A DNA stretch of 64,000 nucleotides from Xenorhabdus mauleonii (GTDB lineage: Bacteria > Pseudomonadota > Gammaproteobacteria > Enterobacterales > Enterobacteriaceae). The notes beneath the pieces were generated by a model. That model did not search any database, had not been told where the DNA came from, and saw nothing but the letters and a program-made list of their open reading frames with translations. Below, piece by piece: positions 1 to 64,000 of this stretch (within the stretch, counting starts at the first letter, position 1; each line of letters starts with the position of its first letter). The stretch spans positions 248,001-312,000 of the forward strand of contig NZ_FORG01000004.1 of NCBI RefSeq assembly GCF_900113945.1. Direction: 5' to 3'. A program made the position numbers and the translations under genes.

Positions 1-3000
1 TAAGTACTTTTTTATCTAAACAAATCGTTGTTCCGGGTGCCCCAGTTCCCTTTGGAAAAATATTGTCGAGGCGATGATATACAGCTCCTGCATGAGGCTG
101 CGTAATAGTGACAGGAGTAATTGTTTTGGTCTGAACTTCAAAAGATACCTGTGCACTTGAAGTTAAATCACCGTTGATTCGTTGATCAGCAGAAATGATG
201 TACTTCCCTTCTACAGGTTGATAAGGCCCACAAGACCATTTACCTGTAGATGTATCAACAGTAGTTTGGCAGTTTGGTCTGTTTGCAAAATCCTCAATAT
301 AGACTTGGGCGCCTTTTTCCCCCGTCCCTGAAATCATAAACGGCAGTTTCGTTATTTTTGCACCATGCACAGGATTAGTGATTTGTATTTTTTCCCTAGA
401 AACCAGATAATTACGCCTGATTTGCGATGTCCTTTCATAAACACCACTGAATATCTCCGATTCTTTTTTGTGATATTTATATTGAGCCGCATAAAGAGAG
501 AATTCTCCCTCATCTTTTGCTGTTATTACCGGGTTACCGGGACAAGCCCATTTCCCTTGGTTATCCACAGTTGCTGTACAGATAATCCCATCAGAGGGAA
601 TCAATGAGAATTGTTCTGTCGGTAGAAAATATTGAGAGCTTGCAACAAGAATAAGCTGCTTGGGGCTTCCTTGGCCTTGAATACTAATCTCATCCTTTAC
701 CTGATATTGCGCTCCTGCGGCTGGAGACATGATCCGTATCGGTACCTTGAATTTCCACGTAATAGGAACGCCGATTGAATTCTTATTATCGGTTTCCTGC
801 AATGCCAGTGTATAGGTATCCCCACCTAAAATATCACCAAGGTTCTCACCCAGAGGCAACGCCAATTCCCAAAAGAAACCACCTCCTACGTCCAGAGGGA
901 CATTAAGAAGTGAACTAATGATATTCCAAAAACCCCCTGCCAGACTGCTGATAAATCCCCCGAACCCTCCACCACCACCGCCACCGCCACCACCACCACC
1001 ACCACCACTACCACTACCACCGGGGCCACTCAAGGTTCCAAAAAAATTAATAGGATTATCTGGATCTACTTCCGAATTATTTTCAGGGCTATGAATTTCA
1101 AATTTTTTTTGCTCGGGTTCATCATCACTTTTATCTTTGACAGTGAAATAATGAGTATCTGTGGCAATGATTTTCCCATCTTTTAATAATTCAGCGGTCA
1201 AGGCATAAGTGCCCGGAGAAAAAATCAGGGGTTTTCCACAATCCCAATTACCATTGTCACTGACCACAGCACCCGAGCAAATAATGGTTTCATTATTCAA
1301 ATTTTTATTATTTTTATTTAACTCCGGTAGCTCATCTATTTTTTTCTTTTTAACATCAATATTGCCAGGCTCATTAGCACTTCCTGATATATTTACTGGC
1401 GTACCTTCTGCCACTATTTCGCCTTGAGCTGGCCTCTTCAGTTTACCTACAGGATCGCCATTAATTTCAAAATAAAACCTACCAGGAGTTTTTCCTTCAT
1501 TATAAGGTGTTTTCCTAAGGTCAGTCCAACCCAATAGATGTTTCATATCATTTGCTTCAATATAATATATTCCCTCTTCCAAACTTTTAGGAAGTGATAT
1601 AACCCACTTTGGAAAAGACATTAACTCTTTAAACTCACCATATGTTATTTTTAATTCCTTAGAATAAATGCCCGCATTTCCATCTTCAGATAAATCAACC
1701 TTATAATAATTGGAATTCTTATCTTCATAATCGCACTTAAGATTATCTTCGGGAAAATGCGGCCCATCCTTTTTCATGCATATATAATATTCTGAAGGAT
1801 AAAGAATAGTATTGTTCGGTGCAATATATAGCTTTTCATCACCACCATATCCTTCTAGCTCTATCTTTTCTTCTAACTGACTCTTATTAAATTTTTTTAA
1901 ATCAATAGCAGAGCTATTTTCCAAAAATTTTGGTATGTAATATACTCCCGTAAAATTCCCCTCAGAAAACAATATTGAATCAAGCGGATCGATATCATTA
2001 TTTTTTCGAATTGAAAAAACCCTATACTTATACACTGTATTTATATTGAATTCTTCTTTAGGCGAATTTTCAATAACATAATGTTTAAAATAACCTCCAT
2101 GATAAAAGTTATTTCCTTTGCAGTCATAATCATCAGCAGCAGACAAACAAAAAAAATCAAAGACATCATCTACGTCGATCTTAATACTCAGCTTTTTGCT
2201 ATATTTACTATCCTTATCCAGAACCATTGTTACATTATCATATTCCTTTTTTTTATAAGATAAATTAACTTCATCCATAGTATCTTCACGATCTGTCACT
2301 TGAACTGCTGTTATTGTATAATCCCATCTTCCTTCTTCATTACTATTTTCAGTAAAACTTTTATTAGAGTCTATAGTACATGACCATAAGCCATAGCTCT
2401 TTGTTTTAATTAAATTATCACCATCATGCAATTCTTCACATAACTCATTTTGTGAAATGACTTTACCACTTACATTAGATTTTAACGCAATATTAATTAT
2501 TGAACCAGGATCAGCGTACCCACGCAATTTAATTTTTTTACTCGATACTATCGTATTATTTGTCGGATAAACGATAGCAAATTCGTTTGCATAAGTAGGA
2601 ATAATTGCTTCCACACTGTCTTCTTCCCATGCCTTATATGGTTTACTTCTCTCTCGAGCTGTAATTTTCACAATTTGATCTTCTGATGTTTCAAATTTAT
2701 CGGGCACAATTTCTGCACGTGGAATAGAACATTCCCATTTCCCATTTTCATCTGATTTGCCACATAAAAGTGAACCAGATTTATTTTGACCAACAACATC
2801 ATAATAAATCTCTATTTCACTCAGTGGCTTCCCCCATCCTCTAATAAAAATACTTTCACCGCGTTTTGTTAAATGAGTATGCCAATCAGGGTTTTCAATC
2901 CAAATTTTTTTCATGCTTTCAGAAAACCACTGACCAATAGGGATGATAAACTCGTTGCTAGAAGGAAAATCAATAAAACGGTTATTATGTTTCTCGGTTA

Positions 3001-3799
3001 AATCAGAAAAGAACGCCGGATTATTCTGATATTCATTAATTGCATAATCTTTGTCTGGTACAGGATATCCCCAGGAGGCCACACCAATAATAGTATCTTT
3101 CCAAATAGCAGGGCCACCTGAATCTCCGCGTTGTATTACCCCAAAATTCCGATAGTCTGCCGTATCTGCTTGTAGCATTAACCCTGGACCGTCCTTATTA
3201 TCAAGAGATAAAGAAATAACTTTCATACCAGCTCGATATTGTTCGTATTTCTTAGACGGTATTTCTTTACCCGTCTCCTTATCATAACCTTCATCACCAT
3301 AGCCATAAACAAGAGCATGATAATACTTTTCGAATTTTTTTTCATACGCTGCATCATATTCAAAAAATCGACGAACACGGCCAAATTTTTCTATCTTTTT
3401 TATTTCTTCTTCTACAGCAGATTCCAATCTTATCAATGCAATGTCTAGATTTTCGTTATATATATATAAATTTTTATTTGATGATTTACCAATTGGTACA
3501 TCTTCATAATTAGAAATTTCATATTCTTCAGATTTATCTTTATTTACACAATGAGAAGCGGTTAATAAATAATATTGTGAAATAAGGGAAGCTGTGCAAT
3601 CAAAAGTTTTATTAGTTTCTATATCCGTTATTTTAAGTCTAACAACCCAAAGTTGACATCTCCCATCACCTCTCGAACAAGTAAACCCCTCTCCTCCGGC
3701 AATATTTTCTAAAGGTGGATACTCAATTTTATCATTAGAAAATGAATAACCACACAAAAAGAGAAACGATATCATTATAATTATCTTAATCTTGTTCAT
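1..3799 (-). CDS. Secreted trypsin-family (S1) serine protease with Ig-like modules, partial
   Basis: An uninterrupted minus-strand frame starts at an ATG at 3799, preceded by a GGGGGTG ribosome binding site, and stays open to position 2, so at least 1266 residues are encoded and the C-terminus lies outside the window. The first 20 or so residues look like a Sec signal peptide. The S1 triad is visible: His83 in LLTASHC, Asp119 in DIALIRL and Ser227 in GDSGGP, followed by the family's GVASWG segment. After about residue 280 come repeated Ig-like or beta-sandwich modules carrying the motif (D/N)xGxW, then a 14-glycine tract encoded near 968-1009 and a hydrophobic Gly-rich segment, then further modules. 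The predicted role is an exported endopeptidase with a long adhesive or substrate-binding tail. It lies 28 nt downstream of the 755-residue Ig-repeat gene, so the two probably form an operon. The substrate is unknown. Confidence 0.85.
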   Translation of the reverse strand, partial: MNKIKIIIMISFLFLCGYSFSNDKIEYPPLENIAGGEGFTCSRGDGRCQLWVVRLKITDIETNKTFDCTASLISQYYLLTASHCVNKDKSEEYEISNYEDVPIGKSSNKNLYIYNENLDIALIRLESAVEEEIKKIEKFGRVRRFFEYDAAYEKKFEKYYHALVYGYGDEGYDKETGKEIPSKKYEQYRAGMKVISLSLDNKDGPGLMLQADTADYRNFGVIQRGDSGGPAIWKDTIIGVASWGYPVPDKDYAINEYQNNPAFFSDLTEKHNNRFIDFPSSNEFIIPIGQWFSESMKKIWIENPDWHTHLTKRGESIFIRGWGKPLSEIEIYYDVVGQNKSGSLLCGKSDENGKWECSIPRAEIVPDKFETSEDQIVKITARERSKPYKAWEEDSVEAIIPTYANEFAIVYPTNNTIVSSKKIKLRGYADPGSIINIALKSNVSGKVISQNELCEELHDGDNLIKTKSYGLWSCTIDSNKSFTENSNEEGRWDYTITAVQVTDREDTMDEVNLSYKKKEYDNVTMVLDKDSKYSKKLSIKIDVDDVFDFFCLSAADDYDCKGNNFYHGGYFKHYVIENSPKEEFNINTVYKYRVFSIRKNNDIDPLDSILFSEGNFTGVYYIPKFLENSSAIDLKKFNKSQLEEKIELEGYGGDEKLYIAPNNTILYPSEYYICMKKDGPHFPEDNLKCDYEDKNSNYYKVDLSEDGNAGIYSKELKITYGEFKELMSFPKWVISLPKSLEEGIYYIEANDMKHLLGWTDLRKTPYNEGKTPGRFYFEINGDPVGKLKRPAQGEIVAEGTPVNISGSANEPGNIDVKKKKIDELPELNKNNKNLNNETIICSGAVVSDNGNWDCGKPLIFSPGTYALTAELLKDGKIIATDTHYFTVKDKSDDEPEQKKFEIHSPENNSEVDPDNPINFFGTLSGPGGSGSGGGGGGGGGGGGGGFGGFISSLAGGFWNIISSLLNVPLDVGGGFFWELALPLGENLGDILGGDTYTLALQETDNKNSIGVPITWKFKVPIRIMSPAAGAQYQVKDEISIQGQGSPKQLILVASSQYFLPTEQFSLIPSDGIICTATVDNQGKWACPGNPVITAKDEGEFSLYAAQYKYHKKESEIFSGVYERTSQIRRNYLVSREKIQITNPVHGAKITKLPFMISGTGEKGAQVYIEDFANRPNCQTTVDTSTGKWSCGPYQPVEGKYIISADQRINGDLTSSAQVSFEVQTKTITPVTITQPHAGAVYHRLDNIFPKGTGAPGTTICLDKKVL
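968..1022 (-). repeat. Glycine-codon microsatellite in the protease gene
   Basis: A run of ACC/GCC triplets on the plus strand encodes 14 consecutive glycines, then Ser-Gly-Ser-Gly-Gly-Pro-Gly on the N-terminal side. It separates an Ig-like module from a hydrophobic Gly-rich stretch. Trinucleotide runs of this sort can change length by slippage without breaking the frame, so the linker may vary between strains. Confidence 0.8.
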
Positions 3800-3827
3800 A
3801 ACACCCCCTAATATGTAGTTTTTATTC

Positions 3828-6095
3828 TTACTCAGCACATTTCATTCCATTTTTATCTCCCGTGCATTTTATTGTTTTTTCATCACTTCTTTGATAAATA
3901 TCATTGTCAACGCTTTCTTTGAAAGTAAAAATATAACTTCCTTCTTGAGCATAAAATTTCCTGCTTAATTTCCAATTTCCGTCCTCATCTGTATCTACAT
4001 CTCCTACTTTTATATCGTTCACTGATATACTTACTTTCGGTAAAAATTCCTGAGATTTAACACGTGGCAGAGATGTCCCCTGAAAATAAGTAAAGTCATT
4101 TTTATTTTCAGACGTTACAGAAAAAATTTTAGAACTTAATATCTCCATGCCACTTATGTAGTTCCCATCCTTATGATGGCTGAGCGAAATATCTATGAAT
4201 CCTGTTGGAGCATTTTTAAATGTCGTCTTCCAATTTCCATTAACCTCATCTGTAGGAGGTAAAATAATTCCGCCTGTAGGTATAACTTGGCCTGTCTTTA
4301 TATCTAACTTAACATAAATAGGATTAGACGGAGCAGTACCCTCGATTTCAATATCTTGTGTATTATCAGTTGTTGAGGAAATTATATTATTATTGCCAGG
4401 TTTAGATATTTTAAGGCAAGGAAGTACACTATAATTAACGACTTGGCTTCCGGATAAATTAGAAGTCGCTGTATATTTAATGGAACAGACAGCCTCTACC
4501 CCGCTCAAACTCCATGTTCCTGTATCAAGATCAACAGTAGGTGTATAGTTTGTTTTCGGTGAATAAATGGAGCCATCCGGATTATAACCGGTGATACTGA
4601 TTAGCATATTTTTTGCATCATTAATTGTGACACTATTAAATCTACCGGATAAATCATATTTACCCGAAGAAATCACCTCACCATTCGCCATATTATCAAT
4701 AAATAAACTACATGCTGGGCCTTTAATCGTTACACTTGAATTTTTTACGTCTTTAATGCTGATCGTTGCTGCATCTAAACCGCAATTTATCCAAAGACTA
4801 AGAACTCCCCACCCATCCGAGCCTATCAACTTGGTTTGGTATACGTTATCATCAAAATCAGTGATTAGAATAGGCAATGAGCCATCGCTCATAAGATTTT
4901 TTCCATTCACAGTAATATTATTTTGAACAGCTGTTCCAGATGTTGGATCGGTGATTTGAGGTTTAGGGGGGCATGGTAACGCGCTATAATTAACTGTTGG
5001 GCTTCCAGTTAAATTAGCTGTAGCTGTATATTTGATGGAACAAATAGCATCCAAACCATCTAAACTCCATGTTCCTTTATCAAGATCAACAGTAGGTGTA
5101 TAGTTTGTTTTCGGTGAATAAATGGAGCCATCTGGATTATAACCGGTGATACTGATGACCGGGGGCTGTATATTGTCAGGTATGTCATTATCGAAATTAA
5201 CTGTGCCAAATAAATTATATTTACCTGGAGGAATTACTTGCCCATCTTGTATTGAAGTCATAAATACACCACATGTTGCTCCCGAGATATTTACAGGTGA
5301 GCTACCTGTTTCAACGATAGATACATTTGCATATTCGTTACAAGGCATCCATACTTTCCCACTCCAATATTCCCTACCTTCTTCTGTAGAACTGGCTTTA
5401 TACTCCGTCTCAGATACATCAACATAAAGGTTCGGTAAATATATGTCGTCCACCAACCCCTTTCCTTCAAAGATGACAAAATTCTTTAGAGCCTGATAAT
5501 TGTCAGCAGGAGAAGTAATTTTTGGTTCGTCCCCTGAATTGCGGATCGTTATATTTATTTTCATTTCATCTTCAGCATAAACGCCAAACGTACCTAAACA
5601 ATTTTCTCCATTACAAGTAGCTGTAATATCAAATGGGCAATCATTAGACAAAACTTGAACATGCGTCCGCCATTCCGTATGATACGCATCTGAATAAAGA
5701 AAGGTTTCTACTCCAAAATCACATGAGTCAGAATTAGACCTAGGTGGAGATATTCTCCATATTACAAATTTTTGCCCATCATAACATCCTCCAAAAAAAT
5801 TATTGCTATCTTCAAGCCTATCAGGCTTTTCCTCATTTGCTTTTACAGTAAAGTTACTACCACCCGTACCATACATACACTGATGCTTGAATACCTTAAT
5901 TTCTAATGGATCATAATAATTACCATTAAAGAAAACCATATTATAATATGCAGAAAAAATATTTCTGGGATGATTGTTTTTTTCTTCATTATAGATATTG
6001 TCTGAAATAATTTTGTTTTCTATTAACTCAATCGCATTAGCATTAAAAACAAAAAATAATATAATAAAAAAGATAGCGTTCAGGATTATTTTCAT
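3828..6095 (-). CDS. Secreted protein of repeated Ig-like modules, partner of the protease
   Basis: This frame encodes 755 residues. I chose the ATG at 6095 because GAGGGG lies about 8 nt upstream and a clean signal peptide (MKIILNAIFFIILFFVFNANA) follows; an upstream in-frame start at 6110 would add five residues. No enzyme motif is recognised. The body holds two related units of about 185 residues, each ending in ISITGYNPDGSIYSPKTNYT and a Cys-containing strand, then further modules with the motif (D/N)xGxW. The two copies of the ISITGYNPDG block are 95 bp with only two mismatches, which indicates recent duplication or conversion. Paired cysteines suggest disulfides in the periplasm or outside the cell. 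The same module type occurs in the downstream protease, 28 nt away, so a shared complex, substrate or inhibitor role is plausible but unproven. Confidence 0.85.
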   Translation of the reverse strand: MKIILNAIFFIILFFVFNANAIELIENKIISDNIYNEEKNNHPRNIFSAYYNMVFFNGNYYDPLEIKVFKHQCMYGTGGSNFTVKANEEKPDRLEDSNNFFGGCYDGQKFVIWRISPPRSNSDSCDFGVETFLYSDAYHTEWRTHVQVLSNDCPFDITATCNGENCLGTFGVYAEDEMKINITIRNSGDEPKITSPADNYQALKNFVIFEGKGLVDDIYLPNLYVDVSETEYKASSTEEGREYWSGKVWMPCNEYANVSIVETGSSPVNISGATCGVFMTSIQDGQVIPPGKYNLFGTVNFDNDIPDNIQPPVISITGYNPDGSIYSPKTNYTPTVDLDKGTWSLDGLDAICSIKYTATANLTGSPTVNYSALPCPPKPQITDPTSGTAVQNNITVNGKNLMSDGSLPILITDFDDNVYQTKLIGSDGWGVLSLWINCGLDAATISIKDVKNSSVTIKGPACSLFIDNMANGEVISSGKYDLSGRFNSVTINDAKNMLISITGYNPDGSIYSPKTNYTPTVDLDTGTWSLSGVEAVCSIKYTATSNLSGSQVVNYSVLPCLKISKPGNNNIISSTTDNTQDIEIEGTAPSNPIYVKLDIKTGQVIPTGGIILPPTDEVNGNWKTTFKNAPTGFIDISLSHHKDGNYISGMEILSSKIFSVTSENKNDFTYFQGTSLPRVKSQEFLPKVSISVNDIKVGDVDTDEDGNWKLSRKFYAQEGSYIFTFKESVDNDIYQRSDEKTIKCTGDKNGMKCAE
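4507..4601 (-). repeat. Internal repeat copy 2 of the Ig-repeat gene
   Basis: This 95-bp block matches 5062-5156 with two mismatches at an offset of 555 bp (185 codons). It encodes the ISITGYNPDGSIY segment. Flanking sequence in the two units is much less alike, so the core has been homogenised. Confidence 0.9.
5062..5156 (-). repeat. Internal repeat copy 1 of the Ig-repeat gene
   Basis: Partner of the block at 4507-4601, in the same reading frame. Near-identity inside otherwise divergent modules fits gene conversion or recent duplication. Confidence 0.9.
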
Positions 6096-6411
6096 GAAAA
6101 CACCCCTCATTTAAGAACATTATCAATTTGTTGACTATTAAATAAGGAACGACATTAATAAAAAACCTTCATTGAATCTCTATTATCAGAATGGTATCAA
6201 TTAATAACACCATGACACATATAAATATAATGCGAAAAATTATTTTTTAATATGGAATGTTATTTAATCCCTTAGGAATGGTTTGATGAAATTGAGTTTA
6301 CCTATATTAAATAGAGCTTTTTAGATATTACTAATCATATTTTCTAATCACTTCCTGTTATCTTCTTTTGGCCTGCTATTGTCATCTTTTTTATGAGTAC
6401 AGAAAAAACTG

Positions 6412-6446
6412 TTGACAGGCGAATACCGATCTAGTTTACTAGTACG
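6412..6446 (+). promoter_or_regulatory. trp promoter and TrpR operator
   Basis: TTGACA at 6412-6417 and TTTACT at 6435-6440 are 17 nt apart. The near-palindrome TCTAGTTTACTAGT at 6430-6443 overlaps the -10 element exactly as the E. coli TrpR operator does. Tryptophan-bound TrpR is therefore expected to block initiation here. Confidence 0.9.
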
Positions 6447-6505
6447 CAGGTTAGGAAAGATGCTTTTATCAATATACCATTTAGCAAACACTGAGGCACT
6501 CGAAA

Positions 6506-6586
6506 ATGATCGTATTTATGCAAGCTACGCAAATCGGCCGTTGGTGGCATAACTTCCCATTCAGGGTAGTTGGCTCACGCACATAA
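6506..6586 (+). CDS. trpL: trp operon leader peptide
   Basis: This 26-residue frame starts at ATG 6506, with GAGG at 6493-6496 as ribosome binding site, and ends at TAA 6584-6586. It contains tandem Trp codons at 6542-6547 (residues 13-14), the sensor of charged tRNA-Trp in attenuation. It is longer than the 14-residue E. coli leader, with 12 residues following the Trp pair. It sits between the TrpR-controlled promoter and the attenuator hairpin, as expected for trpL. The peptide itself has no other role in the known mechanism. Confidence 0.88.
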   Translation: MIVFMQATQIGRWWHNFPFRVVGSRT

Positions 6587-6607
6587 ATACACATGCAAAA
6601 GTGCCGA

Positions 6608-6634
6608 AACCCGCCCTAAGAAGCGGGTTTTTTT
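6608..6634 (+). terminator. trp attenuator
   Basis: A stem AACCCGC / GCGGG(TT) at 6608-6614 and 6623-6629 closes an 8-nt loop and runs into a T-tract (6628-6634). Its position, 22 nt after the leader stop codon and before trpE, identifies it as the intrinsic attenuator. Confidence 0.92.
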
Positions 6635-6689
6635 ATCACGGTTTTTATCATTTCAGTTTTTGTGGATGCAGATAGCACGGGGTATAAAT

Positions 6690-8297
6690 ATGAATGGCAA
6701 AGGATTCAATATCTCTATAAATCAAATGGATACTGTTTATAAAACTGATCCAACACTGCTTTTCCATCAACTTTGCAATAACCGCCCAGCGACACTATTA
6801 CTCGAGTCCGCTGAAATTCAAAGTAAAAATAATATTAAAAGCATTTTGATCATCGATAGTGCCATGCGCATTACTGCCAATGGGTATCAGGTGACTTTTG
6901 AGGCTCTCACCCCTAATGGCAAAAATCTGTTTCCTATACTCGCAGCCTTACTTGCGGAAAAAGCACAATTAAATATCGAATCGCAAGTTATGCATGCGCA
7001 TTTTCCTACTGCTGAACATAATCTGGATGAGGATAGTCGTCTCAAATCGGATTCCGTTTTTGACGCATTACGTGCCTTATCGGCACTGGCCTCTTTTTCA
7101 ACTTCGCCTGACGCTATTTTTATTGGCGGGATGTTTGCTTACGACTTAGTCGCAGGATTTGAACCCTTGCCCGCAGTCAAAAATCATCAGAATTGTCCTG
7201 ATTTCTGTTTTTATCTTGCAGAAACGTTACTCGTGATCGACCATCAGAATGAACATTCATATCTACAAACCTCTCTATTTGGTGAAACTAATTCATTTGA
7301 TGAAAGTAGCTCAGGTGGAAAGAGTTCAGATGATAGTAATCCAGAAAAAAAACGCCTTAATGAACGTATGACAATGCTGGCCTCTACAATTGCAGAATCT
7401 ATTCCGTCACTTTTGCCTGTTGCACTGCCTGATTTCACTGTTGACTGCAACTTAAGCGATGACCAATACGCAAATATTGTACAAGAACTACAGCAATCAG
7501 TCCGTCAAGGAGATGTCTTTCAGGTCGTCCCATCACGGCGCTTTACCGTGCCATGCTCTGCTCCGCTGAATGCTTATCACGCATTGAAAAAACAGAATCC
7601 AAGCCCCTATATGTTTTTTATGCAAGACAAGGATTTTTGCCTGTTCGGAGCCTCACCTGAAAGCGCACTTAAATATGATGCCAAAAATCGCCAGATAGAA
7701 ATCTATCCCATTGCCGGTACACGCCCGCGCGGACGCAATGCAGATGGAGAATTGGATTTCGACCTTGATAGCCGCATTGAATTGGAAATGCGCACGGATG
7801 CCAAAGAAATGTCTGAACATGTGATGCTGGTTGATTTGGCCCGTAACGATTTGGCTCGTATTTGTGAGCCTGGCAGCCGCTATGTCGCGGACTTAACCAA
7901 GGTCGATCGCTATTCATTTGTCATGCACCTCGTTTCCCGGGTTGTCGGTACCCTCCGCCATGATTTGGATATCTTCCACGCCTATCAAGCCTGCATGAAT
8001 ATGGGTACATTGACAGGAGCTCCCAAGGTTCGAGCCATGCAACTCATTGCAGAATGTGAAGGTGAGAGACGTGGCAGTTATGGTGGCGCGGTGGGGTATT
8101 TTACCGGTAAAGGTGATTTTGATACTTGTATCGTGATCCGTTCCGCTTACGTGGAAAACGGACGCGCCACAGTACAGGCCGGAGCGGGGATCGTATTGGA
8201 TTCCATCCCTCAATCAGAAGTGGATGAAACACGCAGCAAAGCCAGAGCGGTTATTCACGCCATTGCCAAAGCCCACAATATGGAGGTGACATTCTGA
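6690..8297 (+). CDS. trpE: Anthranilate synthase component I
   Basis: TrpE (535 residues) converts chorismate and ammonia to anthranilate with TrpG, the first committed step of tryptophan synthesis in the cytoplasm. The frame is open upstream to 6570, but that part overlaps trpL and the attenuator; the ATG at 6690 gives an N-terminus that aligns residue for residue with E. coli TrpE up to LFHQL. The feedback-inhibition motif LLLES is at residues 36-40 and [12 protein letters not shown] near residue 440. A Ser/Asp/Gly-rich insertion at about residues 201-221 makes it some 15 residues longer than the E. coli enzyme. Its TGA overlaps the trpG ATG by one base (TGATG), which indicates translational coupling. 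Confidence 0.97.
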
Positions 8298-8875
8298 TGG
8301 CTAATATTCTCCTGCTCGATAACGTTGACTCTTTTACTTATAACCTTGTTGATCAATTGCGTACCCGTGGGCATTACGTCGTTATTTACCGCAACACCGT
8401 GCCAATTGACACCATCATCGCCAAATTTGATGAAATGAGATCGCCACTGCTAATGTTATCTCCAGGTCCCGGAAAACCTTCAGATGCTGGTTGTATGCCT
8501 GCGCTTATCAAGCAGGTTATGGGGCAAATCCCAATCATCGGCATTTGCCTTGGACATCAGGCCATCATTGAAGCCTATGGTGGAGAGATTTCGACAGCCC
8601 CGGAAATTCTGCATGGGAAATCAACGCCAACAACACATGATGGGCACAGCATGTTTGCCGGCTTGCCAAATCCTTTTTCCGTCGCACGTTACCACTCTCT
8701 TGCAGGCATACGAGTTCCTGATGCTTTGACTATCTCAGCATCGTGTGCTGATACCGTGATGGCTGTACGTCATGAAGAACACAAAGTCTGTGGGTTCCAG
8801 TTTCACCCTGAATCCATTCTGACAACTCGGGGAGCCAAGTTGCTGGAGCAAACCTTGGCTTGGGCGCTAATTTAA
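8297..8875 (+). CDS. trpG: Anthranilate synthase component II (glutamine amidotransferase)
   Basis: TrpG (192 residues) is a class I glutamine amidotransferase that supplies ammonia to TrpE. The catalytic triad is visible: Cys84 in GICLGHQ, and His170 and Glu172 in FHPES. Unlike E. coli, where trpG is fused to trpD, the gene ends at 8875 and trpD is separate, as in Serratia. It is coupled to trpE through a TGATG overlap. Confidence 0.97.
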
Positions 8876-8974
8876 ACATATTCATTCAAACCTATAACCT
8901 TAGGCGCATAGAACTTAAGGGCACAAAACTTAAAGGTATCTCATTAAAAGTATCAGACAGGAAGGAACGGGAAA

Positions 8975-9979
8975 ATGCAGTTGATTTTTGACAAATTATT
9001 CAATGCCCAAGCATTGACACAACAAGAAAGCCAGCGATTATTCGACGCCATGATTCATGGCGAGTTGAACGATGTTCAATTATCCGCTGTATTGATTAGC
9101 TTAAAACTGCGTGGTGAACAACCCCAAGAAATTGCGGGCGCAGCTCAGGCATTTCTGGCAAATGCGGCTCCCTTTCCCCGCCCTGACTACCTATTTTGCG
9201 ATATCGTCGGAACCGGGGGAGATGGCTCCAATAGCATCAATATTTCAACCGCCAGCGCCTTTGTTGCCGCCGCCTGTGGTTTTAAAGTGGCAAAACATGG
9301 GAATCGCAGTATTTCCAGCCGTTCCGGTTCATCTGATGTGCTGGCTGCATTTGGCATTGCGCTGGATACCTCTGCCGAAGACTCACGCAAGGCTTTGGAC
9401 GATATTGGCGTTTGCTTTTTATTCGCGCCTCAATATCACCACGGTTTTCGCCATGCCGCACAAGTTCGCCAACAGCTAAAAACCCGAACCTTATTCAATG
9501 TACTTGGCCCATTAATTAATCCAGCTCGTCCCCCACTGTCACTGATTGGGGTTTACAGCCCTGAATTGGTGGAACCCATCGCCCGAACCTTACAGTCATT
9601 GGGTTATCAAAGGGCAGCGGTTGTGCACAGCGGCGGGATGGATGAAGTGGCTTTGCATGCTCCAATTCATATTGCAGAATTGAATCATGGTGAAATTAAC
9701 CAATATCAGTTAACGGCAGCCGATTTTGGCTTACCGAATCATCATCCTTCTTCATTAAAAGGTGGAACCCCAGAAGAAAATTGCGCTATGTTGACGAAAC
9801 TATTGCAAGGGCGTGGACAAAAAGCCCATGCTGATGCTGTAGCGGCCAATGTCGCTCTCTTGATGAAAATCCACGGGCAAGAGAATCTACGGGAAAACAC
9901 ACAATTAGCACTCGATACTATTTACAGCGGTCAACCTTATGAAAAAGTGACTGCACTAGCGACAAGGATTAAAGCATGA
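8975..9979 (+). CDS. trpD: Anthranilate phosphoribosyltransferase
   Basis: TrpD (334 residues) transfers the phosphoribosyl group of PRPP to anthranilate. The PRPP-binding glycine loop GTGGDGSNS is at residues 79-87 and KHGNRSIS follows near residue 106. An AGGAAGGAACGGG ribosome binding site precedes the ATG. A 99-nt spacer separates it from trpG, which is notable in an otherwise tightly coupled operon. The last four bases overlap trpCF (ATGA). Confidence 0.97.
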
Positions 9980-11358
9980 AAACTGACGTCTCACAGAAAA
10001 GTGTATTGCAGAGAATTGTTGATGATAAAGCAGAATATCTGCTCAACCGTAAAGCAGAGCAGCCGCTGGAAAATTTCATTGATTCCATTGTGCCGAGCCA
10101 ACGTCAGTTTTATCAGGCATTAACCCAAGATAAAACCGTTTTTATTCTGGAATGCAAAAAAGCGTCGCCGTCAAAAGGGTTAATCCGTGAAGATTTCGAT
10201 CCTGTTCGCATTGCTAAAACATATCAGCCTTATGCGGCTGCAATTTCTGTTTTGACTGATGAAAAATACTTTCAGGGCAGTTATGATTTTCTCAAGATGG
10301 TCAGCGCTGCCGTGCACCAGCCTGTTTTATGCAAAGATTTTATTATTGATGCCTATCAGGTTTATCTTGCCCGTTACTATCAGGCTGATGCTATTTTACT
10401 TATGTTATCTGTGCTTGATGATGACACATATCGTGAATTATCGGCGCTGGCACACCGTCTTGATATGGGAGTTCTAACTGAAGTCAGTAATGAGGATGAA
10501 CGGCAACGGGCAATTGCATTGGGAGCTAAAGTTGTTGGAATCAATAACCGGGATCTGCGGGATTTGTCCATCGATTTAGAACGTACACGCAAACTGGCTG
10601 CGGGTTTACCTGAAGGCACCATTATTATCAGCGAATCGGGCATCCACCAGCACCACCAAGTCCGTGAATTAAGCCAATATGCTCACGGTTTTTTAATTGG
10701 CAGTGCTTTAATGGCTCAACCCAATATCGATCTGGCTTTGCGTCGCTTGATTTTGGGCAATAACAAGGTTTGTGGATTAACCCGTCCCCAAGACGCCAAA
10801 TCTGCATTGCAGCAAGGAGCCGTTTACGGTGGTTTAATTTTCGCTGAAAAATCCCCACGCAAAATTAACCTGCAAAAAGCACAACAAATCATTAATGAAG
10901 CCTCTTTACAATATGTCGGGGTGTTTCAAGATCAGTCGGTTGATTTTGTCAGTGAGATTGCCCGTACACTTTCATTAAGTGCGGTGCAATTACATGGAAG
11001 TGAAGATGAAAACTACATCAATACATTACGCCCTGTATTACCTGAACATTGCGAAATCTGGAAAGCCATTGATATGTCCAAGGTGACAGAAGCGACCTCC
11101 GACATACCTAATGTTGATCATTTCTTACTGGATAATGGCTCCGGTGGAACAGGTAAGCCATTTGATTGGCAATTAATTGCCCCACAACTCCAGCACAACA
11201 GCATATTGGCTGGAGGGCTGAATGTTGAAAACTGCCGGCAAGCAGCCGCGCTCAACTGCCATGGGTTAGATTTTAATTCTGGTATCGAAACTTCTCCAGG
11301 CATCAAAAGCAAACACAAAATAAAACAATTATTTCAACAATTACGCTGTTATCACTAA
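9976..11358 (+). CDS. trpC: Bifunctional indole-3-glycerol-phosphate synthase / phosphoribosylanthranilate isomerase
   Basis: This 460-residue fusion carries two TIM barrels. Residues 1 to about 255 are indole-glycerol-phosphate synthase ([19 protein letters not shown]). Residues from about 258 are phosphoribosylanthranilate isomerase ([11 protein letters not shown] near 263, [13 protein letters not shown] near the end). It catalyses the two steps after TrpD, with the isomerase acting first. The fusion (trpCF) is typical of enterobacteria. Its start overlaps the trpD stop by four bases. Confidence 0.97.
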
Positions 11359-11389
11359 TTTTTCAGACAGAAAGTGGATGAATAGAATA

Positions 11390-12580
11390 ATGAGTAAATT
11401 GAACCCGTATTTTGGCGATTTTGGTGGTCAATTCGTTCCTCAGATTTTGATCCCTGCGCTCAATCAGTTAGAAAGTGCCTTCATAGATGCGCAACAAGAT
11501 CCTGAGTTTCAGCGTGATTTTCTGGATTTGTTGAAAAACTATGCAGGCCGGCCTACCGCCTTAACCTTGTGTCAAAATCTCACTAAGGGTACGAAAACGC
11601 GCCTGTACCTGAAACGGGAAGATTTGCTCCACGGCGGAGCCCACAAAACCAATCAAGTATTGGGGCAAGCGTTGCTGGCAAAACGCATGGGAAAAACTGA
11701 AATCATTGCCGAGACTGGTGCAGGCCAACATGGTGTGGCAACTGCCTTGGCATGTGCGCTGTTGAACCTGAAATGCCGTATTTACATGGGGGCAAAGGAT
11801 ATTGAGCGCCAGTCACCCAATGTCTTTCGCATGCGCCTGATGGGTGCAGAGGTGATCCCGGTTCACAGTGGCTCCGCTACGTTGAAAGATGCGTGCAATG
11901 AAGCCATGCGTGACTGGTCTGGCTGTTATGACAAAGCGCATTATCTGCTAGGAACCGCAGCCGGCCCCCATCCATATCCAACAATGGTGCGGGAATTCCA
12001 GCGCATGATTGGCGAGGAAGCCAAAGCACAAATTTTGGAAAAAGAAGGACGTTTGCCTGATGCGGTTATTGCCTGTGTCGGCGGCGGCTCCAATGCCATT
12101 GGCTTGTTTGCTGATTTTATTCCTGAAAATAAAGTCCGCTTGATCGGTGTTGAACCAGCCGGCCACGGTATCGAAACCGGGGAGCATGGTGCTCCATTGA
12201 AGCATGGCAAATTAGGAATTTACTTTGGGATGAAAGCCCCAATCATGCAAACAGAAGACGGGCAGATTGAAGAGTCTTATTCCATTTCAGCGGGATTGGA
12301 TTTCCCGTCCGTAGGCCCCCAGCATGCTTATTTAAATAGCATTGGCAGAGCTGATTATGTCTCTATCACCGATGAAGAAGCCCTTGCTGCTTTTCAGGAG
12401 CTGTCCCGCAATGAAGGGATTATTCCTGCCTTAGAGTCGTCCCATGCACTGGCTTATGCGTTGAAAATGATCCATCAGGCTCCAGATAAGGAACAGTTGT
12501 TAATTGTCAATCTATCTGGCCGTGGCGACAAAGACATCTTTACCGTTCACGATATTTTAAAATCCCGGGGAGCAATCTGA
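11390..12580 (+). CDS. trpB: Tryptophan synthase beta subunit
   Basis: TrpB condenses indole with serine using pyridoxal phosphate. The cofactor lysine is K86 in HGGAHKTNQ and the phosphate-binding GGGSNA lies near residue 230. The ATG at 11390 gives [13 protein letters not shown], which matches the start of E. coli TrpB (396 against 397 residues); an in-frame ATG at 11378 would add four residues and cannot be excluded. The TGA overlaps the trpA ATG by one base. Confidence 0.96.
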
Positions 12581-13383
12581 TGGAACGTTATGAGCAACTT
12601 TTCAAGAAACTAGAAAACCATAATCAAGGTGCTTTTGTTCCTTTTGTCACCTTAGGTGATCCAAACCCTGAATTGTCACTGGAAATTATCAATTCATTGA
12701 TTTCCGGTGGAGCGGATGCACTCGAATTGGGTTTTCCGTTTTCAGATCCCCTTGCCGATGGCCCCACCATTCAAAATGCGAATTTACGGGCGTTATCCTC
12801 CAAGGTGACATCGGCGACATGCTTTGAGTTACTGGCCAAAATCCGGAAACAACATCCTGAAATTCCCATTGGCTTGCTGGTTTACGCCAATCTGGTCTTC
12901 CACAATGGGATCGATGATTTTTACCGTCGCTGCAAAGAAGCGGGTGTAGATTCCGTGTTGGTAGCCGATGTACCGCTATCTGAATCATCCCCTTTCCGTT
13001 CTGCCGCCATGAAATATGACATTGCCCCGATATTTATTTGTCCCCCCAATGCTGATGACGCTCTACTGCGTGAGATCGCCTCATTCGGGCGTGGATATAC
13101 TTATCTGCTGTCGAGGGCGGGCGTAACAGGAAGTGAGAATCAGGCAACCCTGCCATTGAACCATATTATTAATAAACTCAAAGAATATCATGCCGCCCCT
13201 GCTCTACAGGGCTTTGGTATTTCCGAGCCAATGCAAGTCAAGAACGCCCTCAATAGTGGTGCTAAAGGGGCAATTTCGGGTTCTGCCATTGTAAAAATTA
13301 TTGAAGGTAATTTGGATCAACCCGCCGTTATGCAAGAAAAACTCATGGCTTTTGTTCGTAATATGAAGGAAGCCACTCGATGA
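12580..13383 (+). CDS. trpA: Tryptophan synthase alpha subunit
   Basis: TrpA (267 residues) cleaves indole-3-glycerol phosphate and channels indole to TrpB. The catalytic Glu49 and Asp60 fall at the same numbers as in E. coli, and [13 protein letters not shown] surrounds them. It is the last gene of the trp operon; a palindromic repeat follows at 13414. Confidence 0.97.
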
Positions 13384-13413
13384 AGATCCAGCCATAATTT
13401 CCCTTCGATGAAA

Positions 13414-13472
13414 TTATCCCCATTGGATTTCAAATTGCATCAGGGCAGCAACTTGAAAGATGACGGGGATAA
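13414..13472. repeat. Short palindromic intergenic repeat after trpA
   Basis: This 59-bp element begins TTATCCCC and ends GGGGATAA. Its arms (ATTGGATTTCAAATTGC and GCAACTTGAAAGATGAC) are imperfectly complementary, so the transcript can fold into a hairpin. It is the short form of the family also seen at 18525, 51843 and 53751, consisting of the two ends without the middle. Confidence 0.75.
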
Positions 13473-13571
13473 CATTTCCTCCACAAACAGGCAGGGAAAA
13501 TTATAAATATGACTCCGCTGTTTGCTGCTTCCATTGTTCTCAACAATACTGATGTTTGCAGTTCTAACAAA

Positions 13572-13630
13572 TTTCATGACACACCAATTTCATGTAAATC
13601 AAGCTCATGAAAATCAACTGCCATTTCATG
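13572..13630 (+). promoter_or_regulatory. Cluster of TTTCATG-like repeats upstream of the BON lipoprotein
   Basis: Four copies of a TTTCATG/CTCATGA motif have their CATG cores at 13575, 13591, 13606 and 13627, about 15-21 bp apart. The region is between the trp operon and the BON gene. It could hold operators, but no known factor is recognised. Confidence 0.3.
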
Positions 13631-13690
13631 AAAAACAAAAGATCACTTTTACCAATCAGACGTTTTCCTTGACATCAATGGAGTATCATT

Positions 13691-14005
13691 ATGAAACAAC
13701 TACAAAAAATCTCTGCATTTTTCGTCGCAATCATAATGGCAATGGCGATATCTGCCTGTGCCCCAACGACCACAACAGAAGGCACAGGAGGTTATATTGA
13801 CGATACCGTGATCACCACAAAAGTAAAATCTGCCTTGCTGGCAACCAAGGGTTTGAAATCCAATGAAATCAATGTTGAGACCTTTAAAGGACGTGTACAA
13901 CTAAGCGGTTTTGTTAATTCTCCTGAAGAGATTAAACAGGCAATACAGGTAGCCAGAGAAATCAAAGGGGTTAACTCGGTCATTAATTCCATCAAGCTTC
14001 GGTAA
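13691..14005 (+). CDS. BON-domain lipoprotein
   Basis: This 104-residue protein has a lipoprotein signal with lipobox ISAC (Cys23), a short Thr-rich linker and a single BON domain (about residues 35-104, VKSALLATKGL and GRVQLSGFV). BON proteins such as OsmY and DolP/YraP act in the cell envelope, often in phospholipid or stress maintenance; this one has one domain and is shorter than both. GGAG at 13680-13683 serves as ribosome binding site. E. coli has yciGFE at this position between trp and ompW, so the gene is a local replacement. Confidence 0.85.
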   Translation: MKQLQKISAFFVAIIMAMAISACAPTTTTEGTGGYIDDTVITTKVKSALLATKGLKSNEINVETFKGRVQLSGFVNSPEEIKQAIQVAREIKGVNSVINSIKLR

Positions 14006-14020
14006 AACCTAAAATTGAAA

Positions 14021-14043
14021 AATGGGGCTGATTAAGCCCCATT
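14021..14043. terminator. Bidirectional terminator between the BON gene and ompW
   Basis: A perfect 9-bp stem AATGGGGCT / AGCCCCATT closes a 5-nt loop. Read on the minus strand it is followed by TTTTTC, which suits ompW; on the plus strand the following tract is weaker (TTGGTTCTC). Confidence 0.75.
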
Positions 14044-14130
14044 GGTTCTCTCTTATGTCAAACACACACGTCGCTTGTTTTTACTACTTTCCTACTTTTG
14101 TTTAAATTTCAATCGTCCACTCAAACAAAA

Positions 14131-14772
14131 TTAGAAACTGTAACCTACGCTAAACATAAAGACCCATGGGTCGAGACGAGTCTTATATTTCTTCTGCTCA
14201 TCACCCACTTTAAATTTCACGTCAGTTTCGATATTCATCCACCACAGTGAAGTATTCAACATCCAGTTTTTATCTAATTGATAATCCATACCAACCTGAC
14301 CCGCGACTCCCCAAGAATCTTTCAGATCCAAACTATTTAAATTAGCGGCTTGTACTGTGGCATTATTATTAAATTTTTCGCTGAAGAAAGTTGTGTAGTT
14401 AACACCCATACCAATATAAGGACGTAATTTATTTTCTGACGCACCAAAATAATATTGTGCCATTAGCGTTGGTGGTAGATGTTTAACCTCGGCGATTTCA
14501 CCCGCACCCGGTAAACTTACTTTGTGCTGGAAAGGAGTTGCTGCCAATAATTCAACACCAATATTATCGGTTATCATATAACCAAAAGTTAAACCCAACT
14601 GAGTATTATTATTGACATCAAAAGATCCCAAACCTAATACATTATCAGAACCTGCATTTGGTCTTACCGTTGCTGTGCCTGCACGGAACAAGAAATCACC
14701 CGCTTCATGAGCAAAGGTCAATGACGGAGCTAACGTAGCCGCAGCCAATACGAGCGCAGAAATCTTTTTCAT
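14131..14772 (-). CDS. ompW: Outer membrane protein W
   Basis: OmpW (213 residues) is an eight-stranded outer-membrane beta-barrel with a hydrophobic channel. A signal peptide (MKKISALVLAAATLAPSLTFA) precedes the mature start HEAGDFLFRAG. The C-terminus ends VFMFSVGYSF, the terminal-Phe signature of BAM substrates. I chose the ATG at 14772 with GGGATGG upstream over an in-frame ATG four codons earlier, because it gives the E. coli-like signal start. A consensus FNR site lies upstream, in keeping with the known anaerobic control of ompW in E. coli. Confidence 0.95.
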   Translation of the reverse strand: MKKISALVLAAATLAPSLTFAHEAGDFLFRAGTATVRPNAGSDNVLGLGSFDVNNNTQLGLTFGYMITDNIGVELLAATPFQHKVSLPGAGEIAEVKHLPPTLMAQYYFGASENKLRPYIGMGVNYTTFFSEKFNNNATVQAANLNSLDLKDSWGVAGQVGMDYQLDKNWMLNTSLWWMNIETDVKFKVGDEQKKYKTRLDPWVFMFSVGYSF

Positions 14773-14918
14773 TATCCATCCCATTTGTGTGGTTTTAAAA
14801 CTGTCAGAAATATACCCGTTTGTTTACTGTTATGATCTAAGACAGATCACATCTTTTAAAGATTTTTAGAAAATAAGGTATCTGTAGTTTTATTATTTCA
14901 TCTGATGGATATTTTAAA

Positions 14919-14932
14919 TTGATCCAAATCAA
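14919..14932 (-). promoter_or_regulatory. FNR-binding site upstream of ompW
   Basis: TTGATCCAAATCAA matches both FNR half-sites exactly (TTGAT-N4-ATCAA). AT-rich -10-like sequence lies about 30 bp closer to ompW on the minus strand, so a class II activated promoter is plausible. E. coli ompW is FNR-activated. The site could also serve yciC, which is divergent. Confidence 0.7.
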
Positions 14933-15257
14933 GATTAGCTTACTATTACTTTTATTATAGATTTTCATTCATGTTTTTATATCAATTTTTGGTTATTACA
15001 GCTATTTAATAACAGGAGTATCCTGTTGCAATATATTATTTGACATCCTTAACTTACATAGCAGCTGATAACATAAAATTAATATTTTTATCATTTTGAT
15101 AAAATATCAATACGGTTAGCCAACAAAGATAATTTTTCCCTGCCCTTCAATACCTGCTCACGGGGTGCGACAAGAAAGTAAATCTGAGGTATCCAATAAT
15201 CCCCCTAACAGGGTACAATTGAACATTATCGTTGTTTATTTGATAGGAGCCACTTTC

Positions 15258-16004
15258 ATGCCCATCACGGCAAATACCCTGTATCGTGACAGCATCAACT
15301 TTTTGAAGAACCAACTGTTGAATATTGTCATACTCGCTGTCTTGGCCGCGTTGGTAACAACACTGCTTGAGCATCTTCTGATGCCGAATGGTGAGCAACT
15401 CAATTTATTAATTGGGATACAAGATGCCTTCAAAGAATCCGGCAACACAGGCGTCAAAGATTTTGTGGAGCAGTTGACACCTGAGCAGCAAATGATGTTT
15501 TTACGCACAGCATTCGGGATCTTATTCACCAACATTTTCGGCAATACCTTACTGGCTGCCAGTGTGTTGGTTCTCATTAATGCGGTTTCCAATGGCCAGC
15601 AAACCAATGCCATTCACGCCAGCACATTATCAATCACACTATTGCCTAAAATGTTTTTGCTAATGTTTATCTGCACCCTGTTGATTCAGATTGGCTATGT
15701 TTTGATGTTATTGCCTGGGATACTCTTTTCTATCGCATTCGCACTTGCCCCTATTTTCTTGTTCGACAAAGGCAAGGGTATCTTTTCTGCCATGCAGGAT
15801 AGCTGGAAACTGGCATTCAGTAACATGCGGCTGCTAATTCCTGCCATGTTATTGTGGCTTGCTACCAAGTTGATATTGGAGCTTTTGCTAACAAAAGCCC
15901 CTTACGTGCTCTCGTCAATATTAAATAATTTATTGTCAGCACTGCTGTTGATTTATCTGTTCCGCCTGTACATGTTGGTTAGGCCGCAAAACGGTACAAA
16001 ATAA
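15258..16004 (+). CDS. yciC: Inner membrane protein YciC (UPF0259)
   Basis: This is a 248-residue polytopic membrane protein with about six hydrophobic segments. Function is unknown. The start at ATG 15258 has AGGAG at 15244-15248 and gives MPITANTLYRDSINF, which matches the E. coli YciC start and length (247). The frame is open to 15165, but those 31 residues have no counterpart. The C-terminal LLIYLFRLYMLVR is nearly identical to E. coli. It is divergent from ompW, as in E. coli, but yciB no longer follows directly. Confidence 0.93.
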   Translation: MPITANTLYRDSINFLKNQLLNIVILAVLAALVTTLLEHLLMPNGEQLNLLIGIQDAFKESGNTGVKDFVEQLTPEQQMMFLRTAFGILFTNIFGNTLLAASVLVLINAVSNGQQTNAIHASTLSITLLPKMFLLMFICTLLIQIGYVLMLLPGILFSIAFALAPIFLFDKGKGIFSAMQDSWKLAFSNMRLLIPAMLLWLATKLILELLLTKAPYVLSSILNNLLSALLLIYLFRLYMLVRPQNGTK

Positions 16005-16056
16005 AACCCAAACTCAACAAGATAATTCACCTCCGTATCTCTGTGTAGGGGGTGAA

Positions 16057-17775
16057 TTACGAACTCATTTCTTCCCTCTCCTTTTCCGCTATGTGTTGCT
16101 TACTTTGTATCAGACGAATGGCAAAATAGAGATCTGGCACAACTATCAGATCTTCATCACTGCGGCTGAGTTTGTTTTGCTTGATCCAATACTTCAGCTC
16201 TGTCCTGCGTCCGGCCAATACCAGAGTGACGCCTTTTTCTTTCAGTTCAGTAATCAATTCATCTAAGGCCGCAAAAACACTGACATCATCATAAGTAAAA
16301 CTGACAGTAGCATCCACCACCAGCCATGACGGATGAATTGGGGCACTGCCTACATGCTGTAATACCCGTTTTTTAAAGTATCCGGCGTTAAAATAGGTCA
16401 GTGGGGAGTTAAAACGGTACATCATGATGCCATCCACGGGTTTAATCTCATTATCTTGGTGAATGGAGCGCACCATGCCTTGGTCGTTTACCCCCAGCAA
16501 TTGATCTGAAGGACGGAATATAATTCGCAAGAATTGCAACAACCCTAGCAAAACGGCAAAACCAATGCCATCAATGACACCCACCAGCAAAACCGCAATG
16601 AAAGTAAAAATAGAAAGCGTAAAAGCCTGACGATTGCGTTTCCGGTATGCCCAGATATTTTTTAATCCCAAAAGTGACCATGAGGAAAATATTAAAACAA
16701 CGCCCAGCGATGACAGAGGGATGTGTGTCAGAAAGGTTGTCATAAATAACAACACCAACAGAATGGAACCCGCCGCGATGATTGACACCATTTGGGTTTT
16801 TCCGCCAAGTGAATCATTGACTGCGGTGCGACTGCCAGCCGCACTGACAGCAAATCCTTGCGATAAGGATGCGGCAATATTGGCAATACCCAATGCCCTG
16901 AGTTCTAAGTCAGAATCGACCTGATAGCCATTTTTGCTGGCAAAGCTACGAGCTGTCATCATAAAGCTGACAAAACTTATCACCGCAAGGTTAATGGAAG
17001 GAACAACTAAATCACGTATGACACCCAATTCAAATTCTGGCATTGGAACAATGGGCAAGCCCTTGCCCATATCGCCAACAATCTGAACGCCATATTGGTC
17101 AAGCTCAAATTGCCAGCTGACGTAAGTTGTTACAATCATTGCTATCAGAGGAGCCGGCCAATTGGGTCGGATAAAACGGACAATGATCAATACCAGCAAT
17201 GTGAGAACTGACATGCCCACCGTTGGCCAATGAGCACCCAGTAATTTATAGGGAACCGCAATCAACCGTTCAATCAATTCAACTGGCAGGCCTGAGATCC
17301 CAAAAACTTTTGCAATCTGGTCTGCCATAATGGTAATGGCAACCCCATTGATAAAGCCTTTCAAAATAGGACGAGACAAAAAATCGGCAAAAGCGCCTAA
17401 CCGAAAATGGCTGGCTAAAATGCACCAGAACCCTGTCATTAATGTCATAACAATAGCAAGCTGCCAACGAACGTGTTCATTTCCTAAGGCCAGTGGTGTT
17501 ACCGCCGCAGCAATAACGGCGCAAGTTGCTGCATCTGGCCCAACAATCAACTGGCGGGAAGTCCCGAACAATGCATAGGCAATCATGGGTAAAATACAGG
17601 CATACAAACCGATAATGGCACTAATGCCCATTAACTCCGCATAAGCAATGGCCACCGGCAATGCAACCGCAGCAACAGAGAGGCCTGCCCGCATATCATG
17701 GCTAAAATATTCTTTACGATAATGACAAAGATTTTCCAAACCCGGCATCCAACGATGCAATCTTTTCCACAACAT
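16057..17775 (-). CDS. dauA: SulP-family anion/dicarboxylate transporter with STAS domain
   Basis: This 572-residue protein matches DauA (YchM), an aerobic C4-dicarboxylate carrier of E. coli, in length and layout. A membrane core of 10-14 helices includes the SulP signature region ALPVAIAYAELMGI, and a cytoplasmic STAS domain occupies about residues 440-545. The substrate cannot be fixed from sequence; SulP members also move sulfate or bicarbonate. The gene stands on the opposite strand between yciC and yciB, which are adjacent in E. coli, so it was inserted or moved here. Confidence 0.88.
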   Translation of the reverse strand: MLWKRLHRWMPGLENLCHYRKEYFSHDMRAGLSVAAVALPVAIAYAELMGISAIIGLYACILPMIAYALFGTSRQLIVGPDAATCAVIAAAVTPLALGNEHVRWQLAIVMTLMTGFWCILASHFRLGAFADFLSRPILKGFINGVAITIMADQIAKVFGISGLPVELIERLIAVPYKLLGAHWPTVGMSVLTLLVLIIVRFIRPNWPAPLIAMIVTTYVSWQFELDQYGVQIVGDMGKGLPIVPMPEFELGVIRDLVVPSINLAVISFVSFMMTARSFASKNGYQVDSDLELRALGIANIAASLSQGFAVSAAGSRTAVNDSLGGKTQMVSIIAAGSILLVLLFMTTFLTHIPLSSLGVVLIFSSWSLLGLKNIWAYRKRNRQAFTLSIFTFIAVLLVGVIDGIGFAVLLGLLQFLRIIFRPSDQLLGVNDQGMVRSIHQDNEIKPVDGIMMYRFNSPLTYFNAGYFKKRVLQHVGSAPIHPSWLVVDATVSFTYDDVSVFAALDELITELKEKGVTLVLAGRRTELKYWIKQNKLSRSDEDLIVVPDLYFAIRLIQSKQHIAEKEREEMSS

Positions 17776-17985
17776 GACCTTTATGCCCTTTCGTAAAAAA
17801 CAACCTACTATAATGCTGTGTTAAAGAGAAACTCACAAGTACCTCATTTCTGGTTAAAATCCGCCCAACATGGGAAACAAGTGAAAAATGTTTTTTCCGA
17901 AAAATAAACCATTTCACTGATATCTGATACACTCTGGCACAAATTCAAGAACATGCCATTATTGGCATCACTATGGGTTCAATTT

Positions 17986-18522
17986 ATGAAACAACTTTTA
18001 GACTTTTTGCCTTTAGTCGTTTTTTTCATCGTTTACAAGATGTACGACATTTTTTATGCTTCCGGCGCATTGATTGCGGCTACCGGATTGGCGGTTGTTA
18101 TTACTTATTTGCTCTACCGCAAAGTAGAAAAATCTTCTTTAATTACCTTTGCCATGGTCGCAGTCTTCGGGACGCTGACTCTGGCTTTTCACAGTGATTT
18201 GTTCATTAAATGGAAGGTCACTGTTATTTATGCCATTTTTGCTCTTGTTCTGATCATCAGCCAATGGGTTATGAAAAAACCACTTATCCAGAAAATGTTG
18301 GGCAAAGAGCTAGAATTGCCCGATTTAATCTGGAATAAGCTCAATACAGCCTGGGCAATCTTTTTTGCAGTCTGCGCATTAGTAAATATTTATGTTGCTT
18401 TCTGGCTACCTCAGGAAGTTTGGGTTAACTTTAAAGTATTCGGGTTAACTGCATTGACGCTGGTCTTTACTGTGTTGAGTGTGGTATATATCTACCGCCA
18501 TCTACCTCGCGAACAAAAATAA
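17986..18522 (+). CDS. yciB: Inner membrane-spanning protein YciB
   Basis: YciB (178 residues, five predicted helices) is linked in E. coli to envelope and septum integrity and interacts with division and elongation proteins. The start at ATG 17986 gives [14 protein letters not shown], identical in register to E. coli; an in-frame ATG 11 codons earlier (17953) lacks a homologue. The [11 protein letters not shown] and [16 protein letters not shown] segments are family hallmarks. A palindromic repeat separates it from yciA. Confidence 0.93.
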
Positions 18523-18524
18523 TG

Positions 18525-18720
18525 TATACCCACTGGATTTTAAGATGCAGCGCGGCGGCAAAAGAATGACAAGTTCGTCGGAAACGAGTTTGTCCGGCCG
18601 AAAGCTGGCTTCTGGTGAGAAGCAGGAGCTTCTCAGTAATCCCCGGGAACATAGATAGCTATGTGACTGGGGTGAGTTAGCGTAGCCAACAAAGCAGCAT
18701 CTTGAAAGACAACAGGTATA
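18525..18720. repeat. Full-length palindromic repeat (MITE-like) between yciB and yciA
   Basis: This 196-bp element starts TATACC and ends GGTATA. Its ends are imperfect inverted repeats of about 27 bp (GATTTTAAGATGCAGC against GCAGCATCTTGAAAGAC). The middle includes further hairpins (GACAAGTTCGTC, GCTTCTGGTGAGAAGC). TA or ATG duplications flank it. It has no coding capacity, so it would be non-autonomous. Partial relatives lie at 13414, 40399, 51843, 53751 and 56327. Confidence 0.75.
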
Positions 18721-18793
18721 ATGACCCTCAGATGGATACCTGCCAACAATTCGGCAGGTATTGTTGTATTCACCAAATAAAGCAAGTTTTCTA

Positions 18794-19228
18794 ATGACAC
18801 AACAACAATCCTTACCAAACGGAGAATTGGTTCTCCGTACACTGGCCATGCCCGCTGATACCAATGCCAATGGGGATATTTTCGGTGGCTGGCTGATGTC
18901 TCAAATGGATATTGGCGGCGCAATTCTGGCAAAAGAGATTGCACTGGGGCGCGTGGTAACTGTTAGCGTAAATGGCATCAGTTTTCTGAAACCAGTTGCG
19001 GTAGGTGACGTCGTATGCTGTTATGCCCGTTGTCTCAAAACGGGTAATTCATCAATCACCATTCATATTGAGGTTTGGGTGAAAAAAGTGGCATCCGAAC
19101 CCGTTGGGCAGCGTTATCGTGCAACAGATGCGGTTTTCACTTATGTTGCCGTTGATGAAAACAACTCTTCGCGCCCTTTGCCCGAAGGGAAAAGACATTT
19201 CAAGCTAGAAGGCAGTGATTCAGAATAA
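18794..19228 (+). CDS. yciA: Acyl-CoA thioester hydrolase YciA
   Basis: YciA (144 residues) is a cytoplasmic hot-dog thioesterase that hydrolyses a wide range of acyl-CoAs. The segment LAMPADTNANGDIFGGWLMS carries the active-site Asp/Asn and is nearly invariant. I chose ATG 18794 (MTQQQSLPNGELVLRT) by alignment; an in-frame ATG at 18761 would add 11 residues. The ribosome binding site is weak. A strong terminator follows. Confidence 0.95.
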   Translation: MTQQQSLPNGELVLRTLAMPADTNANGDIFGGWLMSQMDIGGAILAKEIALGRVVTVSVNGISFLKPVAVGDVVCCYARCLKTGNSSITIHIEVWVKKVASEPVGQRYRATDAVFTYVAVDENNSSRPLPEGKRHFKLEGSDSE

Positions 19229-19261
19229 TATTGTGTTCGAAAAATTATTCATGAAAATCAG

Positions 19262-19290
19262 AGGAGCGTTATTATGGCGCTCCTTTTTTT
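19262..19290 (+). terminator. yciA terminator
   Basis: A 7-bp stem AGGAGCG / CGCTCCT with a 9-nt loop is followed by a run of seven T. This is an intrinsic terminator. Confidence 0.88.
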
Positions 19291-19599
19291 ATTAAAAAAT
19301 AGAGCAAATTGAAAGAAATAATAAAGTTCGACATTCACAATGCTTTGACTGTTGTCTGACCATTTAGAGATATAATTGCCAGATTAAGGATTCTTTTTAC
19401 ACTGTTTTGAATAGTAAGATATATATTTTTTTAAAGGAAAGTCATAACTACCTCGACATTAATTAAAAAAATATTGATTGAGTTTGAAAGTGGAATAACA
19501 GCAGGATTAGCTCAATAAGAGGGAACTTGAAATAGCATAAAATAATCAGATAGTTATGACAGAGCCAAGGAAAACTATGTTCCTTGACTCTTTACTTAA
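19291..19599. other. Gene-free stretch between yciA and tonB
   Basis: This AT-rich interval lies between the ends of convergent yciA and tonB. I see no open frame with a ribosome binding site, no strong hairpin beyond the yciA terminator, and no copy of the palindromic repeat. Confidence 0.5.
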
Positions 19600-20316
19600 T
19601 TAACTTTGAGAAATACCGGTTACTCTAAATTCAATAGTTGCTATATATCCGGTAGCTGCCGTTTTCTCATAGCGCCATTTTCTCATGGCTTGTTTCACTT
19701 CACGTTCAAAGATATTTTTAGGCGTTGCAGAGAGAATTTTGATGTTTTTAACTCGGCCATCTTCATCAATATCAAACTCCACTTTTACCACCCCTTCAGT
19801 TCCTAGCTGTTGTGCTCTGGATGGATAAATAGGATTTGGCCTGCTCAGTGCCCTTGGTCCACGTTGCACTGCAGGTGCATTATCCTTAGCAAAATGGGAC
19901 GGAGTCGGTTCTCCAAGATTATTCACAACCCGAGACATTTCATCAGAGACAGGTTTCATCGGCTGTTCTGATACTTTTTCTATTTTTTTCTCTATCAGCT
20001 TAGAGTCTTTTTTAACGATTTTCTTCTCTTCCCGTTTTTTCACTTCCGGTTTTTTTTCAGGCTTAGGCAGGGCTATTTTCGCGATAGGTTCAGGCTCTGG
20101 TGCCGGAGGTTCAGGTATAGATTCAGGCATAGCAGCCATCGAAGCAGGAGCTTCTGCTGCCAGCTGAATCATAGCGACAGACATGGGAGCTGGTTCTTGT
20201 CGCTTTACGGGGTCAATCGCATAGAAAAACGCCGCAGCAATAGAAATATGTAAACAAATAGAAAATAGTATCGGCCAGGGTATCCAACGCATAAGTGAAT
20301 TCTTGATTAGCAGCAT
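19600..20316 (-). CDS. tonB: Energy-transducing protein TonB
   Basis: TonB (238 residues) couples the ExbBD proton-motive complex to outer-membrane receptors for iron chelates and cobalamin. An N-terminal helix (about residues 11-33) anchors it in the inner membrane. A Pro/Glu/Lys-rich spacer (about 45-115, with [10 protein letters not shown] and [12 protein letters not shown]) crosses the periplasm. The C-terminal domain has [18 protein letters not shown] and ends in [11 protein letters not shown]. Neighbours yciA, yciY and clsA match E. coli. A possible Fur box lies upstream. Confidence 0.95.
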
Positions 20317-20351
20317 AATAGTCAGTTTTCAGATTGCCATTAGTTTAAATG

Positions 20352-20384
20352 CAAATGACTATCATATTCAATAATGATTCAAAA
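20352..20384 (-). promoter_or_regulatory. Possible Fur box upstream of tonB
   Basis: TGACTATCATATTCA and the adjoining AATAATGATTC resemble the Fur 7-1-7 consensus with several mismatches (10 of 14 positions in the first). The location, just upstream of tonB, fits iron control. The match is only moderate. Confidence 0.4.
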
Positions 20385-20474
20385 ACATCTGTACCCTTTT
20401 TACTTCTCAATCCTTGATTTGTTAACTAAATTATAACGTTACTTTATCGGATACTTATCATGCTACACACTTTG

Positions 20475-20654
20475 TTACACCCATTCTAAATTCTGGACAA
20501 ACAAAAGCGCCCGGCGGCGTTTATAGGAATCTATCTTATGCAATCTATAGATACGAAAATTACGCCGCGATTGGCTTTCGAGCCAGCGACGACGACGGCT
20601 AACATTTTGCCGGATCATTCTCCAGCGCCCTACTTCGTTTCTGCTGTGTTTCAT
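20475..20654 (-). CDS. yciY: Small basic protein YciY
   Basis: This 59-residue frame lies between tonB and clsA. It starts at ATG 20654 with AGGGAT upstream and stops at TAA 20475-20477. The N-terminal half aligns closely with E. coli YciY, a small protein next to cls: shared segments are EVGRWRM, RWLE and QSRRN. It is very rich in arginine (about one residue in four) and has no signal peptide or membrane segment, so nucleic-acid binding is possible. Function is unknown. It is on the tonB strand, 158 nt upstream of it. Confidence 0.85.
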   Translation of the reverse strand: MKHSRNEVGRWRMIRQNVSRRRRWLESQSRRNFRIYRLHKIDSYKRRRALLFVQNLEWV

Positions 20655-20831
20655 TAGTTATCCCTGATTAATTTTCTCATTGAGGCTGGTGTATTATTCT
20701 TAATCCCACCTTTAAAGATGTCAACTAATTGGCAACCCAACTTATATTAGGTTGATAGTTTGCTAAAATTTCTAGAAAATTGTGGTAATGACGGTGTTAA
20801 ATACTTAAATAAACAGGATTGATTGCCACGT

Positions 20832-22292
20832 ATGACAACCTTTTATTCTGTACTGAGCTGGCTGGCGATTTTCTTATATTGGCTGATTATTGCAGGGATC
20901 ACTATACGAGTTTTGATGAAACGCCGTCCAGTGACTTCTGCAATGACTTGGGTACTTATTATTTACATTATCCCTTTAGTGGGAGTTGTCGCTTATTTGT
21001 CATTTGGTGAATTGCACCTCGGTAAACGCAGGGTTGAACAAGCCAAGCAAATGCGTTCATCTGTTGTTAAGTGGCTTGCCGAGTTAAGAAAATCCACTCT
21101 CATATTTGCCAATGAAAATAGTGAAGTGGCTACGCCGCTATTCCAATTGTGCGAGCATCGCCAGAAAATCAAAGGCGTTAAAGGCAATAAAATGCAATTA
21201 ATGACCTCCTATGATGATTCATTAAAAGCCATTATCAACGATATTGAGAACGCCAAGTACAATGTTGAGATGGTCTTTTATATATGGCAATCAGGTGGGC
21301 TGGTTGATCAAGTAACTGATGCTCTGATGCGGGCTGCCAAGCGCGGGGTTAAATGTCGGATCATGGTGGATTCAGCAGGAAGCTGGCAATTTTTCCGCAG
21401 CCCTTACCCTGATATTATGCGTAAAGCAGGGATTGAATTTGTCGAATCGCTGAAAGTAAATATTTTCCGTCTATTCCTGCGTCGCATGGATTTACGTCAA
21501 CATAGAAAAATTATTTTGGTCGATAATCATATTTCATACACCGGCAGTATGAATATGGTTGACCCTCGTTTTTTTAAGCAAAATGCGGGGGTTGGGCAAT
21601 GGGTCGATATCATGGTAAGAATGGAAGGCCCTGTTACCACAATTCTGGGGATTATTTATGCGTTCGATTGGGAAATGGAAACCGGGAAACGCCATCTTCC
21701 CCCTCCTCCAGACAACATTGTTATGCCTTTTGAACAAGCCAGCGGGCATACCGCCCAAGTCATTGCTTCCGGGCCGGGATTCCCTGATGAATTAATCCAG
21801 CAATCGCTAATGACGGCTATTTTTTCCGCCCGCAAGCAACTTATTCTTACTACGCCTTACTTTGTCCCCAGTGATGATTTAATGCACGCAATCTGTACGG
21901 CAGCCATGCGTGGCGTAGATGTCAGCATTGTTATTCCAAGCCAGAACAATTCATTTCTTGTTCGTTGGGCCAGTCGAGCATTCTTTACTGAATTATTGGA
22001 AGCCGGCGTAAAAATTTATCTTTTTGAAGATGGCCTGCTGCATACCAAAAGTGTTTTGGTTGATGGGCAACTCAGCATGGTTGGTTCTGTTAATTTAGAT
22101 ATGCGCAGTCTGTGGCTTAATTTTGAAATTACCGTAGTGATCGATGATGAACTCTTTGGTAATGATTTAACGCTCGTCCAACAAGACTACATTATGCGTT
22201 CAACGCTGCTGGTACACAATCAATGGGACAAACGCCCCGTATGGCACCGTGTCCTTGAACGTGTCTGTTATTTCTTCAGTCCTCTGTTATGA
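20832..22292 (+). CDS. clsA: Cardiolipin synthase A
   Basis: ClsA (486 residues) makes cardiolipin from two phosphatidylglycerols at the inner membrane. Two N-terminal helices (about residues 5-55) are followed by two phospholipase D HKD motifs with catalytic His224 (HRKIILVD) and His404 (HTKSVLVD), at the same numbers as in E. coli. ATG 20832 fits the family start; a TTG at 20823 is closer to the AGGA at 20815 and would add three residues, so both starts are possible. Confidence 0.95.
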
Positions 22293-22665
22293 CTTACGTT
22301 AAAACTGAATTTTTGCAGGATAATCGATAAAGAATAGGTTTAACGATTTTAGGGCGATGGTGTTCCCCCAGCTCTCACGATAAAAAATCACCTAGCCCTG
22401 AGCTTCTTTTAAACGAGTTGCTGGATTGGTGCCGATCGCTCTCTGATCCCCTGTGCCGTTCCAGCAATATCCAAATTAGAATATAATCTTCCCCTTGTTT
22501 TCGATGACACCCGTTGAATGCTTGTCATTACTGATGACAGAAAACAAAAGATGAAAAACTTCCATTTAAAATCAAGCCATTATATTTATCACCTAACTAC
22601 CATGATGAATATAGCTGACTGATAAAACATATTTCACTTTGTTATTAATTTTGGATAATCCCATT
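22293..22665. other. Intergenic stretch between clsA and yciU
   Basis: No convincing promoter or terminator is seen. On the minus strand a 39-codon frame (22409-22528) has coding-like composition with a Gly-Arg-Leu-Tyr-Ser-Asn-Leu-Asp-Ile-Ala-Gly segment but a poor ribosome binding site. It may be a remnant of a repeated or mobile sequence. Confidence 0.4.
22409..22528 (-). CDS. Tiny unexplained frame, possibly a remnant
   Basis: ATG 22528 to TAA 22409 encodes 39 residues, including KTRGRLYSNLDIAGT. I have a faint impression of similar short sequences in related genomes but cannot name a family. No good ribosome binding site is present. It may be a degenerate piece of a repeat and not a gene. 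Confidence 0.25.
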   Translation of the reverse strand: MTSIQRVSSKTRGRLYSNLDIAGTAQGIRERSAPIQQLV

Positions 22666-23022
22666 ATGGAAAACCAACCGACACATACTATGCAATTGGA
22701 TTTAAACAACCGCATGACGGAAGATGAAGCGCTGGAAAAAGCCTATGACCTTTTTCTAGAGCAAGCACTTGATAATCTTGATCCGGCTGACAGCCTATTA
22801 TTTAATTTGCAGTTCGAGGAACGAGGCGGCGCAGAATTATTAGAACTTTCTGAGGTGTGGCCTAAATATGTTGATTTTGATTTAGATCCGAATTTTTTTT
22901 CCGAAGTCATCATTGGGTTGGCCGAGTCTGACGATGCCGAAATTGACGATATCTTCGCTCGCGTCTTGATCTGCCGGGAAAAATCTCATCCCATTTACCA
23001 TATTCTATGGAAAGAAAAATGA
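22666..23022 (+). CDS. yciU: Acidic protein YciU (DUF440, putative double-stranded DNA mimic)
   Basis: This 118-residue acidic protein matches YciU/HI1450 through [23 protein letters not shown]-like sequence and the [11 protein letters not shown] segment. The family is proposed, from structure, to mimic double-stranded DNA; the binding partner in enterobacteria is not settled. ATG 22666 gives nine residues more than E. coli; ATG 22690 ([14 protein letters not shown]) is the alternative. The gene lies between clsA and oppF, as in E. coli. Confidence 0.88.
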
Positions 23023-23032
23023 GAATATTAAA

Positions 23033-23060
23033 AATCCCCCTTATTTTATAAAGGGGGATT
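23033..23060. terminator. Terminator between yciU and oppF
   Basis: A 10-bp stem AATCCCCCTT / AAGGGGGATT encloses an 8-nt loop. On the minus strand it is followed by TTTTTAAT, so it ends the opp operon; on the plus strand it may also serve yciU. Confidence 0.85.
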
Positions 23061-23109
23061 AAGTTTATATTTGTGACAGCGTCACGTTTATTTTCCCGAT
23101 GAGAGACAC

Positions 23110-24111
23110 TTACAGAGGGTCAACTTTCAGGCAAGAGACAGCATGTTTAAAGCTGCCTTCCAACAAAGGACGAGTTTTGGCACATTCTGCATCAGCCATC
23201 GGGCAACGGGTGCGAAATACACATCCTGACGGTGGATTAATGGGCGAAGGCAACTCTCCTTCGAGTAATTCAATACGTTTATCACGCTCTTTGTCCGGAT
23301 CCGGAATGGGTACCGCTGACATAAGTGCACGTGTATAAGGATGCAATGGGTTATGATAAACCTCATCATAAGTCCCCAATTCCACTGCATTCCCTAAATA
23401 CATGACCAAAACACGATCTGAGATATGTTTCACGATTGACAAGTCATGGGCAATAAATATCAGGGAAAGCCCCATTTCCCGCTGTAGTTCTTGCAACAAG
23501 TTAACAACCTGAGCCTGAATGGAAACATCCAGCGCAGACACAGGTTCATCACAAATAACTAATTTGGGTTCCAGAATCAAAGCACGTGCAATTCCGATAC
23601 GCTGACATTGCCCGCCGGAAAATTCATGAGGATAACGGTTTATCAGGTTAGGCAATAACCCTACCCGCATCATCATCTTTTTAACTTTCTCTTTTATTTC
23701 CTCGGTCTTCATTTTGGGGTGATACGTCCTCAATGGCTCGGCAATAATATCGCCAATGGTCATACGAGGATTTAATGACGCCAGAGGATCTTGGAAAATC
23801 ATTTGGATATCGTTACGAATATCCTTCCACTGTTTGTCGTTGACTTCCAGTAAGTTCTGCCCAAGCCAAGTAACCGATCCCCCAGAAGCCTTGACTAACC
23901 CAATTATTGCTCTGGCAAATGTTGATTTTCCGCAACCGGACTCTCCCACCACACCCAGCGTTTCACCTTCGTATAGCCTCAACGTAACGCCATCGACGGC
24001 TTTTAAGGTTTTCGCCGGTTGCCAGAACCACTGTTTTCCATCTTTGATATCAAAGTAAACTTTAAGATCATCGACTTCCAACAGAACACGTTTTTCAGCT
24101 ATTGTGCTCAT
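23110..24111 (-). CDS. oppF: Oligopeptide ABC transporter ATP-binding protein OppF
   Basis: OppF (333 residues) is one of two ATPases that drive uptake of oligopeptides through OppBC. Walker A is GESGCGKST (near residue 57), the signature is SGGQCQRIGIA and Walker B is LVICDEPVSALD. The C-terminal Cys-containing CVFRTRCPMADAEC region is typical of peptide-transporter ATPases. Its start overlaps the oppD stop by four bases (ATGA). It is the last gene of the operon. Confidence 0.96.
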   Translation of the reverse strand: MSTIAEKRVLLEVDDLKVYFDIKDGKQWFWQPAKTLKAVDGVTLRLYEGETLGVVGESGCGKSTFARAIIGLVKASGGSVTWLGQNLLEVNDKQWKDIRNDIQMIFQDPLASLNPRMTIGDIIAEPLRTYHPKMKTEEIKEKVKKMMMRVGLLPNLINRYPHEFSGGQCQRIGIARALILEPKLVICDEPVSALDVSIQAQVVNLLQELQREMGLSLIFIAHDLSIVKHISDRVLVMYLGNAVELGTYDEVYHNPLHPYTRALMSAVPIPDPDKERDKRIELLEGELPSPINPPSGCVFRTRCPMADAECAKTRPLLEGSFKHAVSCLKVDPL

Positions 24112-25106
24112 ACTAATTCCTCCTGGCGTCTAAAGCAGGCACGCAAGCGCCCAAGGCCAAATTTTTCCAATTGCGGTTCCTCATGAGCACAACACTCAAT
24201 AGCAAACTGGCAACGGGGCTGGAACGGACATCCTTTCGGCAAACGCAGTAAATTAGGTGGGTTACCTTGAATTGTTATTAATGTTTCTTCATCGCCATCC
24301 AAGCGCGGTACAGCATTTAATAATCCGATGCTGTAAGGATGAGAAGGATGATAAAACACATCCCGCGCCGTACCATATTCCATCGTTCTTCCCGCGTACA
24401 TGACCAATACCTTGTCACAGATACCTGCCACTACCCCCAAATCATGGGTAATCATGATAATGGCAGTATTGAATTCGCGTTTTAACTCATTGAGCAATGT
24501 CATAATCTGAGCCTGAACGGTCACGTCCAGTGCGGTTGTCGGCTCATCCGCGATCAGCAATTTGGGTTGGCATAATAGAGCCATCGCAATCATGACACGT
24601 TGACGCATACCGCCAGAAAATTCGTGCGGAAACATGTTCATACGTTCACGTGCTTCTGGCATTTTGACAGCATCCAACATGCGGATGGATTCTTCAAAAG
24701 CTTCACTTTTCCCCATATTCTTATGCAGCATCAATACTTCCGTAAGTTGCTCACCCACTCGCATATAAGGATTAAGGGAAGTCATCGGATCCTGAAATAT
24801 CATCGATATTTCTTCAGCCCGCATTCGGTTTAACTCTTTTTCTTTCAGGTTGAGAATTTCTCTTCCATTAAAATGGGCAGAGCCACTAACCGAACCATTG
24901 CTGGCCAATAATCCCATCAAGGCGAATGCTGTTTGAGATTTACCGGAGCCAGATTCCCCTACAATCCCCAGAGTTTCACCCGCATGTAAATCAAAATTCA
25001 GTTTATTCACGGCAGTGACATCGCCATCAGGAGTGCTGAATGCCACATTTAAGTCTTTTACTCTTAAGAGTAATTCAGCTTTCTTTGAAGTTTCTACGCT
25101 GTTCAT
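24108..25106 (-). CDS. oppD: Oligopeptide ABC transporter ATP-binding protein OppD
   Basis: OppD (332 residues) pairs with OppF. Walker A is GESGSGKSQ, the signature is SGGMRQRVMIA and Walker B is LLIADEPTTALD. The C-terminal CPFQPRCQFAIECC motif is the four-Cys cluster found in OppD/DppD proteins. It lies 9 nt after oppC. Confidence 0.96.
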   Translation of the reverse strand: MNSVETSKKAELLLRVKDLNVAFSTPDGDVTAVNKLNFDLHAGETLGIVGESGSGKSQTAFALMGLLASNGSVSGSAHFNGREILNLKEKELNRMRAEEISMIFQDPMTSLNPYMRVGEQLTEVLMLHKNMGKSEAFEESIRMLDAVKMPEARERMNMFPHEFSGGMRQRVMIAMALLCQPKLLIADEPTTALDVTVQAQIMTLLNELKREFNTAIIMITHDLGVVAGICDKVLVMYAGRTMEYGTARDVFYHPSHPYSIGLLNAVPRLDGDEETLITIQGNPPNLLRLPKGCPFQPRCQFAIECCAHEEPQLEKFGLGRLRACFRRQEELV

Positions 25107-25115
25107 AGGCTCTCC

Positions 25116-26024
25116 TTAACGGTCTTTTGGATCGAGGGCATCTCGCAGGCCGTCGCCAATAAAGTTAAAACAAAATAGGGTCATTACCAGAAAGCCCGCC
25201 GGAAACAACAGCAACCACGGAGCCACTTCCATTGAGTTGGCTCCATCACTTAACAAAGCCCCCCAACTGCTGAGTGGTTCTTGGGTTCCCAATCCAAGGA
25301 AACTCAAGAAAGATTCAAACAAAATCATGCTTGGTACGAGTAATGAGGCATAAACCACTACAACACCCAAAACGTTTGGCACAATATGACGCAGTACAAT
25401 ATGGCGGGTAGAAACTCCCCCTACTAAAGCTGCTTCGATAAATTCCTTACGTTTTAAGCTCAGTGTCTGACCACGGACAATACGCGCCATATCCAGCCAC
25501 GATACCATGCCTATCGCAACGAAAATCAGCAGGATGTTTTGGCCGAAGAAGGTCACCAGAAGAATAACGAAGAACATGAATGGGAAGGAATTGAGAATTT
25601 CCAACAGACGCATCATGACCATGTCGATTTTGCCGCCCAGATAACCTGACATCGCACCATACAGGGTACCAAAGAGTACCGCTATCAAGGCTGCGGCAAT
25701 CCCAACCATCAGAGAAATACGCCCACCAATGGCAACACGCACCAATAAATCACGACCTGATGAATCGGTACCCAAATAGTGGCCGGATTCAAAATCCGGT
25801 GGCATTGTCATCATGTTCCAATCTGTGTCATCGTAAGCAAATTGAGACAGCATTGGTGCAAAAATCACAAATAACGTAATCAAAAACAGGATACATAAAC
25901 TCGTAATTGCCGCCTTATTATGGATAAAACGACGACGTGCATCCTGCCACAAACTGCGGCCTTCAATTTCCAGTTGCTCGGAGAAATTTTCCAGAGCTTC
26001 GCTATTTTTTTTATTCGGTAACAT
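25116..26024 (-). CDS. oppC: Oligopeptide permease subunit OppC
   Basis: OppC (302 residues) is an inner-membrane permease with an N-terminal cytoplasmic helix and about six membrane segments. The EAA loop (EFIEAALVGGVSTRHIVLRHI) contacts the ATPases. It forms the channel with OppB and lies 15 nt after it. Confidence 0.96.
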   Translation of the reverse strand: MLPNKKNSEALENFSEQLEIEGRSLWQDARRRFIHNKAAITSLCILFLITLFVIFAPMLSQFAYDDTDWNMMTMPPDFESGHYLGTDSSGRDLLVRVAIGGRISLMVGIAAALIAVLFGTLYGAMSGYLGGKIDMVMMRLLEILNSFPFMFFVILLVTFFGQNILLIFVAIGMVSWLDMARIVRGQTLSLKRKEFIEAALVGGVSTRHIVLRHIVPNVLGVVVVYASLLVPSMILFESFLSFLGLGTQEPLSSWGALLSDGANSMEVAPWLLLFPAGFLVMTLFCFNFIGDGLRDALDPKDR

Positions 26025-26039
26025 TGCGTGCTCCAGTGT

Positions 26040-26960
26040 CTAGTAACGGATTTTCGGATCAATGACGGCATACAGCACATCAACAATGGCATTAAACATA
26101 ATGGTCAGCCCACCCACGAGAATTGTCAGACTCAGAACCAGTGAGTAGTCACGGTTTAATGCTCCATTAACAAACAATTGCCCCAACCCAGGTAAACCAA
26201 AAATAGTTTCAATAACCATTGATCCCGTAATGATGCCGACAAACGCAGGCCCCATATAAGAGATTACGGGTAATAAAGCGGGTTTAAGGGCATGGCGGAA
26301 AATAATTCTGCGTAATGGCAAACCCTTGGCTCGCGCGGTACGAATAAAGTTGGAGTGTAAAACTTCAATCATTGAACCGCGGGTAATACGGGAAATACTG
26401 GCGATATAAGAAAGAGAAAGCGCAACCATCGGCAAAAGCATATATTTAGGCGCCCCGCCGTTCCAACCTCCCCCCGGTAGCCATTTCAAAGTAATGGCAA
26501 ATATCAGAACCAGCAAGGGAGCGACCACGAAGCTGGGGATAACCACCCCCGTCATGGCAAACCCCATGACCGTGTAATCCCATTTGGTATTCTGGTTCAA
26601 TGCCGCAATAACGCCCGCACTGACACCAAATATCACTGCCATAATAAACGCTGCAAATCCCAATTTAGCAGAAACAGGCAAAGCTTCTGCAACCAAATCA
26701 TTTACACTGTAGTCTTTGTATTTGAATGACGGACCAAAATCCCCTTTAGAAAGCTGGATTAAGTAATTGAAGTATTGTTTATACATCGGGTCATTGAGAT
26801 GATATTTCGCTTCAATATTTGCCATGACCTCTGGCGGTAGCTTCCTTTCCCCGGTAAATGGGCTACCCGGCGCAAGCCGCATCATAAAAAACGAAATTGT
26901 GATGAGAATAAAAAGTGTCGGGATCGCCTCTAAGCAGCGACGTAAAATGAATTTTAGCAT
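26040..26960 (-). CDS. oppB: Oligopeptide permease subunit OppB
   Basis: OppB (306 residues) is the partner permease, with six predicted helices. The N-terminal MLKFILRRCLEAIPTL and the EAA-loop segment FIRTARAKGLPLRRIIFRH are diagnostic. A strong hairpin at 27013-27035 separates it from oppA and may lower its expression relative to the binding proteins. Confidence 0.96.
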   Translation of the reverse strand: MLKFILRRCLEAIPTLFILITISFFMMRLAPGSPFTGERKLPPEVMANIEAKYHLNDPMYKQYFNYLIQLSKGDFGPSFKYKDYSVNDLVAEALPVSAKLGFAAFIMAVIFGVSAGVIAALNQNTKWDYTVMGFAMTGVVIPSFVVAPLLVLIFAITLKWLPGGGWNGGAPKYMLLPMVALSLSYIASISRITRGSMIEVLHSNFIRTARAKGLPLRRIIFRHALKPALLPVISYMGPAFVGIITGSMVIETIFGLPGLGQLFVNGALNRDYSLVLSLTILVGGLTIMFNAIVDVLYAVIDPKIRY

Positions 26961-27012
26961 TGCCCGTTCCTATTGTTTAGCCAAACCATGGCCTTAAAAT
27001 AATCTGACATTG

Positions 27013-27035
27013 GGTGGCTCGAGTGTTGAGCCACC
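27013..27035 (-). promoter_or_regulatory. Hairpin between oppA and oppB
   Basis: A perfect 8-bp stem GGTGGCTC / GAGCCACC with a 7-nt loop lies in the 84-nt spacer. No T-run follows on the minus strand (CCCAATGTC), so it looks like an mRNA processing or stabilising hairpin. Such hairpins commonly protect the abundant oppA message. Confidence 0.7.
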
Positions 27036-27044
27036 TACTCATTC

Positions 27045-28691
27045 CTAGTGTTTTATTATGTACAGATCTTTAGTGTGGAAGTTATCTAATGGATCTTTGC
27101 CGGTATAGCCACCGACATAAGGTTTTATTACACGTGTATTCGCATAATAAAAGAGAGGTACGATCGCTGAATCTTTGTCCAATAAAGCATTTGCTTTGGC
27201 ATAGATATCAATGCGTTCTTCATCTGTCTTGACTTGTAGGGATTGTTTCATCAATGCATCAAATTCTTTGCTCTTGTAGTGAGCGGTGTTATTGCTGCTC
27301 GTTGATAGCATCGTATTTAGGAAACTGGAGGATTCGTTATAATCTGCACACCACCCAGCTCGGGTTATGTCGTAAGTTCCCTGATGGCGGGAATCAAGAT
27401 AAGTTTTCCATTCCTGATTTTCGAGGGAGACCTCAATACCGATATTATTTTTCCAAATAGATGCCGCACCAATTGCTATTTTTTTGTGTAAATCAGACGT
27501 GTTATACAACAATTTAATTTTCAGTGGGTTGTCTTTGGTAAATCCGGCTTCTGCCAATAGCTTTTTCGCTTCTTCATTACGCTGTTGCTGATTCATTTTA
27601 AATGCCCAATCTGGCTTTTCATCTTTAAAATCAGCAATAAACGGCGGAGTGAAACCATGGGCCACTGAATCGCCCTGATTTTTCACCTTATTGGTAATGA
27701 TATCGCGATCCATACCAAGCTTCAGAGCGGTACGTACACGAGGATCAGTAAATGGGGGTTTTTGATTGTTTATTTCATAAAAATAAGTACACAGATAAGG
27801 ATTGACTTTCACCTGATCAGGAATTTCTTTTTTCAGCTTCTGGAACAATTCGATAGGCAGGTTATGGTAAGTCATGTCAATTTCGCCAGCACGGTAGCGA
27901 TTGACATCAGTGACTTCAGATGAAATGGGTAAAACAGTTACCTGATTAATAATGGTATTTTTGTTATCCCAATATGTTGGGCTACGCTCGAGAACAATTC
28001 GCTCATTAATCACCCAATCTTTAAGTTTATACGCACCGTTGCCTACAAAATTCTTTGGCTGTGTCCATTTGTCACCGTATTTTTCAATTGTTGCACGATG
28101 AACTGGAGATGTTGTTGGATGCACAAACAGTCTGTTCAAATAAGGCACTGATTCGCTGAGAGTTAATTGTAATGTATGATCATCTAGAGCTTTAACGCCC
28201 AGAGCATCAGGCTTTTGTTTACCACTGATAATATCGTCGACATTAAGAAGATGAGCGTATTGCATGAAACTTGCGTAAGGTGATGCTGTATTAGGATCGG
28301 TCACCCGACGCCAACTATAGACAAAATCCTGTGCTGTGACAGGGTCACCGTTTGACCATTTTGCATCTTTACGCAGATGGAATGTCCAAACTTTAAAATC
28401 CGGTTGATGCTCCCAACGTTCAGCAACGCCGGGGACAATGTTGCCATCGGGATCATTGATCACTAATGTTTCAAACAAATCACGAGCAAGGCCGGATTCG
28501 GGTACGCCTTCAATTTTATGTGGGTCCAATGATTGTGGCTCTGAGCCATTATTGCGAACCAACACTTGTTTTGCATCGTCAGCGAGTTGCACACCTGCGG
28601 GCACTTTCGCTGCAAAGGCCTGCGTCCCCATCATCATTCCCAAAGCTACTGTAATGCCAGCAGCAAGTTTTTTCTTTGTTGTGTTTATCAT
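27045..28691 (-). CDS. oppA: Periplasmic oligopeptide-binding protein OppA (copy 1)
   Basis: OppA (548 residues) captures peptides in the periplasm for OppBCDF. A signal peptide ends in GTQAFA before AKVPAGVQL. The solute-binding family 5 motif region AERWEHQPDFKVWTFHLRKDAKWSNG is conserved. Codons 3-5 contain CACAACA, which resembles the core that the small RNA GcvB pairs with in enterobacterial oppA messages. This copy is closer to oppB and to E. coli OppA than copy 2. Confidence 0.96.
   Translation of the reverse strand: MINTTKKKLAAGITVALGMMMGTQAFAAKVPAGVQLADDAKQVLVRNNGSEPQSLDPHKIEGVPESGLARDLFETLVINDPDGNIVPGVAERWEHQPDFKVWTFHLRKDAKWSNGDPVTAQDFVYSWRRVTDPNTASPYASFMQYAHLLNVDDIISGKQKPDALGVKALDDHTLQLTLSESVPYLNRLFVHPTTSPVHRATIEKYGDKWTQPKNFVGNGAYKLKDWVINERIVLERSPTYWDNKNTIINQVTVLPISSEVTDVNRYRAGEIDMTYHNLPIELFQKLKKEIPDQVKVNPYLCTYFYEINNQKPPFTDPRVRTALKLGMDRDIITNKVKNQGDSVAHGFTPPFIADFKDEKPDWAFKMNQQQRNEEAKKLLAEAGFTKDNPLKIKLLYNTSDLHKKIAIGAASIWKNNIGIEVSLENQEWKTYLDSRHQGTYDITRAGWCADYNESSSFLNTMLSTSSNNTAHYKSKEFDALMKQSLQVKTDEERIDIYAKANALLDKDSAIVPLFYYANTRVIKPYVGGYTGKDPLDNFHTKDLYIIKH
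28677..28683 (-). promoter_or_regulatory. Possible GcvB pairing site at the start of oppA copy 1
   Basis: CACAACA lies inside the first codons on the minus strand. C/A-rich CACAACA-type sequences near the start are the established GcvB R1 targets in oppA and dppA of E. coli and Salmonella. GcvB itself is not in this window. Confidence 0.4.
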
Positions 28692-28822
28692 CTTATTTTT
28701 ACTCCTATTGATATCATTTAACCCACTAAGGTCATATTCACATATGCATTAAATGGAATAGCTATATCCGTATCCAAAAGAACGATTTTGTTTACAGCAG
28801 AGCACTATTTTTTCGACGGTGA

Positions 28823-30463
28823 TTAATTCACCGCTTTTTTGATATATAAATTCTTAAGATCGACATAATCAAGAGGATCTTTCCCTGTCATTCCCCCGAC
28901 AGTAGGACGAATGAGGCGTACACTGACCCGGTAATAAATAGGAATTATTCCTGAATCTTTATCAAGCTGGGCTTCAGCTTGTTGGTAAAATTCCTGGCGG
29001 GTTGCATCATCTTTAGCGGCCAGCGCCTGACTCATATAATCGTCAAAGGCCTTACTTTGATAGAAACCTGTATTGTTACTGCTGGTTGACAACATCATAT
29101 TCAGGAAAGAAGACGGTTCATTGTAATCCCCGCACCATGTTGCTCTGGCGACGTCATAATTGCCTTCATGGCGGTTTTGAAGAGAAGTTTTCCACTCTTG
29201 GTTCTGTAAGGTAACTTTTGCGCCAATATTTTTCTGCCACATAGATGCTGCGGCGATGGCTTGTTGTTTATTTTGTTCTGAGGTGTTGTACAGCAGCGTA
29301 AATTTAAGCGGGTTTTTGGCATCAAAACCGGCTTCTTTCAATAATTCCTTTGCTCGTTGATTACGCTGTTCTTGTGTCCAGTTTGCCCATTCAGTATTAA
29401 TGGATAAACCACTGCCAGTATAGGTCGGTGTAAAACCATAGGCGGGAATTTGCCCCTGTCCCATAATTCTTTCAGTAATGATATCTCTATCAAGACTCAG
29501 CTTTATGGCTTCACGAACCCGCTTATCTTTAAACAACGGTTTTTTATTATTGATTTCATAATAAAATGTGCACAGGAAAGGGGAAACTTGTAATTGATCA
29601 GGGATATCCCGTTTCATTTTTTGATACAGCTCTGGCGGAATCGCACTGTCTGTAATATCAATTTCTCCGCTACGGTAACGGTTGACATCACTGATCCCAG
29701 AAACAACCGGCAGGAAAGTGCCTTTTTCAATAATGGATTCTTTATCATTCCAATAATGAGAGTTACGGGTTAAAACAATTCGTTCATTGATAACCCAGTC
29801 TTTCAATACATAAGAACCGTTGCCAATAAAATTCCCCGGAGACGTCCATTTAATTCCCCATTTTTCAACAACATCTTGTCTGACAGGTTTCAAGGCTGTA
29901 TGTGACAGCATATCGACCAGATACGGAACGGGTTGACTGAGCGTGATTTGGAAACGGCGTTCATCCAACGCTTTTACACCCAGTTGTTCCGGTGTTTTTT
30001 TCCCTGTCAATATATCATCCGTATTCTGTACGTAGGTATATTGCAAATAGCTGGTATAGGGAGAACCCGTGTTTGGATCAGCAAGGCGTTGCCAACTGTA
30101 GACAAAATCCTGTGCAGTTACTGGCTTACCATCGCTCCATTTAGCGTCCTCACGTAAATAAAACGTCCATACTTTATAGCCTTCATTTTCCCATTTTTCG
30201 GCTACTCCGGGCACTGTTTGCCCATTTGCATCAGTAGTCACCAACCCTTCCAACAAATTACGAAGAATGTTTGTTTCAGGATGGCCTTCAACTTTATGTG
30301 GATCTAATGACGTGACCTCAACACCATTGTTAACGATGATTTCTTGTTTTGCGTCTAAAACGACTCCTGCTGGAATAACAGCCGCAAAACTTGACATAGA
30401 TGGGAAGGATAATAAGACGATACTCGGAATCAACTTTCTAAATTTTGTTGTTTTTGTTTTCAT
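28823..30463 (-). CDS. oppA: Periplasmic oligopeptide-binding protein OppA (copy 2)
   Basis: This second OppA has 546 residues from ATG 30463, which has GGAG six bases upstream; an in-frame start four codons earlier is less likely. A signal peptide ends near SSFAA. The sequence is clearly paralogous to copy 1 throughout (for example VWTFYLREDAKWSDGKPVTAQDFVYSW), but many binding-region residues differ, so it may prefer other peptides. Tandem oppA genes are, as I recall, described in Xenorhabdus nematophila. It is the first gene of the operon, 131 nt before copy 1. Confidence 0.94.
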   Translation of the reverse strand: MKTKTTKFRKLIPSIVLLSFPSMSSFAAVIPAGVVLDAKQEIIVNNGVEVTSLDPHKVEGHPETNILRNLLEGLVTTDANGQTVPGVAEKWENEGYKVWTFYLREDAKWSDGKPVTAQDFVYSWQRLADPNTGSPYTSYLQYTYVQNTDDILTGKKTPEQLGVKALDERRFQITLSQPVPYLVDMLSHTALKPVRQDVVEKWGIKWTSPGNFIGNGSYVLKDWVINERIVLTRNSHYWNDKESIIEKGTFLPVVSGISDVNRYRSGEIDITDSAIPPELYQKMKRDIPDQLQVSPFLCTFYYEINNKKPLFKDKRVREAIKLSLDRDIITERIMGQGQIPAYGFTPTYTGSGLSINTEWANWTQEQRNQRAKELLKEAGFDAKNPLKFTLLYNTSEQNKQQAIAAASMWQKNIGAKVTLQNQEWKTSLQNRHEGNYDVARATWCGDYNEPSSFLNMMLSTSSNNTGFYQSKAFDDYMSQALAAKDDATRQEFYQQAEAQLDKDSGIIPIYYRVSVRLIRPTVGGMTGKDPLDYVDLKNLYIKKAVN

Positions 30464-31066
30464 TCTTTGCTCCAACTCACCAAAATAAAATGAATTTTTC
30501 TAATCCATTAACAAAAATAATTAACTTATCAAACTAATAAACAGTTGCTAATTTGTTCAAAAAATACGCTCAAACAATAATTGTTATAGCACCTTTATAA
30601 TATGTTTATTAAAGCGTTAATTAATTTGTTTACACTATGTAAAATGCATTCGTGCAATAAATGTAACAAACTGAAAGTAATAAGTTTTATTTTAATCTGA
30701 CAATATAATAATCATAAGATGTATCCGAAAAAGAAAATAAACATTATTTTAACAAAAAGCAATCATCGCAGAGTAAAAACCCAACTCCATCACAAAATAT
30801 GTAGATAGAACACTAGATAGGTAAGGTAACGAAAAGCAGAGTGGTGTGGAAAATTACAGTATTGTATTGAAGAAGTTATAACCTAAAGAGGAATAAAATA
30901 TAAATAAATGTTTTAAAGAATATTCAGAATATGACGGATGTAACTAGCCGTGTGTTGATTGATCATTTGTTAATTGCGGTCAATGAACACTCTATTTACG
31001 TGTAAAATTTCATCGTTTTATATTAACGATATCGATAAATACATAAGTTATTTTATCTACGCAATA
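30464..31066. promoter_or_regulatory. Long upstream region of the opp operon
   Basis: This 600-nt AT-rich region between ychE and oppA copy 2 must hold the opp promoter and a long leader. I see no convincing gene; a 32-codon frame at 30602 has no ribosome binding site. I could not identify a specific operator. Confidence 0.4.
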
Positions 31067-31711
31067 TCACAGTAACCCGGGAAACAAGGTTTTCGTGCCT
31101 GTGATGATAAATTCAACACCCAACGACATTAATAATAATCCCATAATCCGAGTAATTACATTGATACCTGTTTGCCCCAAAAATTTGACCAAAAAAGAGG
31201 CAGATCGGAATAATAACCAGCAACAAAAGGCAAATAATACGCTGGTCAGTGCTAAACCCAGATAATTTTGCCATCCCTGATAACGTGCACTCCAAACCAT
31301 GCAGGAACTAATTGCTCCCGGCCCCGCCATCAGTGGCAATGCAAGTGGTACAACAGCAACGCTCGATCTTATTGCTGTTTCTGATTTTTCCAATTTGTTT
31401 TGTTTATCTTCTCCCAATTTACCGTTAATCATCGACACGGCAATCATGATGATCAACATTCCACCAGCAATTCGGAATGAATCAATAGAAATACCAAACA
31501 CGTAGAGAATAGAGTCACCGACCAGTAGTGAAATACATAAAATGATCGCAACAGATAAATTTGCTATGAGATTGGTATTATTTCGCCCAGCAGTTGTTTG
31601 ATAATTAGTCATTCCAATAAAAACAGGTAAAACACCGATTGGGTTAACTAACGCAAACAATCCCATAAAAAATTTAATATATCCAGCAAACCCCAGTAAT
31701 GGCTCACCCAC
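31067..31711 (-). CDS. ychE: MarC-family membrane protein YchE
   Basis: YchE (214 residues) has six predicted helices and belongs to the MarC/UPF0056 family. Homologues are annotated as possible amino-acid transporters or exporters, but the substrate is not established. Conserved segments are FFMGLFALVNPIGVLPVF and PLALPLMAGPGAIS. It sits between adhE and opp as in E. coli. Confidence 0.92.
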   Translation of the reverse strand: MGEPLLGFAGYIKFFMGLFALVNPIGVLPVFIGMTNYQTTAGRNNTNLIANLSVAIILCISLLVGDSILYVFGISIDSFRIAGGMLIIMIAVSMINGKLGEDKQNKLEKSETAIRSSVAVVPLALPLMAGPGAISSCMVWSARYQGWQNYLGLALTSVLFAFCCWLLFRSASFLVKFLGQTGINVITRIMGLLLMSLGVEFIITGTKTLFPGLL

Positions 31712-31971
31712 AGCTCATTCCCCTTTAACGTAAATAAAGAAAATTGATAAAACACCTAAAAAATACAGTAAATAGAAATCTTTTCGTTACGTTAAATCAA
31801 TTAACTTTGCAATTTCTGTTGGGAATACCATCGCACCGTGAAAAATACCAATAAAATAAAGTTAATTAATTGTTATCTTAAGTTAAATGAATGTTTAAGT
31901 TAAATAAGTCCATTAAATGAGAATTAATCTCATAAACAGCAAGCTGAATGGTATCAGCTAGCTATTTTTAT

Positions 31972-31985
31972 GATCTAAATCACTA
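31972..31985 (+). promoter_or_regulatory. FNR-like site upstream of adhE
   Basis: ATGATCTAAATCAC matches 8 of the 10 FNR half-site bases. It lies about 220 nt before the adhE start, in a 494-nt region shared with divergent ychE. Anaerobic control of adhE is expected, though in E. coli it involves several regulators. Confidence 0.4.
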
Positions 31986-32205
31986 TACGAAAGTCTGTAA
32001 ATGATAAGCTACTTGCAAGTAATCATTTTGAGGATATTAATTATATTTTTATAAATCATAGCGTTAAGTAATTTTTTAAGGCAATTGGCAGTCTTAAACC
32101 AATCTTTCATAAATAATAAGTCTCATGACATTATTTAATGAATAAGTCATCTCTCACAGCTAATTCCCTTAAAAAATTTAACCTTTATTATCAGGAGTAA
32201 TTTTT

Positions 32206-34869
32206 ATGGCTGTAACTCAGGTAGCTGAACTCAATGAATTAGTTGCTCGTGTAAAAAAAGCCCAGCACGAATTTGCTACTTATTCTCAGGAACAAGTTGA
32301 TCGCATTTTTCGGGCTGCTGCTCTCGCCGCCGCAGATGCTCGTATTCCATTAGCAAAATTAGCTGTTTCCGAATCTGGCATGGGAATTGTGGAAGATAAG
32401 GTGATCAAAAATCATTTTGCTTCTGAATACATTTATAACGCCTATAAAGACGATAAGACTTGTGGAATATTATCTGAAGATAATACATTCGGAACCATCA
32501 CCATTGCTGAACCCATTGGCTTGATTTGCGGTATTGTTCCAACCACAAACCCAACTTCAACTGCAATTTTCAAAGCGCTTATAAGCCTCAAAACCCGCAA
32601 CGGCATTATTTTCTCACCACATCCCCGTGCGAAAAAAGCCACTAACCGAGCCGCAGAAATTGTTCTGAAAGCCGCTGTTGAAGCCGGAGCACCAAAAGAT
32701 ATTATCGGCTGGATTGATGAACCTTCCGTTGAGCTTTCAAATGCCTTGATGCATCACCCCGACATTAACCTTATTTTGGCGACAGGTGGCCCCGGCATGG
32801 TAAAAGCAGCCTACAGTTCGGGTAAACCCGCCATTGGCGTCGGCGCAGGTAACACACCTGTTGTGATCGATGAATCCGCAGATATCAAACGTGCTGTCGC
32901 ATCTATTTTGATGTCAAAAACTTTTGATAATGGTGTGATCTGTGCTTCAGAACAGTCTGTGATTGTTGTTGATGCTGTTTATGAACAAGTCCGTGAACGC
33001 TTTTCAACCCATGGCGGATACCTCCTGCAAGGGAAAGAATTAAAGGCAGTTCAAGATATTATTCTAAAAAATGGAAACTTGAATGCCGCCATTGTCGGGC
33101 AACCTGCAACAAAAATTGCTGAAATGGCCGGAATCAATGTTCCTGATCATACTAAGATTCTTATCGGCGAAGTCACATTGGTTGATGAAGCGGAACCTTT
33201 TGCCCATGAAAAACTGTCGCCTCTGCTTGCTATGTACCGTGGCAAAAATTTCGAGGATGCTGTAGAAAAAGCTGAAAAATTAGTCGAAATGGGCGGCATC
33301 GGACATACCTCATGCCTTTATACAGAACAAGATAATCAGGCTGAGCGAATTAAATACTTCGGCGACAAAATGAAGACAGCCCGTATTTTGATCAACACAC
33401 CCGCATCTCAAGGCGGAATTGGGGATTTATATAACTTCAAATTATCCCCTTCCCTGACGTTAGGATGTGGTTCTTGGGGAGGAAACTCTATTTCCGAAAA
33501 TGTGGGGCCGAAACATTTGATCAATACAAAAACCGTCGCCAAAAGAGCCGAAAATATGCTGTGGCATAAACTGCCAAAATCAATTTATTTCCGACGGGGT
33601 TCTCTGCCCATCGCCTTGGAAGAAGTCGTTGCCGACGGCGCGAAACGTGCTTTTATTGTGACCGATCGCTTCTTATTTAATAATGGCTATGCCGATCAAG
33701 TGACCAATGTTTTGAAATTCCACGGCATGGAAACTGAAGTTTTCTTTGAAGTTGAAGCTGATCCCACTTTAAGTATTGTCCGCAAAGGTGCTGAACAAAT
33801 GCACTTGTTTAAACCCGATGTCGTTATTGCCCTTGGTGGCGGCTCTCCTATGGATGCAGCCAAAATCATGTGGGTTATGTACGAACATCCGGAAACGCAT
33901 TTTGAAGAACTGGCGTTGCGTTTTATGGATATTCGTAAACGCATTTATAAATTCCCGAAAATGGGCGTTAAGGCAAAAATGGTTGCCATTACGACTACGT
34001 CAGGCACGGGTTCAGAAGTTACGCCTTTTGCCGTTGTTACTGATGATGTAACCGGACAGAAATATCCTCTGGCTGACTATGCCCTAACACCGGATATGGC
34101 AATAGTCGATGCGAATCTGGTGATGGATATGCCGAAATCACTGTGCGCTTTTGGTGGCCTTGATGCTGTAACTCATGCACTGGAAGCCTATGTTTCTGTG
34201 TTAGCCAATGAATATTCTGATGGGCAGGCACTGCAAGCACTAAAATTACTGAAAGATTTTCTGCCCGCCAGTTACCACGAAGGTGCAAAAAACCCTGTTG
34301 CCCGCGAACGTGTCCATAATGCAGCGACCATTGCCGGTATCGCTTTTGCCAACGCGTTTCTGGGAGTATGCCATTCTATGGCCCATAAACTTGGCTCCGA
34401 GTTTCATATTCCACATGGTTTAGCTAATGCTCTGTTAATTTGTAATGTGATTCGCTATAACGCAAATGACAATCCAACAAAACAAACTGCATTCAGCCAA
34501 TATGATCGTCCACAAGCACGGCGTCGATATGCAGAGATCGCAGATCATTTGGGATTAACGTCAGCAGGAGATCGCACCGCTGCAAAAATTGAAAAATTGC
34601 TGGCTTGGTTAGAAGAGATGAAATCTCAATTGGGTATCCCAACATCCATTCGTGAAACAGGAGTTCAGGAAGCTGACTTTTTGGCAAAAATAGATAAGCT
34701 CGCAGAAGATGCGTTTGACGATCAATGTACCGGTGCCAACCCACGTTACCCATTAATTTCAGAGTTGAAACAATTGCTGCTGGATTCTTTCTATGGACAC
34801 GAATACGTAGAACAATCCTCATCTCAAGAAGCGATTAAAGTAAATAAAAAGAATAATAAGAAACAATAA
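32206..34869 (+). CDS. adhE: Bifunctional acetaldehyde-CoA / alcohol dehydrogenase
   Basis: AdhE (887 residues) reduces acetyl-CoA to ethanol in fermentation and forms cytoplasmic filaments (spirosomes). The N-terminal aldehyde dehydrogenase half has catalytic Cys246 in GVICASEQ. The C-terminal iron-dependent alcohol dehydrogenase half has the cofactor region LGGGSPMDAAK and metal-binding histidines around MAHKLGSEFHIPHGLANA. AGGAG precedes the ATG. A long leader suggests complex control. A terminator follows. Confidence 0.97.
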   Translation: MAVTQVAELNELVARVKKAQHEFATYSQEQVDRIFRAAALAAADARIPLAKLAVSESGMGIVEDKVIKNHFASEYIYNAYKDDKTCGILSEDNTFGTITIAEPIGLICGIVPTTNPTSTAIFKALISLKTRNGIIFSPHPRAKKATNRAAEIVLKAAVEAGAPKDIIGWIDEPSVELSNALMHHPDINLILATGGPGMVKAAYSSGKPAIGVGAGNTPVVIDESADIKRAVASILMSKTFDNGVICASEQSVIVVDAVYEQVRERFSTHGGYLLQGKELKAVQDIILKNGNLNAAIVGQPATKIAEMAGINVPDHTKILIGEVTLVDEAEPFAHEKLSPLLAMYRGKNFEDAVEKAEKLVEMGGIGHTSCLYTEQDNQAERIKYFGDKMKTARILINTPASQGGIGDLYNFKLSPSLTLGCGSWGGNSISENVGPKHLINTKTVAKRAENMLWHKLPKSIYFRRGSLPIALEEVVADGAKRAFIVTDRFLFNNGYADQVTNVLKFHGMETEVFFEVEADPTLSIVRKGAEQMHLFKPDVVIALGGGSPMDAAKIMWVMYEHPETHFEELALRFMDIRKRIYKFPKMGVKAKMVAITTTSGTGSEVTPFAVVTDDVTGQKYPLADYALTPDMAIVDANLVMDMPKSLCAFGGLDAVTHALEAYVSVLANEYSDGQALQALKLLKDFLPASYHEGAKNPVARERVHNAATIAGIAFANAFLGVCHSMAHKLGSEFHIPHGLANALLICNVIRYNANDNPTKQTAFSQYDRPQARRRYAEIADHLGLTSAGDRTAAKIEKLLAWLEEMKSQLGIPTSIRETGVQEADFLAKIDKLAEDAFDDQCTGANPRYPLISELKQLLLDSFYGHEYVEQSSSQEAIKVNKKNNKKQ

Positions 34870-34892
34870 TAAATCATAAGCTGATGTAACTT

Positions 34893-34925
34893 AAAAGGCG
34901 TTAGGTAATCCCAACGCCTTTTTAT
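34893..34925 (+). terminator. adhE terminator
   Basis: A 10-bp stem AAAAGGCGTT / AACGCCTTTT with a 10-nt loop runs into further T residues. Confidence 0.9.
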
Positions 34926-34981
34926 TATTCCGTTTTACTGATTCAATAATTTTATACCTGCTTAATTTATAATTAAGGGCA

Positions 34982-35578
34982 TTAAACCTTTTTGGCCTTT
35001 ACTTCACGAATAACGTCACTATAGTGCTTACGACACACTGCAACGTATTTTTCATTACCACCGATATCAATCTGGCTCCCTTCGTAAACAACGTTACCAT
35101 CGCCTCCAAAACGCAGTGTACGGCTGGCTTTCCTGCCGCAATGGCAGATAGTTTTCAATTCCACCAATTTATCTGACCAAGCGAGAAGATATTGGCTCCC
35201 ACTAAATAACTCTCCTTGAAAGTCTGTTCTTAATCCATAGCAAAGAACCGGGATATCATCATAATCAACAATTTCACAAAGTTGTTCGACATGTTTTTTT
35301 GTCAAGAAATGACACTCATCAATCAAAATACAATGTACTTTTTCCGATTCATTTTCACTTTTGATAAGCTCGGCAATATTTGTTTCTGGCGAAAACAACA
35401 AGGCTTCAGCAGATAAACCAATACGAGAACAAACCTTCCCTTTACCGAATCGAGTATCAATTTCTGCTGTAAAGATCAGCGTTCTCATTCCCCTTTCGTT
35501 ATAGTTATAGGAAGATTGCAATAAAGAAGTTGATTTCCCTGCATTCATGGCAGAATAATAAAAATAAAGCTGAGCCAT
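34982..35578 (-). CDS. tdk: Thymidine kinase
   Basis: Tdk (198 residues) phosphorylates thymidine in the salvage pathway. The P-loop AMNAGKST has Lys15. The catalytic Glu lies in LIDECHFL, and zinc-binding cysteines are in CHCGRKA and the VAVCRKHY segment. It is divergent from hns, as in E. coli. Confidence 0.96.
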
Positions 35579-36219
35579 TGGCCGGTCTATCCTTTTGTCA
35601 AATTAATCAGGTGATATATTGCGGCGAGTTTACCACAAACTCTGATTTAGATTACGCATTGTTATTGCTAAATGTGGGCTAGCAGAAACAAATTAGGCTG
35701 AATAAGAAAAGATTATTTTCATGATAACCATCACGTTTGTGCATATAAAATCAACGATACAAGTGCATTCTGCATGACAAATGAACGAACTTAACTTCAA
35801 AAGAATAGTTATATTCTTTCCACCCTTTGCATATTAATAATCAGAGTGGTTTACTTTTGCTCAATTCACTCCACTATAATCATAACTAATGGATTACCCA
35901 TAAAAAAACTTTCAACTCATACATGCTTTCTAACTTATTTCTATAAGAACAGTTAACATTCCTTACAGATTGACCATAAATTAGTTTTATACGTTTTGGT
36001 TTATCACTTACTTAACTTTACAGTAATCTCTACCCGCTCTTATTGAAATGGGAAATCCAATAGCCGGATTAAAACGCAATATATCGATTATCAAAAAAAT
36101 TGCATTTTAAAATGGCATGTTTTAGCCTTAGAAAGTAAATTCACTATTGCAGAAAATAAAATAGCATTCTATTATTATCCCTACATCAGCTATCATCATT
36201 ATAATTTGAGACCAGGACA
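35579..36219. promoter_or_regulatory. AT-rich divergent region between tdk and hns
   Basis: This 641-nt stretch has no open frame with a ribosome binding site. It is strongly AT-rich, which fits H-NS autoregulation as in E. coli, but I identify no defined site. Confidence 0.4.
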
Positions 36220-36621
36220 ATGAGCGAAAATTTAAAATCCTTAAATAACATCCGTACCTTGCGCGCACAAGCAAGAGAATGTGAACTAACTACTTTAGAA
36301 GAAATGCTGGAAAAACTTACGACTGTTGTTGAAGAACGTCGTGATGAAGAAAGTCAGGCTCGCGCTCAAATAGAAGAGCGTTCACGTAAGCTTCAAGAAT
36401 ACCGTGAAATGCTGGAGAAAGACGGTATTGAATTAAGCGATTTAGTAGATGCTTTAAGTGGTAAAGCTACTGGTAAATCTAAACGTGCTGCACGTCCAGC
36501 TAAATATTCATACTTTGATGAAGGTGAAACTAAAACTTGGACTGGCCAAGGCCGTACACCTGCTGTCATCAAAAAAGCAATTGAAGAAGAAGGCAAATCA
36601 CTGGAAGATTTCCTGATCTAA
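36220..36621 (+). CDS. hns: Histone-like nucleoid-structuring protein H-NS
   Basis: H-NS (133 residues) silences AT-rich DNA. Residues 1 to about 80 form the coiled-coil dimer and oligomer domain ([14 protein letters not shown]). A short basic linker ([13 protein letters not shown]) leads to the DNA-binding domain, with the minor-groove motif Gln110-Gly-Arg112 in [15 protein letters not shown]. All key residues are present. The AT-rich accessory genes in this window are likely targets. A strong terminator follows. Confidence 0.97.
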
Positions 36622-36644
36622 TCAATTGTTTTATAGCCTTAATA

Positions 36645-36674
36645 ACAAAAATACCCTGTTCAGGGTATTTTTGT
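36645..36674 (+). terminator. hns terminator
   Basis: A 14-bp stem ACAAAAATACCCTG / CAGGGTATTTTTGT with a 2-base loop gap is followed by TTTGTT. It is symmetrical enough to work on both strands. Confidence 0.88.
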
Positions 36675-36816
36675 TTTGTTATTTAATATAACTAAGTTAA
36701 TTATGCGCTGATGTAAAAACATGGTGGTATATTAGCGTCTAAGACGTCTTCATATTTTCCAACATGTTGAAAAAAATTTAACACTAGCTTAGTTTTTTAT
36801 TAACATAGACTTATAA

Positions 36817-36839
36817 AAAAGGAGCATTTAGCTCCTTTT
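36817..36839 (-). terminator. Terminator of the galU-ugd-epimerase operon
   Basis: A 9-bp stem AAAAGGAGC / GCTCCTTTT with a 5-nt loop is followed on the minus strand by TTTATAAG. It lies 8 nt after the epimerase stop codon. Confidence 0.88.
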
Positions 36840-36846
36840 CTTGTTT

Positions 36847-37863
36847 TTATTGCCCTGATTTTTGATAAAAATCTAAATACCAATCGACAAACTGTTTTAC
36901 CCCTTCCTTTACGGGAGTATTGGGCGAAAAACCTATCTTATTGAAGAGTGCACTGGAATCGGCGCATGTTGATAACACATCACCATCCTGAATCTCCATA
37001 TAATTCTTTTTAGCTTCCACCCCTAATGAAACTTCTATTGCGTCAATAAAGTCCCCCAGCTTTGTCGGTTGACCATTACCAATATTGTATACACGATATG
37101 GTGCAGAGCTGGCTGATACCTGCCCATCTTCAACAAGCCACTCTTTATTGGGAGTAGGAATTATATCCTGCAGCCTGATTATAGACTCCACAATGTCATC
37201 AATATATGTGAAATCCCTCACCATATTGCCATAATTATAAACATCTATTGCTTTGCCTTCTAACATAGCTTTAGTAAATTTAAATAAAGCCATATCAGGA
37301 CGCCCCCATGGCCCATATACCGTAAAAAACCTCAAGCCTGTGGTAGGAAGTTGATAAAGATGTGAATAACTGTGAGACATTAACTCATCAGCTTTTTTCG
37401 TTGCGGCATATAAAGAGACAGGATGATCAACAGAATCATCCGTCGAGAATGGCTGTTTCTTATTTAATCCGTATACTGAACTTGAAGATGCATATAATAA
37501 ATGTTCTACATGATTATGGCGGCACCCTTCAAGAATATTGATATGACCGATGATATTCGCATCAATATATGCCATAGGATTCTGTATTGAATAACGGACG
37601 CCTGGCTGAGCACCTAAATGGATAACACGCTGAAATTTGTGCCTAGTAAACAATTCGGGTATAGCAATTCTGTCAGCCAGATCTAATTTTTCGAATTTAA
37701 AATTTGAATAAGGGAGTAATAAATTTAATCTCGCCTGCTTCAAATTAACATCATAATAATCATTAAGGTTATCTATACCGACAACCTCATGCCCCATATT
37801 CAATAACCGCTGGCTGACGTGAAAGCCAATAAAACCAGCAGTGCCTGTAACTAAAAATTTCAT
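36847..37863 (-). CDS. NAD-dependent epimerase, probably UDP-glucuronate 4-epimerase
   Basis: This 338-residue extended short-chain dehydrogenase has the NAD motif GTAGFIGFHVS near the N-terminus and the YAATK (YxxxK) catalytic pair after SSSSVYG. The segment HLGAQPGVRYSIQNPMAYIDANI is typical of UDP-glucuronate 4-epimerases rather than GalE. It would convert UDP-glucuronate to UDP-galacturonate for capsule or lipopolysaccharide. ATG 37863 has a GAG site and gives MKFLVTG; a TTG at 37875 overlaps ugd. It lies 8 nt after ugd, whose product is its presumed substrate. Confidence 0.88.
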   Translation of the reverse strand: MKFLVTGTAGFIGFHVSQRLLNMGHEVVGIDNLNDYYDVNLKQARLNLLLPYSNFKFEKLDLADRIAIPELFTRHKFQRVIHLGAQPGVRYSIQNPMAYIDANIIGHINILEGCRHNHVEHLLYASSSSVYGLNKKQPFSTDDSVDHPVSLYAATKKADELMSHSYSHLYQLPTTGLRFFTVYGPWGRPDMALFKFTKAMLEGKAIDVYNYGNMVRDFTYIDDIVESIIRLQDIIPTPNKEWLVEDGQVSASSAPYRVYNIGNGQPTKLGDFIDAIEVSLGVEAKKNYMEIQDGDVLSTCADSSALFNKIGFSPNTPVKEGVKQFVDWYLDFYQKSGQ

Positions 37864-37871
37864 ACTGTAAC

Positions 37872-39215
37872 TCAAATAACTGGATTGATAGAGGCACCTC
37901 GACCAATACCATAATAAGTAAACCCTCGCGATTGTAATCGCTCAGGATCATAAAGATTACGCCCATCAAAAATTACAGGCGTTTTCAATGAATCCTTAAT
38001 CACATCAAAATCAGGCGCCCTGAAATTTTGCCATTCTGTACAAATAATCAAAGCGTCAGCCTCTTTTAAGGCGGCTTCTTTTGTTCCCATTAAGGATAAA
38101 TCATCACGCTGCCCATAAATACGTTGAGCTTCCTGCATCGCTTCAGGGTCATATGCCTGAACTTTAGCACCGCATTCCCATAGTGTTTCCATCAATACAC
38201 GGCTTGATGCTTCACGCATATCATCCGTATTAGGTTTAAAGGACAGCCCCCAAATAGCGAATGTTTTACCTGATAGGTCATTGCCAAAATGGCGTTTAAC
38301 AAATGCCGGCAATTTATTTTTTTGTTTTTCGTTAACTAATTCGACTGCCTGAAGAATTTTTGGCGTATATCCAATTTGTTCAGAAGTTCGGATCAATGCC
38401 TGAACATCTTTCGGGAAACATGAACCACCATACCCACATCCCGGATAAATGAAGTGGTAGCCAATGCGAGAATCGGAACCAATTCCCTGACGTACATTTT
38501 CAATATCAGCACCCAGCATTTCTGCCAAGTTGGCAATTTCGTTCATGAAACTAATTTTTGTCGCCAACATACAGTTAGCTGCATATTTTGTCAGTTCTGC
38601 ACTGCGGATATCCATGATTATCATACGATCATGATTGCGATTAAATGGTTCATACAATTCTCGCATTACATCAACTACATTCTCGTTATCACATCCGATG
38701 ACAATACGTTCAGGACGCATACAATCAGCAACTGCCGCCCCTTCCTTCAAAAACTCAGGATTGGAGACAACATCAAACGGAAACTCTGCATTGCGTTGCA
38801 ACAGGGTTTCTTGCATTACTGCCTTGACCTTATCTGCCGTACCTACCGGTACCGTTGATTTGTCCACAACAACTTTGTGACCATCCATATTTTCTGCAAT
38901 GGTCCGGGCTACCGCAGTGACATATTGAAGATCAGCGGAGCCATCTTCATCCGGAGGTGTTCCTACTGCAATAAACTGTAATTTGCCATGAGCAACACCG
39001 GCTTTAGCATCCGTTGTAAAATTCAGACGCCCTTCAGCATGGTTTTTCTTTACCAGAGGCACCAGACCCGGTTCAAAAATAGGGATCTGACCATTTTTCA
39101 GATTCTCAACCTTGTTTTCATCAACATCAACGCAAAGTACATCATGCCCAACTTCCGCGAATACCGTTGCCTGAACTAAGCCTACGTAGCCAATACCAAA
39201 TACAGTAACTTTCAT
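37872..39215 (-). CDS. ugd: UDP-glucose 6-dehydrogenase
   Basis: Ugd (447 residues) oxidises UDP-glucose to UDP-glucuronate with two NAD. The NAD motif GIGYVGL is at the N-terminus and catalytic Cys266 is in [10 protein letters not shown]. It lies 24 nt after galU, which makes its substrate. E. coli has no ugd here, so this arrangement is a local specialisation. UDP-glucuronate also feeds aminoarabinose modification of lipid A. Confidence 0.96.
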
Positions 39216-39239
39216 ATCACACCTTAAATTACGAATGAA

Positions 39240-40157
39240 TTATTCTTTAATCTGATTTTGTAAGGTCATGACCCAATCCGTGAATGATTTACCCAATTCC
39301 TTATGTCTCATGCCATATTCAACAAATGCCTGCATATAACCTAATTTATTGCCACAATCGTGGCTACGTCCACGCAGGTGATAAGCTTCAACCGATTCTT
39401 TTTCCATCAGCATGGCAATGGCATCAGTTAATTGTATTTCATCACCAGCTCCTGGAGCGGTTTTCGCCAATAATGGCCATATTTTTTCAGATAATACATA
39501 TCGGCCAACAATAGAAAGATTTGACGGTGCTTCTTCTGGTTTCGGTTTTTCAACAACACGAGCAATAGGTTTGCTATCACCTGGTTGTAGGCTTTCACCT
39601 AAACAATCAACAATACCGTAATCCGAAACGCTTTCTACAGGTACAGGCTCCACCAGAATCTGGCTGATACCACACTCATTAAAACGCAATAACATTTCGC
39701 TCAAATTATATTTTGACAGGTCAGTGCTGTATTCATCCAAAATGACATCAGGCAAAATAACCGCAAATGGCTCATCACCAATCAATGGCTTGGCACACAA
39801 GACCGCATGCCCCAATCCTTTTGCAATCCCCTGCCGAGTTTGCATGATCGTCACATGATTCGGACAAATTGATTGTATTTCATCCAGCAACTGACGCTTA
39901 ACCCTTTTTTCCAGGATTGCTTCCAACTCAAAGCTGGTATCAAAATGGTTTTCTATCGAATTCTTGGATGAATGTGTAACCAGAATAATTTCGTTAATGC
40001 CCGCTTTGATACATTCATTCACAACAAATTGAATCAGTGGCTTATCCACGAGGGGAAGCATTTCTTTTGGTATTGCTTTAGTTGCAGGTAACATCCGAGT
40101 TCCCAAACCAGCAACGGGTATAACAGCTTTTTTTACTTTTTTGTTTACTGCTGACAT
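39240..40157 (-). CDS. galU: UTP-glucose-1-phosphate uridylyltransferase
   Basis: GalU (305 residues) makes UDP-glucose from UTP and glucose-1-phosphate. The nucleotide-binding motif [20 protein letters not shown] is near the N-terminus. It heads the three-gene operon with ugd and the epimerase, all on the minus strand with short spacers. Confidence 0.96.
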
Positions 40158-40398
40158 TACATCGTCTCCTGCTGCTATTGCTATGTTGTCACTGAAAAAG
40201 CGTTACCACGGCAAAACATCAGTGCAGCTTAAACAATAGCATTAACTCTTTAAAAAATTGTATGTGTGAAAAAAATCGCATCCGTAAAAATAACGCGCAC
40301 GAGTATACCAGCTAATTCAACCAGATATACAGTGCACAGGTTTATATTCTCATTTCCGTAATTCTATATTTGGTACCACCCCAAAATGATACAGACTT

Positions 40399-40463
40399 GT
40401 TATATAAGCTCCGCCATTCAAGTTGCAGCTTTGTTAGTCGCACCTTGAAGCCCATTGAGTATA
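40399..40463. repeat. Short palindromic repeat at the end of rssB
   Basis: TATAAGCTCC at 40399 leads into CATTCAAGTTGCAGCTTTG, which matches the reverse complement of the right end of the 51843-51982 element. The other side, ACCTTGAAGCCCATTGAGTATAG, matches the opposite end. The middle is missing, as in the copy after trpA. Confidence 0.6.
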
Positions 40464-40466
40464 GAA

Positions 40467-41492
40467 TCACTGATAAGATGTGGGGGAAAACATCAATTTT
40501 ATTTGATTCCTGTTATTCCATACACTGCATTGCCAAAAAGAACTGCGTTCATTGTTATGGCTTGCACGAATAACCTCCAATCTGCGAAAAGGAGCCCCTT
40601 TGTCTAACTGCTTCTGGTAATCACCCGATTTAATATGTGCATTTAATCCAGCAGACGACAATAAAATGGTCTTGTCCTGTGTATCATAATAACCCACCAG
40701 GAGCGAAAAAGGCTCTTCAGCTTTAGCATCATTCAATATCTGGTTCAGCCAATTCATAATATTCTGCATATCAAGCAGACCATTTTTTTTATGAAGTTTT
40801 TTATTTTTCAATAAATTATTGAAAGCAACTCTCAATAACAGTGCAGAAACCGCGTTTCTATCTTTTGCATCGCTGATATCAAGGCAATAAAACATAACTT
40901 CCTTTTCAGAAAGCGCTGCAATATCGAAAATCAATCCCATTTTATCTACTGCATTTAACAGACGATAATTTACTCTACAGTTAGCAATAATCTGGGAAAC
41001 AGGCGGCTGGCACTGTTTTAATACGCGCCATACGGTTGTCGTGTTTTGTTTTAATCTGGCTAACTCTTGAGATAATCTGCTTCGGTCGGTAGCTTCGGAA
41101 GAAAACAATTTGGGATATAAACAATCCAATGCGATTCTCTTTATCTCATTGAAATTAGCTAGCGGCTTTAACACGATATCTTTCGCGCCAAGACGCAACG
41201 CATTATCTATTTCCATCATTTTTTTTGTTGCAGAAACAATAATGATAGGGATCGCCATCCCTCTTGTCGTCATATGGCGGATAAATTCCAGACCATTCAT
41301 GGTAGGCATATCCAAGTTATAAAAGATCAGATCAGGTTTTATTTCACTCTCTATCTTCTGTAGGGCGACCTGTCCATTTGATGCACACATAGTTATTGCT
41401 CCCAGAGAATCCAGATAATCCACTAATGAAGTGCAAAAAAATGGCTCATCTTCTACAACTAATATCCTCTTTCCTCTCAGTACCTTTTCCAT
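40467..41492 (-). CDS. rssB: RpoS-degradation adaptor RssB with altered phosphoacceptor
   Basis: RssB (341 residues) delivers sigma S to ClpXP in E. coli. An N-terminal receiver domain (about 1-125) joins a degenerate PP2C-like C-terminal domain (CRVNYRLLNAVDKMGLIFDIA and LLVGYY match E. coli). The acidic pocket (VEDE), the conserved Ser/Thr (IVSAT) and Lys (LKPL) remain. The phosphoacceptor position, Asp58 in E. coli, is Asn59 here (LIFYNLDMP), with an aspartate two residues later. I checked the codon (AAC, 41316-41318). The upstream gene rssA, present in E. coli, is absent. The start is ATG 41492. Confidence 0.93.
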   Translation of the reverse strand: MEKVLRGKRILVVEDEPFFCTSLVDYLDSLGAITMCASNGQVALQKIESEIKPDLIFYNLDMPTMNGLEFIRHMTTRGMAIPIIIVSATKKMMEIDNALRLGAKDIVLKPLANFNEIKRIALDCLYPKLFSSEATDRSRLSQELARLKQNTTTVWRVLKQCQPPVSQIIANCRVNYRLLNAVDKMGLIFDIAALSEKEVMFYCLDISDAKDRNAVSALLLRVAFNNLLKNKKLHKKNGLLDMQNIMNWLNQILNDAKAEEPFSLLVGYYDTQDKTILLSSAGLNAHIKSGDYQKQLDKGAPFRRLEVIRASHNNERSSFWQCSVWNNRNQIKLMFSPTSYQ

Positions 41493-41645
41493 AACGGCAG
41501 CCCCTTACCCAGCGTTGCGACCATTGCCTATATTCGAGTATCATCACGCGATGATATCCCAATAGACCCGTACTATTTATACTCTTACATATCTTTTCAA
41601 TGTCGTTCATATTAACAGCAACTACCTTAAACAATTGGAGTTATT

Positions 41646-42107
41646 TTGACAAAAACGTGTCCCTGCGGCAGTAATTCGCCTTTTGCTCATTGCTGTAGCC
41701 CCTATATCGAAAAGCGCTATCCTGCTCCAGATGCCGAAACTCTGATGCGTTCCAGATATAGTGCGTATGTCACACAGAATGCGGATTACCTTATCGCGAC
41801 CTGGCATCCTGATTGTCAGGCTGAAAATTGGCGTACGGAAATAGAACAAAGTTTTGCGGGTGTACAATGGCTGGGATTAAATGTTCTGAAAACCAGTCAG
41901 GGTAATCATAATAGCGAAGCCTATGTTGAATTTTCAGCTTGCTTTATTGAACAGGGAAAGCAAGATAGGCAATTGATTCACGAGCGCTCACGTTTTTTGC
42001 GTATTGACCAAAACTGGTTTTATATAGATGGTATTCACCCTCAGACAGGTCGTAATGACCCTTGTCCATGTGGTTCAGGCAAAAAATACAAGAAGTGCTG
42101 TGGTTAA
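41646..42107 (+). CDS. ychJ: UPF0225 protein YchJ with two SEC-C motifs
   Basis: YchJ (153 residues) has Cys-rich SEC-C zinc motifs at both ends ([13 protein letters not shown] and [13 protein letters not shown]) around a small alpha/beta domain. Its function is unknown. The start codon is TTG at 41646, with GGAG five bases upstream; the product MTKTCPCGS then aligns with the E. coli start MSQLCPCGS, and no ATG is available nearby. It is divergent from rssB. Confidence 0.92.
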
Positions 42108-42173
42108 ATCAGTCTCTAAATATTAAACATAATAATTCACACACAGTGAAGAAATTTAAGGATCTCGCAATCC

Positions 42174-43022
42174 ATGCAAAACACAAACATACAAAAAAAA
42201 ATCTTGCGCACAATCTGCCCTGATGCCAAAGGGCTAATCGCAAAGATCACAAACATTTGTTACAAACATCAATTGAATATCGTTCAAAACAATGAATTTG
42301 TTGATCATCGTACTGGCCGTTTTTTTATGCGCACAGAATTGGAAGGCATTTTCAATGATGAAACGCTTTTAGCCGATTTGGATGATGCTTTACCGGCAGG
42401 CTCTAACCGAGAATTAAATACTGCGGGTCGTCGTCGCATTGTTATCATGGTAACAAAAGAAGCACATTGTATTGGCGATATCTTGGTAAAAAGCGCTTAT
42501 GGCGGGCTGGATGTCGAAATTGCCGCTGTTGTTGGCAATCATACAACATTACAGCATTTGGTTGAGCAATTTGGTATTCCATTCCATCATGTCAGCCATG
42601 AAGGCTTAACCCGTGAGCAGCACGATGATGCATTGATGGCCCAGATTGATCAGTATCAACCCGATTACGTTGTACTTGCTAAATATATGCGTGTTTTGAC
42701 GCCTGCATTTGTTCAACATTATCCGAATCAGATAATCAATATCCATCACTCATTCTTGCCAGCATTTATCGGCGCCCGTCCTTACCATCAAGCTTATGAA
42801 CGTGGTGTAAAGATTATTGGAGCCACTGCTCATTATGTAAATGACAATTTGGATGAAGGCCCGATTATTACTCAGGATGTAATAAATGTGGATCATACTT
42901 ATACTGCTGAAGAAATGATGCGGGCAGGACAGGATGTTGAAAAAAATGTTCTGAGCCAAGCGTTGCATTGGGTCTTCTCTCAACGAGTATTTGTATATGG
43001 CAACCGCACTGTTATTCTTTGA
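42174..43022 (+). CDS. purU: Formyltetrahydrofolate deformylase
   Basis: PurU (282 residues) releases formate and tetrahydrofolate from 10-formyl-THF, supplying formate for PurT and balancing one-carbon pools. An N-terminal ACT domain (about residues 8-90) is followed by the formyltransferase fold with IINIHHSFLPAFIGARPY and NDNLDEGPII. It matches E. coli PurU closely, and it adjoins ychJ and tRNA-Tyr as in E. coli. Confidence 0.97.
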   Translation: MQNTNIQKKILRTICPDAKGLIAKITNICYKHQLNIVQNNEFVDHRTGRFFMRTELEGIFNDETLLADLDDALPAGSNRELNTAGRRRIVIMVTKEAHCIGDILVKSAYGGLDVEIAAVVGNHTTLQHLVEQFGIPFHHVSHEGLTREQHDDALMAQIDQYQPDYVVLAKYMRVLTPAFVQHYPNQIINIHHSFLPAFIGARPYHQAYERGVKIIGATAHYVNDNLDEGPIITQDVINVDHTYTAEEMMRAGQDVEKNVLSQALHWVFSQRVFVYGNRTVIL

Positions 43023-43114
43023 TAAAGAGTGGTATTCCTCGCCTCTTTATTGGCTGCAACTTGATCATTGGGATTAAAAAAACGCCAAGCGATACTTTAT
43101 TTTCAATTATCTAC

Positions 43115-43142
43115 TTTACAGCGGCGGCTTATTTGGTATTAT
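43115..43142 (+). promoter_or_regulatory. tRNA-Tyr promoter
   Basis: TTTACA (43115-43120) and TATTAT (43137-43142) are 16 nt apart. A GC-rich discriminator (GCCGTCCGC) follows, which is the hallmark of stringently controlled stable-RNA promoters. The region is very similar to the E. coli tyrT promoter. Confidence 0.85.
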
Positions 43143-43181
43143 GCCGTCCGCTGCTAACGACAGCGAACAATTTAAATATCT

Positions 43182-43266
<85 letters not shown>

Positions 43267-43779
43267 TCAAAGACTTGTCTCTTAATCAATTTACCCCTCC
43301 CCTCAGTCAATATCTCTGTTCTTGCTGTTTCTGTTATTTTCTATTTCCACTATTGTTTATCCCGACTACTGTTCATTCTCATTATTATTCATTTCATTCA
43401 TTGGTAATGGTTTTGTTCTTTCACTTCTCCATAAAACATATCAAAATACTTTCCTTTTGAGGAAAAACAAGAATTTTGGAGTACTGGTTGAATTTAACAC
43501 AAAATATAACAATGTAGAGAGATGGGAATTAAGAACAGAAAAATAACGAAACGAATTGCGGATATTATTTCAGCTAAGGGTGAGGAACAAAATGATGAGT
43601 CATCTTTCCCCACCACTATCAAAAATCCATTTCAAGCTTTCTATGCATTACAGAAATAGCAAACAATTTATTGGTTACATAGATTGTCTAATCAGTCACC
43701 ACATTAGGAAATAATGCATTTACAATAACCAATAGCGGAGCTGAGGGATCTGGCAGTTCGCTCCGCTAGATGCAAGCAG
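43267..43779. other. Intergenic stretch between tRNA-Tyr and the LysR gene
   Basis: This 513-nt stretch has no supported gene. It begins with a T/C-rich tract and holds the tRNA-tail repeat at 43608. Plus-strand frames here have low-complexity Phe/Ser/Leu composition and no ribosome binding site. Confidence 0.5.
43608..43623 (+). repeat. Partial repeat of the tRNA-Tyr 3' end
   Basis: CCCCACCACTATCAAA matches 43256-43271 (the last bases of the tRNA plus five bases beyond) at 15 of 16 positions, about 350 bp downstream. It may be a remnant attachment site or an rttR-like tRNA-tail repeat as known after E. coli tyrT. Confidence 0.5.
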
Positions 43780-44643
43780 TTACTCCATATCGCTAACTGA
43801 GTCGATAAAACGATTTAACACGCTTGAATGAGATTTTGATTTATAGACATAACACTGATTAATGGCATCAGGTCGTGGAATTGGCATGAAGCCTAAGCTT
43901 TCTCCCTCTTCCAAAGCACCGGAGTGAGAATCTGTAATGAAAATATAATCATCTGACTGAATAAAATTAAGACAGCATTCCATATTATCCATCTGTCTAA
44001 TATTAATTTTCTCTCCGTTCTTTACCATTTCCTCTTCTAAGTTCTTTATCAAATTACTTTTATAGAGTACTGGGTCACATAACCATGTTCTCTTTTTCAG
44101 CAATTGAGTGAAATCTCCATTCACCTCATCCAATAATTCTTTACGGCAGCAGATCCCCAAATTTGGTCCATCAATTTTCCGTACAAGACTGAATCGATCA
44201 CTAAGTATTTTTTCTGAACTTAAAATTATCGTATTGCCCTCATAATCAACTATTTCATCAATGTTATCATAACTGAAGCGTAATATATTTACTTGAGCAT
44301 TATTTCTGTCTGCTGCTTTATAAAGAGAGATCAGATGCTTTTTCTTACCCCAATCATGGTATATATTTACAACATTACAAATACTCCCGCTAATGTGTTT
44401 CTTTGTAATTTCCTTCTCTTTCAAATAGAGTTCTTTCAGGTCATTATATAACTCCACTCCGTCTTTAGTCAGAATCATCCCAAACTTCTCCCTTTTAAAT
44501 AAGCGCTTTCCTAACGTCGCTTCGAAGTCTTTAATTGATTTAGCGACTGGGGGAGTCGTACGGTTCATCACTCTTGCCGCTTTGCTTAAAGAACCCATTT
44601 CCACCACCGCCATGAATGCTTCTAATTTACGAGAAAAAAACAT
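43780..44643 (-). CDS. LysR-type transcriptional regulator
   Basis: This 287-residue protein has an N-terminal winged helix-turn-helix (about residues 1-65, AFMAVVEMGSLSKAARVMN then LGKRLFKREK) and a LysR effector domain. The effector half is divergent and Lys/Asp-rich, and I cannot name an orthologue. No divergent target lies directly beside it: xthA is 650 nt away on the plus strand. It sits at the junction where E. coli-like order breaks after tRNA-Tyr, which suggests acquisition. The effector and target are unknown. Confidence 0.85.
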   Translation of the reverse strand: MFFSRKLEAFMAVVEMGSLSKAARVMNRTTPPVAKSIKDFEATLGKRLFKREKFGMILTKDGVELYNDLKELYLKEKEITKKHISGSICNVVNIYHDWGKKKHLISLYKAADRNNAQVNILRFSYDNIDEIVDYEGNTIILSSEKILSDRFSLVRKIDGPNLGICCRKELLDEVNGDFTQLLKKRTWLCDPVLYKSNLIKNLEEEMVKNGEKINIRQMDNMECCLNFIQSDDYIFITDSHSGALEEGESLGFMPIPRPDAINQCYVYKSKSHSSVLNRFIDSVSDME

Positions 44644-45295
44644 AATTCACCGTTCCTATGTAACTTGTGGCTAAAATAATTTCCTTGAAATGGCCTTCTC
44701 ATCAGGTAACCGCTAAATCAAGCTTGATATTATGAAGGTATAATTTTGTACAATAAAAATAGATCTTTTTCAAATGACATTTATATAAAATGCCAGTCCC
44801 TGATGCAATAATGCGGTTTAGATGGACTAAATAAGTCCATCTATATCATGATGAATATTCCATCGTGATTGTAAGTCATTAGTAAATATAACCAAGACCT
44901 ACAAGTTCAATTTTCTATCAGAGATTGATTAACTCTTCTACTTTTTCATTAATTAATTTTTGTAACGCATGACATAAAATAAATTCAAAGGATAAAAAAC
45001 CTATCATGCAATTATAATATCGCGTGTTTAATATAACAGATTATAACTAGTGGATTATTATATATCCATTAATTTACTACTTATTATTTTTGTGATTTTT
45101 ATTATCTTAAAAACGATTCAACACTTAAAATTTTGGATAACTAAGATATTATAGTTAATACAGTATGACAGATACGAGTAAAATAGCCATATATCAAGTT
45201 TATAGGGAAAAATTTATTAATTAATATATAGTTACATCTTTATTTATATCTGTTAACATTAAAAAATAGCATATTCTTAAGGTGATTATAACGAC
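44644..45295. other. AT-rich region between the LysR gene and xthA
   Basis: This 652-nt region has no supported gene. A perfect 10-bp hairpin (TAGATGGACT / AGTCCATCTA, 5-nt loop) at 44819-44843 is not followed by a T-run, so it may be an operator or RNA structure. The rest is very AT-rich and probably holds the divergent promoters. Confidence 0.5.
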
Positions 45296-46102
45296 ATGAA
45301 ATTTGTATCATTTAATATTAATGGGTTACGAGCACGTCCCCATCAACTCGCCGCCATCGTCGAACAACACCAACCCGAAGTTATCGGATTACAGGAAATC
45401 AAAGTTCATGATGAGATGTTTCCATTAGAAGAGGTAGGTAAATTAGGCTATCACGTTTTCTATCATGGTCAAAAATCACACTATGGCGTTGCCCTGCTTA
45501 CCCGTCAAAAACCGGTAAATGTTCGTAAAGGTTTTCCTACCGATGATGATGATGCCCAACGTCGCATTATTATGGCTGATATTGATACACCTCTCGGCTT
45601 ATTAACTATCATCAATGGTTATTTTCCCCAAGGTGAAAGCCGCGAGCATCCGATCAAATTTCCGGCAAAAGAGAAGTTCTATCAAGATCTACAATCGTAT
45701 CTGGAAAATAATCACTCTCAAGAATCACACGTTCTCATTATGGGAGATATGAACATCAGCCCAACCGACTTAGACATAGGGATCGGGGAAAATAATCAGA
45801 AACGCTGGCTAAAAACAGGAAAGTGTTCTTTCTTGCCTGAAGAAAGAGAATGGATGGAACGCCTGAAAAATTGGGGATTGGTTGATACTTTCCGCTCACA
45901 GCACCCTGAAATCAATGACCAATATTCTTGGTTTGATTATCGTTCAAAAGGGTTCGATGATAACCGTGGATTACGCATCGATTTGTTGCTTGCCAGCCGT
46001 TCATTGGCTGAAAAATGCGTTGCTTCTGGTATTGATTATGATATCCGTGGCATGGAAAAACCGTCTGATCATGCCCCTGTTTGGACAGAATTTGCCATAT
46101 AA
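45296..46102 (+). CDS. xthA: Exonuclease III (AP endonuclease)
   Basis: XthA (268 residues) removes 3' blocks and cuts abasic sites in base-excision repair. Family motifs are visible: [26 protein letters not shown], the [13 protein letters not shown] metal and catalytic segment and the C-terminal SDHAPVW. AAGGTGAT precedes the ATG. It is convergent with topB across a shared hairpin. Confidence 0.97.
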
Positions 46103-46114
46103 CCATCAATTGGG

Positions 46115-46143
46115 ACACAGCACCATGATTGATGGTGCTGTGT
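46115..46143. terminator. Terminator between xthA and topB
   Basis: A perfect 12-bp stem ACACAGCACCAT / ATGGTGCTGTGT encloses a 5-nt loop. The T-run follows after a short gap (TATCGTTTTT) on the plus strand. Confidence 0.75.
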
Positions 46144-46151
46144 TATCGTTT

Positions 46152-48083
46152 TTATGCCTCTTTAATCTTAGCCTTGCTTTTACTCGGCTTTGGCTGTTTT
46201 CCTTTTTTCCCTTTCGCAGGAGCAGGAGGCAAATCCCTGAACGCTTTCAAATTACGATGCTGCTTTGCCTGCCAGATTAATTGTTGCAATGTTTCTTGGA
46301 GAGGCAGCATAAAATCCTGATAGCGAAATTGCTTTTCGCTGATTTGCGTTAATCGAGATTCCCAATGCGCGGTCATATCAGGTAATACTGCCATATCGGG
46401 CAATACATGGATTAAAGCTCGTCCGGCAGGTGTGGCATGTATATAACGCCCTTTTTTGTACAAAAATTCGCGTTTGAACAATAACTCAATAATGCCCGCC
46501 CGCGTTGCTTCTGTTCCCAAGCCATCGGTTGCCCGCAAGACTTTTTTAAGGGCTTTATCTTGCACAAAACGGGCTATCCCCGTCATTGCAGATAATAATG
46601 TCGCATCAGTGAAATGTCTTGGTGGCTGTGTTTGCCTTTCCACTATTTCACCTTTTTCACACCAAAGTTCATCTCCCTTGGAAACCACAGGCAATGGCAT
46701 TCCTTCATTCTCTTCATCCCGCTCTTTGTTGCCGAGCAAGGTTCTCCAACCTGCCTCCGCCAGAAAGCGTGCCTTCGCGATAAATTTTCCACCAGCAATA
46801 TCAAGTTCAATCGTGCATTTACGGAAGACCGCATCTGGAAAAAATTGCATCAGATATTGTCTGGCAATCAGGCTATAAACATGGCTTTCATTCTCTGTCA
46901 GTCTGACTTGACTGCTGCGTGCGGTAGGGACAATCGCATGGTGCGCATCAACTTTCTTATCATCCCAACTTCTATTTTTCCTCTCCATATCCAGAACATC
47001 TTGTGGAAGAAAATGAGAGGCATGAACTGAAATGGCATTCAAAACAGCATGACGTCCTGCAAAGTGCTCTTCTGGCAGATAACGGCAATCAGAACGCGGG
47101 TAAGTGATTAATTTATGGGTTTCATAAAGCCGTTGGCAAACATCAAGTACTTCCTGAGCACTTAACCCATGACGCTTGGCAGCTTCGATCTGCAAGGAAG
47201 AAAGAGAAAACGGCAAAGGTGCAGTTTCAGATTCCCGCTTGTCCTGATATGCAGTGACGTTGGCAGGCTGTTCCGTAATGCGCGCGACAACATGTTCAGC
47301 CAAATTTCGATGGATAACCCGCCCTTCTTCATCCTGAAAATCAATGCAAGATTCACTTGGCTGCCATACTGCCGTAAACCGTTCTTCATTTGGCGTAACA
47401 ATATGCGCTTTGACTTCAAAGAAATCTTTCGGCACAAAATTTTCTATCTCTTCATCACGACGAACGACCAACCCCAAAACAGGAGTTTGAACTCGCCCAA
47501 CGGATAAGACACCCTGATAACCCGCATTTTTCCCCAACAACGTATAAGCACGGGTCATATTGATGCCATAGAGCCAATCCGCCCTGGCTCTGGCAAGAGC
47601 GGAAACACACAAAGGGATAAATTCCCGGTTACTCCTCAATCGCTCTACCGCTTTGATTACCGCCTGTGGATTCAGGTCATTAATGAGACAACGCTGAACG
47701 TTTTGCTTTTTTCCGGCATCCAGATCCAAAAAGTCCAACACCTCATCCACTAACAATTGCCCTTCGCGATCAGGGTCACCTGCATGGACAATTTCATTTG
47801 CCCTTTCCAACAAGGATTTAATAGTATTTAACTGCTTCGCCACGGCTTCCCGTGGTTTTAACTGCCATTTTTCAGGGATAATCGGCAAATCCGCCAATAC
47901 CCAGCGAGCATAACGACTGTCATAAGCATCTGGTTCAGCTTGCTCCAAAAGATGGCCGACACACCAAGTAACAAACTGATTATTTCCGCATTCAATAAAC
48001 CCATCCCCACGCCGATGAGGTTTTGGTAAAACATCTGCAATAGCTCTCGCGAGGCTGGGTTTTTCTGCAATAAAAAGACGCAT
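46152..48083 (-). CDS. topB: DNA topoisomerase III
   Basis: TopB (643 residues) is a type IA topoisomerase that decatenates DNA. The TOPRIM domain starts [19 protein letters not shown] with the DPDREGQL acidic motif, and the catalytic Tyr lies in the TYPRSD region. The C-terminus is a short Lys-rich tail without zinc fingers, as in E. coli TopB. It follows selD by 5 nt, so ydjA-selD-topB form an operon. Confidence 0.97.
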
Positions 48084-48088
48084 GGAAT

Positions 48089-49135
48089 TTATTCAATAAC
48101 TTCTATTAATGCCCTGTCTGAGCGTGGTTCAGTCAGCTCACCAATAGCAATCAGATCAATGTCGTGGCTCCGTGCAATGGCTTTCGCCTTTTCCACGTCT
48201 TCTGGCAAAATAGCCAGTAATAAACCACCCGAAGTTTGAGGGTCACACAGGAGCTGACGTTGGCTATCTGTCATTTCTCCAATTAAATGCCCATAACTGT
48301 CAAAGTTGCGCCCAGTACCACCGGGTACGCAACCTTTTTCAATATAATAGTCAACATCTGGCAATCTTGGCACCTGTGAAAATTTGACAGTGGCCTGAAC
48401 CCCTGAACCTTCACAGATTTCACTCAAATGCCCCAACAGGCCAAAACCTGTTACATCCGTCATTGCCGTAACACCTTGAATGGCCGCGAAATCCGCCCCT
48501 GCTTTATTCAGCCGGCACATTGTTTCTTTCGCAACGCCCTGATGTTCAGGGTGAAGCAGGCCTTTCTTTTCAGCTGTGGTCAATACGCCAACCCCTAAAG
48601 GTTTTGTCAGGTACAAGAAACTTCCTGCCTTTGCCTGATTATTGCGCTTCACATGCTCAATATTGATTATTCCGGTCACGGCCAAACCAAAAATAGGTTC
48701 AGGTGCATCAATCGAATGCCCACCAGCAAGGGAAATACCTGCTTCCTGACAAATCGCCCGGCCTCCTTCAATGACTTTTTGTGCAATTTCCGGGGATAGA
48801 TTGGCAATTGGCCACCCTAAAATGGCAATTGCCATGATGGGTTTCCCGCCCATGGCGTAAATATCACTGATGGCATTAGTGGCTGCAATACGGCCAAAAT
48901 CAAACGGATCATCGACGATCGGCATAAAGAAATCCGTAGTGCTAATGATGCCGGTACCATTACCAATATCATAAACAGCAGCATCATCACGGGTTTCATT
49001 GCCGACCAGTAAATTAGGATCGAGAAATTTTACCTGTTCACTGTGCAGGATCGTTCCCAAGACTTTAGGGGAAATTTTGCAGCCACATCCGGCACCATGG
49101 CTATATTGAGTCAGACGGATTTCAGTTGGCATCAT
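48089..49135 (-). CDS. selD: Selenide, water dikinase
   Basis: SelD (348 residues) makes selenophosphate for selenocysteine and selenouridine. The essential Cys17 and Lys20 are in GAGCGCK, at the E. coli numbering when translation starts at 49135. The Cys form, not selenocysteine, is used. Selenoprotein synthesis in this organism is implied. It lies 24 nt after ydjA. Confidence 0.97.
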
Positions 49136-49159
49136 ACTGTCCAGTTTAAAGTGGCCCGG

Positions 49160-49711
49160 TTAGAAGTAGCTGACAAAGTTTGTCAAATCGGGGGTTGATA
49201 CTTTTGTTGGCGCTTTCAACTCTGGAGTGCCTAAATAGAGGAACCCGACAATTTTGTCATTTTCTTCACATCCCAGACCTGAACGCACAATCGGATCGTC
49301 TGTCCATGAACCAGAACGCCATATTCCACCAAATCCTTGGGCAACAGCCGCCATCTGCATGGCCTGAACGGCGCACCCTGCTGCAACAACCTGTTCCCAT
49401 GCCGGGACTTTCGGGTGCTCAACCACTTTGGCAATCACGGTGATAATCATGGGAGCGCGATAAGGCGCATTTTTTGCCTTTTCCGCTACTTCGCTGCCCA
49501 AATTCCCTTCAATGGCTGATTTTTCAAGAAGCTGGCTAAATTTATCAATGCCTTCTCCCTGCATCACAACAAAATGCCAAGGACGCAATGCCCCATGATC
49601 AGGCGCCCTCATTCCTGCTGCTAAAATATGTTGTAGTTCGTTTCCTGCAGGGGCTGGTGTAACTAAACGTGAAACTGAACGACGATTTAACAAAAGTTCC
49701 AAAGCATTCAT
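49160..49711 (-). CDS. ydjA: Nitroreductase-family protein YdjA
   Basis: YdjA (183 residues) is a minimal FMN-dependent nitroreductase with unknown physiological substrate. ATG 49711 has AGGAG upstream and gives [16 protein letters not shown], which matches E. coli. [13 protein letters not shown] and GFGGIWRSG are family motifs. It is the first gene of the ydjA-selD-topB operon and is divergent from sppA. Confidence 0.94.
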
Positions 49712-49879
49712 GCTGTTCTCCTGAATAAGATAATCTGCCACGGCACCACATTCTCTGTTTATTCGTTAATGAATGAAAGCATAGAAACGATTTTTTCTGT
49801 CTATTTGCATGATTTCCAGCTGACATTTACAAACGAGCTGATTAGGATACCTCAACTTGACCCCATAACCGGAGACGAT

Positions 49880-51769
49880 ATGCGTACTTTATGGAATTTT
49901 ATAGCAGCTCTATTTAAATGGTGTTGGAAGTTGCTAAATTTTGTCCGCGAACTAATTTCCAATATTATTTTTATCCTGCTAATCCTTGTCATTGCTGCTG
50001 GTGTAGTTATTTATCAACAACAGATCAAATCTGACGAAAATTATCGTGGGGCATTGTATGTTAATTTAGCTGGTATTGTCGTTGATCAGACAACCGCCAA
50101 AAACCCACTTGAGCAATTCAGCAAAAATCTTATCAGCCCTGCCAGCAACAATGATCAAGAAACATCGCTATTTGATGTTGTTGACAGTATTCGCCGTGCT
50201 CAAAATGACCCTAAAATTACCGGAATGGTATTAAAGCTGAGCGATTTCGTGGGGTCTGATCAACCATCTTTGAAATATATCGGCAAAGCCATCAACGAAT
50301 TTAAAGCAACGGGCAAACGTGTTTTTGCCATTGGTGAAACTTACAGCCAATCGCAATATTTGTTAGCCAGCTATGCGGATGAAATATATTTGTCTCCACA
50401 AGGGATGGTTGATATTCATGGTTTCTCAACCAACCATTTGTACTACAAATCATTATTGGACACGCTGAAAGTTTCTACCCATATTTTCCGGATCGGAACC
50501 TACAAATCTGCCGTGGAGCCTATGCTGCGGAATAATATGTCAGAAGCGGCACGTGAAGCTGACAGCCTGTGGCTCAATGAAATATGGGATAGTTATTTAA
50601 ATACTGTTGCCGCCAATCGAAAAATTCCTGCCAATCAGGTCTTCCCCGGCGCCACTAATTTTATTGAAAAACTCCGTAAAGCCGGAGGCGACTTTGCGCT
50701 GTATGCCTATCAGAACAAACTGGTGGATCATATTGCGTCACGCAGTGAAGTTGAAAATAAAATGAAGGCGAAGTTTGGTTGGAATGCAGAACAAAAACAT
50801 TTCAACTACATCGATCTCTATGACTATATTGCCCAAAAATCGACACATGATTCAGCGACTCAAGACGGCAACATTGCGGTCATTATTGCTGAAGGTGCAA
50901 TTTTAGATGGCAAGCAATTGCCGGGTGCCGTAGGAAGTGATTCTACGGTGGAACAACTGCGTGAAGCACGTCAAAACCCCAACATAAAAGCTATCGTATT
51001 GCGGGTAAATAGCCCGGGCGGCAGTACCAGTGCATCTGAGGCTATTCGCAGTGAATTGCTCGCCATCCGCAACGACATAGAAAATAATGGCAAAAATGCC
51101 AAACCTATTGTTGTTTCGATGGGAGGAATGTCAGCCTCTGGGGGTTACTGGATTTCCACTCCGGCGAACTACATCATTGCCGATCCTGATACATTGACAG
51201 GCTCCATTGGTATTTTTGGTGTCGTCCAAACTTTTGAAAAGGGGCTGGATTACCTTGGTGTAAATACAGATGGTATTTCAACCACCCCACTGGCCGATAT
51301 TTCTGTAACAAAAGGGATCAACCAAACATTCTCCGACCTGATGCAACTATCTATCGAGAATGGCTACAGCAAATTCATCGGGCTGGTTGCTAAATCTCGG
51401 AATAAGTCACTGGAAGAAGTTGACCATATCGCGCAAGGCCGAGTCTGGAGTGGCTTGGATGCCAAAAAGCATGGTTTGGTCGATCAACTCGGTGATTTTG
51501 ATGATGCCGTTAAAAAAGCAGCGGAATTGGCAGGCATCAAAGATGCTTCCCTGAACTGGATGCAACCCGAATTGTCATTCACAGAAAAAATGATGTTAAG
51601 TATGACGTCATCCGCACAAGCATTGCTACCAAATATGTTGCAATCAGCATTACCAGCGCCGTTCTCCCAAATGGCCCAGGATATGAAAAAGCAAGCTGTG
51701 TTTTATAACAATATGAATGATCCTAAAAACATTTATTCATTCTGCCTGAGTTGTTCCGATATTCGTTAA
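49880..51769 (+). CDS. sppA: Signal peptide peptidase SppA (protease IV)
   Basis: SppA (629 residues) is an inner-membrane serine peptidase that degrades cleaved signal peptides. One N-terminal helix (about residues 25-45) anchors it. Tandem S49 domains follow, with the catalytic Lys209 in GTYKSAVEP and Ser420 in GGMSASGGYW. ATG 49880 has GGAG five bases upstream and gives MRTLWNFIAALFKW, as in E. coli; the open frame before it is not homologous. Confidence 0.96.
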   Translation: MRTLWNFIAALFKWCWKLLNFVRELISNIIFILLILVIAAGVVIYQQQIKSDENYRGALYVNLAGIVVDQTTAKNPLEQFSKNLISPASNNDQETSLFDVVDSIRRAQNDPKITGMVLKLSDFVGSDQPSLKYIGKAINEFKATGKRVFAIGETYSQSQYLLASYADEIYLSPQGMVDIHGFSTNHLYYKSLLDTLKVSTHIFRIGTYKSAVEPMLRNNMSEAAREADSLWLNEIWDSYLNTVAANRKIPANQVFPGATNFIEKLRKAGGDFALYAYQNKLVDHIASRSEVENKMKAKFGWNAEQKHFNYIDLYDYIAQKSTHDSATQDGNIAVIIAEGAILDGKQLPGAVGSDSTVEQLREARQNPNIKAIVLRVNSPGGSTSASEAIRSELLAIRNDIENNGKNAKPIVVSMGGMSASGGYWISTPANYIIADPDTLTGSIGIFGVVQTFEKGLDYLGVNTDGISTTPLADISVTKGINQTFSDLMQLSIENGYSKFIGLVAKSRNKSLEEVDHIAQGRVWSGLDAKKHGLVDQLGDFDDAVKKAAELAGIKDASLNWMQPELSFTEKMMLSMTSSAQALLPNMLQSALPAPFSQMAQDMKKQAVFYNNMNDPKNIYSFCLSCSDIR

Positions 51770-51800
51770 AAACGACCGGCGAGTTATTGTGTAAATTTGA

Positions 51801-51828
51801 AGCCTGATCTCATCATCAGGCTTTTTTT
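51801..51828 (+). terminator. sppA terminator
   Basis: An 8-bp stem AGCCTGAT / ATCAGGCT with a 6-nt loop is followed by seven T. Confidence 0.9.
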
Positions 51829-51842
51829 ATTCTACGTACTAC

Positions 51843-51982
51843 CTATTTCCATTGGATTTCAAGCTGCAATTAACCACAAAGCAACGTCCTTGAAAGCCTG
51901 AACAGCCATATCTTCATAAAAAGGGTGACCGGGGCAAGTAAGAGCAGTCAACAAAGCTGCAACTTGAAAGAGGACAGGTATA
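51843..51982. repeat. Palindromic repeat between sppA and ansA
   Basis: This element of about 140 bp has the family's left end (CATTGGATTTCAAGCTGCA) and right end (CAACAAAGCTGCAACTTGAA, then GGTATA). The right third, from GTGACCGGGG, aligns with the full-length copy at 18525; part of the middle is missing. Confidence 0.7.
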
Positions 51983-52027
51983 TAATCGGCTAAAAATATT
52001 TATTGAGACGTTAAGATGCAGGTTAAT

Positions 52028-53047
52028 ATGCAGAAAAAATCCATCTATGTTGTTTACACCGGCGGCACAATTGGGATGCAGTACTCTCCCAACGGGTATA
52101 TTCCTGTTTCCGGCCATTTACAGCAACAACTCGCCAAAATGCCCGAATTTCACCGCCCAGAAATGCCGACATTTACGATCCGTGAACACCACCCCTTGAT
52201 TGATTCTTCTGATATGAGTCCTGACGATTGGAGCGTTATCGCGGACGATATTTACCAGAATTATCACAATTATGATGGTTTTGTTATCCTCCACGGCACA
52301 GATACCATGGCTTTCACTGCCTCAGCTTTATCATTTATGTTTGAGAACCTCAATAAGCCCGTCATTGTGACAGGGTCACAAATACCTTTAGAGGCTCTGC
52401 GGTCTGATGGCCAAACAAATCTGCTTAACGCGCTTTATCTTGCAGCCAATTATCCTATCAATGAAGTCAGTCTATTTTTCAGCAATAAATTATTTCGAGG
52501 GAACAGAACAATCAAAGCCCATGCTGACGGTTTTGATGCTTTCTCCTCCCCTAACTGCTCGCCCTTGATGGAAGCCGGAATCAATATCCGAACCTTCAAG
52601 ACAACGCCCATACCTGCCAGTCATAACGCATTCGCGGTAAACCCAATCACATCACAGCCTATTGGTGTTGTGACCATTTATCCGGGATTATCCAGCCAAG
52701 TGGTTGAAAATATCCTGATGCAACCCGTCAAGGCATTAATTTTACGTTCATATGGCGTCGGCAACGCGCCTCAATGCAGCGCGTTGTTGAAAACATTAAA
52801 GGATGCAACTGAACGGGGGATCATCGTGATTAATTTGACGCAATGTATTTCCGGCAGAGTCAACATGGGGGGCTACGCAACAGGTCATTCTCTGGCAGCG
52901 TCAGGTGTAATTAGTGGTTATGACATGACATTCGAAGCCACTTTGACAAAATTGCATTATCTCCTGAGCCAATCTTATGCACCTGAAGAAATTCGCCACC
53001 TGATGCAACAAAATCTGCGTGGAGAACTGAGCTATTCCGATGAATAA
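52028..53047 (+). CDS. ansA: Cytoplasmic L-asparaginase I
   Basis: AnsA (339 residues) hydrolyses asparagine to aspartate and ammonia. The catalytic Thr14 is in YTGGTIGM and the second catalytic set is in HGTDTM. ATG 52028 gives MQKKSIYVVYTGG, matching E. coli; ATG 52016 would add four residues. No signal peptide is present, so this is the cytoplasmic enzyme. pncA follows 35 nt later, as in E. coli. Confidence 0.96.
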   Translation: MQKKSIYVVYTGGTIGMQYSPNGYIPVSGHLQQQLAKMPEFHRPEMPTFTIREHHPLIDSSDMSPDDWSVIADDIYQNYHNYDGFVILHGTDTMAFTASALSFMFENLNKPVIVTGSQIPLEALRSDGQTNLLNALYLAANYPINEVSLFFSNKLFRGNRTIKAHADGFDAFSSPNCSPLMEAGINIRTFKTTPIPASHNAFAVNPITSQPIGVVTIYPGLSSQVVENILMQPVKALILRSYGVGNAPQCSALLKTLKDATERGIIVINLTQCISGRVNMGGYATGHSLAASGVISGYDMTFEATLTKLHYLLSQSYAPEEIRHLMQQNLRGELSYSDE

Positions 53048-53082
53048 CAAAATGTCAGTAAGAGTATAAATCGAGGAATATG

Positions 53083-53733
53083 ATGAAAACCGCATTAATA
53101 CTTATCGATTTGCAAAATGATTTCTGTACTGGGGGGGCGCTGGCCGTCAAAGAAAGTGATGACGTCATCAAAACCGCAAATGAAGTTATTGCTCTATGTC
53201 AGAACCGCCATGACGGAGATAAAAATATCGCGATTATTGCAAGTCAGGATTGGCATCCGGCAAATCACATGAGCTTTGCAGTCAATTCCGGGCAACCAGT
53301 TGGCGAGTTGGGCGAACTTAACGGTATTCCCCAAGTGTGGTGGCCGGTACATTGTGTCCAAGGCCAATTTGGCGCAGAGTTTCATCCGGCATTGAATCAA
53401 TCCGCCATTCAGGAAGTTTTCCGCAAAGGAGAAAATCCCCAGTTGGATAGTTACAGTGCCTTCTTCGATAATGATCATCAAAGTAAAACGCGTTTGCATG
53501 AGTGGCTGACAGAGCAGAAAATACAGCGGCTGCTTGTATTGGGCATAGCAACAGATTATTGCGTCAAATTCACAGTGCTTGATGCTCTGATGTTGGGTTA
53601 TGAAACCTATGTCATTGTTGATGGTTGCCGTGGTGTTAATATTCAGGCTGATGACAGCAAACACGCATTAGAAGAGATGGCGGCTAAAGGGGCTAAGTTA
53701 ATTTCGCAAAACGAAGTCACTTCGATTTTATAA
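53083..53733 (+). CDS. pncA: Nicotinamidase
   Basis: PncA (216 residues) converts nicotinamide to nicotinate for NAD salvage. The catalytic triad is Asp9 (LIDLQNDF), Lys115 (RKGENP) and Cys160 (ATDYCVKF); the metal ligands are in SQDWHPANH. The second of two adjacent ATGs (53083) is better spaced from GAGGA than the first. It is co-transcribed with ansA. Confidence 0.96.
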   Translation: MKTALILIDLQNDFCTGGALAVKESDDVIKTANEVIALCQNRHDGDKNIAIIASQDWHPANHMSFAVNSGQPVGELGELNGIPQVWWPVHCVQGQFGAEFHPALNQSAIQEVFRKGENPQLDSYSAFFDNDHQSKTRLHEWLTEQKIQRLLVLGIATDYCVKFTVLDALMLGYETYVIVDGCRGVNIQADDSKHALEEMAAKGAKLISQNEVTSIL

Positions 53734-53750
53734 CCGGTGAACGATTAATT

Positions 53751-53880
53751 CCTGCGGATTATGAGGTTGCGCCAAGGTGGCAAAAGAGCGGCAAATTCGT
53801 TTCTGACGAATTTGCCCGATCAAAGATTGGCCCTCGGTAATGAGCCGCAGCTTCTTGTTAATCCCGCCGGAGCATCAATA
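53751..53880. repeat. Degenerate palindromic repeat after pncA
   Basis: The left end and middle (GGCAAATTCGTTTCTGACGA, AGCTTCTTGTTAATCCC) align with the full-length element at 18525, but the right terminal repeat is lost. Confidence 0.6.
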
Positions 53881-53895
53881 GCCGTCGCTTGCTGA

Positions 53896-54177
53896 TTAAT
53901 CTTCTGATTGAGGTTTTAGTTTAAAGACTATTTCAGATTGGAATGTGGCCTTCAATTCTTGTTTACTTTTTACCTTGATTTGGCCATCCACACCAATCGT
54001 CATATGTTCAGGATCGTGATTATGCTTGGCCTGCCAAAGCATCACCGCCTGTAGACTGTATTCTTTCTGTTCTGGCGTAAGCGGTACACCATCTTGCCAT
54101 TTACCCAATTCAACAGCCTGAGCCAAGCGCTGATAAATTTCTGGCGTCATTGCGGCGAGTAAATCATCCAACTTCAT
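53896..54177 (-). CDS. yeaC: DUF1315 protein YeaC
   Basis: This 93-residue protein matches E. coli YeaC through MTPEIYQRLAQAVELGKW and LTPEQKE. It is soluble and of unknown function. It lies downstream of msrB on the same strand, as in E. coli, here with a 251-nt spacer. Confidence 0.93.
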   Translation of the reverse strand: MKLDDLLAAMTPEIYQRLAQAVELGKWQDGVPLTPEQKEYSLQAVMLWQAKHNHDPEHMTIGVDGQIKVKSKQELKATFQSEIVFKLKPQSED

Positions 54178-54428
54178 CGGTATTTCCTTAGCGGCTATAT
54201 GCTATTTTCTTACGTTACAAATTTACCTGATAAATCTGCGTGTTGATACTGCATTATATTCGTGTATTTGACATTGCCACAAATGAGCATACTGCTGAAT
54301 GGCATTTAGCTGAATCGTTTCTGTTTTATATATTCTTCGTTATATATTCCCACTTCGAGGGCAAATTTAATGATTCAGACAAACTCAACACGCATCAATC
54401 TAAAACTAATTTTCTATTCTTTCAAAAA

Positions 54429-54842
54429 CTAGCCTTCTGTTTTTTCACCCGTTTCTTCATCGATAAAACTCAGTGAAGCTGAATTAATGCAAAAACGCTC
54501 ACCTGTTGGTTTAGGACCATCGGGAAAAACATGGCCTAAATGTGCCTGACAATGGCTGCAACGCACTTCTATCCGATGCATATTATGGCTGTAATCATCA
54601 AGGTAAGTAATGGATTCATTACTGATAGGCTGATAGAAACTCGGCCATCCACACCCAGAATCAAATTTAGTTTCAGAAACGAATAACGGTTGATGGCAAC
54701 ACAGGCAATGGTAAATACCACTTTTTTTGTTGTGCAATAATTTCCCTGAAAACGGAGGTTCAGTGCCTGCTTCTTGCGTAACATGACGTTGCGTTGAATT
54801 AAGCTTTTCTATAGAAAGGGAAATATTTTGACTCTTAATCAT
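54429..54842 (-). CDS. msrB: Peptide methionine-(R)-sulfoxide reductase
   Basis: MsrB (137 residues) repairs the R form of methionine sulfoxide. Two zinc CxxC pairs (CLCC, CSHC) and the catalytic Cys in RFCINSAS are present, along with GCGWPSF. ATG 54842 has AAGGTGG upstream; the GTG three codons earlier lies inside that site. It is divergent from gapA. Confidence 0.95.
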
Positions 54843-54961
54843 AATAACCACCTTTTAAGGCCGGTATTTTCAATAAAAAATCATCGAAAACAACAAAAAA
54901 TTAACATCTAAATGATAAAAGCCATTCTAACCCATTCAACACAGTAATTTGCCTTACTAAT

Positions 54962-54977
54962 TGTGATAAATCTCACA
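54962..54977 (+). promoter_or_regulatory. CRP-binding site between msrB and gapA
   Basis: TGTGATAAATCTCACA is an exact match to the CRP half-sites TGTGA-N6-TCACA. It lies 208 nt before the gapA start. CRP control of gapA is known in E. coli. Confidence 0.65.
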
Positions 54978-55079
54978 TATCTAACCGATGGTAACTTTAA
55001 ATATCTCCTGATACCCCGATAATGATGTGCGTAGAGCTTGTACCAGCTGTACAACAAGCGTTCATATGGGGGTTATTAA

Positions 55080-56180
<1,101 letters not shown>

Positions 56181-56220
56181 TTGAGTTTAATCCCCCGAAT
56201 TGTGGGTATGATCGACATCC

Positions 56221-56247
56221 AAAAGCCATCTGCATAAGATGGCTTTT
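56221..56247 (+). terminator. gapA terminator
   Basis: An 11-bp stem AAAAGCCATCT / AGATGGCTTTT with a 5-nt loop ends in four T, followed by ATGTTT. Confidence 0.85.
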
Positions 56248-56326
56248 ATGTTTCTATTTCACAAATGTCTATTTTCAAAAGATTAAGCTATTCTTGAACC
56301 TTGCTTCAACTGTCAATTCAGAAAAC

Positions 56327-56366
56327 GCAGCCAACAGAGCTGTAATTTAAAAGGCGAAGAGCATAC
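56327..56366. repeat. Degenerate right end of the palindromic repeat before yeaD
   Basis: CGCAGCCAACAGAGCTGTAA and the following TTTAAAAGGC resemble the right end of the family (CGTAGCCAACAAAGCAGCAT). The match is weak and only this end is present. Confidence 0.35.
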
Positions 56367-56381
56367 ATAAGGTTATGACAG

Positions 56382-57281
56382 ATGCTTGATAAAATTTTCT
56401 CATTACCGGTTGCAGAACAGATATCCCCTTACATCAGTCAACGGAATATGGGTGATTTTCCATTGATTGTTGTTTCACATCCCAAGGCCCGCGGTGCAAT
56501 CAGCATTCAGGGAGCACACCTTATTGCATGGCAACCCAGCGGTGAGAAGCCTGTCTTGTGGTTAAGCGATAACACAGCATTCAATTCGGGTACCCCCATT
56601 CGTGGCGGCATTCCCATTTGCTGGCCCTGGTTTGGTTCATCTACTGCGCCCAGCCACGGATTTGCACGCATCATGCCGTGGGAATTCAAGGCGCATCATG
56701 AAAATCAAAATGGCGTGCTTTTAACATTCACTTTACAGGATAATGACTTTACCCATAAGTTATGGCCGCATGAATTTACGCTGATTGCGCGTTTTAAATT
56801 AGGGGAAACCTGCGAAGTAGAATTGGAGTCTCATGGGGAATATGAGGCTACCGCTGCCCTTCACTCTTATCTGAATATCAGCGATATCGATCAAATTCAG
56901 GTCAGTGGGCTTGGTGATCATTTCCTTGATTCTGTTTCTGGCAAAGAACAGAGCCTCCATGAAGATTTAGTTTTTAAAGAACGTATCGATCGCATCTATA
57001 CCCAGCCGGACGATTTTAGCCTGCTCAGAGATCCTTTGTGGAAACGTACAATTGAAATGCACCACTATCACCACAGTGATGTAGTGTGTTGGAATCCGGG
57101 CGCTGCCCTTTCCAGCAGCATGGAAGATATGGGCAAAGCCGGTTATAAGAATATGGCGTGTATCGAAACCGCACGTATCAATAACCCAATGCAACCTAAG
57201 AATAATAATCCTGACAGACTTTCGGTTATTATCCGATGCCGCAAAATGTCTGATAGTTCTTCATTGAATACAGATGGATGA
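56382..57281 (+). CDS. yeaD: Glucose-6-phosphate 1-epimerase YeaD
   Basis: YeaD (299 residues) is a galactose-mutarotase-like enzyme that interconverts the anomers of hexose-6-phosphates. Conserved segments include RGGIPICWPWFG and FARIMPWEF, with His and Glu residues that match the family's active site (HSYLNISDI, VCWNPG). It follows gapA as in E. coli. Confidence 0.92.
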   Translation: MLDKIFSLPVAEQISPYISQRNMGDFPLIVVSHPKARGAISIQGAHLIAWQPSGEKPVLWLSDNTAFNSGTPIRGGIPICWPWFGSSTAPSHGFARIMPWEFKAHHENQNGVLLTFTLQDNDFTHKLWPHEFTLIARFKLGETCEVELESHGEYEATAALHSYLNISDIDQIQVSGLGDHFLDSVSGKEQSLHEDLVFKERIDRIYTQPDDFSLLRDPLWKRTIEMHHYHHSDVVCWNPGAALSSSMEDMGKAGYKNMACIETARINNPMQPKNNNPDRLSVIIRCRKMSDSSSLNTDG

Positions 57282-57304
57282 ATGCAGATCGACAGAATTG
57301 AAAT

Positions 57305-57352
57305 AACGAAAAGCTGAACTCTGCCGTACTAATTTCCGTTCAGCTTTTCGTT
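57305..57352. terminator. Bidirectional terminator between yeaD and dadX
   Basis: A perfect 15-bp stem AACGAAAAGCTGAAC / GTTCAGCTTTTCGTT encloses an 18-nt loop, with TTATT after it on the plus strand. It serves the convergent genes yeaD and dadX. Confidence 0.85.
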
Positions 57353-57373
57353 TTATTGAAAAATCGCCAGGGA

Positions 57374-58441
57374 TTAAATCACCGTTACCGGAACTCGTTT
57401 TGTCAGAGCACACAATAGCTCATAACCAATAGTTCCAGCTGATTCTGCCACTTCATCAACAGGTAAATTTTCTCCCCACAACTCAACAACGCTGCCGAGA
57501 TTTGCATGCGGGCATGGTGTTAAATCAACGGTTAGCATATCCATAGAGATAGCACCCAATAGTTGGGTACGAACGCCATCAACTATGACAGGCGTTCCGG
57601 TCGGCGCATGTCGTGGATATCCATCCGCATAACCACAGGCAACTGTACCGACACGCATGGTTTGTTTAGTTGTATAACGGCTGCCATAGCCAATTTTTTT
57701 CCCTTCCGGAAGTTCGTGAACAGCGATGATTTCACTCTGTAGCGTCATCGCTGGTTTCAACCCAACATCCGCAATATCCCGCCATTTTCCGCTGGGGGAT
57801 GCCCCATAAAGCACAATCCCTGTTCTGACCCAATCTTTGAGCGTGCTCGGGTGCCACAAGACAGCGCCCGAATTTGCCAGACAATGAGGAAGCGACTCCA
57901 TTTTCAATTGCTCAATAATCGCCATTTGCTCATCAATGCCCACTTCATTATCTGAATTGGCAAAATGGCTCATCAGCGTCACTGAATTGATATTTTTAAT
58001 CCCTTTTGCCCTTGCTACGACCAGTGGATACTCGTCTGGCGTAAAACCCAACCGATTCATTCCGCTATTGAGTTTCAAATAAATATCAATGGGTTTATCC
58101 AAGTGCGCTTTTTCTATCGCCTCAAGTTGCCAATTACTGTGCACTGCGGGCGTCAGGGCATATTCATTGACAATCTGCAAATCCGACAACTTAAAAAAAC
58201 CTTCCAGTAGCAGGATTGGCCCTTGCCAGCCATTTCCCCGCAGATAAATAGCTTCATCCATGTCAAGCAATGCAAAACCATCTGTCTGCATGAGTGATTG
58301 CCATATTCTGTCCAATCCATGCCCATAGGCATTTGCTTTCACTACCGACCAAATTTTACTGCCACAAGCTTTTTGACGAATAACAGCCAGATTATGGCGA
58401 AATGCATCAAGGCTGATTGTCGCCAAGATAGGACGTGGCAT
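57374..58441 (-). CDS. dadX: Alanine racemase, catabolic type
   Basis: This 355-residue PLP enzyme interconverts L- and D-alanine. The PLP lysine is Lys35 in VVKANAYGHG, and the opposite catalytic Tyr lies in the GYADGYPRHAPTG-to-SMDML half. It lies 24 nt downstream of dadA, so it is the catabolic DadX rather than the biosynthetic Alr by context. Confidence 0.95.
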   Translation of the reverse strand: MPRPILATISLDAFRHNLAVIRQKACGSKIWSVVKANAYGHGLDRIWQSLMQTDGFALLDMDEAIYLRGNGWQGPILLLEGFFKLSDLQIVNEYALTPAVHSNWQLEAIEKAHLDKPIDIYLKLNSGMNRLGFTPDEYPLVVARAKGIKNINSVTLMSHFANSDNEVGIDEQMAIIEQLKMESLPHCLANSGAVLWHPSTLKDWVRTGIVLYGASPSGKWRDIADVGLKPAMTLQSEIIAVHELPEGKKIGYGSRYTTKQTMRVGTVACGYADGYPRHAPTGTPVIVDGVRTQLLGAISMDMLTVDLTPCPHANLGSVVELWGENLPVDEVAESAGTIGYELLCALTKRVPVTVI

Positions 58442-58465
58442 AACGACCCCTTCTTATTAATTTAC

Positions 58466-59767
58466 TTATGCCGTATGAAAATTAGGCTTCATTGGAAGCA
58501 CTTTTATATTGAATCCGTCGATGTATCTGAAAACAGAGAGATCATCGGCGGCGATATCTGTTTTTTTGCCAGAAATTAAATCAGCCAACAATTTTCCTGA
58601 CCCACAAGCCATTGTCCAACCTAGTGTGCCATGTCCGGTGTTCAGGTAAAGATTCGAATATTTCGTCGGGCCGACAATCGGTGTGCCATCCGGAGTCATG
58701 GGGCGCAACCCCGTCCAAAACTCAGCTTCCGCCACATTACCGCCATTGCGGTAAAGATCTTCCACCACCATTGTCAGTGTGTCACAGCGATTCTGGGGAA
58801 TATTCAGATTAAAACCCACGACTTCGGCCATGCCACCGACACGAATGCGATTATCAAAGCGAGTAATAGCAATTTTATAAGTTTCATCCAACACCGTCGA
58901 AACTGGCGCTTTGGATTCATCGACAACCGGCATAGTCAATGAATAACCTTTCAATGGATAAACCGGGATCTTGACGAGATCTTTCAAAATGCTGGTAGAG
59001 TATGCACCCATTGCCACTACATACCTATCCGCAGTCATGATGCCATCATCACATTGGATACCTGTGATTTTTTCCCCATCAACCAAAATCTGTTTAACCT
59101 GCTTGTTATAGATAAACTTCACCCCGCTCTCTTCTGCCATTTTTGCCAATGTTTTGGTAAAAATCTGGCAATCCCCTGTTTCATCATTCGGGAGTTGTAG
59201 CCCTCCCGTCAATTTATGGGCGCTGTGGGCAAGTGCAGGTTCCACTTTTGCCAATTGATCAGCCGTCAGTAATTGATAAGGAACACCCTCCTGTTCCAGC
59301 ACTTTGATGTCATTTGCGGCGTTATCAAATTGCTTGGCAGTTCTGAACAGTTGCAGGGTTCCTCCCTGACGCCCTTCATACTGAATGCCGGTATCCAGCC
59401 TTAATTGTTTAATGCAATCCCGACTGTATTCAGCCAAACGCACCATTCTGCTTTTATTCATTGCGTAGTGGCTTGCATCGCAATTAAGCAGCATTTGCCA
59501 CATCCAACGTAATTGAAACAACGAACCATCAGGGCGAATAGCCAAAGGGGCATGGCGCTGGAACATCCACTTAATTGCTTTCAGTGGGATCCCCGGCGCT
59601 CCCCAAGGGGTGGCATACCCTGGTGATATTTGACCTGCATTACTGGCGCTGGTTTCTTCAGCTGCACTATTCTGGCGATCGATTACCGTAACTTCATGCC
59701 CTTCTTGCGCGAGATACCAAGCACTGGTTACGCCAATAACGCCACTACCTAAAATAAGGACTTTCAT
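58466..59767 (-). CDS. dadA: D-amino acid dehydrogenase small subunit
   Basis: DadA (433 residues) oxidises D-alanine to pyruvate at the inner membrane. The FAD motif [14 protein letters not shown] is at the N-terminus and the C-terminal [14 protein letters not shown] is conserved. With dadX it forms the alanine catabolic operon. The upstream region is long and AT-rich; Lrp and CRP control is known in E. coli, but I identify no certain site. Confidence 0.96.
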
Positions 59768-60840
59768 CCTGCCCCCTGCTAATGAGTAATATTCGCAAGC
59801 ATAATATGCTGGATATAAAAATCCAATCCAGAATAATAGACTGTAACATAATTAGTCAATTTTTAGGATTTAGGTCACAATTTCATTACAAGGCGCAATT
59901 GTGAAATTCATTTAAAAAACAGGGATTTTTATAAAAATTTCATTTTAAATTATAAAATTACATAAGTATAAAATTCTGAAAAACCCCTTTATTTTGTATG
60001 ATGAAAAGAGATTTTGACGGCAAAAAAACAACATCCGATTTACATTGGAAGTTTTTATTTAATCCATACAAACACAAATTAAAAGAATTAAATCCTGAAC
60101 AAGCATAAGTTGAATAGCATTTAAATTTAAAAAATAGAATTTTACAGCTTGTGTCCATTTTTAACGTCAAACAACTAACACGCTGAAATACAATACCGTA
60201 AATACAACTCTTGGAGTTCAGGGCATAAGGAAGTAGATATCCCTATAGTATGAAGGGTTATTGATTGTAGGAACGGTAAAGGATGGATAAACGTTGAACA
60301 AACGTTGACGCTATACTAAACAGTAAAGAAAAAATCAATTAATAGAAAGTCATTCATTTAAAAAACAACAGTGATAATAACTTAGTAAAAATATTAAATA
60401 CACTTAAGTTTAATCAAAAAAGCCACCAGCCACTTAATAACATAATTATTAGCTTTTATTTAATGAGTTAAGATAAAAATACTTTCTGTAAAAATCCATA
60501 CCAGCCAACTTGATAATATTGCCAGATAAATAGCAAGGCATCCGCTACAATTTTACACGAATTTTGCTTTTATCTAAAAACAAACTATAATTAATGGTTT
60601 ATATTCTTAAAACCCCAAATCCAATCTCAAAAAGCACCTCCCTTGCACGTTATTTTTTACGCAAGAATAGCGTTTCTAAAAACCCCTTATTTAATAAATA
60701 GATACAAAATAAACATAAGAAAAAATAAAAATAAACTTATATATTTAATAAACGGAAATCATCAGCCGATTGCAAATAGTAAACATTATGCTTAACTAAT
60801 CACTAGAAAATCTATCTTCATGCTTTACTCTAATTTATAT
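59768..60840. other. Long AT-rich intergenic region between dadA and vgrG
   Basis: About 1.07 kb separates divergent dadA and vgrG. No supported gene is seen; a 70-codon minus frame at 59958-60170 lacks a ribosome binding site and family features. A direct AAACGTTGA repeat lies near 60290-60310. The block ATTGCAAATAGTAAAC at 60769 is conserved ahead of the second vgrG, so the promoter is probably nearby. Confidence 0.5.
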
Positions 60841-60897
60841 GTATTCCTTGAGCTGCAAGGGGTATGCGGTAGCTTTGAACGAGTGCAAGGTAATATC
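60841..60897 (+). promoter_or_regulatory. Conserved leader of the first vgrG
   Basis: CCTTG (60846-60850) and CAAGG (60856-60860) form a hairpin, followed by GGTATGCGGTAGCTTT. The Shine-Dalgarno CAAGG at 60886-60890 is the same sequence as the second arm, so CCTTG could pair with either. The leader is repeated before the second vgrG with identical spacing. Confidence 0.5.
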
Positions 60898-63009
60898 ATG
60901 GATAAACAATATATTGTACATAGCTCGTCATCTGAAAAAACCTTATATTTCAAATCACTGACAGGAACAGAGAAATTATCTTCTCCCTATGAATTTGAAA
61001 TACAATTATTAAGTGAAAAAAGATTGTCAGACCCAATTTCTCTGCATAACACAAATCTCACCATTGAAATAAAGGGCGGAGCAACATCCTCGAGATATTT
61101 AAGTGGTAATATAGAGAAGATATCCTACTCACCATTTCATAAATATGATGACAGGCTCTATTTATATACCGCGATAGTAAGACCTAATTTATGGAATTTG
61201 AAAAAGCTATTGGGCTATGGCATTTGGCAGGATAAAACTGTACCGGAAATTATTTCTGAGGTTTTGAACAAAGCGGGCATTTCCTTTACAAATCAATTAA
61301 TAGAAAAATATCGCACATGGGAATATTGCGTTAAGCATAATGAAACTGATTTCGATTTTATCCATCGACTGATGGAGCATGAAGGCATTTATTACTATTT
61401 CAAACATGATATGGGCAACCATACCATGATCTTAGTGGATGCCCCTCAATCTCATGAATCTGCACCCAATTATGAAAAAATCAAATATATCAATACCACT
61501 GATACAGTAAAAAAACGTCCGACAGAATATATCTATAATTGGAATATTTCCAGCATCACCATACCACACACATACAGCCTTGATGATTACGATTTCCGCA
61601 AGCCGCGCGCTAAATTATATACAACGAACCAGACTCAAAATAGCGCCGTCGAAAACTCAGATATTTTTATTTGGCCCGGCCACTATATAAAAAGCGAACA
61701 AGGGCAATTTTATTCTCGTGTACGCCAACAAGCATCCGAAGCGAAAAGTGAATTAGTTGATGGAATAGGAAATGTCTTGGGAATGGCGCCGGGACATACA
61801 TTCACTCTATCGTTGCCTCATGACATTAAAGGCGATGAGCATAACAATTATCTGATCATAGGCACACATTATGCGCTCTATGACGACGCTTACCCATCTG
61901 ACACCGTGGACGAATTAGCCAATGACTTACCTGATGGAGATCGTGATAAAAATATTATCCGCTTTGATGCCATTCCGGCCAGTACGCCCTGGAAACCGTC
62001 TGCCATAACCCCGTGGCCAAAAGTCATGGGCCTTGAAACAGCCATTGTCGCAGGCCCTAATGACAAGAAGATATGGACGGATAAATACGGCCGGATAAAA
62101 GTGAAATTCCGCTGGGACAGAGACGACAAACAGGACGACAGCCGCTCTTGCTGGATACGTGTTGCCACACAATGGGCAGGCTGGCGTTACGGCAGCGTAT
62201 GCATTCCCCGCGTAGGTGAAGAAGTCATTATCAGTTTCGTCAATGGCGATCCTGACAAACCCTTGGTTATCGGCAGTACTTACAACGACGAAAATATGCC
62301 GCCGTGGGAGTTGCCCCAATATGAAGCCCGTGTAGGCATTATGTCAAACACGGAAGGCGGTAAGCATGATCAGGCAAGTTATCTCTTTTTGGATGATAAA
62401 CCCGATAATGAATCAATCACGATACATGCAGAGCGTGATATGAGCATTTCAGTGGAAAAAAATAATGATGTCATCATTCATGGGGGAAGCTGCACTCAAG
62501 TTGATGAAAATCAAAAAAATACCGTCGGTGGTAACGCCGATTTCACTTACCAAAAAGATCACACCATCACCATTGATGGTGAAGATTCGCTAACAGTCCA
62601 ATCCGGCCGGCAAGAAACCATTAATGGGGGGTTGGAGACAAAAATTAAAGGCGGAAGAAAAACAAAGATTGACGGTAAGGACTTATTAACGCTCAAAAAT
62701 GGCCGTAAAGAAACCATCAGTGACGGAGGACTGGAAACAAAAATTAAAGGCGGAAGAAAAACAGAGATCGAAGGTGAAGACTCATTAACGCTCAAAAATG
62801 GCCGTAAAGAAACCATCAGTGACGGAGGACTGGAAACAAAAATTAAAGGCGGAAGAAAAGCCGAAATCGACGGTGGAGACACCCACAAAATTACAGGCAA
62901 CTTGGATACCGAAATAAGCGGAAACTGGGCTCAAAAGGCCACAGGAACGGTAACACTGAAAAGCTCCGGGGTTTTTTCTGTGAACTCTACCTTGTTCAAA
63001 ATTGATTAA
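60898..63009 (+). CDS. vgrG: Type VI secretion spike protein VgrG
   Basis: VgrG (703 residues) forms the trimeric spike at the tip of the T6SS tube. Residues 1 to about 370 are the gp27-like part (EIQLLSEKRLSDPISLH, RLMEHEGIYYYFKHD). About 378-470 is the gp5-like OB fold (GLETAIVAGP, DKYGRIKVKFRWDRD, VGEEVIISFVNGDPDKP). From about 577 a beta-helix contains 33-residue repeats. No C-terminal effector domain is seen. ATG 60898 has AAGG seven bases upstream; the open frame before it is leader sequence. A second vgrG follows. Confidence 0.95.
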   Translation: MDKQYIVHSSSSEKTLYFKSLTGTEKLSSPYEFEIQLLSEKRLSDPISLHNTNLTIEIKGGATSSRYLSGNIEKISYSPFHKYDDRLYLYTAIVRPNLWNLKKLLGYGIWQDKTVPEIISEVLNKAGISFTNQLIEKYRTWEYCVKHNETDFDFIHRLMEHEGIYYYFKHDMGNHTMILVDAPQSHESAPNYEKIKYINTTDTVKKRPTEYIYNWNISSITIPHTYSLDDYDFRKPRAKLYTTNQTQNSAVENSDIFIWPGHYIKSEQGQFYSRVRQQASEAKSELVDGIGNVLGMAPGHTFTLSLPHDIKGDEHNNYLIIGTHYALYDDAYPSDTVDELANDLPDGDRDKNIIRFDAIPASTPWKPSAITPWPKVMGLETAIVAGPNDKKIWTDKYGRIKVKFRWDRDDKQDDSRSCWIRVATQWAGWRYGSVCIPRVGEEVIISFVNGDPDKPLVIGSTYNDENMPPWELPQYEARVGIMSNTEGGKHDQASYLFLDDKPDNESITIHAERDMSISVEKNNDVIIHGGSCTQVDENQKNTVGGNADFTYQKDHTITIDGEDSLTVQSGRQETINGGLETKIKGGRKTKIDGKDLLTLKNGRKETISDGGLETKIKGGRKTEIEGEDSLTLKNGRKETISDGGLETKIKGGRKAEIDGGDTHKITGNLDTEISGNWAQKATGTVTLKSSGVFSVNSTLFKID
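62627..62870 (+). repeat. Tandem 99-bp repeats in the vgrG beta-helix
   Basis: The unit beginning GGLETKIKGGRK starts near 62627, 62726 and 62825, at 99-bp (33-codon) intervals. The second and third units are almost identical in DNA, so copy number may change by recombination. The product is a repetitive beta-helix, as in other VgrG tips. Confidence 0.88.
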
Positions 63010-63320
63010 TATACTTATTTATCAAAAAAATAATCACCAACGGACAAATTGCCGTTACGGCAAATAATAAATATAACACCATGTTTTAATGAAAAAATAA
63101 TTTTAATAAATTAAGCATTAATAGGCATTGAGCATCACCTAACAAAGCCAATACAAAAAGCAAGCAATAAAAGATATTGTTTAATAAGCAGTTAACGCAA
63201 GCAATGAAAACTAACTTATATTTAACATAAACAAATCTCATCCATTTATTGCAAATAATGAACTTTATACATAAAACTCAAACTACAAAATTTGTCATTC
63301 CCCATTACTCCAGTTTCCAT
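63010..63320. other. Spacer between the two vgrG genes
   Basis: The AT-rich spacer has no effector, immunity or PAAR gene. ATTGCAAATAATGAAC at 63248 matches the block at 60769 at 14 of 16 positions and at the same distance from its start codon (130 against 129 nt). Confidence 0.6.
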
Positions 63321-63377
63321 ATATTCCTTGGTTTCCGAGGGGTATGCGGTAGCTTTAAACAAGAGCAAGGAAATATT
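63321..63377 (+). promoter_or_regulatory. Conserved leader of the second vgrG
   Basis: CCTTG (63326-63330) can pair locally with CGAGG (63336-63340), using one G-U pair, or perfectly with the Shine-Dalgarno CAAGG at 63366-63370. GGTATGCGGTAGCTTT is identical to the first leader, and the spacing to the ATG is the same (38 nt from the hairpin). Confidence 0.5.
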
Positions 63378-64000
63378 ATGGAGAAGAAATTTATTGCACA
63401 CACTTCACTGCCTGGTAAATCTTTATTTTTCAAATCCCTTAACGGAATAGAAAGATTATCAGACGCGTACGAATTTGAGATCCAGTTATTAAGTGAAAAA
63501 AGATTGTCCGATCCCATATCCCTGCATAAAACCACACTGACCATTGAAATAAGAGACGGCTCCAAAGCAGCCAGGTTTCTAAGTGGCTATATAGATAAAA
63601 TATCCTACTCCCCATTCTATAAATATGACGACAGACTCTATTTATATACCGCGATAGTAAGACCTAACTTATGGAAATTGAAACAAACATTGGGTTATGG
63701 CATTTGGCAAGATAAAACTGTCCCGGATATTATTTCTGAAATATTGAATAACGCCGGCATTGATTTTAAAAAACAACTGATAGAGAAATACCGTACATGG
63801 GAATATTGTGTTAAACATAATGAATCAGACTTCGATTTTATCCATCGTTTAATGGAGCATGAAGGAATTTATTATTACTTTAAGCATGATATGGGCAGCC
63901 ACACCATGATTTTGGTTGATTCCCCCCAATCACTTGTCCCCATGCCTGACTATGAAAATATTAGGTATTTCAATACCTGCAGTTCAGCGAGAAAACGGCC
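63378..64000 (+). CDS. vgrG: Second VgrG, truncated by the window edge
   Basis: The frame starts at ATG 63378 (MEKKFIAHTSLPGKS) and is open to the end of the window, about 207 codons. It closely follows the first VgrG across the gp27-like region (LLSEKRLSDPISLHKT, GYGIWQDKTVPDIISE, RLMEHEGIYYYFKHDMG). The C-terminal half is outside, so its repeats or any effector domain cannot be seen. The shared leader shows that the duplication included the upstream region. Confidence 0.93.
   Translation, partial: MEKKFIAHTSLPGKSLFFKSLNGIERLSDAYEFEIQLLSEKRLSDPISLHKTTLTIEIRDGSKAARFLSGYIDKISYSPFYKYDDRLYLYTAIVRPNLWKLKQTLGYGIWQDKTVPDIISEILNNAGIDFKKQLIEKYRTWEYCVKHNESDFDFIHRLMEHEGIYYYFKHDMGSHTMILVDSPQSLVPMPDYENIRYFNTCSSARKR

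What the first reader, a model, noticed from the sequence alone, without database searches (positions are those of the whole stretch)
1..6095. Secreted trypsin-like protease encoded beside an Ig-repeat protein with the same module type
An S1 protease with intact His83, Asp119 and Ser227 is followed by more than 900 residues of Ig-like modules; the gene 28 nt upstream encodes only modules and a signal peptide. Both share the (D/N)xGxW motif. S1A proteases are uncommon in enterobacteria, and this pair could be an exported protease with a scaffold, substrate or inhibitor. I recognise no described system.
Basis: partly seen in the sequence, partly recalled or inferred. Interest (0 to 1): 0.72.

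Follow-up and report, generated by a model that had tools for sequence, protein, structure and literature searches.

The report
Secreted protease with Ig-repeat partner protein
Half of the Xenorhabdus (insect-killing bacteria) genomes examined carry two neighbouring genes, one for a large enzyme that looks exported and cuts proteins and one for a repeat-built partner, and parts of both have been exchanged between species, which may point to a changing target that we do not yet know.

Summary
The window is from a Xenorhabdus genome. The protease gene runs off the window; complete, it encodes 1709 aa: signal peptide, short propeptide, S1A domain with intact triad, long Ig-like tail. The partner (755 aa) has a signal peptide, a Cys-rich N-domain without Pfam match ("ND") and Ig-like repeats. 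The pair is in 15 of 30 genus genomes, with the partner at 17 of 17 protease loci, often between trpH and trpE. It is no trypsin by specificity: residue 189 is V/I, never Asp (13 of 13). New: (1) ND also occurs alone, beside a second, distant S1 protease, fused to metzincin-like proteins, and beside a pertussis-S1-like gene; (2) the pair is a mosaic: S1 region and ND come from diverged donors independently (AU tests), while the middle of the tail, with a conserved Gly-rich hydrophobic segment, is kept. Most likely a secreted or surface-held zymogen protease with a co-secreted targeting partner. Nearest known kind: VesB of Vibrio cholerae, which differs in tested features. Target, export route and structure are unknown.

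The parts
1..3799 (-). S1A protease gene, residues 1-1266 of 1709 (rest lies outside the window: whole gene G000:C56:246670-251799)
3737..3799 (-). signal peptide of the protease (residues 1-21, by eye)
   Evidence: sequence; no signal-peptide program was available
3704..3736 (-). short propeptide (residues 22-32) ending at the zymogen site N|IAGG
   Evidence: I-x-G-G in 13 of 13 rows, residue before it N, T, A or D
3014..3703 (-). S1A catalytic domain (residues 33-262), His83, Asp119, Ser227
   Evidence: Pfam; invariant triad
1280..2902 (-). variable Ig-like region (about residues 300-840), diverges or is exchanged together with S1
1..1279 (-). conserved middle of the tail, residues 841-1266 (continues to about 1500 outside the window)
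   Evidence: mean pairwise identity 59-83% in windows from 841 to about 1500, 13 rows
845..1030 (-). Gly-rich then hydrophobic segment (about residues 924-985) inside an Ig-like module
   Evidence: present in 13 of 13 full-length orthologues; hydropathy modest
3828..6095 (-). partner gene, 755 aa, ND + Ig-like repeats
6033..6095 (-). signal peptide of the partner (residues 1-21, by eye)
   Evidence: A21 invariant in 16 of 16 rows
5556..5966 (-). ND domain of the partner (about residues 44-180); Cys73, Cys104, Cys161 invariant and Cys125 nearly so in 26 ND rows
3831..5528 (-). Ig-like repeat units of the partner; the unit at about 190-378 is an extra copy that most aligned relatives lack
   Evidence: alignment
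6428..6445 (+). TrpR-operator-like site of the divergent trp operon (not part of the pair)
   Evidence: 1 match with 3 mismatches, 0 in 100 shuffles; the consensus is recalled
6536..6636 (+). Trp operon leader (RF00513), flank of the slot
   Evidence: 48 bits, gathering score 41

Best explanation
A two-gene secreted weapon or digestive complex of Xenorhabdus. Both proteins are exported by Sec. The larger one is a zymogen: removal of about 11 residues would free the Ile that completes an S1A active site, whose pocket is not made for Lys/Arg. The enzyme is carried on a long Ig-like stalk whose conserved middle holds a Gly-rich hydrophobic segment that may sit in or on a membrane. The partner forms a complex with the protease and its ND domain recognises the target (an insect or competitor molecule) and brings it to the protease; this would be why S1 and ND are exchanged between species and the tip diverges fast. 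Shown: architecture, triad, linkage, mosaic exchange, ND beside or fused to other probable enzymes in some genomes. Inferred: export, activation, complex, membrane contact, target recognition.
For: Protease and partner occur together at 17 of 17 loci of 15 genomes. Triad invariant, 15 of 15 rows. dN/dS at most 0.57 in each of four domains in 7 of 7 species pairs tested. ND is fused to metzincin-like proteins, 2 of 5 of which keep HExxHxxGxxH (Pfam M10 0.0036 and 0.00034, both under cut-off), and lies beside a Pertussis_S1-like gene in one genome (Pfam 3e-14). Exchange: G012/G006 ND dS 2.1 against trpH 0.30; G007/G010 1.9 against 0.16; G025/G002 S1 dS 0.94 against 0.18; AU tests reject the opposite groupings (p 6.5e-10, 2.6e-49, 1.2e-4, 3.0e-4). 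S1 and ND distances are little coupled (partial r 0.26 given trpH, -0.31 given the tail).
Against: Most ND genes seen stand alone; their neighbours were judged by eye only. Of 11 S1/Trypsin_2 loci of the genus that are neither this type nor HtrA-like, only 2 (one lineage) have ND directly beside, 1 has it 1.2 kb away, 8 have none in the stretch fetched. No T2SS secretin over cut-off in the own genome (the best hit is HofQ), so passage of the outer membrane is unexplained; both proteins could stay periplasmic. The hydrophobic segment reaches only 1.2-1.7 on the Kyte-Doolittle scale, weak for a membrane helix. The pair is absent from 15 of 30 genus genomes and only broken in one more, G019. Partner Ig part and S1 are correlated after trpH (0.78), but not in every pair (G008/G007), and linkage alone may give it. 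Recombination with diverged donors need not mean an arms race.
Confidence: 0.42

Rival explanations
1. The partner is a chaperone, inhibitor or immunity protein that keeps the protease silent inside the cell envelope.
For: Encoded just upstream, also with a signal peptide, at 17 of 17 loci; distances of partner Ig part and S1 are correlated after trpH is accounted for (r 0.78, 0 of 5000 permutations), which linkage alone may also give.
Against: ND is exchanged independently of S1; ND stands alone in genomes without the protease and occurs beside or fused to unrelated probable enzymes. In G008/G007 the S1 region differs (39-77%) while the partner Ig part is 76-93% alike.
Confidence: 0.2
2. A VesB-like surface protease of ordinary nutrient or processing function, held to the outer membrane; the partner is an unrelated surface protein.
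For: Same parts as VesB: signal peptide, propeptide, S1A, Ig-like, Gly-rich hydrophobic segment (VesB: PMC12369372, passages; Gly-rich nature of GlyGly-CTERM: PMC6219818, start of abstract in the listing).
Against: The Gly-rich segment is internal, not C-terminal, and no GlyGly-CTERM family was reported; no T2SS secretin over cut-off in the own genome; pocket not trypsin-like; a constant partner gene and mosaic exchange are not features of VesB as far as I recall.
Confidence: 0.2
3. Adhesin-like, contact-dependent system between bacteria in which the protease is the variable effector.
For: Mosaic of a conserved middle and variable ends, loosely as in polymorphic toxins (PMC3482391, start of abstract in the listing).
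Against: Variable effector is at the N-terminus, no separate small immunity gene seen between partner, protease and trpH, no autotransporter match.
Confidence: 0.1
4. Two secreted genes that merely hitch-hike next to each other in a recombination hot spot beside trp.
For: Patchy presence (at least 6 changes on the trpH tree); lower G+C (35-37% against 44-46% of the flanks).
Against: Pairing is kept at other places too: beside trpA in G005 (L029), and with other upstream neighbours in L036 (G003), L039 (G019) and L040 (G005); and an S1 protein with an ND+Ig protein recurs in a second diverged pair.
Confidence: 0.08

Closest known systems
VesB (also VesA, VesC), Vibrio cholerae secreted serine proteases
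   Same: Signal peptide, propeptide (zymogen), S1A domain, Ig-like domain behind it, Gly-rich hydrophobic segment (VesB from passages of PMC12369372)
   Different: One Ig domain against about 1400 residues of tail; Gly-rich segment internal, not a C-terminal GlyGly-CTERM; no T2SS secretin over cut-off in the own genome; residue 189 not Asp; constant partner gene
Bacterial Ig-like repeat adhesins (Big_6, Big_13; Ca_tandemer NF033510)
   Same: Tail matches Big_13 just over and Big_6 just under cut-off; NF033510 E 6.5e-8, 32.9 bits, below its cut-off 50
   Different: N-terminal protease, no autotransporter or other anchor family found by Pfam, interior hydrophobic segment
Metzincin-like and pertussis-S1-like secreted proteins of Xenorhabdus that go with ND
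   Same: Share the ND domain in cis (halves in swapped order in 5 of 5) or as a neighbour
   Different: Unrelated enzyme folds; only described here, nothing tested

Membership tests
S1A (chymotrypsin-fold) serine protease | Catalytic His, Asp, Ser in family motifs | tested here: met
   Pfam Trypsin 64.7 bits, cut-off 20.6; H83, D119, S227 in 15 of 15 rows
S1A (chymotrypsin-fold) serine protease | Zymogen with Ile/Val-x-Gly-Gly N-terminus and Asp194 | tested here: met
   I-x-G-G and GDSGG in 13 of 13 rows; activation itself not tested
Trypsin proper | Asp at position 189 and Lys/Arg before the activation site | tested here: not met
   The position six before Ser227 (189 by counting, no structure) is V or I in 13 of 13 rows; the residue before I33 is N, T, A or D
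VesB-type protease | C-terminal GlyGly-CTERM | tested here: not met
   No such match in NCBIfam (that the library holds such a model is recalled); C-termini end without hydrophobic segment by eye, 13 rows
VesB-type protease | Export by type II secretion | tested here: inconclusive
   No GspD over cut-off in the own genome, best hit is HofQ; other components not searched, other genomes not searched; X. bovienii is reported to have a T2SS (PMC4630870, passages)
Autotransporter protease (SPATE and kin) | C-terminal barrel | tested here: not met
   No such Pfam match in the 1709-aa protein at E <= 0.1
Polymorphic toxin system | Variable C-terminal toxin with immunity gene | tested here: not met
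   Protease is N-terminal; no separate immunity gene between partner, protease and trpH
Bacterial Ig-like (Big) repeat protein | Several Big domains over Pfam cut-off | tested here: inconclusive
   Big_13 27.5 against 27; Big_6 27.4 against 27.6; no single stretch passes
AB-type (binding + enzyme) two-protein system | Physical complex, receptor binding by one part | not testable with these tools
   Structure prediction switched off

The most novel reading that the evidence does not exclude
ND is a new, exchangeable target-recognition domain of entomopathogenic bacteria, used in trans or in cis by unrelated secreted enzymes (two S1 protease types, a metzincin, an ADP-ribosyltransferase-like protein), and the trp-slot pair is a two-protein, membrane-contacting protease machine whose enzyme end and ND are exchanged independently to follow changing insect targets.
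Probability: 0.3. Interest if true: 0.75.

Novelty: new variant of a known kind. Interest (0 to 1): 0.55.

Why it matters
If right, it gives a defined locus by which insect-killing symbionts direct a protease of unusual predicted specificity at a target, and a domain family (ND) by which further secreted enzymes and their targets could be found. The mosaic pattern points to the parts that change, and makes the question 'what is cut and what is bound' directly testable.

Tried and rejected
Other trypsin-family genes of the own genome: two neighbouring genes on C42, by eye DegP/DegS-like (HtrA), unrelated in architecture. In the genus-wide list I set aside the tandem hits with frames of about 355-507 aa as the same HtrA pair, by frame length and place only. 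Viral origin: 28 candidate stretches in viral contigs, 0 confirmed. Plasmids: tblastn with two ND sequences, no match. ND profile against solved structures: two related sequences at E 0.03 and 0.044 (Tako8), taken as chance. Partner profile against solved structures: one hit at E 1. ND or partner outside the genus: 0 genomes outside Xenorhabdus among 394 of the order (profile A1, E <= 1e-5) and among 369 of the class (profile A5, E <= 1e-3); 3 of 392 of the family, all of one other, unnamed genus. There ND lies about 0.46 and 0.55 kb (2 genomes) or 2.8 kb (1 genome, with other frames between and a shorter ND) from a Trypsin_2-like gene that is under the Pfam cut-off in 3 of 3; I do not count this as a firm third pair. 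Eight further S1/Trypsin_2 loci of the genus had no ND in the stretch fetched (0 of 8), against the idea that every S1 gene goes with ND; one more (L126, G003) has an ND gene 1.2 kb away on the other strand with a gene between. The TrpR-like site and the Trp leader belong to trpE; I saw no sign that they control the pair.
Full report
What is there. The window lies in contig C56 of a 5.1-Mb genome; its named relatives are Xenorhabdus (13 loci in 12 species). It encodes 1709 residues. Pfam gives Trypsin (E 1.4e-17, residues 51-250) and weak bacterial Ig-like matches in the tail. The partner encodes 755 residues. The other two trypsin-family hits of this genome are HtrA-type genes by eye. Species names for G handles below rest on equal contig lengths.

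Anatomy of the protease. Residues 1-21 look like a signal peptide and 22-32 like a propeptide, followed by I33-x-G-G. In 13 of 13 full-length orthologues the residue before this Ile is N, T, A or D, never K or R, and the position six before the catalytic Ser (189 in chymotrypsin numbering, assigned by counting) is V or I, never Asp. So the fold is that of trypsin, the specificity is not, and the activation site does not ask for a trypsin. His83, Asp119 and Ser227 are invariant in 15 of 15 aligned rows. Behind the S1 domain come about 1400 residues, in large part Ig-like modules of about 90-120 residues (boundaries set by eye). One module (residues 901-1021) holds a run of glycines followed by a hydrophobic stretch; this is present in 13 of 13 orthologues. 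Its hydropathy is modest: the highest 19-residue mean of the protein lies there in 12 of 13 (values 1.24-1.72) and elsewhere in G008. Membrane contact is a guess.

Anatomy of the partner. Behind the signal peptide lies a domain of about 135 residues with conserved cysteines and tryptophans, here called ND, then Ig-like repeats. The number of repeat units differs: the window protein and those of G005, G007 and G010 have extra units. ND has no convincing Pfam or NCBIfam match in the proteins scanned (one ND of the other genus has an Ig_TgrO1 match at E 0.00098, under cut-off).

Distribution. The protease is found in 15 of 60 relatives, the own genome counted, all in the genus: 15 of 30 genus genomes. 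These gave 17 loci, each with the partner directly upstream (17 of 17; two partners are cut by contig ends). Of the 17 proteases, 13 are open over more than 1650 residues, 2 are cut by contig ends and 2 are split. In 10 of the 17 loci the pair lies between trpH and trpE with both seen, in 2 beside trpH with the other side off the contig, in 1 (G005) beside trpA, in 4 elsewhere or on a short contig. Census at the trpH end: the slot holds the protease tail in 13 of 30 genomes, decayed pieces in 1 (G019), and trpE instead in 16, G005 among them. On a trpH tree of 29 genomes presence needs at least 6 changes; the labels are more clustered than chance (8 and 4 of 500 shuffles as low; many branches are weak). 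Presence is therefore partly inherited and partly gained or lost.

Outside the genus the protease profile finds only S1A-like proteins in 12 of 393 other genomes of the order at E <= 1e-10 (4.5e-15 to 7.6e-11), 9 of the 12 over about the first 130 residues only.

ND is a family of its own. The partner profile gives matches at E <= 0.001 in 27 of 30 genus genomes, including 12 without the pair; many of the extra matches are stand-alone frames of about 160-200 residues, some broken. I looked at ND neighbourhoods in 19, 20 and 5 stretches, by eye apart from the Pfam scans named. Most ND genes stand alone. Informative cases: (a) L104 and L105, one lineage: an S1 protein of 767-778 residues (Pfam Trypsin 1.7e-9 and 6e-10) directly followed by ND + Ig (+ RCC1 in L105), gene order reversed against the window; the S1 domains are distant from the window's (22% identity, E about 0.01) and the Ig part of L105 is nearer to the tail of the window protease (E about 4e-7) than to the window partner. 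These S1 proteins show no clear signal peptide by eye. (b) L109 and L157: metzincin-like proteins with HExxHxxGxxH and a C-terminal ND whose two halves are in swapped order; three more (two in L112, one in L114) have the same order but no HExxH. Pfam M10 matches are under cut-off. (c) L109 again: an ND protein beside a Pertussis_S1-like gene (3e-14). (d) another genus: ND near a Trypsin_2-like gene, under Pfam cut-off in 3 of 3. (e) L126: S1 gene and ND 1.2 kb apart, on opposite strands. Against a general rule: 8 other S1/Trypsin_2 loci have no ND in the stretch fetched.

Mosaic evolution. Along the protease, mean pairwise identity of 13 orthologues is 30-63% in 40-residue windows up to residue 840, 59-83% from 841 to about 1500, and 32-48% in the last 190 residues. 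Pairs of near species show sharp steps: G025/G002 47-74% in S1 against 86-95% beyond residue 900; G012/G006 92-98% in S1 but 29-60% in ND; G002/G011 (trpH 99%) 36-57% in the last three modules. Synonymous distances agree: ND 2.1 against trpH 0.30 (G012/G006), 1.86 against 0.16 (G007/G010); S1 0.94 against 0.18 (G025/G002) and 1.05 against 0.17 (G008/G007). AU tests: residues 33-800 reject {G007, G008, G010} (6.5e-10), the middle rejects {G008, G025, G018} (2.6e-49), ND rejects {G007, G010} (1.2e-4), {G007, G008, G010} (1.7e-4) and {G012, G006} (3.0e-4); the middle also rejects {G012, G006} at 0.027, so it is not free of exchange itself. I chose these groups after seeing the trees, so the p-values are too small, but the log-likelihood differences are 24 to 280. 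Hence segments come from diverged donors, and ND and S1 are exchanged separately. Distances of S1 and of the partner Ig part are correlated after trpH is accounted for (0.78), those of S1 and ND little (0.26, 174 of 5000 permutations as high) and not after the tail is accounted for (-0.31). In the 7 pairs tested dN/dS is 0.13-0.57 in the four domains, against 0.04-0.18 for trpH: purifying on average, but loose.

How it may work. The best reading: a co-exported pair; the protease is activated outside the cytoplasm, stands on a long stalk that may touch a membrane, and is brought to its target by the partner, whose ND is the variable reader. The exchange pattern argues against ND as a dedicated inhibitor of its own S1 domain. 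What is missing: the route through the outer membrane (no GspD over cut-off in the own genome; though a T2SS is reported for X. bovienii, PMC4630870, passages, and listed for XB but not XN in PMC6023292, passages), the target, and any structure.

Comparison. VesB of V. [quoted passage not shown] The window protease resembles it in its parts but fails the GlyGly-CTERM and trypsin-specificity tests. The one protease gene named for X. bovienii in the passages I saw is prtA (PMC4630870). I found no paper on this pair (searches, in an open-access library; listings only for most papers).

Noticed in passing
L004 3-473 (G000:C56:235003-235473): C-terminal part of an Evf virulence factor (Pfam PF18270, 2.8e-77), cut by the stretch, about 11 kb from the pair.
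   Followed up: no
L109 7144-7944 and 7899-8681 (unnamed Xenorhabdus genome G017): ND protein directly followed by a Pertussis_S1-like (ADP-ribosyltransferase) gene. Described only.
   Followed up: partly
   Followed up: no
L221 5067-6515 and L222 3045-4493: Trypsin-family protein (31.5 bits) between a metallo-beta-lactamase-like protein (by eye) and a 723-aa protein, the same three-gene block in two genomes; might be a defence system.
   Followed up: no
L105 4711-7599: ND + Ig protein that ends in RCC1 repeats (Pfam 8.2e-39), unusual in bacteria as far as I recall.
   Followed up: no
L107 6166-7881: Three ND genes in tandem.
   Followed up: no
L154 4688-7407, L155 4952-7515, L156 6974-11601: In another, unnamed genus an ND gene lies 0.46-2.8 kb downstream of a Trypsin_2-like gene on the same strand (matches under cut-off).
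   Followed up: partly
window 6428-6445 and 6536-6636: TrpR-operator-like site and Trp leader before trpE.
   Followed up: yes
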